Of a stretch of 64,000 nucleotides of DNA, positions 1 to 64,000 are shown piece by piece. Made by a program: the position numbers and the translations under genes. Under the pieces are notes generated by a model. It did no database searches. It was not told the origin of the DNA and saw only the letters and a program-made list of their open reading frames with translations. Position 1 is the stretch's first letter, and the number at the start of each line of letters is the position of its first letter. Source of the DNA: Streptomyces sp. GS7 (GTDB lineage Bacteria > Actinomycetota > Actinomycetes > Streptomycetales > Streptomycetaceae); assembly GCF_009834125.1 (NCBI RefSeq), contig NZ_CP047146.1, positions 2,659,501 through 2,723,500 on the forward strand, read 5' to 3'.

Positions 1-138
1 GGCACCACCCTCGCCGTGCTGTCGCTGTGCGTGGACGTGGCCCGCTGGTTCTCCGCCGACGGTCCGCGGACGCCCGACGAGGTCGGCGCGCTCTACGCCG
101 ACCTCGTCCTGCGGATGGTGGGTGCCCCGCCGGCCTGA
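1..138 (+). CDS. C-terminal end of a TetR-family regulator (partial)
   Basis: The window opens inside a reading frame that runs 45 codons to a TGA stop. The visible end contains VDVARWFSADGPRTPDEV and then YADLVLRMVG. This amphipathic helical pattern is typical of the last helix of TetR-family ligand-binding domains found beside acyl-CoA genes. The DNA-binding half lies outside the window, so the assignment rests on tail similarity and context only. It converges on the MaoC gene with a 12-base gap. It could be the repressor for the palindromic site in the maoC/soxR intergenic region. Confidence 0.5.
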   Translation, partial: GTTLAVLSLCVDVARWFSADGPRTPDEVGALYADLVLRMVGAPPA

Positions 139-150
139 CCGCCGGCCCGG

Positions 151-612
151 CTAGAGGTAGAAGCGGCTGACCGACTCCGCGACGCACACCGGCTTGTCGC
201 CGCCCTCCCGCTCGATCGTCACGACCGTGGTCAGCTGCACCCCGCCGGACACGTCGGCGACCTCCGCGATCCGGGCGGTGGCCCGCAGCCGCGAGCCGAC
301 CGGGACGGTCGCCGGGAAACGGACCTTGTTGGTGCCGTAGTTGATGCCCATCGTCACGTTGTCGACCCGCATCAGCCGCGGGACCAGCGCCGGCAGCAGC
401 GACAGCGTCAGATAGCCGTGCGCGATGGTGGTGCCGAACGGCCCGGCCGCGGCCTTCTCCTGGTCGACGTGGATCCACTGGTGGTCACCGGTGGCCTCCG
501 CGAACAGGTCGATCCGCTTCTGGTCGACCTCCAGCCAGTCGCTGGGACCCAACTCCGTGCCGACCGCGGCCCGCAGTTCCTCGACCGACCCGAACACCCG
601 GGGCTCTGCCAT
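151..612 (-). CDS. MaoC-like (R)-specific enoyl-CoA hydratase
   Basis: The 153-residue protein has the single hot-dog fold length of MaoC-type hydratases, which add water to trans-2-enoyl-CoA. The hydratase signature is visible as DLFAEATGDHQWIHVD, with the catalytic Asp and His, followed by FGTTIAHGYLTLSLLP. The frame extends 37 codons upstream, but the ATG giving MAEPRVFGS is preferred. It is the conserved family start, whereas the upstream extension is low-complexity and unlike the family. The gene is divergent from soxR, and a palindrome lies 27 bases upstream of its start. A role in fatty-acid or polyketide-type acyl-CoA metabolism is inferred from the family; the substrate is unknown. 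Confidence 0.9.
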   Translation of the reverse strand: MAEPRVFGSVEELRAAVGTELGPSDWLEVDQKRIDLFAEATGDHQWIHVDQEKAAAGPFGTTIAHGYLTLSLLPALVPRLMRVDNVTMGINYGTNKVRFPATVPVGSRLRATARIAEVADVSGGVQLTTVVTIEREGGDKPVCVAESVSRFYL

Positions 613-638
613 CTCCGTCTGCCTCCTCAGCGTCGCCT

Positions 639-654
639 TACTAAGCGCTTGCTC
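639..654. promoter_or_regulatory. Candidate TetR-type operator upstream of the MaoC gene
   Basis: ACTAAGCGCTTGCT is an imperfect palindrome around the perfect core AAGCGCTT. It lies between the divergent MaoC and soxR genes, closer to MaoC. Sites of this form are common for TetR repressors of acyl-CoA metabolism. The partial TetR gene at the window start is the obvious candidate binder, but that link is inference. Confidence 0.4.
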
Positions 655-716
655 AGGATGCGAGTGCGCGGGCCCGCTGTCAACGGTCGTCTCGGGGCAG
701 GTCGTAGGGTTGAGGG

Positions 717-1277
717 GTGCCACAGCTTCCGTACAAGGTCCACGAACTCTCCGTCGGCCAGCTCTCCGCGCGCAGCGGCGCGGCGGTGTCCGCGCTGCAC
801 TTCTACGAGTCGAAGGGGCTGATCAGCAGCACCCGGACGGCCGGGAACCAGCGCCGCTACACCCGCGACGCGCTGCGCCGGGTCGCGTTCGTACGGGCGG
901 CGCAGCGCGTCGGGATCCCGCTCGCGGTGATCCGGGACGCGCTGGCGGAGCTGCCGGACGAGCGCACCCCCAACCGCGAGGACTGGGCCCGGCTGTCCGA
1001 GGTGTGGCGCTCCGAACTGGACGAGCGGATCAGCCAGCTCGTCGAGCTGCGCGACCGGCTGTCCGACTGCATCGGCTGCGGCTGCCTCTCGCTGCAGACG
1101 TGCGCGCTGTCGAACCCGTACGACAGCCTCGGCGAACAGGGGCCGGGCGCGCGGCGGTTGCGGGTGGACCGGGCCGCCAAGGACCCGGCGCCGGCGGACG
1201 ACGGCGGCGCCGGGCCGTGCGCGCCGGGCGACGCGGGGTGCGCCCCCGCGCCGGGGCGCGGCACCGGCCGGGGATGA
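717..1277 (+). CDS. soxR: SoxR, redox-sensing MerR-family activator
   Basis: The 186-residue protein has a MerR-type winged helix (about residues 10-80, including [18 protein letters not shown]), a dimerisation helix, and then the [2Fe-2S] ligand set C118-x2-C121-x-C123-x5-C129 in [12 protein letters not shown]. This set defines SoxR. In streptomycetes SoxR senses redox-active secondary metabolites rather than superoxide alone. The start is GTG. A -10-like TAGGGT lies at 705-710, six bases before the start codon, so the mRNA may be leaderless. The C-terminal tail after residue 140 is Pro/Ala/Gly-rich and probably disordered. No clear SoxR box was seen in this window. Confidence 0.96.
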
Positions 1278-1299
1278 CCGCACCCGGCCCGGCCGCCGG

Positions 1300-2742
1300 C
1301 TACCAGACGGACGGGGTGCGGGCCGCCCACGGACGGGCCCGCTCCAGCTGGGCGGAGAGCGAGATCAGCGTGGCCTCGTCGCCGTAGCGGCCGGCCAGCA
1401 TGACGCCGATCGGCAGGCCCTGTGCCGTCCAGTGCAGCGGGACGCTGACCGCGGGCTGGCCGGTGACGTTGAAGAGCGCGCTAAACGGGGTGAACCGCCC
1501 GATGGCGGCGAACTCGGCCTGCGGATCGGCGTCGTCGCGCAGCGCGCCCACCAGGGGCGGGGGTGCGGCCACGGTGGGGGAGAGGATCACGTCGTAGCCG
1601 GTGTCCGGCGGCATCAGGCCGTCGGCGACGGTCTGGCCGAGCATCCGGAAGGCATGCAGGGACCCCGCGAAGGCCGGGCCGCTGATCGCGGCGCCGCGGG
1701 CCCGCAGATAGCGGGTGAGCGGCATCAGCTTCTCCTCGCTCTCCGGTGGGACGGGGCGGAGGGCGGCCATCACGGACCACACGCGGGTGAAGGCGAGGAG
1801 GATGTCCTCGTCGGCGGGGATGGCCAACTCCTCGCACTCGTGGCCGAGTTCGGCCAGCAGTGCGGTGGTCTCGGCGACCGCGGCCCGGCAGTCGGCGTGC
1901 ACCTCGGCGCCCGCCACGGGGGCCTCGGTGAGCACCGCGATCCGCAGCCGGCCCGGGTCGCGGCGGGCGTGGCCGGCGAAGGTCTCGCCGGGCGGCAGCG
2001 CCGGGGCGGCGTACGGGTCGCCGGGCATCGGGCCCGCCATGACGTCCAGGAGCGTGGCCGCGTCGGCGACCGTACGGGCCAGCGGGCCCGAGGTGCTCAG
2101 GCCCGAGACGTCGTGCAGCAGCGGGCCGGGGCTGATCCGGCCGCGGCTGGGCTTGATGCCGTAGAGCCCGCACAGCGAGGCGGGGATCCGGATCGAGCCG
2201 CCGCCGTCGCTGGCATGGGCGACCGGCGCGAGTCCCCCGGCGACCGCCGCGGCCGCTCCGCCGCTGGAGCCGCCCGCCGAGCGCGTCAGGTCCCAGGGGG
2301 TGCGGGCGGGCGGCGCGAGCGCGTTCTCCGTGTAGCAGGGCAGCCCGAATTCGGGTGTGTTGGTCTTGCCGAGCAGGATCGTGCCGGCGTCCCGCAGCTT
2401 GCCGACGACATGGTCGTCGGTCTCCGCGATCCGGTCGGCCAGCGCCCGCGAGCCCATCGTGCAGCGCACCCCGGCGACCTGGTGGAGGTCCTTCACGGGC
2501 ACCGGGACGCCGAACAACGGCGGGAGCGCGCGCCCCTCGCGGCGGGCCGCGGCGGCCTCGCTCTCGGCGTCCGCGGCCTGCTTCCGGGCGATCTCCGGGG
2601 TGCGGGTGAGGAAGGCGCCCAGGGTGTCGTCCAGCCGGTCGATCCGCGCGAGGTAGTGCTCGGTGAGCTCGACGGGGGAGATCCGGCCCGTGCGGATCCC
2701 CTCGGCCTGTTCGAGTGCGGTCAGATCGTGCAGTTCGGCCAT
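1300..2742 (-). CDS. Amidase-signature family hydrolase
   Basis: The 480-residue protein carries the amidase signature. A Lys lies at about residue 84 in [11 protein letters not shown], the glycine/serine stretch [12 protein letters not shown] at 155-165, and the nucleophile Ser at about 183 in [11 protein letters not shown]. These give the Ser-cisSer-Lys triad that hydrolyses amides. The length fits the AS family. It is not GatA: no gatB or gatC lies beside it, and the C-terminal half resembles stand-alone amidases. The ATG start has a purine-rich stretch (AGGAGAGGGAGG) upstream. It converges on soxR. The substrate is unknown. Confidence 0.93.
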
Positions 2743-3168
2743 GGACGTCCTCCCTCTCCTTCGATGCCCGTGCGGCCCGGGTGCCGCGCGAGCGGGGCGG
2801 GCCGGGGCACGGGTGCCACCCGCCCGTGGATCGGCCCGCGAACAGTTGTGTCAGCTTGCCCGGCGGCTCGTAAAGGCCGTGGGCGGACGGGGCACTCACC
2901 TACAGCCACACAAGTACCAGGAGGACGGCGTGGTGTGCGGCCACCGTGCGGCTCCCTTCGGGCGCCGCGGGGCGCGGGCGGTCCGAGGCGAGCGGCACGG
3001 TGGCGGCGGGGTGCGGGACTCGCGCAGCCGGCGAACAATGGCCGGGAAGCGCCGCCCCCGCCGAGGCGGTCGGCGGAGACATCGGGCCGTCGCCGAGGAC
3101 GCACCGCCGCCGAGGCGCTCACCGGTGCCGGGGGCGGGCGCGCGGGCGGCGGAACGCCCCCGGGTGGA
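2743..3168. other. Intergenic stretch, no convincing gene
   Basis: This is about 426 bases between the amidase start and the end of the BKACE gene. All reading frames here are Pro/Arg/Ala-rich with no recognisable domain, and no tRNA or strong hairpin was found. It probably holds the amidase promoter, but no confident -10/-35 pair could be chosen. Confidence 0.5.
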
Positions 3169-3909
3169 TCACTCCACGGGAAGACCGCCCGCCATGTCCC
3201 GTGCGGCGGCTATCAGTTGGGCGTTGCCCGCGGCCGGTGAGCCGTCGGGCAGCAGCAGGGTGTCCTCGATGCCGATGCGGCTGCACAGGCCCAGCTCGCC
3301 GGCGAGCCGCAGCACCGGCCAGGCCCCGCCGTCCTGGCCGTGGAGCAGCACCGGGCGGCCGTGCGGCACCGGCGCCAGCGCGGCGAGCAGCGCACGGGCG
3401 GTCGCCGGAGCGGACTTTGGTGCGGTGTCGCCGATGACCTCGGCCAGCACCCGCAGCACCCGCGGAGCCAGCGGCGAGCGGGCGAAGCGCTCGACCGCGT
3501 CCGTCCCGGCCCAGATGCCGGCCTCGACGCCGACGCCCCGCTCCAGCAGGGCGGCGGCGACCGTATCGGCGCCCGCCTCGTGCCAGTTGACCGAGGCGTG
3601 GTCGGGCAGCACCGTCCAGGACCCGACCTGCTCCGCCCGGCGCCCGGGGTCCGGCTCGGCCCAGGCGCCGGTCGTCACGCCCACCGGGACGTCCACCGCT
3701 TCCCGTATCGCCGTGAGGACCGGGCCGACCACCCGCGGCGAGAGGGAGTCCTGGCCGCACGGGGTCTTGGGGTGCACATGGACGTCCTGGGCGCCGGCCG
3801 CGACCGCCTGCCGCGCCGCATCCGCGAGCGCGGCAGGCGACATCGGCACCGCACCCGAATCGGCCGCCGTGCGCGGGCCGTTGAGACACACCTGAAGCAT
3901 CTTCAGCAT
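3169..3909 (-). CDS. BKACE-family (DUF849) beta-keto acid cleavage enzyme
   Basis: The 246-residue TIM-barrel protein starts with the family pattern (VCLNGPRT and then AADAARQAVAAGAQDVHVHPK) and carries GVTTGAW and ASVNWHEAGAD. These are typical of beta-keto acid cleavage enzymes, which use acetyl-CoA and a metal ion to split 3-keto acids. The metal-binding His pair is visible as HVHPK. It is slightly shorter than many family members (about 270-300), which fits the short actinobacterial subgroup. Substrate specificity cannot be read from the sequence. Two in-frame ATGs lie close together (MLKM); the first is annotated. Confidence 0.85.
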   Translation of the reverse strand: MLKMLQVCLNGPRTAADSGAVPMSPAALADAARQAVAAGAQDVHVHPKTPCGQDSLSPRVVGPVLTAIREAVDVPVGVTTGAWAEPDPGRRAEQVGSWTVLPDHASVNWHEAGADTVAAALLERGVGVEAGIWAGTDAVERFARSPLAPRVLRVLAEVIGDTAPKSAPATARALLAALAPVPHGRPVLLHGQDGGAWPVLRLAGELGLCSRIGIEDTLLLPDGSPAAGNAQLIAAARDMAGGLPVE

Positions 3910-3991
3910 GCCCCGATGATGACAGGTGGGTCCGACAACGCCCGCTGAACGGGGTGGGCAACGGGGCGTACGGTGCCGGGTGGCGGGGGCG

Positions 3992-4606
3992 TCAGGCCGC
4001 CGCGAAGGCTCCCGCGCCGTGGCGCACGGCCGCGGTGCTCAGCGCGTCCGGCGTCAGGACGGACGCCGGGGCGAGCACTCCGCACTGGCGGCAGGCCGGC
4101 CCGGGGGCCGGGCAGCCGGCCTCGTCCGGGACCCAGGCGAACCGGGTGGAGCCGCACACCGGGCAGTCGCGGCGAGGGCGTCCCGCCTCCATCGCCGCGA
4201 TCATGCGGCGCAGCACCTCTGCGAGGCGGGCCGCCGGGTGCCGCTGCGGTGACTCGCAGGGCACGATGTCGCAACCGCCCCAGGTGCGCCGGTGCCATTC
4301 GTCGAGGGCGCCGACCTGGCGGATGCCCTCGTGCTTCTCCTTGCGGCGCCGGGCGGCGAACTCCTCTTCGTACGCGAGCCAGAGGGCGCGTGCCTCCTCC
4401 AGCTCCGTCAGCGCGGCCACCAGCCGCGCCGGATCGGGGTCACGGTCCTGGGTGGCGAACCCGGCCCTGGTGCACAGGTGGTGCCAGGTGGCGCGGTGCC
4501 CGTACGGGGCGAAGCGTTCCAGGCATTTGCGCAGGGCGGTACGCCGCTGGGCGGTGACGAGTCGTGGGTTGCGGACCTGTTCGGCGAGGGCTCTGAAACC
4601 GGCCAT
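3992..4606 (-). CDS. Conserved hypothetical protein with C-terminal zinc ribbon
   Basis: The gene encodes 204 residues from an ATG preceded by GGAGGTGGAAGGAAC. A longer upstream start lacks a good ribosome site. The N-terminal two thirds are helical and rich in Arg, Glu and Trp. The C-terminus has CPVCGSTRFAWVP and then CRQCG, which looks like a four-cysteine zinc ribbon. A further CDIVPCESPQRH element lies in the middle. No known domain was recognised. It stands alone between the BKACE gene and the secreted acylase and is probably monocistronic. Confidence 0.75.
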   Translation of the reverse strand: MAGFRALAEQVRNPRLVTAQRRTALRKCLERFAPYGHRATWHHLCTRAGFATQDRDPDPARLVAALTELEEARALWLAYEEEFAARRRKEKHEGIRQVGALDEWHRRTWGGCDIVPCESPQRHPAARLAEVLRRMIAAMEAGRPRRDCPVCGSTRFAWVPDEAGCPAPGPACRQCGVLAPASVLTPDALSTAAVRHGAGAFAAA

Positions 4607-4857
4607 GTTCCTTCCACCTCCGGGGAGGACCCGACTGGACACGGAATGGACGTAGCCGGGCGCCACCCGGATCCATCGAATTTTCTTGCGGTTTCGGGGG
4701 CGGATGCTCCGTGGTGTCCGTCCGTCAACTCCCGGGCCCCGCAGGGGAGGAGAGAAAGTTGACTGCTGCTCATCTTCCGGTTGCGGGTAACCAGCGGTAA
4801 CGTCCGGCCCACCCTCCCCGGGCTCGTGACGGGCCGGGACCCCCTTGAGGAGCAGGA

Positions 4858-7704
4858 ATGCGACGACGTACCGGAAGGCTCAGGGCTGCCGCCGCGGCGG
4901 CCCTGCTCGCCCTGGGTGCCACGGTCTTGGCGCCACCCCCCATCGCCGCCGCGGCGGCCGCCGGGCAGGCAACCGGCAGTACCCACACGGCCGATGGCGA
5001 CTACTGCCGAGGTCAGTGCGACGACATCCTGCCTCCGGGCGCGACGGGCAACGCCACCCTGATGCAGATCCTCGGCAACAAGCTGTTCGGCACCCACCCC
5101 GCCCACTCCACCGACCAGATCGCCCCGTACAACGCGCTGAACGGCGGCTACCCCTCGCTCACCGACGACACCCTCACCGACTTCTTCAACGACGCCTCCT
5201 TCGGCGTCCCCAAGGACCAGGTCGGCTCGGTCAGCACCCCGCGCCCCGACGTCGCCATCACCCGCGACAAGAAGACCGGCGTCCCGCACATCAAGGGCAC
5301 CACCCGCTACGGCACCGAGTTCGGCGCCGGCTACGCCGCGGGCCAGGACCGGCTGTGGCTGATGGACCTCTTCCGGCACATCGGCCGCGGGGAGCTGACC
5401 TCGTTCGCCGGCGGCGCGCTCGCCAACCAGGGCCTGGAGCAGCAGTTCTGGCCGCAGGCGCCGTACACCGAGGCGGACCTCCAGGCCCAGGTCGACGCCA
5501 TCCGCACCCACAACGGAGCGCGCGGCGAACAGGCCATGGCCGACGCCCAGGCGTACGTCGACGGCATCAACGCCTACCGCCAACAGTCCAAGGACGGCCG
5601 GTACTTCCCCGGGGAATACGTCCTCACCGGCCACATCGACGCCCTCACCAACGCCGGCGAGATCCAGCCCTTCAAGCTCACCGACCTGATAGCCCTGGCC
5701 TCCGTCGTCGGCGGGCTCTTCGGCAACGGCGGCGGCGGAGAGGTCCCCTCGGCCCTCGCGCTGCTCTCCGCCCAGCAGAAGTACGGCGTCGAGAAGGGCA
5801 CCCGGGTCTGGGAGTCCTTCCGGGAGCGCAACGACCCCGAGGCCGCCAAGACGCTGCACGACGGCCAGAGTTTCCCGTACGCCGTCAAGCCCGCGAAGGC
5901 CCGGGGCACGGCGCTGCCCGACCGGGGCTCGGTCACCCCCGAGCCGCTGGTCTACGACCGCAAGGGCGCCGCCGCCTCCAAGAGCGCCACCCCGCCGCGG
6001 GACCCGGTCAAGGCCCCCGAGAAGTACCGGAAGCTGGAGGGGCTGTTCAAGGACGGCGTGCTGCCGAAGGGGAGCTTCGACCCGACCCGGCACCGCGGGA
6101 TGTCCAACGCCCTGCTGGTCTCCGGCAAGCACACCGCCAGCGGCCACCCGGTGGCCGTGTTCGGCCCGCAGACCGGATACTTCGCGCCGCAGCTGCTGAT
6201 GCTGCAGGAGATCCAGGGGCCCGGCATCAGTGCCCGCGGCGCCTCGTTCGCCGGCGTCGGGATGTACGTGCAGCTGGGCCGCGGCCAGGACTACGCCTGG
6301 AGCGCCACCTCCGCCGGCCAGGACATCACCGACACCTACGCCGTCGACCTGTGCAACGCGGACGGCTCCCGGCCCACCAGGGAGTCCACCTCCTACCGCT
6401 ACCACGGCGCGTGCCTGCCCATGGAGAAGCTGGAGCGCACCAACTCCTGGCAGCCCACCATCGCCGATCCGACGGCCGCCGGCTCGTACCGGATGCAGGT
6501 CTTCCGCACCAGGTACGGCACCGTCACCCACCGCGCCACCATCGGCGGCAAGCCCGTCGCCTACACCTCGCTGCGCTCCACCTACCGCCACGAGGCCGAC
6601 TCCATCATCGGCTTCCAGATGTTCAACGACCCGTCGTACGTCCACGACGCCAGGAGCTTCCAGAAGGCGGCCCAGCACATCGGCTACGCCTTCAACTGGT
6701 TCTACGCCGACTCCCGCGACATCGCGTACTACAACAGCGGCCTCAACCCGGTCCGCAACCCCGCCGTCGACCCGTCGCTGCCCGTCCGGGCCGAACCGGC
6801 CTACGAGTGGAAGGGCTTCGACCCCGCCACCAACACCACCGACTACACCCCGCCCGCCCAGCACCCGCAGTCCGTCGACCAGGACTACTACATCTCCTGG
6901 AACAACAAGCAGGCCAAGGACTACGACTCGGCCGGCTTCGGCAACGGCTCGGTGCACCGCGCCAACCTGCTCGACGACCGGGTGCGCGCGCTGACGAAGG
7001 AGGGCGGGGTGACCCGGGCGTCGCTGACCCGGGCGATGGCCGACGCCGCCGTCACCGACCTGCGCGGCGAGGACGTGCTCCCCGACCTGCTGCGGGTGAT
7101 CGACAGCAAGCCGGTCACCGACCCCCGACTGCGGGCAGCGGTCCAGCAGTTGGACGCGTGGCGCAAGGACGGCGCCCGGCGCCGCGAAACCTCACCGGGC
7201 TCGCACACCTACGCCCACTCCGACGCGGTACGGCTGATGGACGCCTGGTGGCCGCTGATGATCCCGGGCGTCTTCGAGCCGGGCCTGGGCAAGGACCTCT
7301 ACACCGCGCTCGGCGCCAACCTGGCCGTCGACGAGTCGCCGTCCGCAGGCCACGGCCCCACCGGGGCGCACGCCGGATCGGCGTTCCAGTACGGGTGGTG
7401 GAGCTACGCCGACAAGGACCTCCGCGCCGTGCTGGGCGACCGGGTCCAGGGCCCGCTCGCCGAGCGGTACTGCGGCAACGGCACGCTCGCGGCCTGCCGC
7501 GACACCCTGCTGGCCACGCTCCAGCAGGCCGCCGGCAGGACCGCCGCCCAGGTCTACCCGGGAGACGACAACTGCAAGGCCGGCGACCAGTGGTGCGCCG
7601 ACGCCATCGTCCACCGCGCGGTGGGCGGTCTGACCCACGACAAGATGAGCTGGCAGAACCGGCCCACCTACCAGCAGGTGGTGGAGTTCCCCGCGCACAG
7701 GTAG
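4858..7704 (+). CDS. Secreted penicillin/acyl-homoserine-lactone acylase family protein
   Basis: The 948-residue protein is an Ntn-hydrolase precursor. A signal peptide is visible (MRRRTGRLRAAAAAALLALG, then an Ala-rich cleavage region near residue 35), so it is exported. After an alpha-chain region (RDKKTGVPHIKG, GYAAGQDRLWLMDL) comes a spacer and then HRGMSNALLVSGKHT. Ser416 is the expected N-terminal nucleophile of the beta chain after autocatalytic cleavage. FGPQTGYFAPQLL follows as in the family. It is longer than classical penicillin acylases (about 800-850). Family members hydrolyse penicillins, AHL signals, echinocandins or other acyl-amides, and which of these applies is unknown. The start has GAGGAGCAGGA upstream. 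A strong terminator follows. Confidence 0.93.
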   Translation: MRRRTGRLRAAAAAALLALGATVLAPPPIAAAAAAGQATGSTHTADGDYCRGQCDDILPPGATGNATLMQILGNKLFGTHPAHSTDQIAPYNALNGGYPSLTDDTLTDFFNDASFGVPKDQVGSVSTPRPDVAITRDKKTGVPHIKGTTRYGTEFGAGYAAGQDRLWLMDLFRHIGRGELTSFAGGALANQGLEQQFWPQAPYTEADLQAQVDAIRTHNGARGEQAMADAQAYVDGINAYRQQSKDGRYFPGEYVLTGHIDALTNAGEIQPFKLTDLIALASVVGGLFGNGGGGEVPSALALLSAQQKYGVEKGTRVWESFRERNDPEAAKTLHDGQSFPYAVKPAKARGTALPDRGSVTPEPLVYDRKGAAASKSATPPRDPVKAPEKYRKLEGLFKDGVLPKGSFDPTRHRGMSNALLVSGKHTASGHPVAVFGPQTGYFAPQLLMLQEIQGPGISARGASFAGVGMYVQLGRGQDYAWSATSAGQDITDTYAVDLCNADGSRPTRESTSYRYHGACLPMEKLERTNSWQPTIADPTAAGSYRMQVFRTRYGTVTHRATIGGKPVAYTSLRSTYRHEADSIIGFQMFNDPSYVHDARSFQKAAQHIGYAFNWFYADSRDIAYYNSGLNPVRNPAVDPSLPVRAEPAYEWKGFDPATNTTDYTPPAQHPQSVDQDYYISWNNKQAKDYDSAGFGNGSVHRANLLDDRVRALTKEGGVTRASLTRAMADAAVTDLRGEDVLPDLLRVIDSKPVTDPRLRAAVQQLDAWRKDGARRRETSPGSHTYAHSDAVRLMDAWWPLMIPGVFEPGLGKDLYTALGANLAVDESPSAGHGPTGAHAGSAFQYGWWSYADKDLRAVLGDRVQGPLAERYCGNGTLAACRDTLLATLQQAAGRTAAQVYPGDDNCKAGDQWCADAIVHRAVGGLTHDKMSWQNRPTYQQVVEFPAHR

Positions 7705-7718
7705 CGGAGCGAACGGCA

Positions 7719-7750
7719 CGGGCCCCGGGGTGCGCGCACCCCGGGGCCCG
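7719..7750. terminator. Hairpin terminator after the acylase gene
   Basis: A perfect palindrome with 16-base arms (CGGGCCCCGGGGTGCG and its complement) begins 15 bases after the acylase stop. It would fold into a GC stem with a four-base loop. There is no T-tract, as is common in Streptomyces. Confidence 0.8.
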
Positions 7751-7797
7751 TCCGTGTGCGCCGGCCACCGGCACGACCAGGGTGGTGGTGGTCACCG

Positions 7798-7827
7798 CCT
7801 GGAGGGGATTTCCAGGGCGGCTATGCT
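7798..7827 (+). promoter_or_regulatory. Candidate promoter and operator of the LysR-type gene
   Basis: An inverted repeat CCTGGA-N7-TCCAGG lies just upstream of a -10-like TATGCT (7822-7827), about 50 bases before the LysR-type start codon. It is a plausible autoregulatory site, proposed from position and symmetry only. Confidence 0.35.
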
Positions 7828-7879
7828 GCTCGTTCCTGAATGAGGGGGACGGGAAAGCGAGTAGGGGCGATAGGGGCGC

Positions 7880-8902
7880 ATGGCCGTGCCAGGTCCGGAG
7901 CAGTACCCGACGGAACTGCTCGATACGACGATGGACCAGTTGCGCACGCTGATCGTGGTGCACGAGGCGGGGACGGCGCTGGGGGCCGCCCGCCGGCTGG
8001 GCCGCGAGCAGTCCAGCGTGCAGAAGCAACTGGACACGATGAACCGCACCTTCGCCGCCCTGTGCGGCGAGGAACTGGTGCTGAAGCAGGGGAGGGGACA
8101 GGACGCGCTGTTCACCGCGACCGGTGAGGCACTGGTCGACCTGGCGCGGCGCACGCTCGGCGAGTGGGCCGAGGGCGTCCACGACGCCCGCCGCCGGCTC
8201 GGCCGTACGCTCTCGGTCGGCACCACCCGTTACACCCTGGGCTTCCTCCTGGACGCCGTGGAGCACGTCAGCGCGGACTATGAACGCGACGGCGTCGACC
8301 TGAAGGTCACCCACGTCCGCACCGGCGACCTGTTCACCAAGCTGCGCACCCAGGAACTGGACCTGGTCTGCGGCAGCGTCGTGGTCACCGAGGGCGAGGA
8401 GGCCGAACTCCTCGCGCCCTACGAGGTCATGGAGTGGCGGCGCAGCGGCCTGTCGCTGCTGACGAACCTGCCGCCGGACCGGCTGCCGGGCGCCTCGTTC
8501 AGCGCCGGCGACCTGCCCCGGCTGCCGCTGGTGGTCTCCGCGGGCGGTCTGATCGGCCGCTTCCTGACGTCGTGGTACGGCAGCGACTACCGCCAGAGGC
8601 TCACCGTGGCGGCCGAGATAGAGGCCGCCCACTACGGCTTCGAGCTGCTGCGCTCGGGCGTGGTCAGCGGCGCGATGCTGGTCACCCGCGGTATCGGGGA
8701 GGCGGCGGCGGACGGCCGGCTCCCGGAGGCCGGCGGGCTGCGCACGCTGGAGATCGTCGGGGAGGTCGGCCCCCGGACGGAGGTCCTGGTCGGCGTCTTC
8801 ACCCGGCGCGGCGAGCGGGACGCGTATCCGCCGGAGCACCCCCTCAACCGCCTCTGGGAGGCGCTCTCCTGGGAGAGCGAACGGTGGTGGCTGCGGCCCT
8901 GA
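7880..8902 (+). CDS. LysR-type transcriptional regulator
   Basis: The 340-residue protein has an N-terminal winged helix-turn-helix (about residues 15-80: DQLRTLIVVHEAGTALGAAR and then EQSSVQKQLDTM), a linker helix, and a substrate-binding-like effector domain (about 105-330) with the LysR-type phrases LRTQELDLVCG and AAHYGFELLRSG. The HTH is slightly divergent from typical LysR proteins, since the usual 'PSVSRQI' segment reads SSVQKQL. The gene is transcribed alone and converges on the MHS transporter. The transporter or the acylase could be targets, but nothing in the sequence proves this. Confidence 0.8.
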   Translation: MAVPGPEQYPTELLDTTMDQLRTLIVVHEAGTALGAARRLGREQSSVQKQLDTMNRTFAALCGEELVLKQGRGQDALFTATGEALVDLARRTLGEWAEGVHDARRRLGRTLSVGTTRYTLGFLLDAVEHVSADYERDGVDLKVTHVRTGDLFTKLRTQELDLVCGSVVVTEGEEAELLAPYEVMEWRRSGLSLLTNLPPDRLPGASFSAGDLPRLPLVVSAGGLIGRFLTSWYGSDYRQRLTVAAEIEAAHYGFELLRSGVVSGAMLVTRGIGEAAADGRLPEAGGLRTLEIVGEVGPRTEVLVGVFTRRGERDAYPPEHPLNRLWEALSWESERWWLRP

Positions 8903-8940
8903 ACCGGTGGGCGCGGCGCCCGCGAGCTCCTGAGCAGGGG

Positions 8941-8978
8941 GTCCCGTACGGGATCCCCGGGAGGACCCCGTACGGGAC
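8941..8978. terminator. Bidirectional hairpin between convergent genes
   Basis: The 12-base arm GTCCCGTACGGG (8941-8952) and its exact complement (8967-8978) are separated by 14 bases. The hairpin sits in the 81-base gap between the convergent LysR-type and MHS genes. Each arm also contains an internal CCCGTACGGG palindrome. Confidence 0.75.
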
Positions 8979-8983
8979 GCCGC

Positions 8984-10315
8984 TCAGTCCGGCAGCCCGC
9001 GCTCCAGGGTCTCCGGCAGCGACCGCACGCACAGCAGCGAGACGACCGCCATCGCGCTGACGTACCAGCCCACCGACGCCGAGCCGAACGCCGGCTGGAG
9101 CCGGGTGGCGACCAGCGGGGCGACCGCGCCGCCCAGCACCCCGCCCAGGTTGTAGGCCAGCGACGCGCCCGAGTAGCGCACCGTCGTACCGAACAGCTCC
9201 GGCAGATACGCGCCCATCGGGCCGTAGACCACGCCCATGCAGAACAGCGCGCCCCCGATGCCCAGCGCGATCAGCACCGGCTGCCGGGTGTCCAGCAGCG
9301 GGAAGAGCACCGCTCCCCAGACGGCCGCGAGCCCGGCGCCGCCGAGGATCAGCCGGCGGCGCCCGGCGCCGTCCGAGCGGGTGGCCGCGAGCCAGGTGCC
9401 GGCCGCCAGGAAGAGGCAGGCGACCAGGGACAGGCCGAGCATGGTGGTCCGGGGGACACCGAGGGCGCCGGTGGCGTACGACAGGCAGTAGGTGGTCGCG
9501 GTGTAGAAGAGGCCGTACGCGACGACCATGCCGCCGGCGCCCAGCAGCAGTTCCCGCGGATGCCGCCGGAAGACCTCGACGGCCGGCACCCTGGCGGCCT
9601 CCTGGGCGTCCTGCACCTTCGCGAAGACCGGCGTCTCGCTGATCTTCAGCCGGACGAACAGCCCCACGCCGACCAGCAGGAACGACAGCAGGAACGGCAC
9701 CCGCCAGCCCCACGAGCGGAACGCCGCGTCACTCATCCCCTCCGACAGCAGCCAGAACACCCCGGTCGCCGCGAAGAACCCCACGGAGGGCCCGAGTTGC
9801 GGGAAGGCGGCGTACAGCCCCCGTCGGCCGCGCGGGGCGTGCTCGACCGCCAGCAGCGCCGCCCCGCCCCACTCGCCGCCCAGCCCGATGCCCTGGAGGA
9901 AGCGCAGCAGGACCAGCAGCAGCGGCGCCCAGACGCCCAGCGTGCCGTAGCCGGGCAGCAGCCCGACGCACGCCGTGGACAGCCCCATCAGCAGCAGCGA
10001 GGCGACCAGTACGGACTTCCGCCCGACCCGGTCGCCGAAGTGCCCGAAGACCACCGAGCCGAGCGGCCGGGCGGCGAACGCCACGGCGTAGGTGGAGAAG
10101 GACGCGAGGGTGGCGTTGACCGGGGCGAGCGTCGGGAAGAACGCCTGGTTGAGTACCAGGGCCGCGGCGGTGCCGTAGATGTAGAAGTCGTAGAACTCGA
10201 TGGCCGTTCCGATGAACGAGGCCACGGCGACCCGCCGCAGGCTCTCGCTGTTCTCCACGGACGGCGCCGTGGCCTGATGTGAGGTGGTTTCGCTCTGCAC
10301 GAGCCGCACTCTCAC
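8984..10315 (-). CDS. MHS-family MFS transporter (metabolite:H+ symporter)
   Basis: The 443-residue protein has about 12 hydrophobic segments. It carries the MHS signatures IGTAIEFYDFYIYGTAAAL near the N-terminus, FGHFGDRVGRKSVL for the loop 2-3 motif, and LQGIGLGGEWGGAALLA in the middle. Relatives (ShiA, KgtP, ProP types) import shikimate, 2-oxoglutarate, betaine or aromatic acids with protons. The substrate here is not determined. The annotated GTG start lacks a clear ribosome-binding site, and a GTG a few codons downstream is also possible. The gene lies 88 bases downstream of the sigma factor gene on the same strand. Confidence 0.9.
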   Translation of the reverse strand: MRVRLVQSETTSHQATAPSVENSESLRRVAVASFIGTAIEFYDFYIYGTAAALVLNQAFFPTLAPVNATLASFSTYAVAFAARPLGSVVFGHFGDRVGRKSVLVASLLLMGLSTACVGLLPGYGTLGVWAPLLLVLLRFLQGIGLGGEWGGAALLAVEHAPRGRRGLYAAFPQLGPSVGFFAATGVFWLLSEGMSDAAFRSWGWRVPFLLSFLLVGVGLFVRLKISETPVFAKVQDAQEAARVPAVEVFRRHPRELLLGAGGMVVAYGLFYTATTYCLSYATGALGVPRTTMLGLSLVACLFLAAGTWLAATRSDGAGRRRLILGGAGLAAVWGAVLFPLLDTRQPVLIALGIGGALFCMGVVYGPMGAYLPELFGTTVRYSGASLAYNLGGVLGGAVAPLVATRLQPAFGSASVGWYVSAMAVVSLLCVRSLPETLERGLPD

Positions 10316-10403
10316 GCCCGTGGTACGGGGCGGTCAACAACGGGATCCGGCCGTCTCGTCCAGTGAGACCCGGTAGTTGACGGACGCTCGGGGTCCGGGC
10401 GGC

Positions 10404-11294
10404 TCAGGACTGGCCGGTCAGCCCCGCCCGCAGCCGGTCCAGGATCCGGGCGAGGAGCCGGGAGACGTGCATCTGCGACACGCCCAGTTCCGTGCCGATC
10501 TCGGACTGCGTCTTCTCGTGGACGAAGCGGAGGGTGAGGATCCGGCGGTCCCGCCGGTCCAACTGCCGCACCAGGGGGGACAGTGCGTGGATGTCCTCGG
10601 CGAGCCGGAGCCGCGGGTCCTCCTCGCCGAGGGCGTCGGCGAGCGGGCGGGCCGACTCGACCTCCGCCGGGTCGGCGGGCTGGTCCAGCGACCCGGCGGT
10701 GTAGCCGTTGCCGGCGATCAGCCCGTCGATCACCTGCTCCTCGCTCAGCCCGAGGTGCCCGGCCAGCTCGGCGACGGTGGGCTCGCGGTCCAGGCGGGCG
10801 AAGAGCCGCTCCTTGGCCTGGGCGATCTCGATCCGCAACTCCTGGAGCCGCCGCGGCACATGGACGGCCCAGGTGGCGTCCCGGAAGAACCGCTTGATCT
10901 CGCCGACGATGTACGGCATCGCGTAGGTCGTGAACTCGACCTCGCGGGACACGTCGAAGCGGTCGATGGCCTTGATCAGCCCGATGGTGCCGACCTGGAC
11001 GATGTCCTCCATCTCGCCCGGGTCGCCGCCGCGGTTGCGGAACCGCGCGGCGGAGTACCGCACCAGGGAGAGGTTCATCTCGACGAGCGTGTTGCGCACG
11101 TACTGGTACGCGTGGGTGCCTTCCTCCAGCGCGGCCAGCCGCTCGAAGAACGGCCGGGACAGCGCCTTGGCGTCCTTGGGGGCCAGCGCGGAGGCGTCCG
11201 CCACGTACGGCAGTCCGTCGGTGCCGGAGCCGGGGAGCCGGTGGTCCGGGCCCTGGCCGTGGCGCGTTCCGATGGTGGTCACTGCCGCCGTCAT
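10404..11294 (-). CDS. SigB/SigF-class RNA polymerase sigma factor
   Basis: From the ATG with GGGAGGG upstream the protein is 296 residues, normal for the streptomycete SigB/F/G/H group. Region 2 is seen in NLSLVRYSAARF, EDIVQVGTIGLIKAIDRFD and the -10-recognising FTTYAMPYIVGEIKRFFRD. Region 3 (PTVAELAGHLGLSEEQV) and region 4 (LTLRFVHEKTQSEIGTELGV and QMHVSRLLARIL) follow. This class directs stress and differentiation genes and is usually held by an anti-sigma factor, but none is encoded beside it. Which of the several paralogues this is cannot be decided here. A SigB-like promoter sits upstream, suggesting autoregulation. Confidence 0.95.
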   Translation of the reverse strand: MTAAVTTIGTRHGQGPDHRLPGSGTDGLPYVADASALAPKDAKALSRPFFERLAALEEGTHAYQYVRNTLVEMNLSLVRYSAARFRNRGGDPGEMEDIVQVGTIGLIKAIDRFDVSREVEFTTYAMPYIVGEIKRFFRDATWAVHVPRRLQELRIEIAQAKERLFARLDREPTVAELAGHLGLSEEQVIDGLIAGNGYTAGSLDQPADPAEVESARPLADALGEEDPRLRLAEDIHALSPLVRQLDRRDRRILTLRFVHEKTQSEIGTELGVSQMHVSRLLARILDRLRAGLTGQS

Positions 11295-11337
11295 GGCTGC
11301 CCTCCCATAAGTTCGATCATGGTCCGGTAAGCGGCAC

Positions 11338-11362
11338 CTGCCCTTTGTTCGCGGAACGAAAC
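11338..11362 (-). promoter_or_regulatory. Candidate SigB-type promoter of the sigma factor gene
   Basis: On the minus strand GTTT is followed after 15 bases by GGGCAG, close to the remembered SigB-class consensus GNNT-N14-16-GGGTAC. It ends 43 bases before the sigma-factor start. The spacer contains GTTC-CGC-GAAC, a short dyad. This is consistent with autoregulation but not proven. Confidence 0.4.
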
Positions 11363-11465
11363 ATCTCCCTCGCGCTTTTGGCCGCGGCTGTCCTGACGGT
11401 CGGTCAGGCAGTCGTGCCGGGGATGCGCGACGGCGGTGCGGTGCACCGTCGGCCCCCAAGGGCCG

Positions 11466-12728
11466 CTAGCGGTAGCGGAGATACCGCTCCCGCACCGCAC
11501 GGAAGCGCGCCAGCCCGTCCTGCCAGGCCGCGGCGATCTCGTCCGTCCCGGCGCCCGCGTCGATCATCGTGCGCACGGTCGCTGACCCGGTCAGCAGGTC
11601 GAAGTGGTCGGCCCGCCAGGCGAAGCCCTTCCAGACCCGCCGGGCCGTCACCAGCAGGCCGATCCCGGTGCGCACCGGATCGAACGCGGAGCGGTCGTGG
11701 ACGTGCAGCTGGAGCCCGCCGACCGTCCGGCCCTGGAACTTGGAGAAGGTCGGCGCGAAGTACGCCTCCCTGAAGTGCACGCCGGGCAGCCCCAGTTCGG
11801 TGGCGGCGGCCGCCCACCGGTGGTCGATGCCCTCGGCGCCGAGGAGTTCGAAGGGCCGGGTGGTGCCGCGGCCCTCGGAGAGGTTGGTGCCCTCGAAGAG
11901 GCAGGTGCCCGCGTAGACCAGCGCGGTGTCCGCGGTGGGCATGTTCGGGCTGGGCGGTACCCACGGCAGTCCGGTCGCGTCGAAGAAGTCGCTGCGCCGC
12001 CAGCCGGTCATCGCGACCGTCTCCAGCTCCACCGGCCGCCCGGCGGCCCGCGGCACGAACTCGCCGTTGAAGAGCCGCGCCAGCTCCGTCACCGTCATCC
12101 CGTGTGCCTGCGAGATCGGCTCCCGGCCGACGAACGAGGAGTACCTCCGGTCCAGCACGGGGCCGGTCGCGGCCCGGCCGGTGACCGGGTTGGGGCGGTC
12201 CAGCACCACGAACCGCCGGCCCGCCGCGACGGCCGCCACCATGCAGTCGTAGAGCGTCCAGATGTAGGTGTAGAAGCGCGCGCCGACGTCCTGGATGTCG
12301 AAGACGACGGTGTCCACGCCGGACTCGGTGAAGACGTCCGCCAGTTCCCGGCCGCTCTTGTCGTAGGTGTCGTAGACCGGCAGTCCGGTGGCGGGATCGG
12401 TGTACCGGGCCTCCGAGCCGCCCGCCTGGGCGGTGCCCCGGAAGCCGTGCTCGGGGCCGAACACGGCGGTCAGCCGGACCCGGCGGTCGGCGTGCATGAC
12501 GTCGACGACGTGCCGGACGTCGCGGGTCACCCCGGTCGGGTTCGTGACGATGCCGACCCGCTGCCCGTCCAGCAGGCGGTAGCCGTCGGCGGCCAGCCGG
12601 TCGAAGCCGGTGTGCACCCGCCGGCCGCCGGGCCGCGGCGCCGCCTGGGCGGGGGTCGCGGTGACCGCCGCCGCGGCCGCTCCGGTCGCCGCCAGCCGCC
12701 CCAGTAGAACGCGTCTCGACAGAGCCAT
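11466..12728 (-). CDS. namZ: Tat-exported exo-beta-N-acetylmuramidase NamZ (DUF1343)
   Basis: The 420-residue protein begins SRRVLLGRLAATGAAAAAV, a Tat-type twin-arginine signal with an Ala-x-Ala cleavage region near residue 30. The mature part has the DUF1343/NamZ pattern GQRVGIVTNPTGVTRD, AVFGPEHGFRG, VVFDIQDVGARFYTYIWTL, LDRPNP and FEGTNLSEGRGTTRPFE. This family was shown to release MurNAc from the non-reducing ends of peptidoglycan fragments (GH171). The role is therefore extracellular cell-wall turnover or use of foreign murein. The start was chosen for the signal peptide and the GGAGGGG ribosome site. It is divergent from the acyl-CoA operon. Confidence 0.9.
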   Translation of the reverse strand: MALSRRVLLGRLAATGAAAAAVTATPAQAAPRPGGRRVHTGFDRLAADGYRLLDGQRVGIVTNPTGVTRDVRHVVDVMHADRRVRLTAVFGPEHGFRGTAQAGGSEARYTDPATGLPVYDTYDKSGRELADVFTESGVDTVVFDIQDVGARFYTYIWTLYDCMVAAVAAGRRFVVLDRPNPVTGRAATGPVLDRRYSSFVGREPISQAHGMTVTELARLFNGEFVPRAAGRPVELETVAMTGWRRSDFFDATGLPWVPPSPNMPTADTALVYAGTCLFEGTNLSEGRGTTRPFELLGAEGIDHRWAAAATELGLPGVHFREAYFAPTFSKFQGRTVGGLQLHVHDRSAFDPVRTGIGLLVTARRVWKGFAWRADHFDLLTGSATVRTMIDAGAGTDEIAAAWQDGLARFRAVRERYLRYR

Positions 12729-12895
12729 GCGCACCCCTCCGTGGTCGGTGCCGGACCGGTTCCGTGTCGTGCGCACGCTAACGCTCCGCGCCCCGGGAGG
12801 GAACGCGGCAGGCCGTGCCGGAAGCGGGCGCCGGGCCGAGGGGGCACCTGCCGCTCGCGCGCGGAAGGGAGTGGGGGACGGTCTTCCGCTCGGAC

Positions 12896-12913
12896 ATACC
12901 GACTGGTTAGTCT
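12896..12913. promoter_or_regulatory. Candidate TetR operator over the -10 of the SDR-ligase-TetR operon
   Basis: ATACCGACTGGTTAGTCT contains an intact left half ATACCGACT and a degenerate right half. The same half-site is found in the palindrome upstream of the APT gene at 18581. TAGTCT (12908-12913) is a TANNNT -10, so binding here would block the promoter, 48 bases before the GTG start. The cognate repressor is probably the TetR encoded third in this operon. Confidence 0.5.
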
Positions 12914-12960
12914 GCCTCCCAGTGCGTCGGGCGACCCGGAGCGAGCGAAGGAGACACAGC

Positions 12961-13728
12961 GTGGCAGCCGTACGGGACAAGACCGTTGTCGTGACCGGAG
13001 CGGGCGGCGGGATCGGGGCCGCACTGGCCCGCCGGTTCGCCGCCGAGGGCGCCCGCGTCGTGGTCAACGACCTGGACGAGGCGAAGGCCCGCAAGACCGC
13101 CGAGGAGATCGGGGCGACCGCGGTCCCCGGCGACGCCTCCGGCATCGTGCCACAGGCCCGCGAGGCGCTGGGCGGCGCCATCGACATCTTCTGCGCCAAC
13201 GCCGGCGTCGGCACCGGCGGCGGCCCGGACGCCCCCGAGGACGACTGGGCGCTGGCCTGGGACGTCAACGTGATGGCCCACGTCCGGGCGGCGCGCGAGC
13301 TGGTGCCGGAGTGGCTGGCGCGCGGCGGCGGCCGGTTCGTCTCCACCGTGTCCGCCGCGGGCCTGCTCACCATGGTCGCCGCGGCCCCGTACAGCGTCAC
13401 CAAGCACGGCGCCTACGCCTTCGCCGAGTGGCTGTCGCTGACCTACCGCCACCGCGGCATCGACGTGCACGCCATCTGCCCGCAGGGCGTACGGACCGAC
13501 ATGCTGGCCGCCACCGGGGCCGCCGGGGACCTCGTCCTGACGCCCACCGCCGTGGAGCCCGAGGCCGTCGCCGACGCGCTGTTCGCGGCCATGGACGAGG
13601 GCCGCTTCCTGGTCCTGCCGCACCCGGAGGTCGCGGACTACTACACCGCACGGGCCGCCGACCCGGACCGCTGGCTGGGCGCCATGAACCACCTCCAGCG
13701 GAAGCTGGAGGAGCGGAGCGAGCGCTGA
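12961..13728 (+). CDS. Short-chain dehydrogenase/reductase (SDR)
   Basis: The 255-residue classical SDR has the nucleotide-binding TGAGGGIGAALARRFA, then NAGVGTGG, a catalytic Ser in STVSAAG, and the YSVTKHG motif with the Tyr and Lys. The VVNDLDEAKA segment after beta-2 has an Asp, favouring NAD(H). The GTG start is preceded by GAAGGAGACACAGC. It is the first gene of an operon with an acyl-CoA ligase and a TetR regulator. This suggests oxidation of a hydroxy or alcohol intermediate during fatty-acid or terpenoid-type acyl-CoA degradation; the substrate is inferred only broadly. Confidence 0.93.
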   Translation: MAAVRDKTVVVTGAGGGIGAALARRFAAEGARVVVNDLDEAKARKTAEEIGATAVPGDASGIVPQAREALGGAIDIFCANAGVGTGGGPDAPEDDWALAWDVNVMAHVRAARELVPEWLARGGGRFVSTVSAAGLLTMVAAAPYSVTKHGAYAFAEWLSLTYRHRGIDVHAICPQGVRTDMLAATGAAGDLVLTPTAVEPEAVADALFAAMDEGRFLVLPHPEVADYYTARAADPDRWLGAMNHLQRKLEERSER

Positions 13729-13894
13729 CCGCCGGGCACAACGGGCCCACCCCCATGGGGACTTGCGGGCCGCGGGCGTCCGGACAGGGCGACGCCCGCG
13801 ACCCGGATCCACCGGCAGCCGGCCGGCCGTACGGGCCGGCGACCGGACGACCAGGGACGAGCACGGACCATCAGGAAGGAAGGGCCGCACCCCG

Positions 13895-15556
13895 ATGACC
13901 TCCTACCAGGACAAGCCGTGGCTGGCACAGCTCACCGACGCCCAGCGCGCCCCCGTCCAGCCGCCGCCCTCGCCGCTGCACGCCTTCCGGGCCGCGGTCC
14001 GCCGCGCCCCCGAGCGCACCGCGCTCGCCTACTTCGACGGCCGGCTCTCCTACGCCGAGACCGACGCGCTCTCCGACGGCATCGCCGCCCACCTCGCCGG
14101 GCGCGGCCTGCGGCGCGGCGACCGGGCCGCCGTCATGCTCCAGAACACCCCGCAGTTCGTGCTGGCGGTGCTCGGTGTCTGGAAGGCCGGCGGGGTGGTC
14201 GTCCCCGTCAACCCCATGTACAAATCGGCCGAGATGCGGCACATCCTCACCGACGCCGAGGTCACCGCCGTCATCTGCGCGGACCGCACCTGGGACGCGT
14301 TCCTGCGCGCCACCGCCGCCGCGGCGCCCTCCGTGCGCATCGCCCTGACCACCTGCGAACGGGAACTCCAGACCCGCGACGACGCCCGGGTGCTGCGCGG
14401 CGAACGGCTCGGCCCCCAGCAGGGTGCCGACGATCTGCTCACCGCCGCCCGGGCGGTCGGCCGGATCCGGGCGGTGCCCGCCGACCCCGGGCCGGCCGCC
14501 GACGACCTCGCGCTGATCAGCTACACCTCCGGCACCAGCGGCACCCCCAAGGGCGCCACCAACACCCACGGCAACATCAGCTACAACGCCGAACGCCAGC
14601 GCACCGGACACGCCCTGCCCGACGGCGCCACCTACTTCGCGCTCGCCCCGCTCTTCCACATCACCGGGATGGTCTGCGAATTCGCCGCCTGCGTCGCCAA
14701 CGCCGGAACCCTGGCCCTCGCCCACCGCTTCGAGGCGGGCGTCGTGCTGGACGCCTTCCTGGAGCACCGCCCCGCCTATACGGTCGGCCCCTCCACCGCC
14801 TTCATGGCCCTGATGGCCCACCCCGCCGTCACCCGCGAGCACTTCGGCTCCTTCCGGACGGTCAGCTCCGGAGGCGCGCCGCTGCCGCCCGCGCTGGTGG
14901 AGGCGTTCCGCGCCGGCTTCGGCCCGTACCTCCACAACGGCTACGGCCTGACCGAGTGCACCGCTCCCTGCGCCAGCGTCCCGCCCGGACGTGAGGCGCC
15001 GGTCGACAAGGTCTCCGGCACCCTCGCGGTCGGCGTGCCCGGCCCGGACACCGTCGTACGGATCATCGACGAGGCGGGCCGCGACCTGCCGTTCGGCGAA
15101 CCGGGCGAGATCGCGGTCCGCGGCCCGCAGGTCGTGCCCGGCTACTGGCGCCGCCCCGACGCGACCGCCCAGAGCATCCCGGACGGCGAACTGCGCACCG
15201 GCGACATCGGGTTCATGGACGGCGACGGCTGGCTCTACGTCGTCGACCGCAAGAAGGACATGATCAACGCGTCCGGTTTCAAGGTGTGGCCCCGGGAGGT
15301 CGAGGACGTCCTCTACACCCACCCGGCGGTCCGCGAGGCGGCCGTCGTGGGCGTGCCGGACGCCTACCGGGGCGAGACCGTCAAGGCGTACGTCAGCCTG
15401 CGTCCGGGCGCCTCCCCCGAACCCGCCGAACTGGCCGCTTACTGCAAGGAGCGGCTCGCGGCGTACAAATATCCCCGGGTGGTGGAGATCCTGCCCGAGC
15501 TTCCCAAGACCACGAGTGGCAAGATCCTCCGACGGGAGCTGCGCCACCGCGCATGA
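13895..15556 (+). CDS. Acyl-CoA ligase (AMP-forming)
   Basis: The 553-residue adenylate-forming enzyme has the P-loop SYTSGTSGTPKGATNTH (about residue 210), the GYGLTE motif, the hinge DRKKDMINASGFKVWP and a C-terminal lid with the catalytic Lys in LPKTTSGKILRREL. It activates a fatty or related carboxylic acid with ATP and CoA. The start was set at an ATG behind AGGAAGGAAGG. The gap after the SDR gene is 166 bases and shows no strong hairpin, so co-transcription is likely. The downstream TetR gene overlaps by four bases (ATGA). Chain-length specificity is unknown. Confidence 0.94.
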   Translation: MTSYQDKPWLAQLTDAQRAPVQPPPSPLHAFRAAVRRAPERTALAYFDGRLSYAETDALSDGIAAHLAGRGLRRGDRAAVMLQNTPQFVLAVLGVWKAGGVVVPVNPMYKSAEMRHILTDAEVTAVICADRTWDAFLRATAAAAPSVRIALTTCERELQTRDDARVLRGERLGPQQGADDLLTAARAVGRIRAVPADPGPAADDLALISYTSGTSGTPKGATNTHGNISYNAERQRTGHALPDGATYFALAPLFHITGMVCEFAACVANAGTLALAHRFEAGVVLDAFLEHRPAYTVGPSTAFMALMAHPAVTREHFGSFRTVSSGGAPLPPALVEAFRAGFGPYLHNGYGLTECTAPCASVPPGREAPVDKVSGTLAVGVPGPDTVVRIIDEAGRDLPFGEPGEIAVRGPQVVPGYWRRPDATAQSIPDGELRTGDIGFMDGDGWLYVVDRKKDMINASGFKVWPREVEDVLYTHPAVREAAVVGVPDAYRGETVKAYVSLRPGASPEPAELAAYCKERLAAYKYPRVVEILPELPKTTSGKILRRELRHRA

Positions 15557-16194
15557 GTACGGACGAAGGACAGGTGAGGGCGATGGCCGGCACGAAGGAC
15601 GGCACCGGCAACGGCGACGGCACCGCGAAGCCCGTGGCGCAGCGGCTGCTGGCCACCGCCACCAGGCTGTTCGCGGAGCACGGCTACGACCGCACCTCCG
15701 TGCAGGAGATCGTCGACGCGGCGGGCGTCACCAAGGGCGCCCTCTACCACTACTTCGGCTCCAAGGACGACCTCCTGCACGAGGTCTACGGCCGGGTGCT
15801 GCGGCTCCAGCAGGAGCGGCTGGACCACTTCGCGGACGCCGACGCACCGGTGGAGCAGCGGCTGCGGGACGCCGCCGCGGACGTCGTCGTCACCACTATC
15901 GAGAACCTCGACGACACCAAGATCTTCTTCCGCTCCATGCACCATCTGAGCCCCGAGAAGGACAAGCAGGTGCGCGCCGAGCGGCGGCGCTACCACGAGC
16001 GGTTCCGGGCCCTGGTCGAAGAGGGCCAGCGCACCGGGGTGTTCGCCGCCGACATCCCCGCGGACCTGGTCGTCGACTACCACTTCGGCTCGGTGCACCA
16101 CCTCGGGACGTGGTACCGCGAGGACGGGCCGCTGAGCCCGCAGCAGGTCGCCGACCACCTGGCGGAGCTGCTGCTGCGGGCGCTGCGCCCGTAA
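15553..16194 (+). CDS. TetR-family regulator of the acyl-CoA module
   Basis: The protein has an N-terminal helix-turn-helix (ARLFAEHGYDRTSVQEIV by pattern, then GVTKGALYHYFGSKDDLLHEVY) and a TetR_C ligand-binding domain with VEQRLRDAAADV and FRSMHHLSPEKDKQVRAERR. This style is typical of TetR regulators near acyl-CoA dehydrogenases. The first start overlaps the ligase stop (ATGA) and implies translational coupling; an ATG at 15583 behind AGGTGAGGG is an alternative. It sits between the two converging operons that share an operator half-site, so control of both by acyl-CoA release is the likely scheme (inference). Confidence 0.9.
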   Translation: MSTDEGQVRAMAGTKDGTGNGDGTAKPVAQRLLATATRLFAEHGYDRTSVQEIVDAAGVTKGALYHYFGSKDDLLHEVYGRVLRLQQERLDHFADADAPVEQRLRDAAADVVVTTIENLDDTKIFFRSMHHLSPEKDKQVRAERRRYHERFRALVEEGQRTGVFAADIPADLVVDYHFGSVHHLGTWYREDGPLSPQQVADHLAELLLRALRP

Positions 16195-16258
16195 CGGCGT
16201 GACAGGCGCCGGACCTGTAACGCCGATACCGGCACTGTCCCGTAACGGCGTTACAGGT
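16195..16258. terminator. Bidirectional terminator built from a thrice-repeated 12-mer
   Basis: CGGCGTGACAGG (16195-16206) pairs with CCTGTAACGCCG (16214-16225) with one mismatch. A third copy, CGGCGTTACAGG, begins at 16246 and runs into the stop codon of the acyl-CoA dehydrogenase on the other strand. Alternative pairing of the middle copy with either neighbour gives a hairpin usable from both directions. Confidence 0.65.
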
Positions 16259-17465
16259 ACTGCTTGATCTCGCGCCGCGCCAGCGACCGCTGGTGCACCT
16301 CGTCCGGCCCGTCCGCCAGCCGCAGCGTACGGGCCCCGGCCCACAGCTCCGCCAGGGGGAAGTCCTGGCTGACCCCGCCCGCGCCGTGCAGCTGCACCGC
16401 CTTGTCGAGGATGTCCACGACCGTCCGCGGGGTGGCGATCTTGATCGCCTGGATCTCGGTGTGCGCGCCCTTGTTGCCGACGGTGTCCATCAGCCAGGCG
16501 GTCTTCAGCACCAGCAGCCGCAGCTGCTCCACCGCCACCCGGGCGTCCGCGATCCACTCCTGGACCACGCCCTGTTGGGCCAGCGGCTTGCCGAACGCGG
16601 TACGGCTCACCGCCCGCCGGCACATCAGCTCGATCGCCCGCTCGGCCATCCCGATCAGCCGCATGCAGTGGTGGATCCGGCCGGGCCCGAGCCGCGCCTG
16701 GGCGATCCCGAAGCCGCCGCCCTCCTCGCCGATCAGATTGCCGACCGGCACCCGCACGTCGTCGAAGACGACCTCCGCGTGCCCGCCGTGGTAGTGGTCC
16801 TCGTAGCCGTAGACCTGCATGGCGCGCTCGACGGTCAGGCCAGGGGTGTCCCGCGGCACCAGGATCATCGACTGCTGGCGGCGGATGTCGGCTCCGTCGG
16901 GGTCGGTCTTGCCCATCACGATGAAGATCTGGCACTGCGGGTTCATCGCCCCGGAGATGTACCACTTGCGGCCGTTGACGACGTACTCGTCGCCGTCCCG
17001 CTCGATACGGGTCTCGATGTTGGTGGCGTCGGACGAGGCCACCTCCGGCTCGGTCATCGCGAACGCCGACCGGATCTCGCCCGCCAGCAGCGGCTCCAGC
17101 CACTGCTTCTTCTGCGCCGCGTCGCCGAACTGGGCCAGCACCTCCATGTTGCCGGTGTCCGGCGCCGCGCAGTTCAGCGCGGTGGGCGCCAACTGCGGGC
17201 TGCGGCCGGTGATCTCGGCCAGCGGCGCGTACTGCAGGTTGGTCAGCCCGGCCCCGTACTCCTCATCGGGCAAGAAGAGGTTCCACAGCCCCTGCCGCCG
17301 CGCCTCGGCCTTCAGTTCCTCGACCACCGCCGGGGTGTCCCACGGCGAGGCGAGCGCGGCCCGCTGCTCGTGGGCGGTCCGCTCGGCCGGGTGGACGTAC
17401 TCGTCCATGAACGACAGGAGCCGGTGGCGCAGTTCCTCGGTGCGGGCGTCGAATGCGAAGTCCAT
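16251..17465 (-). CDS. Acyl-CoA dehydrogenase
   Basis: The 404-residue protein shows the full acyl-CoA dehydrogenase architecture. It has an N-terminal helical domain, the FAD/substrate middle domain (SAFAMTEPEVASSDATNIET, then KWYISGAMNPQCQIFIVMGK), and a C-terminal helical domain (RTAFGKPLAQQGVVQEWIADARV, AVQLHGAGGVSQDFPLAELW). It belongs to the subgroup that is co-transcribed with an aminoglycoside-phosphotransferase-like protein, as in the vertebrate ACAD10/11 fusion. These oxidise acyl-CoA or 4-hydroxyacyl-CoA intermediates. The start has AAGGAAGG upstream and lies four bases after the APT stop. Confidence 0.95.
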   Translation of the reverse strand: MDFAFDARTEELRHRLLSFMDEYVHPAERTAHEQRAALASPWDTPAVVEELKAEARRQGLWNLFLPDEEYGAGLTNLQYAPLAEITGRSPQLAPTALNCAAPDTGNMEVLAQFGDAAQKKQWLEPLLAGEIRSAFAMTEPEVASSDATNIETRIERDGDEYVVNGRKWYISGAMNPQCQIFIVMGKTDPDGADIRRQQSMILVPRDTPGLTVERAMQVYGYEDHYHGGHAEVVFDDVRVPVGNLIGEEGGGFGIAQARLGPGRIHHCMRLIGMAERAIELMCRRAVSRTAFGKPLAQQGVVQEWIADARVAVEQLRLLVLKTAWLMDTVGNKGAHTEIQAIKIATPRTVVDILDKAVQLHGAGGVSQDFPLAELWAGARTLRLADGPDEVHQRSLARREIKQYL

Positions 17466-17469
17466 GGGC

Positions 17470-18522
17470 TCAGCCTTCCTTGAGGGTGGTCAGTCCGCGG
17501 TCGATGAACACGGGCACCAGCTCGCCGATCCGGTCGAACCCCGCGCCGACCGTCTGGCCGAGCGTGAAGCGGTAGTGGATGCCTTCGAGGATCACGGCGA
17601 GTTTGAACCAGGCGAAGGCGGTGTACCAGGCGATGCCGGAGGTGTCCCGGCCGGAGCGCGCCGCATAGCGCGCGATCAGCTCGTCCGGACCGGGGTGCCC
17701 CGGGGCGCCGCTGCTGGTGCTGACCGGCGACTTCGGCAGGCCGAGGTCCGTGCAGTACATCACCAGCAGCCCGAGGTCGGTCAGCGGATCGCCGAGCGTG
17801 GACATCTCCCAGTCCAGTACGGCCGTGATGGTGTCGTCGGCGCCGACCAGCACGTTGTCGAGGCGGTAGTCGCCGTGGACGACGGTGGGCGCGGGCGAGG
17901 TCGGCAGCGCCCGGCCCAGCGCCTCGTGCAGCTCGTCGACGCCCGGCAGCGCGCGGTTCTTGGACGCGGCCAACTGCTTGCCCCAGCGGCGGAGTTGGCG
18001 CTCCAGGAAGCCGTCCGGGCGGCCGAAGTCGGCGAGACCGGCCGCCGCCGGATCCACCGCGTGCAGCGCCACCAGCGTGTCGACGAGGGAGAGCACCACC
18101 GCGCGGGTGCGCTCCGGACCGAGCGGCGCCAGCTGGTCCGCGGTCCGGTACGGGGTGCCCTCGACCAGCTCCATCACATAGAACGGTGCGCCGACGACCG
18201 TCTCGTCCTCGCACAGCAGCAGCGTCTCCGGCACCGGCACCGCGGTGCCGTGCAGCGCGCTGATCACCCGGTGCTCGCGCCGCATGTCGTGCGCGGTGGC
18301 CAGCACATGGCCGAGCGGCGGCCGGCGGACGACCCAGGAGGCGGCGCCGTCGGTGACGCGATAGGTGAGGTTGGACCGGCCGCCCTCGATCAGCTGCGCG
18401 CTCAGCGGCCCGCCGGCCAGGCCCGGACGTTCCCGGTCCAGGTGTTTGCGCAGGCGGTCCAGGTCGAGGCCGGGGGGTGCCTCCCGGCCGGCGGCCGGCG
18501 GGGGAGGGGTGCCGTTGCTCAT
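17470..18522 (-). CDS. APH/APT-like phosphotransferase of the ACAD10/11 type
   Basis: The 350-residue kinase-fold protein has VVHGDYRLDNVLVG (catalytic-loop Asp and Asn) and VLDWEMSTLGDPLTDLG (metal-binding Asp). FYVMELVEGTPY marks the hinge and VVRRPPLGHVLATAHDMRRE the nucleotide-binding lobe. This is the acyl-CoA-dehydrogenase-linked phosphotransferase group, not an antibiotic kinase. In ACAD10/11-type systems a 4-hydroxyacyl-CoA is phosphorylated and then eliminated, and a similar two-step role with the downstream dehydrogenase is inferred. The start was moved to the ATG behind GGAGGAGCACG. A near-perfect operator palindrome lies 58 bases upstream. Confidence 0.93.
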   Translation of the reverse strand: MSNGTPPPPAAGREAPPGLDLDRLRKHLDRERPGLAGGPLSAQLIEGGRSNLTYRVTDGAASWVVRRPPLGHVLATAHDMRREHRVISALHGTAVPVPETLLLCEDETVVGAPFYVMELVEGTPYRTADQLAPLGPERTRAVVLSLVDTLVALHAVDPAAAGLADFGRPDGFLERQLRRWGKQLAASKNRALPGVDELHEALGRALPTSPAPTVVHGDYRLDNVLVGADDTITAVLDWEMSTLGDPLTDLGLLVMYCTDLGLPKSPVSTSSGAPGHPGPDELIARYAARSGRDTSGIAWYTAFAWFKLAVILEGIHYRFTLGQTVGAGFDRIGELVPVFIDRGLTTLKEG

Positions 18523-18580
18523 CGTGCTCCTCCGTGGGGAGTGGGACGGTCCATGGCTACCAGTGGTCGCCCGCACGATC

Positions 18581-18598
18581 ATGCCGACTAGTCGGTAT
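18581..18598. promoter_or_regulatory. Near-perfect 18-bp operator palindrome of the APT-ACAD operon
   Basis: ATGCCGACTAGTCGGTAT has a perfect 12-bp core CCGACTAGTCGG and one mismatch across 18 bp. It lies in the promoter region of the APT gene. Its right half read in reverse, ATACCGACT, is identical to the half-site at 12896, so one TetR protein probably binds both. Confidence 0.6.
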
Positions 18599-18708
18599 GG
18601 AGTCCAGTGCCCGCCCGTGGGGCGTCCGTCACCCGCCGCGTTCGCGCCACGTCCCGCCGGGCCGGACGCCGGGTCGCCGCCGGCCGCCCGCCGCCCCGGA
18701 CCGGCCGC

Positions 18709-19686
18709 TCACGCGTGGCAGGCCGGTGGCACCCCGCCGTTCATCGCCGCCATCTCCCCGAACCCGGTCACCGGGTCCAGCGGCGCTCCCGGCGCGGCGC
18801 CCGCCAGCTCCGCGTACGCCCGGTGCAGGTTCGCCACCAGCCGCTCGCTCTCGGCCAGCCCCGCGAACGCGCCCAGGTCCGCCTCCCGCGCCACCTCCAG
18901 CGGCGTACGCCCGGCCGCCCGCCCCGCGCGGGCCAGCTCGCCGACGAACCGCAGATAGCGCTCGATGCCGTCGTAGACCTCCGGCCCGGTCACCGGGCCG
19001 TGCCCGGGGACGACGGTGGTCGCGTCCAGCGACCGCAGCACCTCGATCGCCCGCAGCGACCCGGTCAGCGAGCCCATGAAGACGAACGGCGTGCCCCCGT
19101 GGAAGACCAGGTCGCCGGCGAACACGATGCGCTGCCGCGGCAGCCACACGATCGTGTCGCCGGTCGTGTGCGCCACCCCCGGATGGATCAGCCGCACCTC
19201 GAACTCCCCGACGTGCAGGGTCAGTTCGTCGGTATACGTGATCTCCGGCGGGGTGATCCGGATGTCGCCGTACGCCACCTGCGGCCAGACCGCGTGCAGC
19301 TGGTGCCCGGCGGCCAGCACCTCACGGCGGCACGCCGCGTGCCCGATGACCGCCGCCTCGGGCGCGAACACGCCGTTGCCGTAGGTGTGGTCGCCGTGGT
19401 GGTGGGTGTTGACGACCGTACGGGGCGCGGGGGCGCCGCTCTCCGCGATCCGGCGGCGCAGCAGCCGCGCCCGGCGCTCGGTGGCGGCGGTGTCCACGAC
19501 CAGCGTGGCGCCGCCGTCGGTGACGAAGCCGGCGTTGTTCAGGCACCAGCCGCCGTCCGGCTGGACGAACGCGTGGACTCCGGGGGCGAGTTCGGTGAGG
19601 TAGGGCTCGGGGACCTGCCCGGTGCCGCTCCGCTCGCCGGTCCCGCGGTCGCTCCCGCCCGGCGCCTGGCGCTGCTGCTCGGTCAT
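18709..19686 (-). CDS. MBL-fold metallo-hydrolase
   Basis: The 325-residue metallo-beta-lactamase fold protein has the zinc motif VVNTHHHGDHTYGNGVF, a second metal His in GVAHTTGDTIVW, FAGDLVF with the bridging Asp, and VVPGHGPVTG near residue 230. The SoxH-like group it resembles includes hydrolases of unknown substrate. The start is an ATG with GGGAGCGGAAC upstream; a longer form exists but begins in low-complexity sequence. It ends upstream of the APT operon promoter and reads in the same direction. Confidence 0.9.
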   Translation of the reverse strand: MTEQQRQAPGGSDRGTGERSGTGQVPEPYLTELAPGVHAFVQPDGGWCLNNAGFVTDGGATLVVDTAATERRARLLRRRIAESGAPAPRTVVNTHHHGDHTYGNGVFAPEAAVIGHAACRREVLAAGHQLHAVWPQVAYGDIRITPPEITYTDELTLHVGEFEVRLIHPGVAHTTGDTIVWLPRQRIVFAGDLVFHGGTPFVFMGSLTGSLRAIEVLRSLDATTVVPGHGPVTGPEVYDGIERYLRFVGELARAGRAAGRTPLEVAREADLGAFAGLAESERLVANLHRAYAELAGAAPGAPLDPVTGFGEMAAMNGGVPPACHA

Positions 19687-19788
19687 GTTCCGCTCCCGGA
19701 AAGGTGGTTGCCCCGGCCCGGCGCGGGCGGCGGGGCGAGGGCGTCCCGCGTCCACGCGGCCGGGCTCACCGTACCGCCGGGCGCGCCC

Positions 19789-19908
19789 TCAGCGGGTCCG
19801 CACCAGCAGCGCCGCGCCGCACACCGACATCCCGAGCGTGCAGCCGACCAGCAGCAGCGCGAGCCGGGGCGGCAGCGGTGCCGGGCGGCCGGTGGCCGTC
19901 GGAAAGGA
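19789..19908 (-). pseudogene. Possible remnant of a small membrane protein (no start codon)
   Basis: Between two stops the minus strand encodes PLPPRLALLLVGCTLGMSVC and then GAALLVRTR, one clear transmembrane helix with a basic end. This resembles small hydrophobic proteins of streptomycetes. No ATG, GTG or TTG precedes the helix in frame, so it is either a decayed gene or chance. Confidence 0.25.
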
Positions 19909-19940
19909 TCATGGCCGAAACACCAGCGCCTGTCCGGTGG

Positions 19941-20000
19941 GTCAGGGCCGGACACCACGCCCGGGGGCTGTCCGGCCCTGACCCGCCGGACAGCCCCCGG
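19941..20000. terminator. Terminator region with two mutually exclusive hairpins
   Basis: CCGGGGGCTGTCCGG (19961-19975) pairs perfectly with 19986-20000 across ten bases. A second perfect pairing, GTCAGGGCCGGACA (19941-19954) with 19970-19983, uses an overlapping segment. It follows the Nudix gene stop on the minus strand. The first hairpin alone would be a good terminator, and the second could compete with it. Confidence 0.65.
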
Positions 20001-20012
20001 TCGCCGGTCCGC

Positions 20013-20546
20013 TCAGAGCTCCCCGGCCGCCCGACGGGCGGTCAGCTCACGGTAGGCGGCCAGCCCGTCCGGCGTCCACGGCCACTCGTCCAGCCGCCGG
20101 CGCAGCTCCTCCTCCGGCAGGAACGCGTACCAGTCGATCTCCGCCTCCTGGGGCGCGACCGGAAGGGTGCAGCGCACCTGGTACACCGCCGACCACCAGG
20201 TGTGCTCCGGCGTCTCGTACAGGAAGCGGAACAGCGGCTCGGGGCGCGCCAGGCCCCGGACGCCCAGTTCCTCCTCGGCTTCCCGGAGCGCCGCCTCGTC
20301 GTACGACTCACCGGCGCCGACCACGCCGCCGACGAACATGTCGTAGTGCGACGGGAACACCAGCTTCGCGGGCGTCCGCCGGTGCACGAAGATCCGGTCC
20401 TCGGCGTCCCGGACGAGGATGAACGCGCACCGGGTGCGCAGCCGGCGGGCGTAGCTCTCGGCGCGCGGGGCCTGCCCGACGACCCGGTCGTGCTCGTCGA
20501 CGACATCGAGGATCTCGTCCGCGTTGAGCGGTTGCTGATCTGTCAT
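20013..20546 (-). CDS. Nudix hydrolase (IDI-like subgroup)
   Basis: The 177-residue protein has a complete Nudix box, GAGESYDEAALREAEEELGV, preceded by FVHRRTPAKLVFPSHYDMFV. This is the arrangement of the isopentenyl-diphosphate-isomerase-like Nudix group. It is not a convincing IDI: the active-site Cys of TNTCCSHP is absent, so hydrolysis of an unknown nucleoside diphosphate derivative is more likely. The ATG (MTDQQ) was chosen; a TTG four codons earlier has a better-spaced GGTGG. It lies 54 bases downstream of the decayed SDR. Confidence 0.88.
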   Translation of the reverse strand: MTDQQPLNADEILDVVDEHDRVVGQAPRAESYARRLRTRCAFILVRDAEDRIFVHRRTPAKLVFPSHYDMFVGGVVGAGESYDEAALREAEEELGVRGLARPEPLFRFLYETPEHTWWSAVYQVRCTLPVAPQEAEIDWYAFLPEEELRRRLDEWPWTPDGLAAYRELTARRAAGEL

Positions 20547-20600
20547 GGCGCCATGCAACCACCAGGTGCGGCCACCTCACCCGCCGGGACGCCGCCCCGG

Positions 20601-21523
<923 letters not shown>

Positions 21524-21533
21524 GCGGCCATTC

Positions 21534-21548
21534 TAATGTCGAACATTA
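21534..21548. promoter_or_regulatory. Perfect palindromic operator of the TetR gene
   Basis: TAATGT-CGA-ACATTA is a perfect inverted repeat. It overlaps the TAGAAT -10 of the TetR gene, which is the expected arrangement for autorepression. Its AT-richness stands out from the surroundings. Confidence 0.65.
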
Positions 21549-21595
21549 ACAAAGGTGAGGTGTGACCGGGACGAGGTGAGGGGCCGGCGCGCACC

Positions 21596-22492
21596 TCAGC
21601 GGGGCTGGAGCTCCCGTGCGCGCGCGGCCTTCCCGGCCCCCGGCGGCATCGCCGGATGGCTCCCGATCAGCACGATCCCCGCCACCACCGCCGCGATCCC
21701 GGCCGCCTCCCAGGCCAGCGCGCCGGTCGTCACCCGCAGCTGGTCGCCGAGGAACCCCACCCCGCAGGCGATCCCGGCCAGCGGCTGGGCAGCCGTCAGC
21801 GCGGGCAGCGACATCCGCAGCGGCGCGGACTCGAACGCGCTCTGCACCATCACCAGCGCCAGCACCCCCAGCACCACGATCGCGTACGGCTGCCAGCTCG
21901 TCAGCAGCGCGCCCCAGCCGCCGGAGCCGAACCGCTGGCCGCTGATCCGGGTCAGGGCGTCCTGCAACCCGTAGAGCAGCCCGGCGGCGACCCCCAGCAG
22001 CGCGGCCTCCAGGCTCACATGCACCCGCTCCCGTTTGGCGACGGCCGCCAGCAGCAGCGCGGTGCCCAGCACCACACCCATGATCAGCCACTGCGCCAGC
22101 TGCCCGACCTCGCTGTTCCGGCTGCCGTGCGGGCGCCCGGCCACGATGAACGCGGTCACCCCGCCGCCCAGCAGCCACAGCCCGGCCCATCCGCTGCGGC
22201 CCAGCCGCTGCCGGGAGATCCGCCGGGCCAGCGCCATCGCGAACAGCAGATTCGTCGCCATCAGCGGCTCGACGAGGGTGATGTCCCCCATGCCCAGCGC
22301 CACCGCGCCCAGCGCCATCCCCGCCACCATCAGCGCGATCCCGGCGACCCAGCGCGGCATCCGCACCAGGTCGAGCAGCAGCCGCAGGGAGAGGTAGTCC
22401 TGCGGTGGGGCGTGCTGTGCCGCGATCTGCTGGAAGACAAATCCGGTGCCCAGACAGCAGGCCGCGCCAAGGGCGAGCAGAATCACCGTCAC
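21596..22492 (-). CDS. DMT-superfamily membrane permease (EamA-like)
   Basis: The protein has 298 residues with about nine or ten hydrophobic segments. It starts VTVILLALGAACCLGTGFVF and contains GMGDITLVEPLMATNLLFAM and ALTAAQPLAGIACGVGFLGD, the two-fold repeat pattern of drug/metabolite transporters. The GTG start was chosen because CGAGGTG lies eight bases before it; the upstream extension is polar. The substrate and direction are unknown. It is divergent from the molybdenum oxidoreductase gene with about 200 bases between the starts. Confidence 0.85.
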   Translation of the reverse strand: MTVILLALGAACCLGTGFVFQQIAAQHAPPQDYLSLRLLLDLVRMPRWVAGIALMVAGMALGAVALGMGDITLVEPLMATNLLFAMALARRISRQRLGRSGWAGLWLLGGGVTAFIVAGRPHGSRNSEVGQLAQWLIMGVVLGTALLLAAVAKRERVHVSLEAALLGVAAGLLYGLQDALTRISGQRFGSGGWGALLTSWQPYAIVVLGVLALVMVQSAFESAPLRMSLPALTAAQPLAGIACGVGFLGDQLRVTTGALAWEAAGIAAVVAGIVLIGSHPAMPPGAGKAARARELQPR

Positions 22493-22699
22493 GTCGCACA
22501 CCTCGTATCGCGCGGGGTGGGGGATGCGCCCGAGGATAGCCACCCGGGAACGGCCTCCGGGTGGCCCTCGTCACCCACCATTCTCGCGCGCACCCGTCTG
22601 TACCACCCGGTGACCGGCCGTTGCGGGCAACGATGACGAAAGTCTGACGCCGGGGCCCGACGGCTGGTCCCCACGCCCGCCGGATGCTCGAATCGAGCC

Positions 22700-23488
22700 G
22701 TGACACAGGACCCGCACCCGCAGCCCGAGCCGCAGCCGGCCCGCGAATCGGACGGCGACGCAGATCAGCGGCAGGGCGCGGACGGCCGCGGCAGCCCCGT
22801 CGGCCGCCGCGTCGTACTGGGCATGCTCGCGGCCGGCGCCGCCGGTATCGCCGCCGCACCGCTCCTCCAGCGCGCCTACGACAGCACCGTCGGCGCCGCC
22901 GCCCAGAAGGACCCCACCGGGCTGTCCGGCCTGCTGCCCGCCGGCGGTGGTTTCCGCTACTACTCGGTCACCGGCTCGGTCCCGCGCAAGGACGAGCGCA
23001 CCTACCGCCTCACCGTCGACGGCCTGGTGAGCCGCCCCGCCACCTACCGCCTCGCCGACCTGCGCCGCCTGCCGCAGACCCGGCTCGTGCACGACGTCCA
23101 GTGCGTCACCGGCTGGCGGGTGCCTGGCACCCCCTTCGAGGGCGTACGCCTCGGCGCGCTGCTGGCCGCCGCCGGCGTCCACCCGCAGGCCGAGGCCGTC
23201 CGCTTCACCTGCTTCGACGGCTCCTACACCGAGTCGCTCACCCTCGCCCAGGCCCGCCGCGACGACGTCCTGGTGGCCCTGCGGATGCAGGACAAGCCCC
23301 TCGGCTACGACCACGGCGGCCCGGTCCGCCTCTATGTCGCCCCCATGTACTTCTACAAGTCGGCGAAATGGCTGTCGAAGATCACCGTCACCGACCGGGT
23401 GGAGCCGGGTTTCTGGGAGGAGCGCGGCTATGACGTCGACGCCTGGGTCGGCCGCTCGAACGGACGCGACGATGCCCCGACGACCTGA
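22700..23488 (+). CDS. Membrane-anchored molybdopterin oxidoreductase (MsrP/YedY-like)
   Basis: The 262-residue protein has a polar N-terminus, then GRRVVLGMLAAGAAGIAAAP (about residues 35-54), a twin-arginine-like signal or anchor. A sulfite-oxidase fold domain follows, with the molybdenum-ligating Cys135 in HDVQCVTGWRVPG and YDHGGPVRLYVAPMYFYKSA. The family includes protein-methionine-sulfoxide reductases and plant-type sulfite oxidases. The next gene is a heme-binding membrane partner overlapping by 17 bases, as in YedYZ-type pairs. Action is outside the membrane; the substrate is inferred only. Confidence 0.9.
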   Translation: MTQDPHPQPEPQPARESDGDADQRQGADGRGSPVGRRVVLGMLAAGAAGIAAAPLLQRAYDSTVGAAAQKDPTGLSGLLPAGGGFRYYSVTGSVPRKDERTYRLTVDGLVSRPATYRLADLRRLPQTRLVHDVQCVTGWRVPGTPFEGVRLGALLAAAGVHPQAEAVRFTCFDGSYTESLTLAQARRDDVLVALRMQDKPLGYDHGGPVRLYVAPMYFYKSAKWLSKITVTDRVEPGFWEERGYDVDAWVGRSNGRDDAPTT

Positions 23489-24125
23489 CGGCGGCGCGGC
23501 CGGCGCTCCGTCCGGCCGGATCGCCCGCTTCACCCCCGCCGAACGCTGGGTGCACCGCACCACCGCCACCCTCATGTCCGTCTGCGTCCTGACTGCGGGC
23601 TGTCTCTACCTCCCCTTCCTCGCCGAACTCGTCGGCCGCCGCGCCCTCATGGTCACCGTCCACGAGTGGGCCGGCATCCTGCTGCCGGTCCCGCTGCTGC
23701 TCGGCCTGGCCTCCCGCGCGCTGCGCGCCGACCTCACCCGCCTCAACCGCTACGGCCCGCACGACCGCCGCTGGCTGCGCGCCGCGCTCCGCCGCCGCAA
23801 GGGCCGCCGCCCGGCCGGCAAGTTCAACGCCGGCCAGAAGCTCTACGCCGCCTGGATCGCGGGCGCCGTGCTCGTCATGCTCGCCACCGGCCTGCTGATG
23901 TGGTTCCCGCACCTCGCCCCGCTCCTCTGGCGCACCGGGGCCACCTTCGTCCACGACTGGCTCGCCCTCGCCGTGGTCGTGGCGATCTCCGGCCACGTCT
24001 GGAAGGCGTACGGCGATCCGGAGGCGCGGCGCGGGATGCGGACGGGGGCGGTCGACGCGGGCTGGGCGGAACGCGAACATCCGCTCTGGCGGGCGCCTGG
24101 CACCGGCGGTTCCCCCGCCGAGTAG
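23472..24125 (+). CDS. Cytochrome b/b561-type membrane subunit
   Basis: The 217-residue protein has four hydrophobic helices with heme-ligand histidines in the usual places: RFTPAERWVHRTTATLMSVC, VTVHEWAGILLPVPLLLG, NAGQKLYAAWIAGAVLVMLA and FVHDWLALAVVVAISGHVWK. This is the pattern of formate-dehydrogenase gamma/cytochrome b561 subunits that pass quinol electrons to a periplasmic-side enzyme. The ATG lies inside the end of the molybdenum gene, so the two are translated together and probably form one complex. Confidence 0.9.
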   Translation: MPRRPDGGAAGAPSGRIARFTPAERWVHRTTATLMSVCVLTAGCLYLPFLAELVGRRALMVTVHEWAGILLPVPLLLGLASRALRADLTRLNRYGPHDRRWLRAALRRRKGRRPAGKFNAGQKLYAAWIAGAVLVMLATGLLMWFPHLAPLLWRTGATFVHDWLALAVVVAISGHVWKAYGDPEARRGMRTGAVDAGWAEREHPLWRAPGTGGSPAE

Positions 24126-24136
24126 CTCCGAAGAAA

Positions 24137-24169
24137 TTGCAGAGAATTCTCTGCAAAGGAGTCTCTGCA
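24137..24169. promoter_or_regulatory. ArsR operator: perfect 20-bp palindrome plus a third half-site
   Basis: TTGCAGAGAATTCTCTGCAA is a perfect 20-bp palindrome in the 61-base gap before the ArsR gene. TCTCTGCA from its right arm recurs 14 bases later (24162-24169). The site is AT-rich against its surroundings. Autoregulation of the ArsR-efflux operon is the natural reading. Confidence 0.75.
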
Positions 24170-24186
24170 TCTCTACGCTGGCGTCC

Positions 24187-24900
24187 ATGACCGATGCCGA
24201 GACGCCCGACGCCGCACTGCCGCCCGCCGCGATATCCGGTGCCGAAACCCCCGCGGCCGAAACGCGCGGCGGCCCCGCCGCCGACGCCCGCGCACCGCAC
24301 GCGCCGCGCCCCACCCGCCGGATGGACGCCCGCAGTCTGCGCGCGCTGGCGCATCCGCTGCGGATGCGCATCCTGGAGCTGCTGCGGCTGGACGGCCCGG
24401 ACACCGCCACCGGCCTCTCCCGCCGGCTCGGCGAGAACACCGGGACGGTCAGCTGGCATCTGCGCCATCTGGCCGACCACGACTTCATCGAGGAGGAGGC
24501 CGGCCGTGGCACCCGCCGCGAGCGCTGGTGGCGGGCCGCCGCCGTCTCCCACCAGCTCAACACCACCGATTTCCGCGACGATCCGGACGCCCGCGGCCCG
24601 CTCTCCGTCTACGTCCACGAAATCGTCCAGCAGCACTTCCACCGGGTCGCCGGCTATCTCGCCGAGGACTGGGCCCCGGAGTGGCGGGACGCGGGCGAGA
24701 TCGCGCAGTGGTCCGACCTCCGCCTGACGCCGGATCAACTCGCCGCGTTGAACCGTGAGGTGGCGGACGTCGTGGAGCGGTACCGGGCCGCCTCCGGGCA
24801 GCCCGCCCCGGAGAACCGGCCGGTCGTCGTCCAGCTCCAGTCCTTCCCCCGAGAGGAGCGCACCCCCCGCGAGGAGCGCACCGATCGGCCCGACCGGTGA
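24187..24900 (+). CDS. ArsR-type winged-helix repressor
   Basis: The 237-residue protein has a disordered Ala/Pro N-terminus (about 45 residues), then a winged helix with RSLRALAHPLRMRILELLRL and GENTGTVSWHLRHLADHDFI, ending in the basic wing RGTRRERWWR. There is no cysteine metal site, so it probably senses a small molecule rather than a metal. The C-terminal half is helical. The gene directly precedes an exporter gene with a GTGA overlap, and a strong palindrome sits upstream, giving a simple repressor-exporter unit. Confidence 0.9.
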   Translation: MTDAETPDAALPPAAISGAETPAAETRGGPAADARAPHAPRPTRRMDARSLRALAHPLRMRILELLRLDGPDTATGLSRRLGENTGTVSWHLRHLADHDFIEEEAGRGTRRERWWRAAAVSHQLNTTDFRDDPDARGPLSVYVHEIVQQHFHRVAGYLAEDWAPEWRDAGEIAQWSDLRLTPDQLAALNREVADVVERYRAASGQPAPENRPVVVQLQSFPREERTPREERTDRPDR

Positions 24901-26189
24901 CCGGCCTGCTCCACCGCCACCGCGACTTCCGGCTGCTGTGGTGCGGCGAGACCGCCGGCAAGTTCGGGTCCGCGGTCACCCGGGTGACCATGCCGCTGAT
25001 CGCCGTCGCCACGCTGCGCGCCGACACCTTCGCGGTCGCCCTGCTCAGCGCCTGCGGCTGGCTGCCCTGGCTGCTGATCGGGCTCCCGGTCGGGGTGTGG
25101 GTGGACCGGCTGCCCCGCCGCCCCCTGATGCTGGGCGCCGCCGCGGTCCCGGCGGTGCTGTTCGCCGCCGTCCCGCTCATCGCCCGGTCCGGCGGCCTCG
25201 GCCTCGGCCTGCTGATCGCGGTGGCTCTGCTCACCGGCGCCGCGGCGGTGCTCTTCCAGACCGCGTACAGCGCCTATCTGCCCACCCTCCTCGACCCGGC
25301 CGACCAGCCGGAGGGCAACGCCAAGCTGCACGGCAGCGCATCGGCGGCGCAGCTCGCCGGACAGAGCGCGGGCGGCCTCCTCGTCCAACTCGCGGGCGCC
25401 GCCGGCGGGTTGCTCGCCCCCGCGGCCACCCATCTGCTCTCCCTGCTCTGCCTGCTCGGCATCCGGCACCGCGAACCGCGCCCGGACGCCGGGCAGCGCG
25501 CCCCGCGCTCGCTGGTCGCGGAGGTCTGCGAGGGGCTGCGGCTGGTGGCCGGCGACGTCTGGTTCCGTACGCTGACGCTCTTCGGCGCCGCCTCCAACCT
25601 CGCCCTGATGGGGTATCAGTCCATCCTGCCGGTCTTCCTGGTCCGCGAGGTGGGGCTGTCGCCGGGGACCGTCGGCATCCTGCTCGCCGTGGCCGGTACG
25701 GGCGGGGTTGCGGGTGCTTTCGCGGTCCGCCGGACCGCCGCCCGCATCGGCACCGCCCGCGCCACCCTGCTCTTCGAACTCGCCCTGCCCACCGTGGCGT
25801 TGCTGATCCCGCTCACCACCGGCGGACCCGGTGTGCTGCTGTACGTCGTGGGCGGGTTCGGGGTCAGTGCGGGAGTCGTGGCCGGCAACGTGCTCAAGGC
25901 GGGCTTCCAGCAGGGCTACTGCCCGCCCGCGCTGCTCGGCCGGCTGACCGCCGGCAGTGCGTTCCTCAGCTACGGGACGCTGCCGCTCGGCGCGCTGCTC
26001 GGCGGTGCGCTCGGTGCCGGGCTGGGCGTCCGCACGGCCCTGTGGATCACGACCGCCGGGGTCCCGCTGGCCGCCCTGATCCTGCTCGCCTCACCGGTCC
26101 GCACCGCCCGCGACCTGCCGACCCGCCGTACCGGGCCGGCGGACGGGCGCGGCGCGCCGGAGCCGCGCCGCGGCGCCGGACTCCGCTGA
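24897..26189 (+). CDS. MFS exporter (EntS/DHA3-like)
   Basis: The 430-residue protein with about 12 transmembrane helices begins HRHRDFRLLWCGETAGKFGS, the usual N-terminus of the DHA3 exporter group (EntS, macrolide exporters). GLPVGVWVDRLPRRPLML forms the loop 2-3 motif. It is translationally coupled to the ArsR repressor. An export function for a toxic compound or siderophore is inferred from family and context. The 20-base end of the gene (GCGCCGGACTCCGC region) is duplicated just after the stop. Confidence 0.9.
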   Translation: MTGLLHRHRDFRLLWCGETAGKFGSAVTRVTMPLIAVATLRADTFAVALLSACGWLPWLLIGLPVGVWVDRLPRRPLMLGAAAVPAVLFAAVPLIARSGGLGLGLLIAVALLTGAAAVLFQTAYSAYLPTLLDPADQPEGNAKLHGSASAAQLAGQSAGGLLVQLAGAAGGLLAPAATHLLSLLCLLGIRHREPRPDAGQRAPRSLVAEVCEGLRLVAGDVWFRTLTLFGAASNLALMGYQSILPVFLVREVGLSPGTVGILLAVAGTGGVAGAFAVRRTAARIGTARATLLFELALPTVALLIPLTTGGPGVLLYVVGGFGVSAGVVAGNVLKAGFQQGYCPPALLGRLTAGSAFLSYGTLPLGALLGGALGAGLGVRTALWITTAGVPLAALILLASPVRTARDLPTRRTGPADGRGAPEPRRGAGLR

Positions 26190-26210
26190 GCGGGCGCCGG
26201 ACTCCGCCGA

Positions 26211-26243
26211 GCGCGCCGGGGCCACCGCACCGCCCCGGCGCGC
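26211..26243. terminator. Bidirectional hairpin between exporter and sensor kinase genes
   Basis: GCGCGCCGGGGC (26211-26222) pairs perfectly with 26232-26243 across a nine-base loop, between two convergent genes. Confidence 0.75.
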
Positions 26244-26294
26244 CCCACCGCGTTCATCGAGTCCGCCGCGTCCATCGCGTCCACCGGGGTCACC

Positions 26295-27431
26295 TCACCC
26301 CGTACGCGCCGGCCCGGCCTCCGGCAGCTCCACCTCGAACCGGCACCCGGCTCCCGTATTGCGCACCGTGGCCCGGCCCTCGTGCGCCTCGGCGATCCCG
26401 CGGACGATCGCGAGCCCCAGTCCCGCGCCGCCCCCGCCGTCCGCCCGTGGGGTGCGCGCCGGTCCGCCGCGCCAGCCCGTGTCGAACACCCGGGTGAGGT
26501 CCGCCGCCGGAATCCCGCCGCAGCCGTCCTCCACCGCGAGCACCACCCGCCCCTCGGCGCGGTACGCGCTGACCGCGACCGTGCCGTCCTCCGGCGTCGC
26601 CCGGATCGCGTTGACCAGCAGATTGCCCAGCACGCGGGTGATCTGCTGGGCGTCCACCCGCACCGGCAGCGGCACCACCCCGCCGTCCACCAGCCGCACC
26701 CCGCTCGCCCGCGCCAGCGGCCGGGCGCCCGCCAGCGCGTCGTCCACCAGGTCGTACACCGACACCCGCGACAACGTCAGCGCCAGCGCCCCGGCCTGAA
26801 TGCGGGACAGCTCGAAGAGGTCGTCGACCATCGCGGCCAGCCGGTCCACCTCGATCCGCATCCGCGCGTGATAGCGGGCGGTGTCCTCGGCGACCCCGTC
26901 CTCCAGCGCCTCGGCCATCGCCCGCAGCCCGGCGAGCGGGGTGCGGAGGTCGTGCGAGATCCCGGCGATCAGCTCACGGCGCGAGGCGTCCAGCGCCCGC
27001 TCGCGCTCCCGGGCCTCGGCCAGCCGTCCGCTGGTTTCCTCCAACGCCCGAGACAACGCGGCGAGTTCGGCGGTCGGCGGCTCGCCGGGCGCCACGAAAC
27101 CGCCCTCGCTGCCGACCGTCCGCGCGGACCGGGCCAGCTCCCGGCTGCCCGCCGCGATCCGCCGCCCGAACAGCAGCGCGGCGGCCAGCGAGACGACTCC
27201 GGAGACGGCCACCACGGCCATCACCACGCCCAGGTCGTGCCCGGACAGGAACATCGCCTGGGCCACCGCCACCGTGCCGGCCGCCATCGCGGCCACCGCC
27301 AGGGCCGCCACCGCGAACAGCGACAGCGCCACCGACCGCCGCCGCAGCGCCCGTACCGCGGGCGCGGCCAGCAGACCCACCGCCGCCGCACCGAGCGCCG
27401 CCAGCGCCACGATGACCAGAAAGTCCGTCAT
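26295..27431 (-). CDS. Sensor histidine kinase
   Basis: The 378-residue kinase has two hydrophobic segments at the N-terminus (about residues 2-25 and 33-58) and a third near 66-88. There is almost no extracellular domain, so it probably senses a membrane or internal signal. A HAMP-like helix follows, then the phospho-acceptor His160 in LIAGISHDLRTPLAGL, and the ATPase motifs NLLVNAIRATPEDG (N box), VEDGCGGIP (G1) and GAGLGLAIVRGIAEAH (G2). Its ATG overlaps the response regulator stop by four bases, so the pair is co-translated. Confidence 0.94.
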   Translation of the reverse strand: MTDFLVIVALAALGAAAVGLLAAPAVRALRRRSVALSLFAVAALAVAAMAAGTVAVAQAMFLSGHDLGVVMAVVAVSGVVSLAAALLFGRRIAAGSRELARSARTVGSEGGFVAPGEPPTAELAALSRALEETSGRLAEARERERALDASRRELIAGISHDLRTPLAGLRAMAEALEDGVAEDTARYHARMRIEVDRLAAMVDDLFELSRIQAGALALTLSRVSVYDLVDDALAGARPLARASGVRLVDGGVVPLPVRVDAQQITRVLGNLLVNAIRATPEDGTVAVSAYRAEGRVVLAVEDGCGGIPAADLTRVFDTGWRGGPARTPRADGGGGAGLGLAIVRGIAEAHEGRATVRNTGAGCRFEVELPEAGPARTG

Positions 27432-28258
27432 GCCCGCGACTCGCCGCCCCCGGGCGCCGCATCGTGCGTCGCCACCTCGCCCGCCATGATCACCTCGCCG
27501 CCGCCGGGGTCGAAGCGGTACCCGGCGCCCCACACCGTCGTCACCAGCCGCGGTGCCGCCGGATCCGCCTCGATCTTCTCCCGCAGCCGCCGCACATGCA
27601 CCGTCACGGTCGACAGATCGCCGAACTCCCAGCCCCAGACGCGCTGCAGCAGCTGCTCCCGGGAGAAGACCCGCCCCGGGTGCCGCATCAGGAACACCAG
27701 CAGGTCGAACTCCCGTGCCGTGAGGGAGAGTTCCCGGCCCGCGCGGTGGGCCCGCCGGCCACCGGGGTCGGCGGTCAGGTCCCCGGCACGCAGTACGGCC
27801 GCGGGCGCGGCGGCCGGCGGCGCCGCCTCGGCCCGGCGCAGCACCGACCCGATCCGCAGCACCAGCTCCCGCGGGCTGAACGGCTTGGTCACATAGTCGT
27901 CCGCGCCCAGCTCCAGCCCGAGGATCCGGTCCGCCTCCTCGCCGCGCGCGGTCAGCATCACCACCGGGACCGCCGGGCCCTCGCCGGACTGCCGCAGCCG
28001 GCGGCAGACCTCCAGGCCGTCGATGCCCGGCAGCATCAGATCCAGGACGACGAGATGCGGGCGGAAGTCCGCGGCGCGCTCCAGGGCGGTGAACCCGTCG
28101 GCGGCATGCGCGGTGGTGTAGCCGGCGCGGGAGAGATAGCCGGTGACGACCTCGGCGACGGTCGGGTCGTCCTCGACGACCAGGACACGGCGCGGCGGCC
28201 CCGGTACGGGCCCCTGGGCGGGACCGGGCGGGGGAGTGGGCGGGGTTGTGGGGCGCAC
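27428..28258 (-). CDS. OmpR/PhoB-type response regulator
   Basis: The 276-residue protein has a Pro-rich N-terminal tail, a receiver domain with acidic DD near residue 30, phospho-acceptor Asp73 in VVLDLMLPGIDG and Lys in YVTKPFSPREL, and a C-terminal winged helix (LTAREFDLLVFLMRHPGRVF and TVTVHVRRLREKIE). It pairs with the kinase downstream. The GTG start lies in a region containing a direct repeat that may be its own binding site. The regulon is unknown. Confidence 0.95.
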   Translation of the reverse strand: MRPTTPPTPPPGPAQGPVPGPPRRVLVVEDDPTVAEVVTGYLSRAGYTTAHAADGFTALERAADFRPHLVVLDLMLPGIDGLEVCRRLRQSGEGPAVPVVMLTARGEEADRILGLELGADDYVTKPFSPRELVLRIGSVLRRAEAAPPAAAPAAVLRAGDLTADPGGRRAHRAGRELSLTAREFDLLVFLMRHPGRVFSREQLLQRVWGWEFGDLSTVTVHVRRLREKIEADPAAPRLVTTVWGAGYRFDPGGGEVIMAGEVATHDAAPGGGESRA

Positions 28259-28340
28259 GGGCTCAGCGTGCCCTTCCCGGGAGACACCTCATACCTCCAG
28301 CCAACACCAGCGGACGCGGCCCCGCGCGCCGGGGGCCGGT

Positions 28341-28360
28341 TCCGTAAGACTCCGGTAACC
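28341..28360. promoter_or_regulatory. Direct repeat upstream of the response regulator gene
   Basis: TCCGTAAGAC is followed immediately by TCCGGTAACC, giving two similar decamers in tandem. OmpR-type regulators often bind such repeats spaced one helical turn. It lies about 80-100 bases upstream of the response regulator start. Confidence 0.35.
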
Positions 28361-28385
28361 CGCGGCACCGGCCCCGGCGCACCGC

Positions 28386-28802
28386 TCAGGCCCCCTGGCC
28401 GTCCAGGCCCTCCCGCACCCGCCGCGACACGGTGATCGCGTACAGGTCGAGCACCCCGGGCGGCTCCGCGATCCCCGGCCCGCCGGCCCGTATCCAGGCG
28501 GCGATGTCCGCCAGCGCGTCGTCGTCGTTGACCAGACCCAGCCACACCGGCCGGCCGCCCGCGGCCCGGCCCGCCGCCGACGGCTGCACCACGACCACGT
28601 TCGCCTGGTCGCAGACGTCCAGGCAGTCCGAGGCGCGCACCGGCGCCGCGCCGTCGAGCGCGGCCCGCAGCCGCGGTATCTGCCCGGCGTGGTCCACCCC
28701 CGGGAGCTTCGCCCCGTCCCCGCAGCAGCAGCCGCGGCAGACGGTGACCCGGCACTGGCTCGCGGTGGCACCGGCCGCCCTCCCGGCACGCTTGTCGATC
28801 AT
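28386..28802 (-). CDS. Thioredoxin-fold [2Fe-2S] ferredoxin-like protein
   Basis: The 138-residue protein has QCRVTVCRGCCCG near the N-terminus and RASDCLDVCDQANVVVVQPS at about 57-76. This cysteine spacing is that of thioredoxin-like [2Fe-2S] ferredoxins (NuoE/Shethna type). LGLVNDDDALADIAAWIRAG follows. It converges on nothing and is divergent from the P450 gene, 120 bases away. It is not a standard P450 redox partner ([3Fe-4S]), so a functional link to the P450 is only a possibility. Confidence 0.85.
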   Translation of the reverse strand: MIDKRAGRAAGATASQCRVTVCRGCCCGDGAKLPGVDHAGQIPRLRAALDGAAPVRASDCLDVCDQANVVVVQPSAAGRAAGGRPVWLGLVNDDDALADIAAWIRAGGPGIAEPPGVLDLYAITVSRRVREGLDGQGA

Positions 28803-28922
28803 CCGGCCATGGTACGGGGACGCCGCGCCCGCCCCGCGGCCGGTTCCCGCCCTCCCGCGCTCCGCCCTCCCCGGTCGCCGGCACGCTACTCAGCCGACCG
28901 GAAATTGGATAGGAATGCGAGC

Positions 28923-30329
28923 ATGTCCCTGACCAACTCCGCCTCCCGCCCCGGACCCGGACCCCGCACCGAGATCCCCGGCCCCGCCGGCCTCCCCGTC
29001 ATCGGCTCCCTGCTCGACCTGCGCCGCGACTCCCTCGGCGCCTTCTTAAGAGCCCAGCGCGAGCACGGCGACGTGGTCCGCCTGGAGGCCGGCCCGCCCG
29101 GACTCCGCAGCGTCTTCCTCGCGGTCTTCGCCCCCGAGGGCGTCCAGCAGATCCTCGCCTCCCAGGCCGCCAACTTCCGCAAGGACCACCCGCTCTACGA
29201 GGAGGTCCGCCAGGCGTTCGGCAACGGCCTGCTCACCAGCCAGGACGACGACTACCTCCGCCAGCGCCGGCTGGTGCAGCCGCTGTTCACCAAGCGCCGG
29301 GTCGACGGCTACGCCTCGGCCGTCACCACCGAGGCCCAAGCGGTCGCCGCCCGCTGGCAGTCGGCCGGCGACACGGTCGACCTGGTCCCCGAGATGAACC
29401 GGCTGGCCCTGCGCACCGTCGCCCGGATCCTCTTCGGCCTGGACGTGGAGGCGGCCGTCGAGGCCACCGACCGCTGTCTCCCGGTCATCAACGACTACGT
29501 CGTCAGCCGCGCCTACAACCCCCTGAAGATGCCCCGGGACTGGCCCACCCCCAGGAACCTCCGGGCGCGCGGCGTCACCGCCGAGCTGAACGCCCTGTGC
29601 GACCGCATCATCGCCGAACGCCGCACGGCGGCCGGCAAGGGCGGCCCCGCGGCCACCCCGGAAACCGACGACCTGCTGACCCTGCTGGCCGCCGCCGGCA
29701 ACGAGCAGGACGGCACCCTCGACGCCACCGAGGTCCGCGAACAGGTGCTGATCTTCCTCCTCGCGGGCCACGAAACCACCGCCACCTCCATGGCGTTCAC
29801 CCTGCACCTCCTCGCCCGGCACCCCGAGGAGCAGTCCCGGATCCGCGACGAGATCCGCCGGGTCCTCGGCGAGGGCACCCCCACCGCCGCCGACCTGGAC
29901 CGACTCCCGCTCCTGACCCGGGCGTTCAAGGAGTCCATGCGGCTCTACCCGGCGGCCCCGGTCGTCAGCCGCCGGGCGGTGGCGGCCACCGAGATCGCCG
30001 GCTTCGCCGTCCCGGCCGGCGCCGACGTCGTCGTCGCCCCCTGGGTCACCCATCGCCACCCGGCGCTCTGGGAGGACCCGGAGCGCTTCGACCCGGACCG
30101 CTTCACCCCCGAACGCGAGGCCGGCCGGCACCGCTACGCCTGGTTCCCCTTCGGCGGCGGCCCGCGCGCCTGCATCGGCCAGCACTTCTCCATGCTGGAG
30201 TCGGTACTGGCCCTGGCCACCCTGCTCCGCTGCCACGAGCTGACCGCCGTCGACCAGGACGTCCCGGTCGCCGCCGGGGTCACCCTCCAGGCCACCGGCC
30301 CGGCGCGCGTCCGCCTCCGCCCCGCCTGA
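28923..30329 (+). CDS. Cytochrome P450 with an in-frame TTA codon
   Basis: The 468-residue P450 has the Pro-rich N-terminus IPGPAGLPVIGSLLDL, an I-helix oxygen motif LAGHETTATSM, ExxR in FKESMRLYPAAP, and the heme loop FPFGGGPRACIGQHF with Cys417. The ordering and PERFxPDRF region resemble the CYP102/CYP4-like bacterial group rather than typical macrolide P450s. Codon 42 is TTA (29046-29048) followed by AGA, both very rare here, so translation probably depends on the bldA tRNA and late growth. The start has AGGAAT ten bases upstream. The substrate is unknown. Confidence 0.95.
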   Translation: MSLTNSASRPGPGPRTEIPGPAGLPVIGSLLDLRRDSLGAFLRAQREHGDVVRLEAGPPGLRSVFLAVFAPEGVQQILASQAANFRKDHPLYEEVRQAFGNGLLTSQDDDYLRQRRLVQPLFTKRRVDGYASAVTTEAQAVAARWQSAGDTVDLVPEMNRLALRTVARILFGLDVEAAVEATDRCLPVINDYVVSRAYNPLKMPRDWPTPRNLRARGVTAELNALCDRIIAERRTAAGKGGPAATPETDDLLTLLAAAGNEQDGTLDATEVREQVLIFLLAGHETTATSMAFTLHLLARHPEEQSRIRDEIRRVLGEGTPTAADLDRLPLLTRAFKESMRLYPAAPVVSRRAVAATEIAGFAVPAGADVVVAPWVTHRHPALWEDPERFDPDRFTPEREAGRHRYAWFPFGGGPRACIGQHFSMLESVLALATLLRCHELTAVDQDVPVAAGVTLQATGPARVRLRPA

Positions 30330-30382
30330 CCGCCGCGACGGCGCCCGCCGCACCCCGGTGGGCGCCACCGCGGCACAGCGCC

Positions 30383-30414
30383 CGCAAACGCAACAGAAAT
30401 AGCGTTTGCGTTTT
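30383..30414 (+). terminator. Rho-independent terminator after the P450 gene
   Basis: CGCAAACGC and its complement GCGTTTGCG enclose a ten-base A-rich loop and are followed by TTTT. It is one of the few terminators here with a T-tract. Its right arm overlaps the -35 of the next promoter. Confidence 0.75.
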
Positions 30415-30434
30415 CCGCCCCCACCCCCTACCGT
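30406..30434 (+). promoter_or_regulatory. Candidate promoter of the ABC-F gene
   Basis: TTGCGT and TACCGT are separated by 17 bases, a reasonable housekeeping-type promoter. The transcript would start near 30441 and carry a leader of about 210 bases. Confidence 0.5.
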
Positions 30435-30440
30435 CGAAGT

Positions 30441-30652
30441 CGTCAGTGCCCCCGCCGACAGGAGAAAGCCGTTGCTCGTCTGAGGTCTTGAGACGCCGCG
30501 CCCGCGACCGGTGATTCGCTCCGCGATCCCCGCCCCGCGTGGCCCGTCCGCGACCTCGGCGTACGCACGGCGTACCCCGGCTCCCTGACGTTCCCCCGCG
30601 GTGTCTCCCTGCGCAGTTCCCCACCCCTCCGCGCACCTCCCAGGAGACCCGC
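30441..30652 (+). promoter_or_regulatory. Long 5' leader of the ABC-F gene with a possible mini-ORF
   Basis: No annotated gene fills these 212 bases. AGGAG at 30460-30464 is followed after seven bases by TTG CTC GTC TGA (30472-30483), which would encode fMet-Leu-Val. Directly after it lies an imperfect hairpin (GTCTGAGGTCTTGAGAC). ABC-F and other ribosome-protection genes are often controlled by ribosome-mediated attenuation in such leaders. The arrangement fits that, but no terminator/antiterminator pair was firmly identified. Confidence 0.45.
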
Positions 30653-32335
30653 ATGCCAAAGCCCCCCGCTTACTCCTCCGCCGCGACGTCCATCGTCTGC
30701 ACCGGCCTCGACTTCGCCTGGCCCGACGGCACCCCCGTCCTCACGGACTTCCACCTCGCCGTCGGCCCCGGCCGTACGGGCCTGATCGGCCTCAACGGAT
30801 CGGGGAAGTCCACCCTGTTGAAGCTGATCGCCGGCGAACTGACCCCCACCGCGGGCGGCGTCCGGGCCGTCGGCGAGGTCGGCTACCTCCCGCAGCACGC
30901 CCCGCTCGACACCCGCCTCCGCGTCGACCAGGCCCTCGGTATCGACAGGGTCCGCGCCGCGCTGCACGCCATCGAGGCCGGTGACGCGAGCGAGGAGCAC
31001 TTCGACGCCGTCGGCGACGACTGGGACGTGGAGGAACGCGCCCACGCCACCCTCGACCAGCTCGGCCTGTCCGGGATCGGCCTCGACCGCACCATCGGCG
31101 AGGTCTCCGGCGGCGAGTCGGTCCTGCTCCGGCTGGCCGCCCTGCTCCTTGCCCGCCCGGACGTGCTGCTCCTCGACGAGCCCACCAACAACCTCGACCA
31201 CACCGCGCGCCGCCGCCTCCACGACGCGGTCGCCGCCTGGTCCGGAGTCCTCCTCGTGGTCAGCCACGACCGCGAACTCCTCGAACGCGTCGACCGGATC
31301 GCCGACCTCCGGGTGACGAGAGGGGCGGCGCGCAGCGCCTCGGCCGAGGGTGGTGGTGGGCGACGGGTGGGCATCCACTGGTACGGCGGCAACTTCACCG
31401 CGTACGAAGCGGCCCTGGCCGCCGAACAGGAGGCGGCCGAGCGGATGGTGCGGGTCGCCGAGGCCGACGTCGCCCGCCAGAAGCGCGAACTGGCCGACGC
31501 CCACGTCAAGTTGGCCCGCCGGGTCCGCTACGGCAACAAGATGTCCGCCCAGAAGCGCGAACCCAAGATCGTCATGAACGCACGCAAGCGCGAGGCCCAG
31601 GTCGCCGCAGGCAAGCACCGCATCATGCACACCGAGCGCCTCAAGGAGGCCAGAGAACGCCTGGACGACGCCGCCGAGGCGGTCCGCGACGACGACGAGA
31701 TCCGCGTCGACCTCCCGCACACCGCGGTCCCGCCGGGCCGCGACGTCCTCACCCTCCGCGGCCTGCACACCCGTTACGGCACCCGCGCCGACCTGGAGGT
31801 CCGCGGTCCCGAGCGCATCGCCCTGACGGGCCGCAACGGCTCCGGCAAGACCACCCTGCTGCGCACCCTCACCGGCGAACTCCCGCCCGCCGAAGGCACC
31901 GCGGAGGTCCACGTCCCGCACCGCTTCCTCCCGCAGCACCTCGACGAGGTACTCGACAACGACCTCACCGTCGTCGAGAACGTCGCCCGCTACGCCCCGG
32001 ACGCCACCGACAACCGCATCCGCGCCCGCCTCGCCCGCTTCCTGTTCAAGGGCGCCCGCGCCGACCAGCAGACCGGCACCCTCTCCGGCGGCGAACGCTT
32101 CCGGGCCTCACTCGCGGCCCTGATGCTCGCCGAACCGTCCCCCCAGCTCCTCCTCCTCGACGAACCGACCAACAACCTCGACATGTCCTCCGTCCGCCGC
32201 CTCGTCACCGCCCTCCACTCCTACGAGGGCGCCCTCCTCGTCGTCAGCCACGACCCCCGCTTCCTGCACGAGCTGTCGCCCACCCGCTGGCTGACCGTCG
32301 ACTCCGGCCACCTCACCGACACCGCACCGCTCTAG
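30653..32335 (+). CDS. ABC-F family ATPase (ribosome-associated, putative antibiotic resistance)
   Basis: The 560-residue protein has two ABC domains and no membrane segment. Domain 1 has GLNGSGKST, GEVSGGES and LLLDEPTNNLDH. Domain 2 has TGRNGSGKTT, LSGGERFRASLA and LLLDEPTNNLDM. Between them is a long charged helical linker (about residues 235-355, with ADVARQKRELADAHVKLARR), the element that reaches the ribosome in antibiotic-protection ABC-F proteins. The start ATG is preceded by CAGGAGACCCGC. Together with the leader this suggests drug-inducible target protection. A housekeeping EttA-like role is less likely. Confidence 0.92.
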   Translation: MPKPPAYSSAATSIVCTGLDFAWPDGTPVLTDFHLAVGPGRTGLIGLNGSGKSTLLKLIAGELTPTAGGVRAVGEVGYLPQHAPLDTRLRVDQALGIDRVRAALHAIEAGDASEEHFDAVGDDWDVEERAHATLDQLGLSGIGLDRTIGEVSGGESVLLRLAALLLARPDVLLLDEPTNNLDHTARRRLHDAVAAWSGVLLVVSHDRELLERVDRIADLRVTRGAARSASAEGGGGRRVGIHWYGGNFTAYEAALAAEQEAAERMVRVAEADVARQKRELADAHVKLARRVRYGNKMSAQKREPKIVMNARKREAQVAAGKHRIMHTERLKEARERLDDAAEAVRDDDEIRVDLPHTAVPPGRDVLTLRGLHTRYGTRADLEVRGPERIALTGRNGSGKTTLLRTLTGELPPAEGTAEVHVPHRFLPQHLDEVLDNDLTVVENVARYAPDATDNRIRARLARFLFKGARADQQTGTLSGGERFRASLAALMLAEPSPQLLLLDEPTNNLDMSSVRRLVTALHSYEGALLVVSHDPRFLHELSPTRWLTVDSGHLTDTAPL

Positions 32336-32778
32336 GACACATCCGCCGGGGGAGAGTCCGCGCGCATCGCACCGAACAGCCGCAGGCTCTCCCCGCACTG
32401 CGAATGCAGCGGCTCCGGCAGCGCGTCCGGGCCGAACCACCCCACCGCGTCGAACTTCTCCGGCTCCCCGATCCGCACCGCCTCCGCCGCCACCTCCACC
32501 GCGAACACCACCGCCACCCAGTGCGAGGTCACCGGATCCCCGCGCAGCACGTTCCGCACGCCGATCCGCTCGATCCCCAGAGGCCGCACCCCGTACTCCT
32601 CGTACACCTCACGGCCCACCGCGGCCTCGAAGGTCTCCCCGAACTCCAGCGCCCCGGCGCCGCAGTCCCAGGTGCCGGGCTCGTCCCGGGCCCCGGCGCT
32701 CCGCCGCGCCAGCAGCACCCGGCCGCCCCTGTCATGGCACACGAAGACGCACGACACCTTGGGCGTCCCACCCGTCAC
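32332..32778 (-). CDS. Nudix hydrolase domain protein
   Basis: The 148-residue protein has a Nudix box GALEFGETFEAAVGREVYEEYG after CVFVCHDRGGRVLLARRSAG in the usual order (box shown in shortened form). SHWVAVVFAVEVA and KFDAVGWFGPDALP complete the fold. The GTG start has GGGAGGAG seven bases upstream. Its stop TAG and the ABC-F stop TAG share the palindromic tetramer CTAG, so the convergent genes overlap by four bases. It is probably co-transcribed with the HAD gene upstream (20-base gap). Confidence 0.88.
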   Translation of the reverse strand: MTGGTPKVSCVFVCHDRGGRVLLARRSAGARDEPGTWDCGAGALEFGETFEAAVGREVYEEYGVRPLGIERIGVRNVLRGDPVTSHWVAVVFAVEVAAEAVRIGEPEKFDAVGWFGPDALPEPLHSQCGESLRLFGAMRADSPPADVS

Positions 32779-32798
32779 GGCAACTCCTCCCGCCCCGC

Positions 32799-33473
32799 TC
32801 AAAAGTGCCTCAGCAACTCGGCGAACTTCTCCAGCCGCAGCACCCTCGCGACCGCCGGATCCAGCTCCCCGTGCTCCAGCACCCACGTGTGGACATGCGG
32901 AATGAACACCGCGTTGAGCCCCGCCGAACGCGCCGGCAAGATATCCGACTTGGGCGAGTTCCCGATCATCCAGGTCTCCTCCGGCACCAGCCCGTGCTCC
33001 CGCGTCACCTCCTCGTACGCGGCCACGTTCTTCTCCGGCACGATGTGCACCGCCCGGAAGTGCCCGGCCAGCCCCGACGCCGCCACCTTCCGCTGCTGCT
33101 CCTCGGTGTCCCCCTTGGTCAGCAGCAGCAGCTCGTGCCGCCGCGCCAGCTCCGCCAGCGTCTCGGGCACCCCCGCGATCAACTCCATCCGGCCCCCGGT
33201 GAAGGCCGCCTCCCACTCGGCGATCCGCCCCAACTCCCCGTCCGTGGCGGCCCGTCCCCGCACCCGGGCCACGCACTCCCCGAGACTCCGCAGGAACACC
33301 TTGCTCCCGTAGCCCTGTGTCACGGCGTTCGCCGCCTCGATCCCGTCCAGTACGGCCCGCACCCCGCGCCGGTCCAGCCCCGGCCCGGCCAGCCACTCCG
33401 TGAACTCGTCGATGACCCGCTCGAAGATCACGTTGTTCTCCCACAACGTGTCATCCGCATCGAAGATCAGCAC
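32799..33473 (-). CDS. HAD-family hydrolase
   Basis: The 224-residue protein starts LIFDADDTLWENN (HAD motif I, two Asp). It has LLLLTKGDTEEQQRKVA (motif II Thr and the Lys region) and EETWMIGNSPKSDILPARSAG (motif IV). The cap is helical and of moderate size, like phosphoglycolate-phosphatase-type members. The GTG start has GGGAGGGG nearby. It is followed by the Nudix gene, and such pairs often clean up damaged nucleotides or sugar phosphates, but the substrate is unknown. Confidence 0.88.
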   Translation of the reverse strand: MLIFDADDTLWENNVIFERVIDEFTEWLAGPGLDRRGVRAVLDGIEAANAVTQGYGSKVFLRSLGECVARVRGRAATDGELGRIAEWEAAFTGGRMELIAGVPETLAELARRHELLLLTKGDTEEQQRKVAASGLAGHFRAVHIVPEKNVAAYEEVTREHGLVPEETWMIGNSPKSDILPARSAGLNAVFIPHVHTWVLEHGELDPAVARVLRLEKFAELLRHF

Positions 33474-33642
33474 CGCTACGCCCCTCCCGCCTTCCGCCGA
33501 CCCGGGCACCCTACGCAGCCACCCCGCCGACCCGCACCGGAAAATCCGCGCCGCCGCCCGGCCCGCACCGGTCACCTTCCGGCTCTCCGCGCCGTCGACT
33601 CCGCGGAGCGACAACAGACAACGCCCAGGACGAGGAACCCCC

Positions 33643-34890
33643 ATGACCACCCCCAGCACGCCCGCACCCCTCCCCACCCCCCACCGCCAGCCGCTGCTCC
33701 GCCCCGTGGACCTCGGCGGCCTGCGCCTGCCCAACCGGGTCGTCATGGCCCCCCTCACCCGCGCCCGCGCCGCCCGCGACGGGCTGCTGCCCACGCCGAT
33801 GCACGCGGACTACTACGGCCGGCGGGCCAGTGCGGGGCTGATCATCACGGAGGCGACCTGGGTCAGCAGGCAGGCGATCGGCTTCACCGGCGTCCCCGGG
33901 ATCTACAGCGCGGAGCAGGTGACCGCCTGGCGGCGGGTCACCGACACCGTGCACGCCCTCGGCGGCCGGATCGTGCTCCAGCTCTGGCACACCGGCGCCG
34001 CCTCGCACCCCGACCACCTCGGCGGCCGGCAGCCCGCGGGACCGTCGCCGGTCAACCCCCGGACGCGGTCCTTCACGCCCACCGGATTCCAGGAGACCGT
34101 CACGCCCCGCGCGATGACCCCGGCCGAGATCGCCGGCACCGTCGCCGACTACCGCGCCGCCGCACACCACGCCCGCCGCGCGGGCTTCGACGGCGTCGAG
34201 ATCGCGGCCCTCGGCACGTTCCTGATCGCGCAGTTCCTCAACCCCCGGCTCAACCACCGCACCGACGCCTACGGAGGCGACCGCACCCGCCGCCGGCGAC
34301 TGCTGCTGGAGATCGTCGACGCGGTCGCCGCACCCTGGGACGGCCGGAGCGTGGGAGTCCGCCTGGGCCCGTACCTGGACGGGGGCGACCTCTTCCGGCC
34401 CGACGCCGCCACCCTCGCCGACCACGACGACCTCGTGACCGCGCTGAACGACCACCCCGTGGCCTATCTGCACCTCCGCGGACCCGACCGCCCGGCCCCG
34501 GACACCCGCCCCGACACCGCGGCGATCGACCGCTACCGCCACCGCTTCCACGGCCCGCTGATCGCGAACAACGGATTCGACCGCGAGTCCGCGAACGCCG
34601 CCATCGAGGCCGGAACCGCCGACGCCGTCTCCTTCGGCACCCACTTCATCGCCAACCCCGACCTGGTCGCCCGCTTCGCCCTGGACCGCGAACCGGCCGC
34701 CGGTGACCCCACCACCTACTACGGCGGCGGAGCCCGCGGCTATGTCGACTACCCGGTCAGCTCCTGGCAGGACGGGCTCGGGCGACAGCTCCGGGAAACA
34801 GCGGAAGGCCGGACCCCGCTCGGGCCGGCCGCGCACCCCGGCGCGTCAGCCGCGGGCCACCTCACAGGGGGTGGTGGGGCAGACGGCTGA
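33643..34890 (+). CDS. Old-Yellow-Enzyme-family flavin oxidoreductase homologue, active site altered
   Basis: The 415-residue TIM-barrel protein is clearly OYE-like: LRLPNRVVMAPLTRARA at the N-terminus, GLIITEATWVS, IVLQLWHTGAASHPD, FLNPRLNHRTDAYGGDRT and the FMN-phosphate region AGTADAVSFGTHFIANPDL. The motif that normally reads ELHSAHGYLLHQFL here reads EIAALGTFLIAQFL. The substrate-binding His pair (or His/Asn) and the proton-donating Tyr are replaced by Ala, Gly and Phe. FMN binding is probably kept, but classical ene-reduction may not be. The C-terminal 35 residues are Gly/Ala-rich. Confidence 0.9.
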   Translation: MTTPSTPAPLPTPHRQPLLRPVDLGGLRLPNRVVMAPLTRARAARDGLLPTPMHADYYGRRASAGLIITEATWVSRQAIGFTGVPGIYSAEQVTAWRRVTDTVHALGGRIVLQLWHTGAASHPDHLGGRQPAGPSPVNPRTRSFTPTGFQETVTPRAMTPAEIAGTVADYRAAAHHARRAGFDGVEIAALGTFLIAQFLNPRLNHRTDAYGGDRTRRRRLLLEIVDAVAAPWDGRSVGVRLGPYLDGGDLFRPDAATLADHDDLVTALNDHPVAYLHLRGPDRPAPDTRPDTAAIDRYRHRFHGPLIANNGFDRESANAAIEAGTADAVSFGTHFIANPDLVARFALDREPAAGDPTTYYGGGARGYVDYPVSSWQDGLGRQLRETAEGRTPLGPAAHPGASAAGHLTGGGGADG

Positions 34891-34915
34891 CGCGGGGCGT
34901 CGTGCGGCGAGAAGG

Positions 34916-35032
34916 CTACGCGACGGTGCCGCTTGGGCTGTTCGTCGTGGGGGCCGAACTCCCGTAGAGGGCGGAGGGGATGCAGGCGAGGAGCACGACG
35001 AGTGCCGCTCCAAAGAGTGTTTTCTTGATCAT
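34916..35032 (-). CDS. Small exported peptide (38 residues), candidate signal peptide for the adjacent SARP-TPR regulator
   Basis: The frame begins MIKKTLFGAALVVLLACIPS and ends with a polar Ser/Thr/Pro tail. That is a basic n-region, a hydrophobic core, and either a lipobox-like VLLAC or signal-peptidase site, leaving a mature piece of about 15-22 residues. Third positions are mostly G/C, as in real genes here. It follows the SARP-NTPase-TPR gene on the same strand, 43 bases after its stop. No clear ribosome site is present; a weak promoter (-35 TTGGAG, N18, -10 TCTACT) would give a leaderless mRNA. The family is unrecognised. Size, export signal and position match the peptides of TPR-type quorum-sensing pairs. 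Confidence 0.6.
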   Translation of the reverse strand: MIKKTLFGAALVVLLACIPSALYGSSAPTTNSPSGTVA

Positions 35033-35038
35033 GGCTGT

Positions 35039-35083
35039 AGTAGAACGCTTGACCTGGTGATGCTCCAAATTGACTTCAAGTCA
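35039..35083 (-). promoter_or_regulatory. Candidate promoter and operator of the small peptide gene
   Basis: On the minus strand TTGGAG (35068 to 35063) and TCTACT (35044 to 35039) are 18 bases apart. Just upstream is TGACTT-G-AAGTCA, a perfect 6-1-6 palindrome spanning the SARP stop codon (35071-35083). GTCAA recurs 21 bases apart in this segment, resembling the repeat spacing of SARP binding sites. All of this is suggestive only. Confidence 0.35.
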
Positions 35084-38000
35084 GTGAACGATTGTGGTAT
35101 GTCCCGCCGTTGTGTGCCCGGATCCTCGCCAGCGCATCGAGGCTCTTCCTCTTCTCCTCCGGGTCGTGGACCTCGCTGGCGAGGGTCACCGCCGCTTCGA
35201 GGTGTGCGAGCCCCGAGCGGAGGTTGCCCAGACCGGCCTCGGCGACGCCCAGGCAACGCATCGCCTGGGCCTGTTCGTGCGCCGCTCCGATGGTGCTGGC
35301 CAGGTCCAGTGCGCCGCGGTGGTGGACGACGGCCTCGTTGCTGCGTCCGGCGGCCTGGAAGGCTTCCCCGATACCGTTCAGGGCCAGGCACTCGTTCCTC
35401 CGGTCGCCCAGTTGCCGGAAGGAGAACAGCGCTTGGCGGTAGAGGTCCAGCGCCTTGTCCAGGTCGCCCGGGACCTCGAAGGCGGAGGCGAGGGTCAGTT
35501 GGATGACCGCCTGGTCCGAGCGGCTTCCGCCGGCCATGCTGATGTCCAGGGACCGCTGCAGCGTACGGAGGGCCGAGTCGCGGTCGCCCAGGGCCAGATG
35601 GAGGTCGGACAGGTTGTTCAGGGCCCGCGACTCCTCCTGGGAATCGCCCACCTCACGGAACCCCTTGAGGGCGTCCTCGAAGCACACCTTGGACGAGGCG
35701 TGCTGGCCGAGGAACAAGTGGGTGATCCCGAGGTTGTTCTGCGAGCGCGCGATCTGGAACCGGTCACCGAGGGCCCTGCGCAGCTCCAACACCGTGTGCT
35801 GCATGTCGAGTGCCGCTTCGAACTGCCCCCGATGCCAGTGGATCACTCCGAGCAGATGGATCGCCTCGACCTCCGCCGTGGTGTCTCCCGCGCCGCGGGC
35901 CAACGCCATGGCCTGGTGCGCGCGTTCGACGGCCTCCGGATACCGCCCGGAGTGAGCCAGTGTGGAGCCCAGGTCGATCAGCGCACGTGCCTCCGGCCGG
36001 GATTCGCCGGATGTCCGCCAGTACTCGACGGCGTGCCGGTGCATGCGCTCCGCTTCGGCCCAGTAGCCCTCGCTGTCGAGGAACCCCGCCAGTGCGTGGG
36101 CGAGCCGGGCGGCCGTGCGCGGGCGGCCATGGGTACGCGCATGGTGCTCGGCGGTGAACAGGGCGGTGCGCTCGGCCGCCAGCCAGCTCTTGGCCTCCTG
36201 GGCGCCGGACCAGGGAGGGATCGGGAACGGATCCGCGGCGTGCCGGATGCCGAGGCGATGGCGACGGGGGTAGATGAGCCGGTCGGCCCGGTCCGCCGCG
36301 TGGAGGTAGAAGTCGACGAGTCGGGCGACGCAGCGGTCGCGCTGGTCCGAGGTGTCCTCGGCGCGGGCGAGCGTGAGCGCGTACTCGCCGAGCAGGTCGT
36401 GGAAGCGGAACCGGTCCGGCGCCGGTTCCTGCAGGAGGTGCGAGTCGAGCAGCGCTTCCAGGACGCGTTCGGATGCGTGCGGTGGCAGTCCGGTGAGTGC
36501 GGTGGCGGCGTGGAGGCCGAACTCCTGGCCGAGATGGAGGCTGAGCGAGCGGAAGGCCGACTGCTGCTCGACGGTGAGCGCAACGTAGGACATCTCGAAG
36601 GTCCGGGCGATCTCCTCGTAGGAGTCGCGGAACTCACCGAGCCTGCCTTCTCCGCGCGACAGCCGCTGGATCAGGTGAGCGGTCGTCCACGACGGCCGGG
36701 AGGCCAGGCGTCCGGCGGCCAGTTCGAGGGCGAGCGGAAGCTGCCCGCACAGCCGCACGATCGTCGCGACATCGTGAGGGTCGCCGGCGCGCTCCGCTCC
36801 GACCAGCCGGACGAACAGCTCGGTCGCGTCGTCGACGGGGAGCACGTCGAGGACGATGGAGCGGATGCCGGGCAGTCCGGCGAGCCGGCGGCGGCTGGTG
36901 ATGATGATCAGCGAGGGCGAACTGCCCGGCAGCAGCGGGCGGAGCTGTTCGGGGCCGGCGGCGTCGTCCAGAATGATCAGGGCGCGGCGGGTGCTCAGCA
37001 TGGTGCGCCACAGCGAGCTGAGCTCCTCCAACTCCTGCGGGATGCCGGAGGCCGGCACGCCCAGGATGCGCAGCAGCGCGGTGAGCGCCGCCTCAGGGGC
37101 GAGCGGTGCCGCGCCGGGCGAGTGCGCCCGCAGGTCGAGCATCAGTTGGGCGTCGGGGAACCGCTTGCCGAGTCGGTGGGCCGCATGCAGGGCCAGCAGG
37201 GACTTGCCGACGCCCCCCATCCCGCTGATCGCCTGCAACGCGATCACACCCCCCTCGGACGAGGGCAGGTGAAGGAGCCCCATCTCGGCCTCGCGGCCGA
37301 CGAGTTCGGCGTGACTGGGGAGGTTGTTGGGCACCGGCCGGGCAGCCACCGGCCGCTTTCCGGTGAAGAGGCCGTCGACGGGCGTCCGGCGCAGAATGAG
37401 CCGGTGGAGGCGTGCCAGGCCCTCACCCGGGTCCGTGCCCAGCTCGGTACGGAGCCGGCGCCGGGCGGCCTCGTAGGCGCGCAGCGCATCGGCCTGACGT
37501 CCGCAACCGTAACTGGCCACCATCAGATGGCCGACGAGGGTCTCGTCGGTCGGGTGCCGCTCGACCAGGATGGTCAGTTCGGCGACGAGTTCGGCGAAGT
37601 GCCCCCTGCGCATCTCGATGTCGATGCGGTTCAGGGTCGCCGCGAGGTGCTGCTCGCCGAGCGCCGCCCGGGTGTTCTCCACCCACCAGCCCGTCAGCCC
37701 GGCGAGCGCCTCCCCCCGCCAGGTCGCGTCCGCCTCCTTCAACAGGGCCAGCGCCCGCTCGTCGTCGCCGCTGTCCGTCAGCGCCCGGGCCTGGCCGGCG
37801 AGGTGCTGGTAGCGGTGGTAGTCGACGCGTTCCGGCTCCACGTCGAGCGTGTAGGTGTGCGTGTGCTGTACGAGGTGGTCCTGACCGTCCGGACCGCGCA
37901 GCCTTCGGCGGATCCGGGCGGCGTAGGCATGGAGACTGACGCGCGGCTTGGCCGGCGGGTTGTCGTCCCACAAGCGGTGGATGAGCGCGTCCAGCGTGAC

Positions 38001-38123
38001 CGGCTGACCCGCGTCGATCGCCAGGGCGGCGAGGACCAGCCGTTCCTTCGCCGAGCCGAGCGGGTCACGGTGCCCGTCCGATCGCAGTTCCACCGAGCCC
38101 AGAATGAGGATGTCGAAGTCCAC
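35076..38123 (-). CDS. AfsR/SARP-type regulator with NTPase and TPR domains
   Basis: The 1015-residue protein has an N-terminal OmpR-like winged helix (FDILILGSVELRSDG to about residue 95, with AKERLVLAALAIDAGQPVTL), a bacterial transcriptional-activation domain (about 95-250), an NB-ARC NTPase with P-loop Lys307 in ISGMGGVGKSLLALHAAH and LIILDDAAG, a winged region, and about six TPR repeats from residue 660 to the end (such as SQNNLGITHLFLGQHASSKV). This is the full AfsR architecture. The GTG start was chosen because VDFDILILG is the usual beginning. TPR-NTPase regulators need a ligand, and the small exported peptide downstream is a candidate. Confidence 0.94.
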   Translation of the reverse strand: MDFDILILGSVELRSDGHRDPLGSAKERLVLAALAIDAGQPVTLDALIHRLWDDNPPAKPRVSLHAYAARIRRRLRGPDGQDHLVQHTHTYTLDVEPERVDYHRYQHLAGQARALTDSGDDERALALLKEADATWRGEALAGLTGWWVENTRAALGEQHLAATLNRIDIEMRRGHFAELVAELTILVERHPTDETLVGHLMVASYGCGRQADALRAYEAARRRLRTELGTDPGEGLARLHRLILRRTPVDGLFTGKRPVAARPVPNNLPSHAELVGREAEMGLLHLPSSEGGVIALQAISGMGGVGKSLLALHAAHRLGKRFPDAQLMLDLRAHSPGAAPLAPEAALTALLRILGVPASGIPQELEELSSLWRTMLSTRRALIILDDAAGPEQLRPLLPGSSPSLIIITSRRRLAGLPGIRSIVLDVLPVDDATELFVRLVGAERAGDPHDVATIVRLCGQLPLALELAAGRLASRPSWTTAHLIQRLSRGEGRLGEFRDSYEEIARTFEMSYVALTVEQQSAFRSLSLHLGQEFGLHAATALTGLPPHASERVLEALLDSHLLQEPAPDRFRFHDLLGEYALTLARAEDTSDQRDRCVARLVDFYLHAADRADRLIYPRRHRLGIRHAADPFPIPPWSGAQEAKSWLAAERTALFTAEHHARTHGRPRTAARLAHALAGFLDSEGYWAEAERMHRHAVEYWRTSGESRPEARALIDLGSTLAHSGRYPEAVERAHQAMALARGAGDTTAEVEAIHLLGVIHWHRGQFEAALDMQHTVLELRRALGDRFQIARSQNNLGITHLFLGQHASSKVCFEDALKGFREVGDSQEESRALNNLSDLHLALGDRDSALRTLQRSLDISMAGGSRSDQAVIQLTLASAFEVPGDLDKALDLYRQALFSFRQLGDRRNECLALNGIGEAFQAAGRSNEAVVHHRGALDLASTIGAAHEQAQAMRCLGVAEAGLGNLRSGLAHLEAAVTLASEVHDPEEKRKSLDALARIRAHNGGTYHNRSLT

Positions 38124-38349
38124 CAGCGCCCCCCAATCGCCGGTCGCTCCCCGCTCGCTGTGCACCAAAGAATGACACGGCGTCACCTGAGCCGCCAGGC
38201 CGCCTCATGCGTCGGCGGGCAATCGTCCCGGCGCTCCGCCTCGTGCACGGACCGGCCTAAATCGAACGCGATACGGGTACGCCTCACCTGACCGAGTGAG
38301 TGGGCGAGACCCGGCGCTCCGCCGCGCGGACGGGAGGAAGGCGGCCGAC
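38124..38349. promoter_or_regulatory. Shared promoter region of two divergent NTPase-TPR genes
   Basis: The 226 bases hold the promoters of the SARP-type gene and the second NTPase gene. TCACCTGA occurs twice in the same orientation (38183-38190 and 38284-38291). No -10/-35 pair stands out. The first copy lies inside the region upstream of the chosen SARP start, which could alternatively begin at 38186. Confidence 0.35.
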
Positions 38350-40809
38350 GTGGACCCGGTGACCGTTCAGGAGCTGTTCTCCGCTCTGACCGCTGCCGCC
38401 GGGGATCGGACATGGCAGGAACTGGCCGGGCTGGTCCACGCGTCGGGGCCGCGCCCCGCGCCCGCGGACCCCGTACCGGACGGCCCCGGCGCGCTGTCCC
38501 GCTTGGTCGCGGTGGCGCGGGCGGCCCCCGGCGACCCCGACCGCATCCACGCTCTCGCCCAGCGCCTGGCGGAGGAATCCTGGTCCCGTCCACCGCTCGC
38601 TCGGGATCTTCGAGCGTGGCTTGCGCGGACCGGAGCGTCCGTATCCTTCGACGCCGTGAACACCATCGGCGGATCCGCGCGGCTCACCGGACCCACCCTG
38701 CAATCACGTGAGGTGCACGGCGGGGTCCACTTCCATCAGGTCACCGCGCCGCCCGCGCCGGGCCGATTACCCGTCCCTCGTCAACTCCTGCCCGGACCAC
38801 CGCACTTCACCGGCCGTGAAGGCGACCTCACGGCACTGGACGCGTTGTTGACGGAGAAGCGCCGGGCCGGCACCGGCACCCCGCTCGTCGTGGTGGTGAG
38901 CGGCTCCGCGGGAATCGGGAAGACCGCGCTGACCTCCCGGTGGCTGGGCGGCCTCAGCGAGGCCGGCGCGTTCCCCGACGGGCAGTTGTACGTGGACCTC
39001 CGCGGACACTCGCAGGACCGCCCCGCGCGGCCCGGCGAAGTGCTGGGCCAGTTCCTGCGCGCCTACGGGATCGACCGGATCCCGGCCGAGCTGGCCGAAC
39101 AAGCGGCGCTGTGGCGCTCCGCCACCGCTGGACTCCGGGTCGCCGTCATGCTGGACAACGCGCTGAGCGCCGCCCAGGTGCGTCCCCTGCTCACCGGCGC
39201 GGCCGGCAGCCTGGTCGTGGTCACCAGCCGGCGGCGGCTGACCAGCCTCGGCGTCGACGGCGCCGCCTTCCACCAGCTCGGCCTGCTGGCAGGTCCCTCC
39301 GCCGTGGAACTGCTGGCCCGAAGGATCGGCGCCCACCGGGTCGACAGGGAACGGGCCGAGGCCCGCGAAGTGGCGGCCCTGTGCGCCGGATTGCCGCTCG
39401 CCCTGTGCCTGGCCGGCGCTCGGCTGGCCGCCCGTCCCCAGCAGTCCCTGGCGGCGATGGCCGGGGTCCTCGGCGAGGACGGAGGAGCCCTGGCGGCGCT
39501 GCGCGCCGAAGGAGAACGGGCGGTGCGCACCGTACTGGACGAGTCCTACCGGTCCCTGCCTCCCGATGCCGCTCGGGCTTATCGATGCCTGGGGCCGGCG
39601 CCGGTCGGCACGTTCGACAAGGGCGTCGCCGCGGTTGCCTGCGGACTCACGCCCGCCGAAATCGGGCCGCTCCTCGACGAGTTGATCGAGACCAACCTCG
39701 TCGAGGACCTGCCGCCGGACCGCATCGACGGCGCCGAGCGGTTCCGCCTGCACGACCTGGTCCGCGCGCACGCGAACGAGACCGCCGCCCGCCAGGACGC
39801 GCCGGGCGACCGGCAGGCCGTCGTACGCCGGATCACCGACCTCTACCTGGCCAGGGCGACGGCAGCCGAGGCGCTGCTCACCCCGAGCCACCGCAGACTC
39901 CGCCGTACGTACGCGTACGAACCGACGCCGTCGCCCGTGTTCGTCGACGACGGCGCGGCGTTGGACTGGCTGGACTCCGAACGCTCGCACCTCATGGCCA
40001 TGGTGCGCATCGCGGCGGAGGCGGGCTGGCACGCGACCGCCTGGCAACTGGTCGACGGGATGTTCCCCCTGTTCCTGCGGCTGCGGCCGTACGACCTGTG
40101 GATCGAGGCACACGAGATCGGGCTGGCCGCGGCACGCCGGGACGGTGACCGCGAGGGCGAGAGCCGGATGCTCACCTCGGGCGGGGTCGGGCTTCGGGGA
40201 GCCGGACACCACGACACCGCCGCGGAGTGGTTCGCCCAGGCACTCCGCGGCGCACAACAGGACGGTGACCGCCGCGCGCAGGCCCAGGCGCTGCACGGAC
40301 TGGGCCAGTCGCACCTGCTCGCCGGCCGATGGGAGTCCGCGGCCTCCCACCTCACCCGCGCACTCGCCCTGCGCGAGGAGATCGGCCAGCACCGCGGAGC
40401 CGCGCTCACCCGCCTCTCCCTCGGCGATCTGGCACTGGCCGAGGGCCGCCCCGCAGCGGCGATCGACCCGCTGACCCGCGCACGCGAGGAACTCCTCGCC
40501 CTGCGCGACCCCTACGACGCGGCGCGGGCGCTCGCCCTGCTCGGCCGTGCCCACGCCCGGGCATCCGGTGACCACGACCGCGCCGCGGAACTGCTCGACC
40601 AGGCACTCGGCGAGTTCACCACGACCGGTTCGGTCCACTGGCAGGCCCGGGTATGGGAGTTTCTCGGGCAGACCGCCGAGGAACGCGGAGACGCCTCCCG
40701 GGCCAGGGACTGCTATCAGCAGTCCCTGGCCCTCTACGAGCCCGTCAGCGAGCGCGACGCCCGGCGACTGCGGGCCCGATTACCCGCCCCCGGCACGGAT
40801 CCCGGTTGA
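38350..40809 (+). CDS. STAND-type NTPase with TPR repeats and two TTA codons
   Basis: The 819-residue protein has a small helical N-terminal domain (about 1-105) of unknown type and a linker with REVHGGVHFHQV (about 120-131), a motif often seen before NTPase domains in actinobacterial STAND proteins. An NB-ARC-like NTPase follows (Lys191 in VSGSAGIGKTALTSRW, VAVMLDNALSAAQVRPLL, VVVTSRRRL), then a winged helix and TPR repeats from about 600. No SARP DNA-binding domain is present. Codons 140 and 811 are TTA, so expression probably needs bldA. It is divergent from the SARP gene. Its role may be signalling or defence; neither is shown. Confidence 0.88.
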   Translation: MDPVTVQELFSALTAAAGDRTWQELAGLVHASGPRPAPADPVPDGPGALSRLVAVARAAPGDPDRIHALAQRLAEESWSRPPLARDLRAWLARTGASVSFDAVNTIGGSARLTGPTLQSREVHGGVHFHQVTAPPAPGRLPVPRQLLPGPPHFTGREGDLTALDALLTEKRRAGTGTPLVVVVSGSAGIGKTALTSRWLGGLSEAGAFPDGQLYVDLRGHSQDRPARPGEVLGQFLRAYGIDRIPAELAEQAALWRSATAGLRVAVMLDNALSAAQVRPLLTGAAGSLVVVTSRRRLTSLGVDGAAFHQLGLLAGPSAVELLARRIGAHRVDRERAEAREVAALCAGLPLALCLAGARLAARPQQSLAAMAGVLGEDGGALAALRAEGERAVRTVLDESYRSLPPDAARAYRCLGPAPVGTFDKGVAAVACGLTPAEIGPLLDELIETNLVEDLPPDRIDGAERFRLHDLVRAHANETAARQDAPGDRQAVVRRITDLYLARATAAEALLTPSHRRLRRTYAYEPTPSPVFVDDGAALDWLDSERSHLMAMVRIAAEAGWHATAWQLVDGMFPLFLRLRPYDLWIEAHEIGLAAARRDGDREGESRMLTSGGVGLRGAGHHDTAAEWFAQALRGAQQDGDRRAQAQALHGLGQSHLLAGRWESAASHLTRALALREEIGQHRGAALTRLSLGDLALAEGRPAAAIDPLTRAREELLALRDPYDAARALALLGRAHARASGDHDRAAELLDQALGEFTTTGSVHWQARVWEFLGQTAEERGDASRARDCYQQSLALYEPVSERDARRLRARLPAPGTDPG

Positions 40810-41238
40810 CGAGGCCGTGAACCGGTACGTCCTTCCCGCGCACACGAACACCGCGGACGCCAGCATCTCCAGCGGCAGCAACGCCACCACCCACATGTGG
40901 AGCAGCGAAGCGAGCGGCACGGGGTCCCACCCGCGAGCCGTCCGGCCGTCGCCGACCGCCGTCACGGCGCGGACGCCGGTCCGGGCGACCGCGACGCACC
41001 GCGAACCGCCGGCACGCAGCAGCACGAACAGAGCGCCCGGGTAGCGGCGCAGCAGCCACCTCGCCCGCTCGGCGCCCCCACTTCCGTACAGCACATCGGC
41101 GCACTGCCGCGCCGTCTCGTCGGCACAGGTGTCCAGATCGACCCCGAGGCAGTCGTGGCTCGGGACGATCACCGCGGTGCGGCAGCCGACGAGCAGCAGA
41201 CCGCTTGCCGGGCCTGCCTCACCCCTCACCGCGAGCAC
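40780..41238 (-). CDS. Hypothetical small protein with one membrane helix
   Basis: The frame encodes about 152 residues from a GTG behind GGGGGTG. It contains six cysteines scattered in a soluble N-terminal part (DCLGVDLDTCADETARQCAD) and one strong hydrophobic stretch near the end (LHMWVVALLPLEMLASAVFV). It overlaps the end of the STAND gene on the other strand by 30 bases and the end of the GT-B-like gene by 20. The family is not recognised. Its translation in phase with normal GC3 and the overlap with the upstream stop suggest a real operon member, but support is modest. Confidence 0.5.
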   Translation of the reverse strand: MLAVRGEAGPASGLLLVGCRTAVIVPSHDCLGVDLDTCADETARQCADVLYGSGGAERARWLLRRYPGALFVLLRAGGSRCVAVARTGVRAVTAVGDGRTARGWDPVPLASLLHMWVVALLPLEMLASAVFVCAGRTYRFTASSTGIRAGGG

Positions 41239-42520
41239 GCCCGCACCCCCTGTGACCTTTGTGATGACGGCCGTTGCCCCTCCGGTGCAGCGCGCGCCCA
41301 CCCCGCGCTCCGACGAGTGGGCCCGGTGGCGGCAGCACTTCGGTGACCGGGTCGTACGCGGGCTGGCCGATGCCGAGGAGCCGGTACATGAGCCGCCGCA
41401 TGTTCCGGTTGAAACGGCCCGGTTCCGAGGAGATGCGTGCGGCGATCCGCGCGTACTCCTGCGCCGGGTACTCGGCGGCCGCGTAGGCGAGTTGCTCCGT
41501 GAGGGGATGCGCCGGCGACAGCGCGGGGGCGGCGAGCGCCAGCGAGGCTCCGGGCGATTCCGGGTTGACGTCGCGCTCGGGGAACCTGGCGAGCAGGATC
41601 GCGGCCCTGGTCATCGTGGCGTACAGCGTGACCGAACCGTGGTCACCGATCACGCAGTCCGACGCGATCAGCGGCGGACGCCAGTCCACCTCCTGCGGAA
41701 GCACCGTGATGCCGAAGCGCCGGCACGCCGCCAGCCAGGCCCGCACCTGCCAGCCGCCGTGCCCCGCCCAGACGTTCGGGTGCACCAGAATCGCCGTGCG
41801 GTAGAGGTGGCGCGGCAGCTCGGCCACCAGCCGGGGGAGCAGCGCATCGAGCCGGTTGAAGGACGAGCCCGGCCCCCAGGTCGAGGTGATGAGCACCAGC
41901 TTCTGGCCGGCCCGCAGCCCAAGGGCGTTGCGGTACCGCTCCCGAAGCGACAGGCTTGCCGCGATCCGGTCGTAGCAGGCATCGCCCACCACCTCCGCGA
42001 CCGGCAGGGCTTCGGGACAGGAACGCTCCAGTTGCGTCAGCTCGTCACGGTGCGCCAGCCCGAACGCCTTCGGCACGACCTTGCCGTCCCACATCAGATA
42101 CTTGCGCCCCAGGCCGCCCACGCTCCGCGCACTCCCCGGCAGGTCGTCCGCCACACGGGACAGCTTCGTGTGTCCGGCGCCGTGCGGCAGGCGGATCAGC
42201 GGCGCGCGCACCCGCTCGGTTCCCTGGGAGCCGGCGGCCAGCGCGAGATCGAACTCGGTGCGCACCGCTTCCTCCCAGGGCAGCACGGTCGCCCCAAGAG
42301 ACCTCAGCAGCCGGTCCGCTCCGCTGTTGAACGCGTGCGGGGCGAGGGTGAACGCCACCTGCACCCGCAGATCGGATTCCAGCAGCGGCAGCAGATCGCA
42401 CAGCCGCTTCCCGTACACCTCGGTGTGAACGATGAAAAGGATCTTCTTGCACCCGGGCAGTGTCAACCACTGGCCGGGGTCCCTCCGCAAGGCCCCCGTG
42501 GGCCCGATGACGGTAGACAT
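41219..42520 (-). CDS. GT-B/UDP-GlcNAc-2-epimerase-like protein of unknown function
   Basis: The 433-residue protein starts with a Rossmann-like KKILFIVHTEVYGKRLCDLL and DLRVQVAFTLAPHAF. It has IRLPHGAGHTKLSRV, LVLITSTWGPGSSFNRLD and YRTAILVHPNVWAGHGGWQV, and then IASDCVIGDHGSVTLYATM. The last pattern matches the nucleotide-sugar or CDP-glycerol-binding C-domain of GT-B and epimerase-like proteins (D-x-G-S). Similar proteins in streptomycetes are often misnamed 'translation initiation factor 2'. Catalysis is not proven. The ATG was chosen with TGGGGGAAC upstream. It is probably co-transcribed with the small membrane protein. Confidence 0.75.
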   Translation of the reverse strand: MSTVIGPTGALRRDPGQWLTLPGCKKILFIVHTEVYGKRLCDLLPLLESDLRVQVAFTLAPHAFNSGADRLLRSLGATVLPWEEAVRTEFDLALAAGSQGTERVRAPLIRLPHGAGHTKLSRVADDLPGSARSVGGLGRKYLMWDGKVVPKAFGLAHRDELTQLERSCPEALPVAEVVGDACYDRIAASLSLRERYRNALGLRAGQKLVLITSTWGPGSSFNRLDALLPRLVAELPRHLYRTAILVHPNVWAGHGGWQVRAWLAACRRFGITVLPQEVDWRPPLIASDCVIGDHGSVTLYATMTRAAILLARFPERDVNPESPGASLALAAPALSPAHPLTEQLAYAAAEYPAQEYARIAARISSEPGRFNRNMRRLMYRLLGIGQPAYDPVTEVLPPPGPLVGARGGRALHRRGNGRHHKGHRGCGRARGEG

Positions 42521-42765
42521 GTTCCCCCAGTCGTCATGTTCGGGTCTGTCCACCGTGGCGTGCCCCGCGCGCCGGACGAAAGGCTTGCCAGGGGCTGGAC
42601 GAATCCTTGCAGTGCACGTCGGGGCCTACGTGCCGGAGGAGGACGGAGCGGGCGACCGCCGTGATCGGCACCACACCGGGGGCCGGCGGTCACACGGGGT
42701 CCCCGGCCGGGTCCGGAGAACCACCGAGCGAGGGGAACCCGCCACGGAGAAGTCATGGAAACGAC

Positions 42766-42795
42766 AAAAGACCCCAGAACGGAAGATCTGGGGTC
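42766..42795 (-). terminator. Rho-independent terminator of the tRNA-Leu transcript
   Basis: On the minus strand GACCCCAGA, an eight-base loop and TCTGGGGTC are followed by TTTT. It begins 13 bases after the tRNA 3' CCA. It is a classical intrinsic terminator. Confidence 0.88.
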
Positions 42796-42807
42796 CTGAT
42801 TGCCTTG

Positions 42808-42895
42808 TGGTGTCCGAGGGGGGACTTGAACCCCCACGCCCGATAAAGGGCACTAGCACCTCAAGCTAGCGCGTCTGCCATTCCGCCACCCGGAC
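42808..42895 (-). tRNA. tRNA-Leu (anticodon GAG)
   Basis: The minus strand folds as a type II tRNA. The acceptor stem GTCCGGG pairs with CTCGGAC, the D arm contains GGCGGAATGGCAGACGC, and the anticodon stem GCTAG...CTAG has loop CTTGAGG (anticodon GAG). The long variable arm TGCCCTTTATCGGGC and the T arm GTGGGGGTTCAAGTCCCCC complete it. Discriminator A73 and an encoded CCA are present. It reads CUC/CUU leucine codons. It separates the accessory-looking regulatory region from the conserved chaplin/mshC side. Confidence 0.97.
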
Positions 42896-43123
42896 CAGGT
42901 GTCTGTCGTTTCGGCTCCGGGCCGTTCCGACGAGGAAAACAATAGCAAACGTTCAGGGGTGGTCGATCACCCGCGGGTTCGGGCGGCCGCGGGGCTGTGA
43001 CCAGGGCATGTCGGGAGTATTGCGGCCTTGGGCGGAGCCGGTGCGGGGTGGAGGATGGCGGTGGACCCCCGCCGCGGCGGGCGCCCCCGGGCGCCCCGCG
43101 GCCGTGAACCAAGAGGAGGCAGT

Positions 43124-43204
43124 GTGAGCGAGCTCCGCGAGCGAACCATGGGAAGGTGCGAGCCCCGCGAATGCGGGTCCGAGCGAAGCGAGGTTTCAGC
43201 ATGA
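43124..43204 (+). CDS. Minicistron 1 (26 codons) in the leader of the M20 gene
   Basis: GTG with AAGAGGAGGCA upstream opens a 26-residue frame beginning SELRERT and rich in Arg, Glu and Cys (RCEPRECGSERSE). Its TGA overlaps the ATG of the second copy. It may be a translational coupler rather than a functional peptide. Confidence 0.4.
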   Translation: MSELRERTMGRCEPRECGSERSEVSA

Positions 43205-43277
43205 GCGAGCTCCGCGAGCGAACCATGGAGAGGTGCGAGCCCCGCGAATGCGGGTCCGAGCGAAGCGAGGTTCCGGC
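43124..43277 (+). repeat. Tandem duplication of a 77-base unit
   Basis: Two copies (43124-43200 and 43201-43277) differ at only a few positions. Each contains GAGCGAGCTCCGCGAGCG, a CCCGC-GAAT-GCGGG hairpin and CGAGCGAAGCGAGG. A third partial start (ATGAGCGAG) opens the following M20 gene. The unit length of 77 shifts the frame so that each stop overlaps the next start. Confidence 0.9.
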
Positions 43278-43281
43278 ATGA
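43201..43281 (+). CDS. Minicistron 2 (26 codons), copy of minicistron 1
   Basis: This is nearly identical to the first copy (two changes, ending EVPA). Its TGA overlaps the ATG of the M20 peptidase gene. Neither copy has an internal ribosome site before the overlaps, so the chain of ATGA junctions would couple translation from the first strong ribosome site to the peptidase. Confidence 0.4.
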   Translation: MSELRERTMERCEPRECGSERSEVPA

Positions 43282-44603
43282 GCGAGGCGCAGCCGTCCCG
43301 TACGGTCACCGGCGAGGACGAGGTGGTCGACCTGTGCCGGGATCTGATCAGGTTCGACACCAGCAACTACGGCGACCACTCGGGACCGGGGGAGCGCGCC
43401 GCCGCCGAGTACGTCGCGGAGAAGCTCGCCGAGGTCGGTCTGGAGCCGCAGATCTTCGAGTCCCACAAGGGGCGCGCCTCGACCGTCGCGCGCATCGAGG
43501 GCGAGGACCGCTCGCGCCCCGCCCTGCTGATCCACGGGCACACCGACGTCGTACCGGCCAACGCGGAGGACTGGACCCACCACCCGTTCTCCGGGGAGAT
43601 CGCCGACGGCTGCGTCTGGGGCCGCGGTGCGGTCGACATGAAGGACATGGACGCGATGACGCTGGCGGTCGTGCGCGACCGGCTGCGTACGGGGCGCAAG
43701 CCGCCGCGGGACATCGTGCTGGCGTTCCTGGCGGACGAGGAGGCGGGAGGTACGTACGGCGCGCGGTACCTCGTCGACCACCACCCCGATCTCTTCGAGG
43801 GCGTGACCGAGGCGATCAGCGAGGTCGGCGGGTTCTCCCTCACCGTCAACGAGAACCTCCGGCTGTATCTGGTGGAGACGGCCCAGAAGGGCATGCACTG
43901 GATGAAGCTGACCGTGGCCGGATCGGCCGGGCACGGCTCGATGATCCACCGGGACAACGCCATCACCGAACTGTCCGAGGCCGTCGGGCGGTTGGGGCGG
44001 CACGAGTTCCCGGTGCGGGTGACTAAGACGCTGCGGGCCTTCCTCGACGAGCTGGGGGACGCGCTGGGCACCGAACTCGACCCGGAGAACATGGACGAGA
44101 CGCTGGCCAAGCTCGGCGGTATGGCCAAGCTGATCGGCGCCTCGATGCGGAACACCGCCAACCCGACGCAGCTGGGCGCCGGTTACAAGGTCAACGTGAT
44201 CCCGGGGCAGGCCACCGCGCATGTCGACGGGCGCTTCCTGCCGGGCTACGAGGAGGAGTTCCTGGCCGACCTGGACCGGATTCTGGGGCCGCGGGTCCAG
44301 CGCGAGGACGTGCACGCGGACAAGGCGCTGGAGACCACCTTCGACGGTGCGCTGGTGGACGCGATGCAGTCGGCGCTGCAGGCCGAGGACCCGATCGCGC
44401 GCGCGGTGCCGTACATGCTCTCCGCGGGCACGGACGCCAAGTCCTTCGACGACCTCGGGATCCGCGGGTTCGGGTTCGCGCCGCTGAAGCTGCCGCCGGA
44501 GCTGGACTTCGCGGGGATGTTCCACGGTGTCGACGAGCGTGTGCCGGTGGACGGGCTGAAGTTCGGTGTGCGGGTGCTGGACCGGTTCATCGAGCAGAGC
44601 TGA
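43278..44603 (+). CDS. M20-family zinc peptidase (ArgE/DapE/CPG2-like)
   Basis: The 441-residue protein has the M20 metal motifs: LLIHGHTDVVPA (His and Asp), GRGAVDMKDMDA (bridging Asp), AFLADEEAGG (Glu-Glu), EVGGFS and the C-terminal metal His in FAGMFHGVDERVPVDGL. A dimerisation domain with KGMHWMKLTVAGSAGHGS lies in the middle. These enzymes remove terminal residues from dipeptides or acyl amino acids. The ATG overlaps the stop of the preceding minicistron, so translation is probably coupled. The exact substrate is unknown. Confidence 0.95.
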   Translation: MSEAQPSRTVTGEDEVVDLCRDLIRFDTSNYGDHSGPGERAAAEYVAEKLAEVGLEPQIFESHKGRASTVARIEGEDRSRPALLIHGHTDVVPANAEDWTHHPFSGEIADGCVWGRGAVDMKDMDAMTLAVVRDRLRTGRKPPRDIVLAFLADEEAGGTYGARYLVDHHPDLFEGVTEAISEVGGFSLTVNENLRLYLVETAQKGMHWMKLTVAGSAGHGSMIHRDNAITELSEAVGRLGRHEFPVRVTKTLRAFLDELGDALGTELDPENMDETLAKLGGMAKLIGASMRNTANPTQLGAGYKVNVIPGQATAHVDGRFLPGYEEEFLADLDRILGPRVQREDVHADKALETTFDGALVDAMQSALQAEDPIARAVPYMLSAGTDAKSFDDLGIRGFGFAPLKLPPELDFAGMFHGVDERVPVDGLKFGVRVLDRFIEQS

Positions 44604-44716
44604 GACGTTCGTTGGCCGGTGCTCACGAAAACCGAGGCTCGCACGAGCTGAACTCCGCGCGAAATTCCTGCCGTTCGCGCCGACTTCGCTGAAACGGGTG
44701 AATGCCGCGATGTGTT

Positions 44717-44745
44717 GGTAGCTTCAACGGCCTGGACCTCGTTGG
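44717..44745 (+). promoter_or_regulatory. Candidate BldN-type promoter of chpH
   Basis: GGTAGC and CGTTGG are separated by 17 bases, close to the remembered BldN consensus (CGTAAC and CGTTG). Transcription would begin about 40 bases before chpH. Chaplin genes in S. coelicolor depend on BldN, which supports the reading. Confidence 0.5.
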
Positions 44746-44793
44746 AGGGATTGCGATCCGCGGCTGGGATCGCATTGTCTACAAGGAGGAACC

Positions 44794-45027
44794 ATGATCA
44801 AGAAGATCGTCGCTGCTGCGACCGTCGCCGGTGGTCTCGTCATCGCCGGCGCCGGTCTGGCAGTTGCCGACTCGGGTGCCCAGGGCGCGGCTGTGAACTC
44901 GCCCGGCGTCCTGTCCGGCAACGCGGTCCAGGCACCGGTGCACGTTCCGGTGAACGTCTGTGGCAACACGATCTCCGTGATTGGCCTGCTGAACCCGGCC
45001 TTCGGCAACCACTGCTGCGACAACTGA
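44794..45027 (+). CDS. chpH: Short chaplin ChpH
   Basis: The 77-residue secreted protein has a signal peptide (MIKKIVAAATVAGGLVIAGA, cleaved near AVADS) and one chaplin domain: AAVNSPGVLSGNAVQAPVHV, VNVCGN, and GLLNPAFGNHCCDN. Chaplins assemble into amyloid-like films on aerial hyphae and spores. The paired cysteines of the domain are present, and an extra Cys occurs in the C-terminal HCCDN. A strong AAGGAGG ribosome site precedes it and a hairpin terminator follows. The neighbour is a long chaplin, the same pairing as chpH/chpC. Confidence 0.96.
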   Translation: MIKKIVAAATVAGGLVIAGAGLAVADSGAQGAAVNSPGVLSGNAVQAPVHVPVNVCGNTISVIGLLNPAFGNHCCDN

Positions 45028-45071
45028 CGTTGTCGACGGTGCATCCGGCCCGATAAGGGCCTGGCCCAGCC

Positions 45072-45103
45072 GGCTCCGGAATGCCTGCGAGCATTCCGGA
45101 GCC
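45072..45103 (+). terminator. Hairpin terminator after chpH
   Basis: A perfect 13-bp stem (GGCTCCGGAATGC and its complement) encloses the loop CTGCGA, 45 bases after the chpH stop. chpH and the long chaplin are therefore probably separate transcripts. Confidence 0.82.
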
Positions 45104-45204
45104 TCTGGGTATTTCGGTGCGCGGGTGGACTTCTCCACGGTGGTCACGTACCGGGACCGTCATCCGCGCGCATTCCCGTAGGGCACAAGGCAGGAGAACA
45201 ATCA

Positions 45205-46023
45205 ATGAGACAGGTCGCGAGAAAGGGCCTGATCACCATGGCCGCCGCGGGCGGAGTGCTCGCCATGGCCACGGGGTACGCACAAGCGGACTCCGGGGCA
45301 GCGGGGGTCGCGGCGAACTCGCCCGGTGTCGGATCCGGCAACGTGGTCCAGGCGCCGGTGGACGTACCGGTGAACGTCTGCGGCAACAGCGTCAATGTGG
45401 TGGGAGCGCTCAACCCGGCATTCGGCAACGACTGCGCCAACGGGTCCGGCGGGCACCACGGCCACGGCCACGGCAAGCACCGGCGCCCGACCGGCGGGCA
45501 CGACGCCAACGCCCATGGCGGGGCCTCGAATTCGCCCGGTGTCGCGTCCGGCAACGTGGTCCAGGCGCCGGTGGACGTACCGGTCAACGTCTGTGGCAAC
45601 AGCGTCGACGTGGTCGGCGTGGCGAACCCGGCCGTCGGCAACGACTGCGGCAACGCCTCGCCGGCGGGACCCGGCACCCCGCACCGGCCCGGCCATCCGC
45701 CGGCTCCGGGTCCGGGCACGCCGCACAGCCCCGGCCAGCCGCACCACCCCGGCACCCCGGGCCAACCGCACCACCCGGGGGGCGCGCACGGGTCGCGACC
45801 GGGCACCCCGCAGGGCCCCGGCGGAGCGCACTCCCCGCACGCCCCGGGGGTGGGATCGCAGCATGCGACCGCACCGCACGCCCGAGGGGTGACGCCGATC
45901 GCGCGCGGGGAGCAGCTCGCGCAGACCGGTGCCGGGGTGCTCGGCTACGCGGTTCCGGCCAGTGCCGGGCTGCTGCTCGGAGGCGCGGTGCTCTACCGCC
46001 GGGCGCGTACCGTCCGTAGCTGA
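45205..46023 (+). CDS. chpC: Long, sortase-anchored chaplin (ChpC-like)
   Basis: The 272-residue protein has a signal peptide (about 1-28) and two chaplin domains (about 34-76 and 106-148; VNVCGNSVNVVGALNPAFGN and VNVCGNSVDVVGVANPAVGN). The domains are separated by a His-rich linker (GGHHGHGHGKHRRPTGGH). A long Gly/Pro/His stalk, the LAQTG sortase signal, a membrane helix (YAVPASAGLLLGGAVLYRR) and a basic tail follow. It is anchored to the cell wall by a class E sortase and nucleates the short chaplins. The name chpC is by position beside chpH; chpA and chpB have the same architecture. Confidence 0.93.
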   Translation: MRQVARKGLITMAAAGGVLAMATGYAQADSGAAGVAANSPGVGSGNVVQAPVDVPVNVCGNSVNVVGALNPAFGNDCANGSGGHHGHGHGKHRRPTGGHDANAHGGASNSPGVASGNVVQAPVDVPVNVCGNSVDVVGVANPAVGNDCGNASPAGPGTPHRPGHPPAPGPGTPHSPGQPHHPGTPGQPHHPGGAHGSRPGTPQGPGGAHSPHAPGVGSQHATAPHARGVTPIARGEQLAQTGAGVLGYAVPASAGLLLGGAVLYRRARTVRS

Positions 46024-46052
46024 TCAGCAGCGCTCCGTACGCGGGCGCGAGG

Positions 46053-46081
46053 GAGCGGGCCCCGTCCTTCGGGGCCCGCTC
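46053..46081. terminator. Bidirectional hairpin after the long chaplin gene
   Basis: GAGCGGGCCCC and its complement enclose the seven-base loop GTCCTTC, 30 bases after the stop and before the convergent DUF5703 gene. Confidence 0.8.
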
Positions 46082-46109
46082 TGCTGTCCGTACGCCGCTT
46101 CGGCGGCTC

Positions 46110-46298
46110 TCACCACGTGGCGCGGAGCTGGCGGATGATCCTGCGGCGCAGCCGCACCCGGCGGCTGCCGTCGGGATTGAGGCGCAGGCGGTCCAACTCC
46201 CAGTGTCCGTACTCGGCATGGTCGGTCAGGAGGCGTGTGGTGGCCTTGCGGGAGACCCCCCGAGGCACATACACATCGCAGAATTCGTATTCCGGCAT
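46110..46298 (-). CDS. DUF5703 family small protein
   Basis: The 62-residue protein reads MPEYEFCDVYVPRGVSRKAT, then HAEYGHWELDRLRL and ends in a very basic segment (RRVRLRRRIIRQLRATW). This is the highly conserved actinobacterial DUF5703 pattern. The function is unknown. The basic C-terminus suggests binding to nucleic acid or membrane. It is divergent from the next gene with about 47 bases between starts. Confidence 0.9.
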   Translation of the reverse strand: MPEYEFCDVYVPRGVSRKATTRLLTDHAEYGHWELDRLRLNPDGSRRVRLRRRIIRQLRATW

Positions 46299-46345
46299 CG
46301 CATCTATTGTGCGGGACCGGCCCCGGTACGGATAGCGTCTGCACT

Positions 46346-47029
46346 ATGTCTGATGCTGCGCAGCCTTCCGCTGCCGAGGTACGTGCCGCCGCTGAGGCGG
46401 TCAAAGCCGCGCTGGACCGTCACCTCGACGCGGTCGAACGCCGCTCGGGGCAGGACGATCCCGCCGTCTATGCCGCGTTCGACGAGCTCGCCGCGGCGGC
46501 TGAGGTCTATGACGAGCTGCTTTACGACACCTACGACGAGGTCACCCCCTTCGAGATCCCCGGGAGCGACACCCTGCCCGCCTATGCGGGGCCCGAGGAG
46601 CCGAGTGCGCTGAGCGTGCTCATCCGGCGCGACTACACGGTCGCCAAGCCGCAGCGTCTGCTGCATCAGGCACAGCGGATCGCCGATCTCGATCCGGACG
46701 CCGCGGATGACGCGACGGGCCACTCCCCTGATGCCGCCGCGGTGGTCGGGAGCAGTGTGCACGCGGCGCTCGGGGTGCTCTTCGGCGAGTTCGAACCGGA
46801 CGAGATCGCCTCCCGGCACAAGGAGTTCGGCCTGGAGGAGGGCGACTCCACCCTGTGGGTGGCGGCCGTCGACGAGCCGGCCGAGCCGGGCGAGTGGCTC
46901 GCCGCGCCGTTCGACCAGGCGGATCCGCAGCGGGTGGTGTGCCGCTTCGACATCAGCTCGGTCTTCGACGAGGAGCTGGGCGTCGACGACGAGGACGATC
47001 TGCTGGAGCCGGTCGACAAGGAGCGCTGA
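46346..47029 (+). CDS. Conserved actinobacterial hypothetical protein
   Basis: The 227-residue acidic protein begins MSDAAQPSAAEVRAAAEAVK, has a long N-terminal helix pair (about 8-85), then ALSVLIRRDYTVAKPQRLLH and an alpha/beta C-terminal half with STLWVAAVDEPAEPGEWLA and RFDISSVFDEELGVDDEDD. No known domain was recognised. A TAGCGT -10 (46333-46338) ends seven bases before the ATG, and no ribosome site is seen, so a leaderless mRNA is predicted. A 42-bp palindrome follows the gene. Confidence 0.8.
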   Translation: MSDAAQPSAAEVRAAAEAVKAALDRHLDAVERRSGQDDPAVYAAFDELAAAAEVYDELLYDTYDEVTPFEIPGSDTLPAYAGPEEPSALSVLIRRDYTVAKPQRLLHQAQRIADLDPDAADDATGHSPDAAAVVGSSVHAALGVLFGEFEPDEIASRHKEFGLEEGDSTLWVAAVDEPAEPGEWLAAPFDQADPQRVVCRFDISSVFDEELGVDDEDDLLEPVDKER

Positions 47030-47068
47030 CCGGGAGCGCTGATCTGGAGCGGTGACCGGGAGCGGTGA

Positions 47069-47110
47069 CGGGGCCGGGGCGGCAGGCAGCTGCCTGCCGC
47101 CCCGGCCCCG
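47069..47110. terminator. 42-bp perfect palindrome, bidirectional terminator
   Basis: Two 21-base arms (beginning CGGGGCCGGGGCGGCAGGC) are exact complements with no loop excess. It sits in the 107-base gap between two convergent genes and would form a very stable hairpin, or a cruciform in DNA. Confidence 0.85.
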
Positions 47111-47136
47111 CACCCGTCCGCCCGGGGCGGCGGGGC

Positions 47137-49602
47137 TCAGCCCGCCGCCTGCTCCGCGTCCGCCTGCGCACCGCTCTGCATCTGCAGCAGCGTCCGCAGC
47201 CGGGTGGTGCGCTCCTTGACCGGGATCTCGGCGACCGCGCGGGGCAGCGCCTGGTCGGCGCCCTGGACCACCGACAGATGCCGCTCACCGCGGCTGAAGG
47301 CGGTATAGACCCAGGCGCGGGTCAGTCCGCCGGCCGCGTCTCCGGGGATCACCACGACGACGGCGGGCCAGCGCATGCCGGCTGCCTGGTGGCCGGTGAG
47401 CGCCCAGCCGTGCCGTACGGCGCCGGAGCCGACCTGCTCGCGCGGTACGACGACGGTGTTGCCGGCGCAGTCGAGGCGGAGGCCGTCGGCGTCCGCGCCG
47501 GTGACCGTGCCGGGGAGCGTACGGCCGGGGGCCGGGGCGTAGGCCACGCGGTCGCCGGGGTCGAAGCCGCCGAACCGTCCGGGTCCGGGGTTGAGCCGCT
47601 CCTTGAGCGCGGCATTCAGGGCGCGGGTGCCGGCCGCGCCGCCGTGGCCGACCGTGATGACCTGCGTCTGGTCGGCGGGGACACCGAGCGCCCGGGGCAC
47701 GGAGTCGGCGACGAGCTGGACCGCGCGGTGCACCGCCTCGTCCGCCGCGCGCACCGGGACGATCACCACCTCCTTGCCGGGGGCCTCGACCTCGTTGAGT
47801 TCGCCGATGCCGATACCGGACACCAGCTCGCCGATCGGGCCGAAGTCCGGGGTGCGGGAGGTGACTTGGGGGCAGAACCGGGACAGCAGCAGGTCGTGGA
47901 AGAGCCGCCCGGGGCCGGCGGACCACAGGAGGCCGGGGTCGCCGCTGAGCACCAGGCGGGTCCCGTCGGCCAGCGACTCGACGAGCAGCGCGGCGGTCTC
48001 CAGGTCGAGCTGCGGGGCGTCCAGCACGACCAGCAGATCGAGCGCCAGCGCACCGTCCGCGTCCCGGCCGGGGCCCTGCCGGCCGGACAGCAGACCGGAG
48101 ACGGTCACCGCCGCGGCGGCCGGGTCGCCGTCGGCGCCGGCGGGGCGGGTCTCGGCGAGGTCCCCGGCGAGCCGCCGGCGGCCGTTCTCCGTGTGGGTGG
48201 CGCCGAAGGCCCGCAGCCCGAGGGAGCGGGCCGCGGCGATCAGCGCGGTGGGCTCCGCGCGGGCCGCCTCACCGCCGGTGTGCGCGACCAGGCCGCTGTG
48301 CGCGGCGGCCCGGATGAGCTCCGCCGCGGAGGGGGAGGCGGCGGCGTCCGCGGCGGCTTCCCAGGCGGCGGGGGAGCGACGGACGGGGATGGCGACCGCG
48401 GCGTCCTCGGCGCTCCCGCCTGTCTCGTCGGACTCGGCGTCGGCGTCCGAGGTGTCCGAGACATCTGAGATATCCGAAGTGTCCGAGAAATTCGGGGAGT
48501 TCGGGGCGGTCGCTGCGGCGTCCACCGCTGCCGTTTCAGCCCTTTCAGCCGCTTCGGCCGCTTCAGCCGGTTCCGAGTCCGCTGCCGCCGGTTCTTCGCC
48601 GGCCGGTGCCGGTTCGTCCACCGTCGCCGACTGGTCCGCCGACGCCGGCTCGTCCACCTGCTCGGACCCGTCCACCGCCTCGAAGGTGTTCAGCAGCCGG
48701 GCCAGGCCGTCCGCGACGCTCTCCTCGGCCATCGCGAAGCGGTCGAGGCCGAGCAGGACCCGCACCGGCTGGTCTTCGTCGTCGTCCGCCGCGGGCCGGG
48801 GCCGGCCCGGGGTGTCGAGGGCGTCCTGGAAGACCAGCACCGCGCCGTCCGCGATGGCGGTCTGGAGGGCGTCGTCGGGGTCCGGTACGGAGCGTTGCGC
48901 GAGGGCCGTGCGGAGGGCGGATGCCTCCAGGGCGGAGTGGCCGGCGACCGCGGCCTGCTCCAGCAGCCAGCCGATCAGCGCCTGGGCGCGCCGCTCGTCG
49001 CCCGGTCCGCAGGCGGGGCCGAGCAGCGCCCGCGCGAAGCCGTCGGCCTGTTCCGGGCGCACTCCCGGCACCGCGAGCAGCTGCCAGGGGTCGGCCGCGA
49101 GTGCTTCGGCGGCCCGCTCGCCGAGCGCTTCGGCGGCCTGTTCCGCGAGCGTCTCGGGGGCGCCGCCCGCCGCGAGCACCTGCCGCACGCCCGCGACGCC
49201 GGGCGCCGGGGCGAGGGCGGGGCGGGCCGTGGCGCCGTCGCCGGGAGGCGTACCGGCGACGCCGTCCGCCTCGGGCGTGCGCGCCGGGCCGGCCGGCCGC
49301 TCCGGGGTGCGCTGCCGTGCGACCTCCGGGGCGGGACCCGCGAGGCCGGCCGGTCCGCCGTCGCCCGCACCCTGCGGTGCCGGGCGCGCGGCGGGCTTGG
49401 CGGCCCGCGGGGCGTCGTTGAAGAACGACGCGGCCGAGCGCTCCCCGCTCTCCACGGCCCGTACCGCAGCCGCCAGCGCCGCCGCGGTCGTGGCGGCGGG
49501 CGGCGCGGCGGCGGATCCGGACCGCGATCCGCTGCCCGCCTCGCCGCCGGGAGCGGCCTCCTGCTCGGGCGTGTTGTCGCCGGCGGGGCGGTCGGTACTC
49601 AC
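47137..49602 (-). CDS. Degenerate RecD-like helicase protein with helix-hairpin-helix
   Basis: The 821-residue protein has a long Ala/Pro/Gly N-terminus, a helix-hairpin-helix region (ADPWQLLAVPGVRPEQADGF, about 170-195), an acidic Ser/Asp/Thr linker (SDTSDISDVSDTSDADAESD), then a RecD2-like core. Where Walker A should be, it reads SGLVAHTGGEAARAEPTALI, with no GKT. Motif II reads LDLLVVLDAPQ instead of DE. The C-terminal UvrD_C_2 segment (ALTGHQAAGMRWPAVVVVI and AWVYTAFSRGERHLSVVQG) is kept. It is probably not an ATPase and may be a DNA-binding or regulatory relic of RecD2. It overlaps the aldo/keto reductase gene by four bases. Confidence 0.85.
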   Translation of the reverse strand: MSTDRPAGDNTPEQEAAPGGEAGSGSRSGSAAAPPAATTAAALAAAVRAVESGERSAASFFNDAPRAAKPAARPAPQGAGDGGPAGLAGPAPEVARQRTPERPAGPARTPEADGVAGTPPGDGATARPALAPAPGVAGVRQVLAAGGAPETLAEQAAEALGERAAEALAADPWQLLAVPGVRPEQADGFARALLGPACGPGDERRAQALIGWLLEQAAVAGHSALEASALRTALAQRSVPDPDDALQTAIADGAVLVFQDALDTPGRPRPAADDDEDQPVRVLLGLDRFAMAEESVADGLARLLNTFEAVDGSEQVDEPASADQSATVDEPAPAGEEPAAADSEPAEAAEAAERAETAAVDAAATAPNSPNFSDTSDISDVSDTSDADAESDETGGSAEDAAVAIPVRRSPAAWEAAADAAASPSAAELIRAAAHSGLVAHTGGEAARAEPTALIAAARSLGLRAFGATHTENGRRRLAGDLAETRPAGADGDPAAAAVTVSGLLSGRQGPGRDADGALALDLLVVLDAPQLDLETAALLVESLADGTRLVLSGDPGLLWSAGPGRLFHDLLLSRFCPQVTSRTPDFGPIGELVSGIGIGELNEVEAPGKEVVIVPVRAADEAVHRAVQLVADSVPRALGVPADQTQVITVGHGGAAGTRALNAALKERLNPGPGRFGGFDPGDRVAYAPAPGRTLPGTVTGADADGLRLDCAGNTVVVPREQVGSGAVRHGWALTGHQAAGMRWPAVVVVIPGDAAGGLTRAWVYTAFSRGERHLSVVQGADQALPRAVAEIPVKERTTRLRTLLQMQSGAQADAEQAAG

Positions 49603-50582
49603 AGCGTGCTCCAGTTGTGGTCGGGATAGTGGTGCACCGGAGCCGATACATCGTCCAGCGCCCGGCGGATCTCGTCAGGAAGACTAAGGGCCTCCACTGA
49701 CAACGACGCTCTGAGCTGCGGCGCCGTGCGCGCGCCGAGGATCGGTGCGGTCACCCCGGGGCGGTCGCGGAGCCAGGAGAGCGCGACCTGGAGGGGGGTG
49801 ACGGCGAGGCCGTCGGCGGCGGTGCTGACCGCTTCGACGACCCGGCTCGCGGCCTCGTCCAGATAGGGCGCGACGAACGGGGCGAGACGTTCCGACGCGC
49901 CGCGGGAGTCGGCCGGGGTCGCGTGCCGGTACTTGCCCGTGAGGACGCCGCGGCCCAGAGGGGAGGAGGGGAGCAGGCCGATCCCCAAGTCCTGGGCGGC
50001 GGGCAGGACTTCGCGTTCGACGCCGCGCTGGAGGAGGGAGTATTCGAGCTGTGCGCCGGCCAGGGGGTTCCGTACGCCGGGGGCGGCGAGCTGCCAGGTG
50101 GCGGCCTTGGCGAGCTGCCAGCCGGAGAAGTTCGCCAGGCCGACATAGCGCGCCCGGCCGGTGGCGACGGCGAGATCGAGCGCCTGGAGTGTCTCCTCCA
50201 GCGGTGTGTCCGGGTCGAAGGCGTGCAGCTGCCACAGGTCGACGTAGTCGGTGCCCAGTCGCTCCAGGGAGGCGTCGAGGGCGGCGAGGAGATGGCGGCG
50301 GGAGCCGTCGACCCGGCGGTCGGCCGCGAGGACGCTGCCGGCCTTGGTCGCGATCACCAGGTCCTGGCGCGGAACCAGTCCTTCCAGCAGGCGGCCGAGG
50401 AGGTATTCGGCGCCGCCGTCGGCGTAGATGTCGGCGGTGTCGACCAGGGTCCCGCCGGCCTCCCAGAACGCCTTGAGCTGGTCGGCGGCTTCCTGCTCGT
50501 CCGTGTCGCGTGCCCAGGTCAGGGTGCCGAGCCCCAGGCGGGACACGCGAAGGCCGGTACGGCCGAGGTGCCTTTGCTCCAT
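49599..50582 (-). CDS. Aldo/keto reductase
   Basis: The 327-residue TIM-barrel enzyme has the catalytic tetrad in DTADIYADGGAEYLLG (Asp, Tyr), VIATKAGS (Lys) and DLWQLHAFDPDTPLEE (His). LAGAQLEYSLLQRG and GLLPSSPLGRGVLTGKYR give the NADPH loop region. It belongs to the AKR subgroup of YhdN/potassium-channel-beta type. The ATG (MEQRHLGRTGLRVSRLG) is the family start; upstream sequence is non-conserved. It reads into the RecD-like gene with an ATGA overlap. Its substrate is unknown. Confidence 0.93.
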   Translation of the reverse strand: MEQRHLGRTGLRVSRLGLGTLTWARDTDEQEAADQLKAFWEAGGTLVDTADIYADGGAEYLLGRLLEGLVPRQDLVIATKAGSVLAADRRVDGSRRHLLAALDASLERLGTDYVDLWQLHAFDPDTPLEETLQALDLAVATGRARYVGLANFSGWQLAKAATWQLAAPGVRNPLAGAQLEYSLLQRGVEREVLPAAQDLGIGLLPSSPLGRGVLTGKYRHATPADSRGASERLAPFVAPYLDEAASRVVEAVSTAADGLAVTPLQVALSWLRDRPGVTAPILGARTAPQLRASLSVEALSLPDEIRRALDDVSAPVHHYPDHNWSTL

Positions 50583-50651
50583 GGGCCCTGAGATTACGCG
50601 CCGCATGCCGCGATCAGGGGACCTGTGGACAACCGGTCGGACGGCCTGCCG

Positions 50652-50681
50652 GTGACGCCTGCCGCACTCGCGCGCTAGAGT
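50652..50681 (+). promoter_or_regulatory. Candidate promoter of the F420-type oxidoreductase gene
   Basis: GTGACG (50652-50657) and TAGAGT (50676-50681) are 18 bases apart, about 40 bases upstream of the start codon. The divergent aldo/keto reductase starts 70 bases upstream of it. Confidence 0.5.
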
Positions 50682-50721
50682 CCCCGCAACAGCGACGTTA
50701 CTGATGGGTAAGGGGAGCGGC

Positions 50722-51777
50722 ATGAGGCTTGGCATCAACCTCGGCTACTGGGGCGCCGGGATGGACTCCGACAATCTCGCGGTGGCCCAGGAGGCCGATC
50801 GCCTCGGCTACGCGGTGTGCTGGGCGGCCGAGGCGTACGGCTCGGACGCCGCCACGGTGCTCTCCTGGGTGGCCGCGCAGACCGAGCGCATCGACGTCGG
50901 CTCGGCGATCTTCCAGATCCCGGCCCGTACGCCCACGATGACCGCGATGACCGCGGCCACCCTGGACTCGCTCTCCGGCGGCCGGTTCCGGCTGGGCCTG
51001 GGCGTCTCGGGGCCGCAGGTCTCCGAGGGCTGGTACGGCGTGAAGTTCGACAAGCCGCTGGCGCGCACCCGGGAGTACGTGGAGATCGTCCGCAAGGCGA
51101 TGACCCGCGAGCGGCTGTCCTACGAGGGCGAGCACTGGACGCTGCCGCTGCCCGGCGGCCCCGGCAAGCCGCTCAAGCTCACCGTGCACCCGGAGCGCGA
51201 GCACATCCCGCTCTACATCGCGGCGATCGGCCCGAAGAACCTGCGGCAGACCGGCGAGATCGCCGACGGCGCGCTGCTCATCTTCCCCTCCGCCGACCAC
51301 CTGGAGGAGACCGCCATCTCCCACATCCGGGCGGGGCGGGAAGCGGCCGGCAAGACCATGGAGGGGTTCGACGTCTGCCCGACGCTGCCGCTCGCGCTGG
51401 GCGAGGACAAGGACGTCAGCGCGCTGGCGGACGCGTTCCGCCCGTACACCGCGCTGTACGTCGGCGGCATGGGCAGCCGCAAGCAGAACTTCTACAACCA
51501 GCTGGCGCAGCGGATGGGCTACGAGAAGGAGGCCGCCGAGATCCAGGACAAGTACCTGTCCGGGGACAAGGACGGCGCCGCCGCAGCGATCCCGGAGCGG
51601 CTGATCGACCAGACCTCGCTGCTCGGCTCCGTCGAGCGGATCGCGGAGCGGATGCAGGCGTACGCCGCGGCCGGGGTGACCACGCTGACGCTGGCGCCGG
51701 CCGGCTTCACGCTGGACGAGCGGGTGGCGTCCCTGCGGGCGGGCGTCGAGGCGCTGGAGCGGGCCGGGCTGGCGTAA
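50722..51777 (+). CDS. LLM-class F420-dependent oxidoreductase
   Basis: The 351-residue luciferase-like TIM-barrel protein has MRLGINLGYWGAGMDSDN, CWAAEAYGSDAATVLSWVAA, VGSAIFQIPARTPTMTAMTA and FRLGLGVSGPQVSEGWYG, the pattern of mycobacterial and streptomycete F420-dependent LLM enzymes. The ATG with GGGGAGCGGC upstream is used; a start six codons earlier is possible. The physiological substrate is not known. Confidence 0.93.
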   Translation: MRLGINLGYWGAGMDSDNLAVAQEADRLGYAVCWAAEAYGSDAATVLSWVAAQTERIDVGSAIFQIPARTPTMTAMTAATLDSLSGGRFRLGLGVSGPQVSEGWYGVKFDKPLARTREYVEIVRKAMTRERLSYEGEHWTLPLPGGPGKPLKLTVHPEREHIPLYIAAIGPKNLRQTGEIADGALLIFPSADHLEETAISHIRAGREAAGKTMEGFDVCPTLPLALGEDKDVSALADAFRPYTALYVGGMGSRKQNFYNQLAQRMGYEKEAAEIQDKYLSGDKDGAAAAIPERLIDQTSLLGSVERIAERMQAYAAAGVTTLTLAPAGFTLDERVASLRAGVEALERAGLA

Positions 51778-51792
51778 CGGCCGGGGAACGGG

Positions 51793-51822
51793 GGCGGCCC
51801 GGTGCCTGGGTGCCGGGCCGCC
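51793..51822 (+). terminator. Hairpin terminator after the oxidoreductase gene
   Basis: GGCGGCCCGG and its exact complement enclose a ten-base loop, starting 15 bases after the stop codon. The remaining gap to 52031 holds no recognisable gene and presumably the ferritin-like gene promoter. Confidence 0.75.
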
Positions 51823-52031
51823 GCGGAGCGCTGCGGCCGTGGTGGGGGCTCGGGGGTCTTCCCCGCCACGGCCGTCACGGAACACAACGCGGCGACGGCC
51901 GGGCGGGTTACGCGCGCCGCACGGGGGCGCGTCAGGCGACCGGGCGCGGCGCCCGGTGCCCCCGGTTGCCGGTGGCGGACCACCGTATTTGACTGTCCCT
52001 TCACGGGCGTGTCCGTTCGGAGGTGACGCTG

Positions 52032-52820
52032 ATGTTCTCGGCCAGGAGCCTGTTCCGGGAGATCGTCGACAACGACGACTCCTACCGCCTCTTCTGCTCC
52101 ATCGCGGCCAGCGGTGAGGCCCAGGGAGGCTGGGAGAACGGCCGGATCGCCGCCCTGCTCCCCGCCTCGCAGCGGGAACTCGCGCCCAAGGTCGCCCGGC
52201 ACGGCGCCGACGAGGACAAGCACGGCCGGATCTTCCGGGCCCTGCTCCGCAAGCGAGGTCTGACGCCCACCGACGTCCCCGCGGCCACCGACTACACGAT
52301 GCTGCTGGAGCGGCAGGGCATCGGACTGGCGCACGCCACGCTGCGCCGCGACGAGGCGCTGACCGAGCGGGACGTCATCACCTACCTCGCGCACAGCCGG
52401 GTCACCGAGCAGCGCGCGGCCGAGCAGATGCTGATGCTGCGGAAGTACTTCGGCGACCACCCCGAGGTGGGCAGGGCGGTCCGGATGATCTGCCAGGACG
52501 AGGAGAACCACCTCGCCTACTGCCACGAGGAGCTGCTGCGGCTGGCCCGCGCCGGGCACGGGCGGACCATCCAGCGCATCCTCCGGGAGTGCGCGCTGGT
52601 CGAGATCGCCGTCCACCGGGACGTCAGCCTGGCCGTGATGGCGCACATGGGCCGCATCCTGAAGTGGCCGAGGGCCAAGTCGGCGGTGCTGGCCGCCGGG
52701 ATCATGGCGCTCTACGGCTACGAGCGGCTCGGCGGCTGGCGCCGGATGGTCAGTCTGCGGATGCCCGAGCGGCGCAACGCGCTGGGCGGTCCCGCCGCCT
52801 CCGCACCGGAGTTCGCCTGA
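52032..52820 (+). CDS. Ferritin-like diiron domain protein
   Basis: The 262-residue helical protein carries carboxylate/His metal-ligand pairs in VARHGADEDKHGRIFRALL (ExxH-like) and MICQDEENHLAYCHEELLR, with a further Glu in VTEQRAAEQMLML. These are the features of ferritin-like oxidases in actinobacteria. The ATG was chosen because GGAGG lies eight bases upstream; a GTG three codons earlier overlaps that ribosome site. The C-terminal part (LAAGIMALYGYERLGGWRRM) is mildly hydrophobic. The function is unknown; it belongs to the conserved block leading to mshC. Confidence 0.85.
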   Translation: MFSARSLFREIVDNDDSYRLFCSIAASGEAQGGWENGRIAALLPASQRELAPKVARHGADEDKHGRIFRALLRKRGLTPTDVPAATDYTMLLERQGIGLAHATLRRDEALTERDVITYLAHSRVTEQRAAEQMLMLRKYFGDHPEVGRAVRMICQDEENHLAYCHEELLRLARAGHGRTIQRILRECALVEIAVHRDVSLAVMAHMGRILKWPRAKSAVLAAGIMALYGYERLGGWRRMVSLRMPERRNALGGPAASAPEFA

Positions 52821-52850
52821 GCCCGCTCGGGCCGGCCGCCCGCGTGCCCC

Positions 52851-53852
52851 TCACAGCCAGCCGCGCCGTTTGAACAGCCGGAACAGCGACACCTCGATGA
52901 GGGCCATCACCACCAGGATCGCCGGATAGCCCAGGTGCCACCTCAGCTCCGGCATGTCGGAGAAGTTCATGCCGTAGATCCCGGCGATCAGGGTGGGGAC
53001 GGCCGCCAGCGCGGCCCAGGCCGAGATCTTGCGCATGTCGTCGTTCTGCCGGACGCCCATCTGCGCCAGGTGGGCGGCGAGGATGTCGGACAGCAGCCGG
53101 TCCAGGCCCTCCACCGACTCGTTGGCGCGGGCGAGATGGTCGCCCACGTCCCGGAAGAAGGGGCGGGCATGGTCGTGCACGAAGGGCACACCCGGGCTCT
53201 GGAGGCGGTGCATCGGATCGGTCAACGGGACGGTGGCGCGGCGGAATTCGAGGACCTCGCGCTTGAACGCGTAGATCTCGGCGGCGGTGTTCCGGGTGTT
53301 CTGGCTGCTCCGGCGGATCGGGGCGAACACCTCCGCCTCCAACTCCTCCAGATCCACCTGGAGTTCGCCGGCGACCTCGATGTAGTGGTCGACGACCGCG
53401 TCGCTGACCGCGTACAGCACCGCACCGGGGCCGTGCCGGAGGATCTCCGGGTGGTGCTCCAGCCGCTGCCGCACCGCCGTCAGCGGACTGGCCGTACCGT
53501 GCCGGACGGTCACCACGAACGCGTCGCCGACGAAGACCATCAGCTCCGAAGAGGTCACGGTGTCGGCCGTGACGTCGTAGGTGATCGGCTTCAGCACCAC
53601 GAACACCGAGTCGTCGTAGACCTCCAGCTTGGGCCGCTGGTGTGCCTTGAGCGCGTCCTCCACGGCCAGCGGGTGCAGCCCGAACTGGCTGCGGACGCGG
53701 TCGAACTCGTCCTGCGTCGGCTCGTGTATGCCCAGCCACAGGAAGGAGTGGCCGTCGGCCCGCGCCTCGTCCAGAGCGTGGGAGAAGTCGGCCGCGCACT
53801 CATGGCGGCGGCCCTCCCGGTAGATGGCGCAGTCCACGATCACATCTGGCAT
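52851..53852 (-). CDS. corA: CorA-type magnesium/cobalt transporter
   Basis: The 333-residue protein has the CorA cytoplasmic funnel (RRHECAADFSHALDEARADG, then FLWLGIHEPTQDEFDRV), a long stalk helix, and two C-terminal membrane helices. The pore signature YGMNFSDMPE lies at about residue 291, and the basic tail is LFRLFKRRGWL. It imports Mg2+ or related divalent ions. An ATG two codons inside a GTG was chosen as start. It is divergent from the phosphatase gene, 59 bases apart. Confidence 0.94.
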   Translation of the reverse strand: MPDVIVDCAIYREGRRHECAADFSHALDEARADGHSFLWLGIHEPTQDEFDRVRSQFGLHPLAVEDALKAHQRPKLEVYDDSVFVVLKPITYDVTADTVTSSELMVFVGDAFVVTVRHGTASPLTAVRQRLEHHPEILRHGPGAVLYAVSDAVVDHYIEVAGELQVDLEELEAEVFAPIRRSSQNTRNTAAEIYAFKREVLEFRRATVPLTDPMHRLQSPGVPFVHDHARPFFRDVGDHLARANESVEGLDRLLSDILAAHLAQMGVRQNDDMRKISAWAALAAVPTLIAGIYGMNFSDMPELRWHLGYPAILVVMALIEVSLFRLFKRRGWL

Positions 53853-53911
53853 TCTCACCCGGCACCCGGCCGCCTGCCACGGAAGCCGGTACGGAACGTA
53901 GGCTGGCGGCC

Positions 53912-54625
53912 ATGCCCACGCTGATCCTGGTGCGGCACGGCCGCTCCACCGCCAACACCTCCGGCGTGCTCGCCGGCCGGACGCCCGGCGTCGCCCTCGA
54001 CGAGCGGGGCGCCGCCCAGGCTGCCGCGCTGCCCGCCCGGCTGGCCCGGATCCCGCTGGCCGTCGCCGTCTCCAGCCCGCTCCAGCGCTGCCGGGAGACG
54101 CTGGGCCCGCTGCTCGACGCCCGCCCCGGGCTGCGCCTGGAGACCGACGACCGGATCAACGAGTGCGACTACGGCGACTGGTCGGGGCGCAAGCTGGCCG
54201 AACTGGGCGACGAGCCCCTCATGGAGATCGTCCAGCAGCACCCGTCCGCGGCCGCCTTCCCCGGCGGCGAGTCGATGCGGGAGATGCAGGCCCGCGCGGT
54301 GGCGGCGGTACGGGACTGGAACGCGCGGGTCGAGGAGACGCACGGCGCCGAGGCGGTCTACCTCATGTGCTCGCACGGTGACATCATCAAATCCCTGGTC
54401 GCCGACGCCCTCGGCATGCATCTCGACCTCTTCCAGCGGATCTCCGTCGAGCCGTGCTCGGTCACCGCGATCCGCTACACCCGGCTGCGCCCCTATCTCG
54501 TACGGCTCGGCGACACCGGGGACTTCGGTTCGCTGGCGCCGCGCGACAACGACGCGGCCGACGCCGGCGGCGGCGCCGCGAGCGAGCGGGACGGGGCCGT
54601 CGGTGGCGGTGCGGGAGCAGCGTGA
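53912..54625 (+). CDS. Histidine phosphatase (MSMEG_4193-type phosphomutase family)
   Basis: The 237-residue protein starts PTLILVRHGRSTANTSGVLA (RHG catalytic motif) and has SSPLQRCRETLGPLL, INECDYGDWSGRKLAEL and YLMCSHGDIIKSLVADALG with the second catalytic His. This is the actinobacterial subgroup that always lies beside DUF3090 and mshC. The C-terminal 25 residues are disordered. A TAGGCT -10 ends seven bases before the ATG, so the mRNA is probably leaderless. It heads a likely operon with DUF3090 and the kinase-like gene. Confidence 0.92.
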   Translation: MPTLILVRHGRSTANTSGVLAGRTPGVALDERGAAQAAALPARLARIPLAVAVSSPLQRCRETLGPLLDARPGLRLETDDRINECDYGDWSGRKLAELGDEPLMEIVQQHPSAAAFPGGESMREMQARAVAAVRDWNARVEETHGAEAVYLMCSHGDIIKSLVADALGMHLDLFQRISVEPCSVTAIRYTRLRPYLVRLGDTGDFGSLAPRDNDAADAGGGAASERDGAVGGGAGAA

Positions 54626-54753
54626 TCCACCGGCGCAGTAGGGTGGTGCGACGGCGCTGCCCGCGACGCCCCTGTGATCCGCGCAGTACCCCTTCCGGGA
54701 CACAGCGACCGCAGCGACCGCACTGACCCGCAGTCGAGAATCGGAGCAGGACG

Positions 54754-55344
54754 TTGTCCCGTCAGGTGTTCTTCTACGACGCGCCGGACCGGTTCGTGGC
54801 CGGAACGGTCGGGCTGCCTGGCCGCCGTAGCTTCTTCCTCCAGGCCACCGCGGCCGGCCGCACCACCAGCGTCGCTCTGGAGAAGACCCAGGTGGCGGCC
54901 CTCGCGGAGCGGATCGACGAGCTGCTGGACGAGGTGGTGCGGCGCAGCGGCGGCAATGCCCCGGTGCCCGCCGTCTCGCCCGCCGAGATGGCCGACACCG
55001 CCCCGCTGGAGACCCCGGTCGAGGAGGAGTTCCGGGTCGGCACCATGGCGCTGGCCTGGGACGGCGAGGACCAGCGCATGATCGTCGAGGCGCAGGCGCT
55101 GGTCGAGCTGGACGCCGACAGCGACGAGGACCTGGCCGACGCCGAGGAGCGGCTGCTCCAGGACGACGAGAACGGCCCGCCGATGCTCCGGGTGCGGCTC
55201 ACCGGTTCCATGGCCAGGGCGTTCGCCAAGCGCGCGCTGGAGGTCGTCAACGCCGGCCGCCCGCCGTGCCCGCTGTGCAGCCTGCCGCTCGACCCGGAGG
55301 GACACGTATGCCCGCGCCAGAACGGATACCGACGGGACGCCTGA
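54754..55344 (+). CDS. DUF3090 family protein
   Basis: The 196-residue protein begins SRQVFFYDAPDRFVAGTVG, has FFLQATAAGRTTSVALEKTQ and FRVGTMALAWDGEDQRMIVE, and ends in a Cys pair motif (PPCPLCSLPLDPEGHVCPRQ), probably a zinc knuckle. It is restricted to actinobacteria and linked to mshC. The TTG start is well supported by GGAGCAGGACG. It overlaps the next gene by 37 bases, so translation of the two is linked. The biochemical function is unknown. Confidence 0.92.
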   Translation: MSRQVFFYDAPDRFVAGTVGLPGRRSFFLQATAAGRTTSVALEKTQVAALAERIDELLDEVVRRSGGNAPVPAVSPAEMADTAPLETPVEEEFRVGTMALAWDGEDQRMIVEAQALVELDADSDEDLADAEERLLQDDENGPPMLRVRLTGSMARAFAKRALEVVNAGRPPCPLCSLPLDPEGHVCPRQNGYRRDA

Positions 55345-56234
55345 GCGCCATGGAGCACACCGCCGAACCGGCCGGCCCGCTGCCCGGTCCCGCCGACCCG
55401 CAGGACCCGGCGGCGCCCGCGGCGGAGCGCACCGGAAGCCTGCCGGGCGCCTTTCTGGCGGAGGGCGAGCTGACCGTGCGCGGCCGGATCCAGGAGGCGT
55501 CCAACGCCGTCCTGTACTGCACGGTCGAGCGCGACGGCCGCAGCGCCGCCTGCGTGTACAAGCCGGTCGCCGGCGAGCGCCCGCTGTGGGACTTCCCGGA
55601 CGGCACCCTCGCCCAGCGCGAGGTCGCCGCGTACGAGATCTCCCGGGCGTGCGGCTGGGACCTCATCCCGACGACGGTGCTGCGGGACGGCCCGTTCGGG
55701 ACCGGGATGGTGCAGGAGTGGATAGCGCCGCCCGGCGACGCGGACGAGGTGCCCGAGCTGCTCGCGCTGGTCGCCGACGAGGAGCCGGCGCCGGGCTGGA
55801 AGGCGGTCGGCCGCGCGGAGATCGGCGAGGGCCGCACCGCGCTGCTGGTGCACGCCGACCACCCGCGGCTGCGCCGGCTGGCGGTGCTGGACGCGGTCAT
55901 CAACAACGGTGACCGCAAGGGCGGGCATCTGCTGCCCGGCGCCGGCGGCGAGTTCTTCGCCATCGATCACGGTGTGACGTTCAACTCGGCGGACAAACTG
56001 CGCACGCTGCTGTGGGGCTGGGCCGGGGAGCCGCTGACCGAGGAGGCGCTGGCCGTGCTGCGCGGCCTGAAAGAGTCGCTGGCGGACTCCGGGCCGCTCA
56101 CCGCCCGACTGGCCGAACTGATCACGGACGACGAGATCGCCGCGCTGCGGGCCCGGATCGACGGGCTGCTGCGCAGCGGACGGCACCCGGAACCGAGCGG
56201 GGAGTGGCCCGCGATCCCCTGGCCGCCGGTCTGA
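55308..56234 (+). CDS. PI3/4-kinase-like SCO1664 family protein
   Basis: The 308-residue protein has a short disordered N-terminus, then a kinase-like fold: ACVYKPVAGERPLWDFPDGT (ATP-site Lys), LAQREVAAYEISRACGWDLI, the catalytic-loop VINNGDRKGGHLLPG and the metal-binding FFAIDHGVTFN. This resembles phosphatidylinositol-kinase/HipA-type folds. The ATG has CCCGGAGGGACACGT upstream and lies inside the DUF3090 gene. It is always found beside mshC in actinobacteria, so a role in mycothiol or inositol metabolism is a reasonable inference. Confidence 0.88.
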   Translation: MPAPERIPTGRLSAMEHTAEPAGPLPGPADPQDPAAPAAERTGSLPGAFLAEGELTVRGRIQEASNAVLYCTVERDGRSAACVYKPVAGERPLWDFPDGTLAQREVAAYEISRACGWDLIPTTVLRDGPFGTGMVQEWIAPPGDADEVPELLALVADEEPAPGWKAVGRAEIGEGRTALLVHADHPRLRRLAVLDAVINNGDRKGGHLLPGAGGEFFAIDHGVTFNSADKLRTLLWGWAGEPLTEEALAVLRGLKESLADSGPLTARLAELITDDEIAALRARIDGLLRSGRHPEPSGEWPAIPWPPV

Positions 56235-56378
56235 GCGGCGGACGCCGGGCATCCGGGCCCGCGGGCGGCAACACCCGCCTGTCCCTTGCACGTCCGGCCG
56301 CGGAACGCAAGACCGCCTTTCCGGCCAGAGACCCGGTCCGGTTCGTATGCGGAACGTGCGTCCGGTTACGCTCAAGGC

Positions 56379-57608
56379 ATGCATGCATGGCCCGCTTCTG
56401 AGGTCCCCGCCCTGCCCGGTCAGGGCCGCGACCTGAGGATCCACGACACCGCGACCGGCGGACGGGTGACCCTCGCCCCCGGTCCCGTCGCCCGTATCTA
56501 CGTCTGCGGCATCACGCCGTACGACGCCACCCACATGGGGCACGCGGCGACCTACAACGCGTTCGACCTGGTTCAGCGCGTGTGGCTCGACACGAAGCGC
56601 CAGGTGCACTACGTGCAGAACGTCACCGACGTCGACGATCCGCTGCTGGCGCGGGCGGTCGCGACCGGAGACGACTGGACCGCGCTCGCCGAGCGCGAGA
56701 CGGCGCTCTTCCGCGAGGACATGACGGCGCTGCGGATGCTGCCGCCGCGGCACTACATAGGCGCCGTGGAGGCGATACCCGGCATCGTCCCGCTGGTGGA
56801 GCGGCTGCGCGACGCCGGCGCCGCCTACGAACTGGACGGCGACGTCTACTTCTCGGTCGCCTCCGACGCGCACTTCGGCGAGGTCTCCGGCCTCGACGCC
56901 GCGGCGATGCGGCTGCTGTCCGCCGAGCGCGGCGGCGACCCGGAGCGCGAGGGCAAGAAGAACCCGCTCGACCCGATGCTGTGGATGGCCGCCCGGGACG
57001 GCGAGCCGAGCTGGGACGGCGCCTCGCTGGGCCGCGGCCGGCCCGGCTGGCACATCGAGTGCGTCGCCATCGCGCTGGAGCACCTCGGCATGGGCTTCGA
57101 CGTCCAGGGCGGCGGCTCCGACCTCGCCTTCCCGCACCACGAGATGGGCGCCTCGCACGCCCAGGCGCTCACCGGCGAGTACCCGTTCGCCAAGGCGTAT
57201 GTGCACGCCGGGATGGTCGCCCTGAACGGCGAGAAGATGTCCAAGTCCAAGGGCAATCTGGTCTTCGTCTCCCGGGTGCGGCGCGAGGGCACCGACCCGG
57301 CGGCGATCCGCCTGGCGCTGCTCGCGCACCACTACCGCAGCGACTGGGAGTGGACCGACGCGGTGCTGGAGGAGGCCGTGGCACGGCTGGCCCGCTGGCG
57401 GGCCGCCGTCTCCCGCCCGGACGGCCCGCCCGCCGAGGCGCTCCTGGAGGAGATCCGGGAGGCGCTGGCCGACGACCTGGACGCACCGGCCGCCCTCGCG
57501 GCGGTCGACCGCTGGGCCGCCGTGCAGCAGGACGGCGGCGGTACGGACGAGGGCGCGCCCGGCCTCGTCTCCCGGGCGGTGGACGCGCTGCTGGGTGTGG
57601 CGCTGTGA
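56379..57608 (+). CDS. mshC: MshC, cysteine:GlcN-inositol ligase of mycothiol synthesis
   Basis: The 409-residue class I aminoacyl-tRNA-synthetase-like ligase has the zinc-site Cys43 in [20 protein letters not shown] with the HIGH-type motif [22 protein letters not shown] for further zinc ligands, and [10 protein letters not shown] (Lys286-Ser290). It is distinguished from CysRS by its length and N-terminus. It joins cysteine to GlcN-Ins with ATP in mycothiol synthesis. A TACGCT -10 ends six bases before the ATG, so a leaderless mRNA is predicted. It converges on the PAC2 gene. Confidence 0.97.
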
Positions 57609-57680
57609 CGGCCGGCCGCTGACCGCGGCTCGCTGAGTCCCGTACGCCAGGGTTCCGATACGTCAGGTCCCCATACGTCA

Positions 57681-57712
57681 GGGGTGCCCCCGCCGAGTGG
57701 CGGGGGCACCCC
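57681..57712. terminator. Bidirectional terminator between mshC and the PAC2 gene
   Basis: A perfect 14-bp stem (GGGGTGCCCCCGCC and its complement) with the loop GAGT is followed on the plus strand by CCTTT. Just upstream ATACGTCAGG is repeated twice. Confidence 0.85.
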
Positions 57713-57750
57713 CTTTCCGTGCGTCCGGTTCCGTGTGTCCGGCTACCGGC

Positions 57751-58809
57751 TCAGTGCTCGGTGCCGGTGTCGTCCGGGCCGTCGTCGGGCTTCCCGCCGG
57801 CCTCCGGTCCCTCCGGGGCGTCCGACGGCCGGGGTTCGCGCGGCTCCTTGGGCGCGGAACGCGGGTAGCGGGTGCGGCCGCTGGCGTTGTCGCGGAGGTA
57901 GGAGCCGTCGCGGCCGTCGGTGAGCCCGCCCTCGGTCGCCACGCCCGGGCCGGCCTGCGGGTCGCGGCGGCGGAGATAGCGCTCGAACTCGCGGGCGATG
58001 GCCTCGCCGGACGCCTCGGGCAGTTCCGCGGTGTCCCGGGCCTCCTCCAGCGACTGGACGTACTCGGCCACCTCGCTGTCCTCCGCGGCGAGTTGGTCCA
58101 CGCCCAGCTGCCAGGCGCGGGCGTCCTCGGTCAGCTCGCCCAGCGGGATCCGTACGTCGAGCAGGTCCTCCAGGCGGTTGAGGAGGGCGAGGCTGGCCTT
58201 GGGGTTGGGCGGCTGGGAGACGTAGTGCGGCACCGCCGCCCAGAGGCTGACCGCCGGGATGCCCGCGTGCGTGCACGCCTCCTGGAGGATGCCGACGATG
58301 CCGGTCGGGCCTTCGTAGCGCGACTCCTCCAGGTCCAGCCGCCGGGCCAGGTCCGCGTCGGAGGTGACGCCGCTGACCGGGACCGGGCGGGTGTGCGGGG
58401 TGTCGCCGAGCAGGGAACCCAGGACCACCACCATCTCGACGCCCAACTCATGGGCGAAGCCGAGGAGTTCGTTGCAGAACGAGCGCCAGCGCATGCTCGG
58501 CTCGATACCCCGGACCAGGACGAGGTCGCGGGTGCGGCCCTTGCCGTCGGCGTCGCCGACCCGGACGACGGAGAGCCGGGTCGTGGGCCAGGTGATCTTG
58601 CGGACGCCGTTCTCCAGGAAGACCGTGGGGCGGTTGACCTGGAAGTCGTAGTAGTCCTCGGCGTCGAGCGCGGCGAAGACCTCGCCCTTCCACTCGCGGT
58701 CGAGATGGGCGACCGCGGCGGAGGCGGCGTCGCCGGCGTCGTTCCAGCCTTCGAACGCAGCCACCATGACCGGGTCGATCAGCTCGGGCACCCCCTCCAG
58801 CTCGATCAC
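57751..58809 (-). CDS. parJ: PAC2-family protein (ParJ-like)
   Basis: The 352-residue protein matches the PAC2 family: [60 protein letters not shown] and [20 protein letters not shown]. The C-terminal 85 residues are disordered and charged. In S. coelicolor, from memory, the homologue beside mshC is ParJ, which binds ParA and affects its polymerisation during sporulation septation. The GTG start has AAGGAGGCGC upstream. Other PAC2 proteins are proteasome assembly factors, so a chaperone-like role is also possible. Confidence 0.88.
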
Positions 58810-58995
58810 CCAGCGCCTCCTTCCGGCCGGTCCGGCCGTGGGGGACGGCCGCCGGCTGCAGTTCCTGTGCGTGCGTTCCCAAGACTACGGCTTCCGCGGT
58901 GGCGTTCCGCAGCCCCTGTGCAGGAAGAAGTGCAGATACATCCGATCTGTTTCGGGTGGTGCAGGGAGTTGTCCGGTCAACTTCCGTACGGGGTC

Positions 58996-59051
58996 TGGAC
59001 GGGGCCGAGAGGCGAGGTCTATACATCGGAGGACCGGGAAAGGTCCGATGT
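58996..59051 (+). promoter_or_regulatory. Promoter and palindromic operator of the fucose-type operon
   Basis: TGGACG (58996-59001), an 18-base spacer and TATACA (59020-59025) form a good promoter. The inverted repeat ACATCGGA-N13-TCCGATGT (59023-59051) covers the -10 and start point, the expected position for a repressor. A related ACATCCGA lies upstream at 58938. No regulator gene is visible in the window. Confidence 0.55.
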
Positions 59052-59089
59052 TCTTCCGACATCCGCGCGACATCCCAGGGAGCGTGCCC

Positions 59090-60421
59090 ATGGCCGTCAC
59101 CGACACCGTCACCGGACTGGAGGTCCACGACGTCCGCTTCCCCACCTCGGAGCAGCTCGACGGGTCGGACGCCATGCACCCGGACCCCGACTACTCCGCC
59201 GCCTATGTCGTCCTGCGCACCTCCGGCGGGCCGCGGGGGTACGGCTCGTGCTTCACGATCGGGCGCGGCAACGAGGTCATGGCCGCCGCCATCCGCTCCC
59301 TCGCCCCGTTCGTCGTCGGCCGCCCGGTGCCCGCCACCGCCGACCGGCTCGCCGCGCTGCACCGCGACCTCACCCGGGACTCCCAGCTGCGCTGGCTCGG
59401 CCCGGAGAAGGGCGTGATGCACATGGCGGCGGGCGCGGTGGTCAACGCGGCCTGGGACCTGGCCGCCCGCCGCGCGGGCCGCCCGGTCTGGGAGTTCCTG
59501 GCCGCGCTGACCCCCGAAGAGCTGGTCGCGCAGGTCGACTTCCGCTATCTCTCCGACGCGCTGACGCCCGACGAGGCGCTGGCCGTCCTGCGCGCCGCCG
59601 AACCCGGCCGCGCCGAGCGCGCCGACCGGCTGCGGGCCCGGGGCTATCCCGCGTACACCACCTCGCCCGGCTGGCTGGGCTACGACGACGGCACGCTGGT
59701 CCGGCTGGCGAAGGCGGCGGTGGCCGACGGCTTCGGCCAGATCAAGCTGAAGGTCGGCGCCGACCTCGACGACGACAAGCGGCGGCTGCGGCTGGCCCGG
59801 GACGCCGTCGGGCCCGGCGTCCGGATCGCGGTCGACGCCAACCAGCGCTGGGACGTGGCCGAGGCGGTCCGCTGGATGACCGCGCTGGCGCCGTACACCC
59901 CGTACTGGATCGAGGAGCCGACCAGTCCGGACGACGTGCTGGGGCACGCCGCGGTGCGCTCCGGGCAGCCCGTGAAGGTGGCCACCGGTGAGCATGTCGC
60001 CAACCGGGTGGTGTTCAAGCAGCTGTTGCAGGCCGGCGCCGTGGACTTCGTGCAGATCGACGCGGCCCGGGTGGCCGGGGTCAACGAGAACCTGGCGATC
60101 CTGCTGCTCGCCGCCAAGTACGGAGTGCCGGTGTGCCCGCACGCGGGCGGGGTGGGGCTGTGCGAGCTGGTGCAGCACCTCGCCATGTTCGACTACGTGG
60201 CGGTGTGCGGGAGTTGGGAGGACCGGGTCATCGAGTACGTCGACCATCTGCACGACCACTTCACCGATCCCGCGGTCGTCGAGAACGGCCGCTACCGGGC
60301 GCCCGCCGCGCCCGGGTTCTCCGTCCGCATGCGGCCCGCGTCGGTCGCCGCGTACCGCTTCCCGGACGGGCCCGTCTGGCGGGCCCGCCGGCCGCGGCGC
60401 GAGCAGGAGGTGTCCGTATGA
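59090..60421 (+). CDS. fucD: L-fuconate dehydratase (enolase superfamily)
   Basis: The 443-residue protein closely follows L-fuconate dehydratases, including human ENOSF1: [49 protein letters not shown], the catalytic KxK at about 219-221 ([12 protein letters not shown]), metal ligands in VDANQRWD and [27 protein letters not shown], and [14 protein letters not shown] with the catalytic His. It converts L-fuconate to 2-keto-3-deoxy-L-fuconate. The ATG behind AGGGAGCG was chosen. The ATGA overlap with the next gene makes it the first gene of the operon. Confidence 0.95.
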
Positions 60422-61203
60422 ACGAGACCGCCGGCACGGGCGACTTCGCGGGGATGGGCGCCCTGGTCACGGGCGGCGGATCGGGGATCGGGGCGGCGGC
60501 CGCCGCCCTGCTGATGGCGCGCGGGGCCCGCGTCGCCGTACTGGACCGCGATCCGTCCGGCGCGCCCGACGGGGCGGTCCGGGTGGTGGCCGACGTGACC
60601 TCCGGCGCGGCCGTACGGGCCGCGGTGGCGGAGGCGGTGGCGGAGCTGGGCGCGCTGCACACGCTCGTCGGCAACGCGGGCATCGGGGCGGTCGGCACCG
60701 TCGAGGACAACGACGACGCGGAGTGGGGGCGGGTGCTGGACGTCAACGTGCTGGGACTGGTGCGCACCGCCCGCGCCGCGCTGCCGCATCTGCGCCGCAC
60801 GGCCGCGGAACGGCCGGGCCGCGCCTCCATCACCCACACCTGCTCCATCGCCGCCACCGCCGGGCTGCCGCAGCGGGCGCTCTACAGCGCGAGCAAGGGA
60901 GCGGTGCTCGCGCTGACCCTGGCGATGGCCGCGGACCACGTCCGGGAGGGCATCCGGGTCAACTGCGTCAACCCGGGCACCGCGGACACGCCCTGGGTCG
61001 CCCGGCTGCTCGACCGGGCCGAGGACCCGGTCGCCGAGCGGGCCGCGCTCAGCGCCCGGCAGCCGATGGGCCGGCTGGTCACGGCGGAGGAGGTCGCCGC
61101 CGCCCTCGTGTACCTGGCCTCGCCGGGCGCCTCCGCCGTCACCGGGACGGCGCTGGCCGTGGACGGGGGGATGCAGGGGCTGCGGCTGCGCATGGCCCGT
61201 TGA
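60418..61203 (+). CDS. SDR oxidoreductase, probable 2-keto-3-deoxy-L-fuconate dehydrogenase
   Basis: The 261-residue classical SDR has [29 protein letters not shown] (Asp, NAD preference), NAGIGAVG, a catalytic Ser in [10 protein letters not shown] and the YSASKGAV Tyr-Lys pair. [18 protein letters not shown] follows. It is translationally coupled to fucD, and in known non-phosphorylative fucose pathways the next step is oxidation of 2-keto-3-deoxy-L-fuconate by an SDR. L-fucose dehydrogenase activity is the alternative. Confidence 0.9.
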
Positions 61204-61277
61204 CGCCCACCCACGCCGCGGCCGCACACCGGCCGGGGGCCGCACACCGGACCAGACACCCGACGTTGGGACCACCC

Positions 61278-62315
61278 ATGAGACTGCGTACACGGACGAC
61301 CGGAGCGGCGGCCGGTGCCGCGGTGCTCGCCCTCTGCGCGCTGACCGGCTGCAACCGGGGCAGCGACACCGCGGGCGGCCGGATCGGCATCGACGTGCCC
61401 CGTACGGACACCGACTTCTGGAACTCCTACCAGCAGTACCTCAAGCATGACCTGGACCACGGCGGTCCGGCCGCGCTGCCGCTGTCCAACTCGCAGAACG
61501 ACATCGGCAAGCTCGTCGCCGACGTGCAGGCGCTGACCGACCAGGGCGCGAAGGCGATCGTGATGGCGCCGCAGGACACCGGCGCCGTCGCCGCCGAACT
61601 CCGGCGGCTGGCCGGGAAGAAGATCCCGGTGGTGAGCGTGGACACCCGCCCGGACGAGGGCAAGGTCTACATGGTCGTGCGCGCCGACAACCGCGCCTAT
61701 GGCGAGCGGTCCTGCGAGTACCTCGGCAATAAGCTGGGCGGCAGGGGCCGGGTCGCCGAACTCCAGGGGGACCTCAGCTCGATCAACGGGCGGGACCGCT
61801 CGGAGGCGTTCGCTTCCTGCATGAAGCGGAGGTTCCCGGGCATCACCGTGCACGAGCTGGCCACGGACTGGAAGGGCGAGGTCGCCTCCGCCAAGCTCCA
61901 GAGCCTGCTGGCCCAGCACCGGGACCTCGACGGGATCTACCTGCAGGCCGGCGGCGCCTTCCTCCAGCCGACGCTCGCCCTGCTGCAGCAGCAGAAGCTG
62001 CTGAGGCCCGCCGGGTCCGCCGGCCACATCACCATCATCTCCAACGACGGCATCCCGGACGAGCTGGCCGCCATCCGGGCCGGCACGATCGACGCCACCC
62101 TCTCCCAGCCCGCCGACCTCTACGCCAAGTACGCGCTGTACTACGCCAGGGCGGCGCTGGCCGGGAAGACCTTCGCCCCCGGGCCGACCGACCACCACTC
62201 GACGATCGTGAAGATCGGCAACGGCCTGGAGGACCAACTGCCCGCGCCGCTGGTCACCAAGGCCACCGTCGGCGACCCGGGTCTGTGGGCCAACCAGCTC
62301 GGCACGGCGAAGTAG
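61278..62315 (+). CDS. Sugar ABC transporter substrate-binding lipoprotein
   Basis: The 345-residue protein has a lipoprotein signal with lipobox LTGC (Cys25) and a periplasmic-binding-protein type I fold (RbsB-like): IGIDVPRTDTDFWNSYQQYL, DQGAKAIVMAPQDTGAVAAE, VVSVDTRPDEG, RVAELQGDLSSINGRDRSEA and ISNDGIPDELAAIRAGTIDA. It is tethered outside the membrane and delivers a sugar to the permease. The operon suggests L-fucose or a related 6-deoxy sugar. The ribosome site is weak. Confidence 0.93.
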   Translation: MRLRTRTTGAAAGAAVLALCALTGCNRGSDTAGGRIGIDVPRTDTDFWNSYQQYLKHDLDHGGPAALPLSNSQNDIGKLVADVQALTDQGAKAIVMAPQDTGAVAAELRRLAGKKIPVVSVDTRPDEGKVYMVVRADNRAYGERSCEYLGNKLGGRGRVAELQGDLSSINGRDRSEAFASCMKRRFPGITVHELATDWKGEVASAKLQSLLAQHRDLDGIYLQAGGAFLQPTLALLQQQKLLRPAGSAGHITIISNDGIPDELAAIRAGTIDATLSQPADLYAKYALYYARAALAGKTFAPGPTDHHSTIVKIGNGLEDQLPAPLVTKATVGDPGLWANQLGTAK

Positions 62316-62329
62316 GGGGCGGGACGACA

Positions 62330-63919
62330 GTGGAGCAGCCCGTTGTCCACGCGGAGGGCATCGTCAAGCGCTACGGCCCGACCGTCGCCCTCGACGGCGC
62401 CCGGCTGACCGTACGGCCCGGCGAGGCGCACGCCCTCGTGGGCCGCAACGGCGCCGGCAAGTCGACACTGGTGTCCGTGCTGACCGGCATGGAGCGGCCG
62501 GACGCCGGGCGGGTCGCCTTCGGCGGGGAGCCCGCGCCAGGCTGGGGCGACACCGCGGCCTGGCGGCGCCGGGTCGCCTGCGTCTACCAGAAGTCGATGA
62601 CCGTGCCGGAGCTGACGGTCGCGGAGAACCTCTACCTCAACCGCTTCCAGGAGGCCGGCGGGCGGGCCATCCGCTGGCGGGCGCTGCGGGAGCGGGCCCG
62701 CGCACTGCTCGCCGAGTACGGGGTGGACGTCGACCCCGGCGCCCGGATCAGGGAACTGGGCGTCGAGCAGCGGCAGTTCGTGGAGATCGCGCGGGCGCTC
62801 TCGTGCGGCGCCCGGCTGATCGTCCTGGACGAGCCCACCGCGCGGCTGGACGCGGCCGGGATCGCCCGGCTCTTCGGCAAGTTGCGGGAACTGCGCGCCC
62901 AGGGGGCGGCGTTCCTCTTCATCTCGCACCACCTCCAGGAGGTCTACGAACTCTGTGACACCGTTACGGTCCTCCGGGACGCCCGCCGTGTGCTGACCGC
63001 CCCCGTCGCCGGGCTGCCCGAGGACGCGCTGGTGGCGGCGATGACGGGGGAGGAGGCGGGGGCGCCGCGGACGGTGCGGACCGCCGCGGGCCCGGCCGGC
63101 GAGCCGGTGCTGCGGGCCGAAGGGCTGGCGCTCGCCGGGCGGTTCGGGCCGCTCGATCTGACCGTACGGGCCGGGGAGGTGGTGGGCCTGGCCGGTGCCG
63201 CGGCCAGCGGGAGCACCGCGATCGGCGAGGCGCTGGCCGGGCTGCGGGCCCCGGACGCCGGCCGGATCGCGGTCCGCGGGCGGCCGGTCCGCAACGGCAG
63301 CGTGCCGCACGCCCTCGACGCCGGCATCGGCTACGTCCCCGAGGACCGGCACCGCGAAGGGCTCGTCCCCGGCCGCAGCGTCGCCGAGAACGCCACCCTG
63401 ACCGTCACCGGCCGGCTGGGCCCGCTGGGGACCGTACTGCCGTCCCGGACCCGGGAGTTCGCCCGGCGGATGATCGCGTCGCTGGACATCAAGACCACCG
63501 GGCCCGGCCAGCCGGTCTCCGGGCTCTCCGGCGGCAACCAGCAGAAGGTCGTCATCGCCCGCGCACTGGCCCGCGATCCCGCCGTACTGGTCGCCGTCCG
63601 GCCGACCAACGGCGTGGACGTCAGGTCCAGGGACGCGCTGCTGGGCGTCGTACGGCAGGTCGCGGACGCCGGCAGCGGGGCGCTGATCGTCTCCGACGAA
63701 CTGGACGACCTCCGGGTCTGCGACCGGGTGCTGGCGGTCTTCCACGGCCGGGTCACCGCCGCGTTCGGCCCCGGCTGGCGCGATCACGAACTGGTGGCGG
63801 CCATGGAGGGCATGGCGGCCGACGGCCCCCCGGCCGGGGAGGGCGGCGCGTCGGCGCGGGGACCGTCCGGCACTTCGGCGGACACCGACGGCACGGCAGA
63901 CAGCGCAGACAACGGATGA
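62330..63919 (+). CDS. Sugar ABC transporter ATPase (RbsA-like, two nucleotide-binding domains)
   Basis: The 529-residue protein has two ABC domains. The first is canonical: GRNGAGKST (Lys44), a signature-like REQ segment RELGVEQRQFVEIARALS and LIVLDEPTARLD. The second keeps LSGGNQQKVVIARALARDP, but its Walker A reads GLAGAAASGSTAIG and its Walker B LVAVRPTNGVDV, without the Asp and Glu, so it is probably not catalytic. The GTG start follows GGGGGCGGGAC 15 bases after the binding protein stop. The C-terminal 45 residues are disordered. Confidence 0.93.
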   Translation: MEQPVVHAEGIVKRYGPTVALDGARLTVRPGEAHALVGRNGAGKSTLVSVLTGMERPDAGRVAFGGEPAPGWGDTAAWRRRVACVYQKSMTVPELTVAENLYLNRFQEAGGRAIRWRALRERARALLAEYGVDVDPGARIRELGVEQRQFVEIARALSCGARLIVLDEPTARLDAAGIARLFGKLRELRAQGAAFLFISHHLQEVYELCDTVTVLRDARRVLTAPVAGLPEDALVAAMTGEEAGAPRTVRTAAGPAGEPVLRAEGLALAGRFGPLDLTVRAGEVVGLAGAAASGSTAIGEALAGLRAPDAGRIAVRGRPVRNGSVPHALDAGIGYVPEDRHREGLVPGRSVAENATLTVTGRLGPLGTVLPSRTREFARRMIASLDIKTTGPGQPVSGLSGGNQQKVVIARALARDPAVLVAVRPTNGVDVRSRDALLGVVRQVADAGSGALIVSDELDDLRVCDRVLAVFHGRVTAAFGPGWRDHELVAAMEGMAADGPPAGEGGASARGPSGTSADTDGTADSADNG

Positions 63920-63948
63920 GGGACACAGGCCACGGAAGGGACAGCGCC

Positions 63949-64000
63949 ATGACCGGCACCGCATCGCCGCCCGCCACCGAGACGGCCCGGCCGGCCCCCG
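63949..64000 (+). CDS. Start of the next operon gene, probably the sugar permease (partial)
   Basis: An ATG with GGAAGGG 10 bases upstream opens a frame MTGTASPPATETARPAP that runs off the window. Polar Ala/Pro N-termini of this kind are common in streptomycete RbsC-like permeases, and that component is the only one missing from the transporter. The identity is inferred from context only. Confidence 0.45.
   Translation, partial: MTGTASPPATETARPAP

Follow-up and report, generated by a model that had tools for sequence, protein, structure and literature searches.

A candidate peptide signal encoded behind a branch of large SARP regulators in Streptomyces and its relatives

The small genes that follow one branch of large SARP regulators in Streptomyces and its relatives look like an undescribed peptide signal paired with its receptor. 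The pair is most likely a peptide ligand and the regulator that senses it, with an RRNPP-like logic placed on a SARP-STAND-TPR protein. We analyzed a stretch of 64,000 nucleotides of Streptomyces sp. GS7 (the window), which sits in a 9.07-Mb genome on a single contig; the positions of its features are given in Table 1. An earlier note on this DNA had proposed that a peptide encoded beside a TPR regulator controls it. This idea was supported in part, by the recurrence of the small gene with a branch of regulators and by the co-variation of its core with the receptor; the peptide tail favoured in the note proved variable, and the palindrome and repeats that it pointed out are not clearly conserved.

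Table 1. Positions of the features discussed in the text, numbered from the first nucleotide of the window.
Feature	Position	Strand	Remark
Convergent flavin oxidoreductase gene	33400-34890	+	3' of the small frame
38-codon frame, putative signal-peptide precursor	34916..35032	-	ATG start
CIPS, conserved core	34973-34984	-	end of hydrophobic segment
LACIPS	34973..34990	-	end of hydrophobic core in small frame
GTCAA repeat copy	35049-35053		TTGAC on + strand
GTCAA repeat copy	35070-35074		TTGAC on + strand
13-bp palindrome	35071..35083	.	overlaps regulator stop codon; not clearly conserved
Large SARP regulator	35076..38186	-	1036 aa from GTG 38186; alternative GTG start at 38123
C-terminal TPR part of regulator	35079..36524	-	residues 555-1036, modelled
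Divergent NB-ARC-TPR (STAND) protein without SARP half	38296..40809	+	conserved neighbour
P0004, 173-aa frame behind P0003	40780..41301	-	relatives in 5/15 loci
P0003, GT-B fold, TagF/CDP-glycerol glycerophosphotransferase-like	41219..42553	-	conserved neighbour
M20-family peptidase (PRK07906 subfamily)	43233-44603	+	past transferase gene
Chaplin-domain protein	45205-46023	+	two ChpA-C stretches

The regulator has a winged-helix DNA-binding half followed by BTAD, NB-ARC and TPR parts, which is the domain order of a large SARP. BTAD (2.2e-35), NB-ARC (7e-10) and TPR_12 (6.6e-36) scored above the Pfam cut-offs, and the winged helix Trans_reg_C reached 26.0 bits, slightly below its cut-off of 26.2. 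AfsR, RslR3 and PolY (PMC10972967) have the same domain order. The regulator is not AfsR itself, as it scored 569.6 bits against the NCBIfam AfsR equivalog, for which 1430 bits are required; AfsR (8k60) was the solved structure nearest to it by sequence. The model of its TPR part gave the best structural alignment with Rap, and MalT domain III, NprR and AimR were also among the best VIA matches. Foldseek ranked LGN first, and TPR folds are generic. As modelled, the regulator has an RRNPP-like TPR superhelix of the kind that serves as the receptor in those systems.

We found the small frame where the earlier note had placed it, with 38 codons on the same strand and 43 bases past the regulator stop; its translation is MIKKTLFGAALVVLLACIPSALYGSSAPTTNSPSGTVA. 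The coding bias ascribed to it was also borne out, as the GC content by codon position was 0.53/0.58/0.82. An in-frame TTG located 12 codons 5' of the ATG would make the small frame 50 aa long, and no good Shine-Dalgarno sequence was found 5' of the ATG in the upstream DNA of the window. The gene on the other side is convergent, and the small frame is thus not the leader of a downstream gene. The closest relatives, L087 (regulator 87% identical) and L010 (83%), both contained a 38-codon frame with Cys17; outside the core, these two and the window diverged strongly from one another (pN 0.35-0.43, pS 0.38-0.51). In a similarity search of 199 Streptomyces genomes with the 38-aa peptide, the window copy (2.4e-19) was the sole convincing match, accompanied by eight weak matches, the best at 0.005. 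The 50-aa reading gave no candidate when protein databases were searched with it.

A CIPS-like core in small frames was recurrent behind relatives of the regulator in the first 47 loci. The pattern C[ILM][PA][STY] was written after these first loci and then held fixed (same-strand frame of 20-120 aa, 40-420 nt past the stop, regulators of at least 700 bits), and further loci were fetched afterwards as a test. We took as the branch the 77 loci with a regulator score of at least 600 bits and as lower-scoring relatives the 46 loci below 600 bits. The fixed pattern was present at 38/77 branch loci and in antisense at 0/123; null windows over the same loci matched it in 18 of 1801 cases (1%). Its frequency followed the regulator score, with 15/16 loci at 900 bits or more, 23/50 between 700 and 900 bits and 0/11 between 600 and 700 bits. 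Among the lower-scoring relatives it was seen at 0/46, a set in which 12 loci were added late (including two that duplicated earlier ones), some were partial matches, and two (L027 and L075) were counted although the tree placed them inside the branch. The conservation test set in the earlier note was thus passed in part; 39 of the 77 branch loci lacked the pattern.

The later-fetched loci matched at 13/36 for regulators of at least 700 bits and at 13/45 when the 600-700 loci were included, leaving 32/45 without the pattern. When these loci were split post hoc by genus, 9/12 in Streptomyces and 4/33 in other genera matched, and one of the latter four (L113) is probably false, as it lies inside its signal segment. 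This split indicates that the fixed pattern fits the Streptomyces part and that the other genera mostly need other cores. Hydrophobic small frames in general were a poor discriminator (sense, 59/77 in the branch and 4/36 in others; antisense, 35/113). None was found behind the lower-scoring regulators of Microbispora, Amycolatopsis and Lentzea or behind sister SARPs, where several stop positions were wrong. If the small frame in the window were open by chance, its weak ribosome-binding site and the scant constraint outside the core would be expected; however, recurrence of the core at half of the branch loci against a null of about 1% makes this reading extremely unlikely.

To place the loci that the fixed pattern did not cover, cores were also read by eye, which gave the classes CIPT, CIPY, CIAY, CIAS, CII[IM], CMPM, [IF]WM, [IL]WC and VYIMF; the first four fall within the fixed pattern, and the remaining classes are post hoc. 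With both kinds of reading, a core was present at 67/77 branch loci (66 and L107). No core was found even by eye at the other ten (L068, L074, L094, L100, L102, L103, L110, L118, L129 and L131). Three of these, L102, L110 and L118, form a clade inside the branch without a recognisable peptide, which may reflect loss or a peptide encoded elsewhere.

The core classes were superimposed on a tree of 87 regulators. They required 10 changes for 10 states (minimum 9), compared with 34-42 in 200 shuffles; 60 loci entered this count, and the 27 that had no class or a rare one were left out. The classes had been fixed before the tree, as had two added loci, and the single variants L121 and L072 joined CIAY afterwards. 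The core classes therefore track receptor clades, and the core co-varies with the regulator. When the core expected from the clade was sought at 15 loci, it was present at L114, L127 and L126 and absent at 12. The earlier note suggested that the TPR part may bind a polar tail of 15-22 residues; the LACIPS core is the likelier target of recognition, as it is the conserved part and the tail is variable.

We compared the codons of the 38 matching loci to see at which level the core is conserved. Because the pattern itself fixes the residues, first and second codon positions count as no evidence. The third positions of core residues 2-4 were nearly free (0.14-0.31 bits), and the serine was written with six codons, both TCN and AGY. 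The almost free third positions indicate that the peptide is conserved rather than a DNA element. A DNA or RNA element that is open by accident would suit the intergenic location and the nearly fixed first codons, where the cysteine codon was TGC in 34 and TGT in 4 loci and the next codon opened with AT in 36/38. The freedom at third positions, the serine codons and the near-chance number of inverted repeats near the stop speak against such an element, and we regard it as very improbable. Over whole precursors, differences by codon position were 133/106/153 in nine pairs (p=0.014) and 50/45/55 in four ungapped pairs (p=0.61), which hints weakly at a frame constraint with near-free evolution outside the core.

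The palindrome that the earlier note saw between the two genes exists but is unremarkable (p about 0.08 against shuffles). Similarly, both GTCAA copies are real but not clearly conserved, and GTCAA was absent from the first 90 bases after the stop in all of the other 15 loci compared. Inverted repeats with p<=0.05 around the regulator stop were present at 9/77 loci, where about 4 were expected, and within 90 bases after the stop at 6/64, a range that cuts through the window palindrome. These comparisons do not support the palindrome and repeats as a conserved operator. Directly past the regulator stop, L087 has a different palindrome, GATCAATTAGGTTGATC, with 6-base arms (p about 0.09), which may be due to chance; nothing notable was found near the stop in L010 and L011.

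By a crude threshold, a hydrophobic stretch of 10 residues before or including the core was present in 57/66 precursors, and by eye several of them, such as L014, L063, L066 and L120, resembled a Sec signal peptide whose AxA site precedes the core. It was missing from nine (L012, L058, L092, L093, L095, L108, L114, L126 and L128). Judging from these segments, secretion is likely for most precursors, but the export proposed in the earlier note would not be universal. A lipobox has G, A or S before the cysteine. The residue before the core cysteine was V, T, I, A, Q, R or S, with A or S in 4/38 and G in none, and we rejected a lipoprotein reading for the family on this count; the LLAC of the window would itself suit a lipobox.

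We consider it probable that the cognate ligand of the regulator comes from a precursor that the small gene encodes, and that export, trimming, uptake and TPR binding would lead to SARP activation. The small gene would be translated into a precursor, and a short peptide from it would be the ligand of the preceding regulator. The regulator of the window would recognise about LACIPS or CIPS, cut off where the hydrophobic segment ends. The equivalent core of relatives often lies at or near the C-terminus; it was the C-terminal end of the protein in 19/66 precursors, and at most 8 residues followed it in 35/66 (these 19 included). Most precursors would be exported via the hydrophobic N-terminal segment, trimmed and re-imported, and the peptide would then dock into the TPR superhelix groove of the regulator. 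Binding would free the NB-ARC switch and thereby let the SARP half activate its promoters; the direction of this switch and the target genes are part of the same proposal. Alternatively, the peptide could remain inside the producer cell as a cis-encoded ligand or inhibitor, with the hydrophobic segment as a membrane anchor or an incidental feature. The nine precursors without a hydrophobic stretch would fit this alternative, as would L097 and L026, whose CIAS frames have an in-frame ATG just 10 codons before the stop, but the stretch in the great majority and the AxA sites seen by eye make it unlikely.

The divergent STAND-TPR gene and the TagF-like transferase gene P0003 usually flank the regulator-peptide pair, and they were the only gene families common to more than 3 of 17 loci. 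The STAND gene had matches at 15/15 loci, but those at L011 and L017 are the regulator itself, leaving 13/15; its product is possibly a second receptor or partner. P0003 was present at 13/15 loci (the L017 locus ends short upstream), and some UniRef entries for it are named CDP-glycerol glycerophosphotransferase. Relatives of P0003 were also found next to sister large SARPs (G005, G075, G097, G109, G122, G124 and G136), none of which was followed by the fixed pattern. A dedicated role in peptide modification is therefore improbable for P0003, which may instead be an output of the system. P0004 had no Pfam or NCBIfam match. A Chaplin-domain protein and an M20-family peptidase are also encoded near the locus.

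These neighbours bear on another explanation, in which the small gene is a RiPP precursor and the STAND-TPR proteins and the transferase are its processing or response machinery, somewhat as in FxSxx-COOH systems. The peptide-system NB-ARC-TPR models HaaT (1.3e-126) and FxSxx_TPR (8.1e-35) matched the regulator below their cut-offs, the GT-B transferase is a conserved neighbour, and AP-ATPases with TPRs accompany processed peptides in PMC7159879. On the other hand, no radical-SAM or zincin match was found among the window proteins scanned with Pfam, where the M20 peptidase was seen, no family beyond the STAND and transferase ones was common to more than 3 of the 17 loci, and the transferase also adjoins pattern-free sister SARPs. 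We therefore regard a RiPP precursor as quite improbable. In PMC7159879 (Kaur et al. 2020), AP-ATPase-TPR systems combine variable precursors with better conserved C-terminal peptides. Like them, the present pair has an NB-ARC-TPR protein beside a fast-evolving precursor; it differs in its motif, in its SARP output half and in the lack of a radical-SAM or zincin match among the window proteins scanned. Of the published systems that we came across, the AP-ATPase-TPR one is closest in logic.

RRNPP receptors are XRE-HTH regulators or Rap proteins. Like Rap-Phr, NprR-NprX, PlcR-PapR and AimR-arbitrium, the pair described here has a TPR receptor, whose model aligns with Rap, NprR and AimR, an adjacent small precursor gene and a short core that diverges together with the receptor. 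The adjacent, co-conserved precursor gene of RRNPP systems was found at 38/77 loci with the fixed pattern and at 67/77 with the by-eye classes. Unlike those systems, the regulator is a SARP-NB-ARC-TPR protein without an XRE-type HTH or a Rap-type N-terminal half. Enterococcal pheromones derive from lipoprotein signal peptides. The window core similarly terminates a hydrophobic signal segment, but here the cysteine is inside the conserved core, and across the 38 matching loci the residue before it was A or S in only 4.

To our knowledge, large SARPs have no accepted ligand, and other large SARPs differ from the branch in that none of the 46 lower-scoring relatives was followed by the fixed pattern. 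NosP is a small SARP without TPRs that senses the precursor of its own pathway. PMC10972967 describes NosP as responsive to peptidyl ligands of the nosiheptide precursor, which is a precedent for peptide sensing by a SARP, although here a dedicated small signal gene is present. In PMC10075063 and PMC13220807, RRNPP signalling is placed in Firmicutes, and actinomycete signalling is described via small molecules, e.g., gamma-butyrolactones. No paper reporting a SARP-TPR/peptide pair was found by title or abstract start in the open-access literature.

A specific, testable ligand candidate is now at hand for most members of this regulator branch. We give about even chances to the broader reading that an entire branch of Streptomycetaceae large SARPs consists of peptide-gated STAND switches, each with a pheromone type of its own, and forms an actinomycete quorum-sensing family with many pherotypes that is coupled directly to an antibiotic-type activator. 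The pherotypes would include CIPS, CIPT, CIPY, CIAY, CIAS, CIIM, FWM, IWC and others. If the pairing is true, it would account for the signal sensed by the TPR and NB-ARC halves of some large SARPs, and silent regulons could be turned on with short synthetic peptides.
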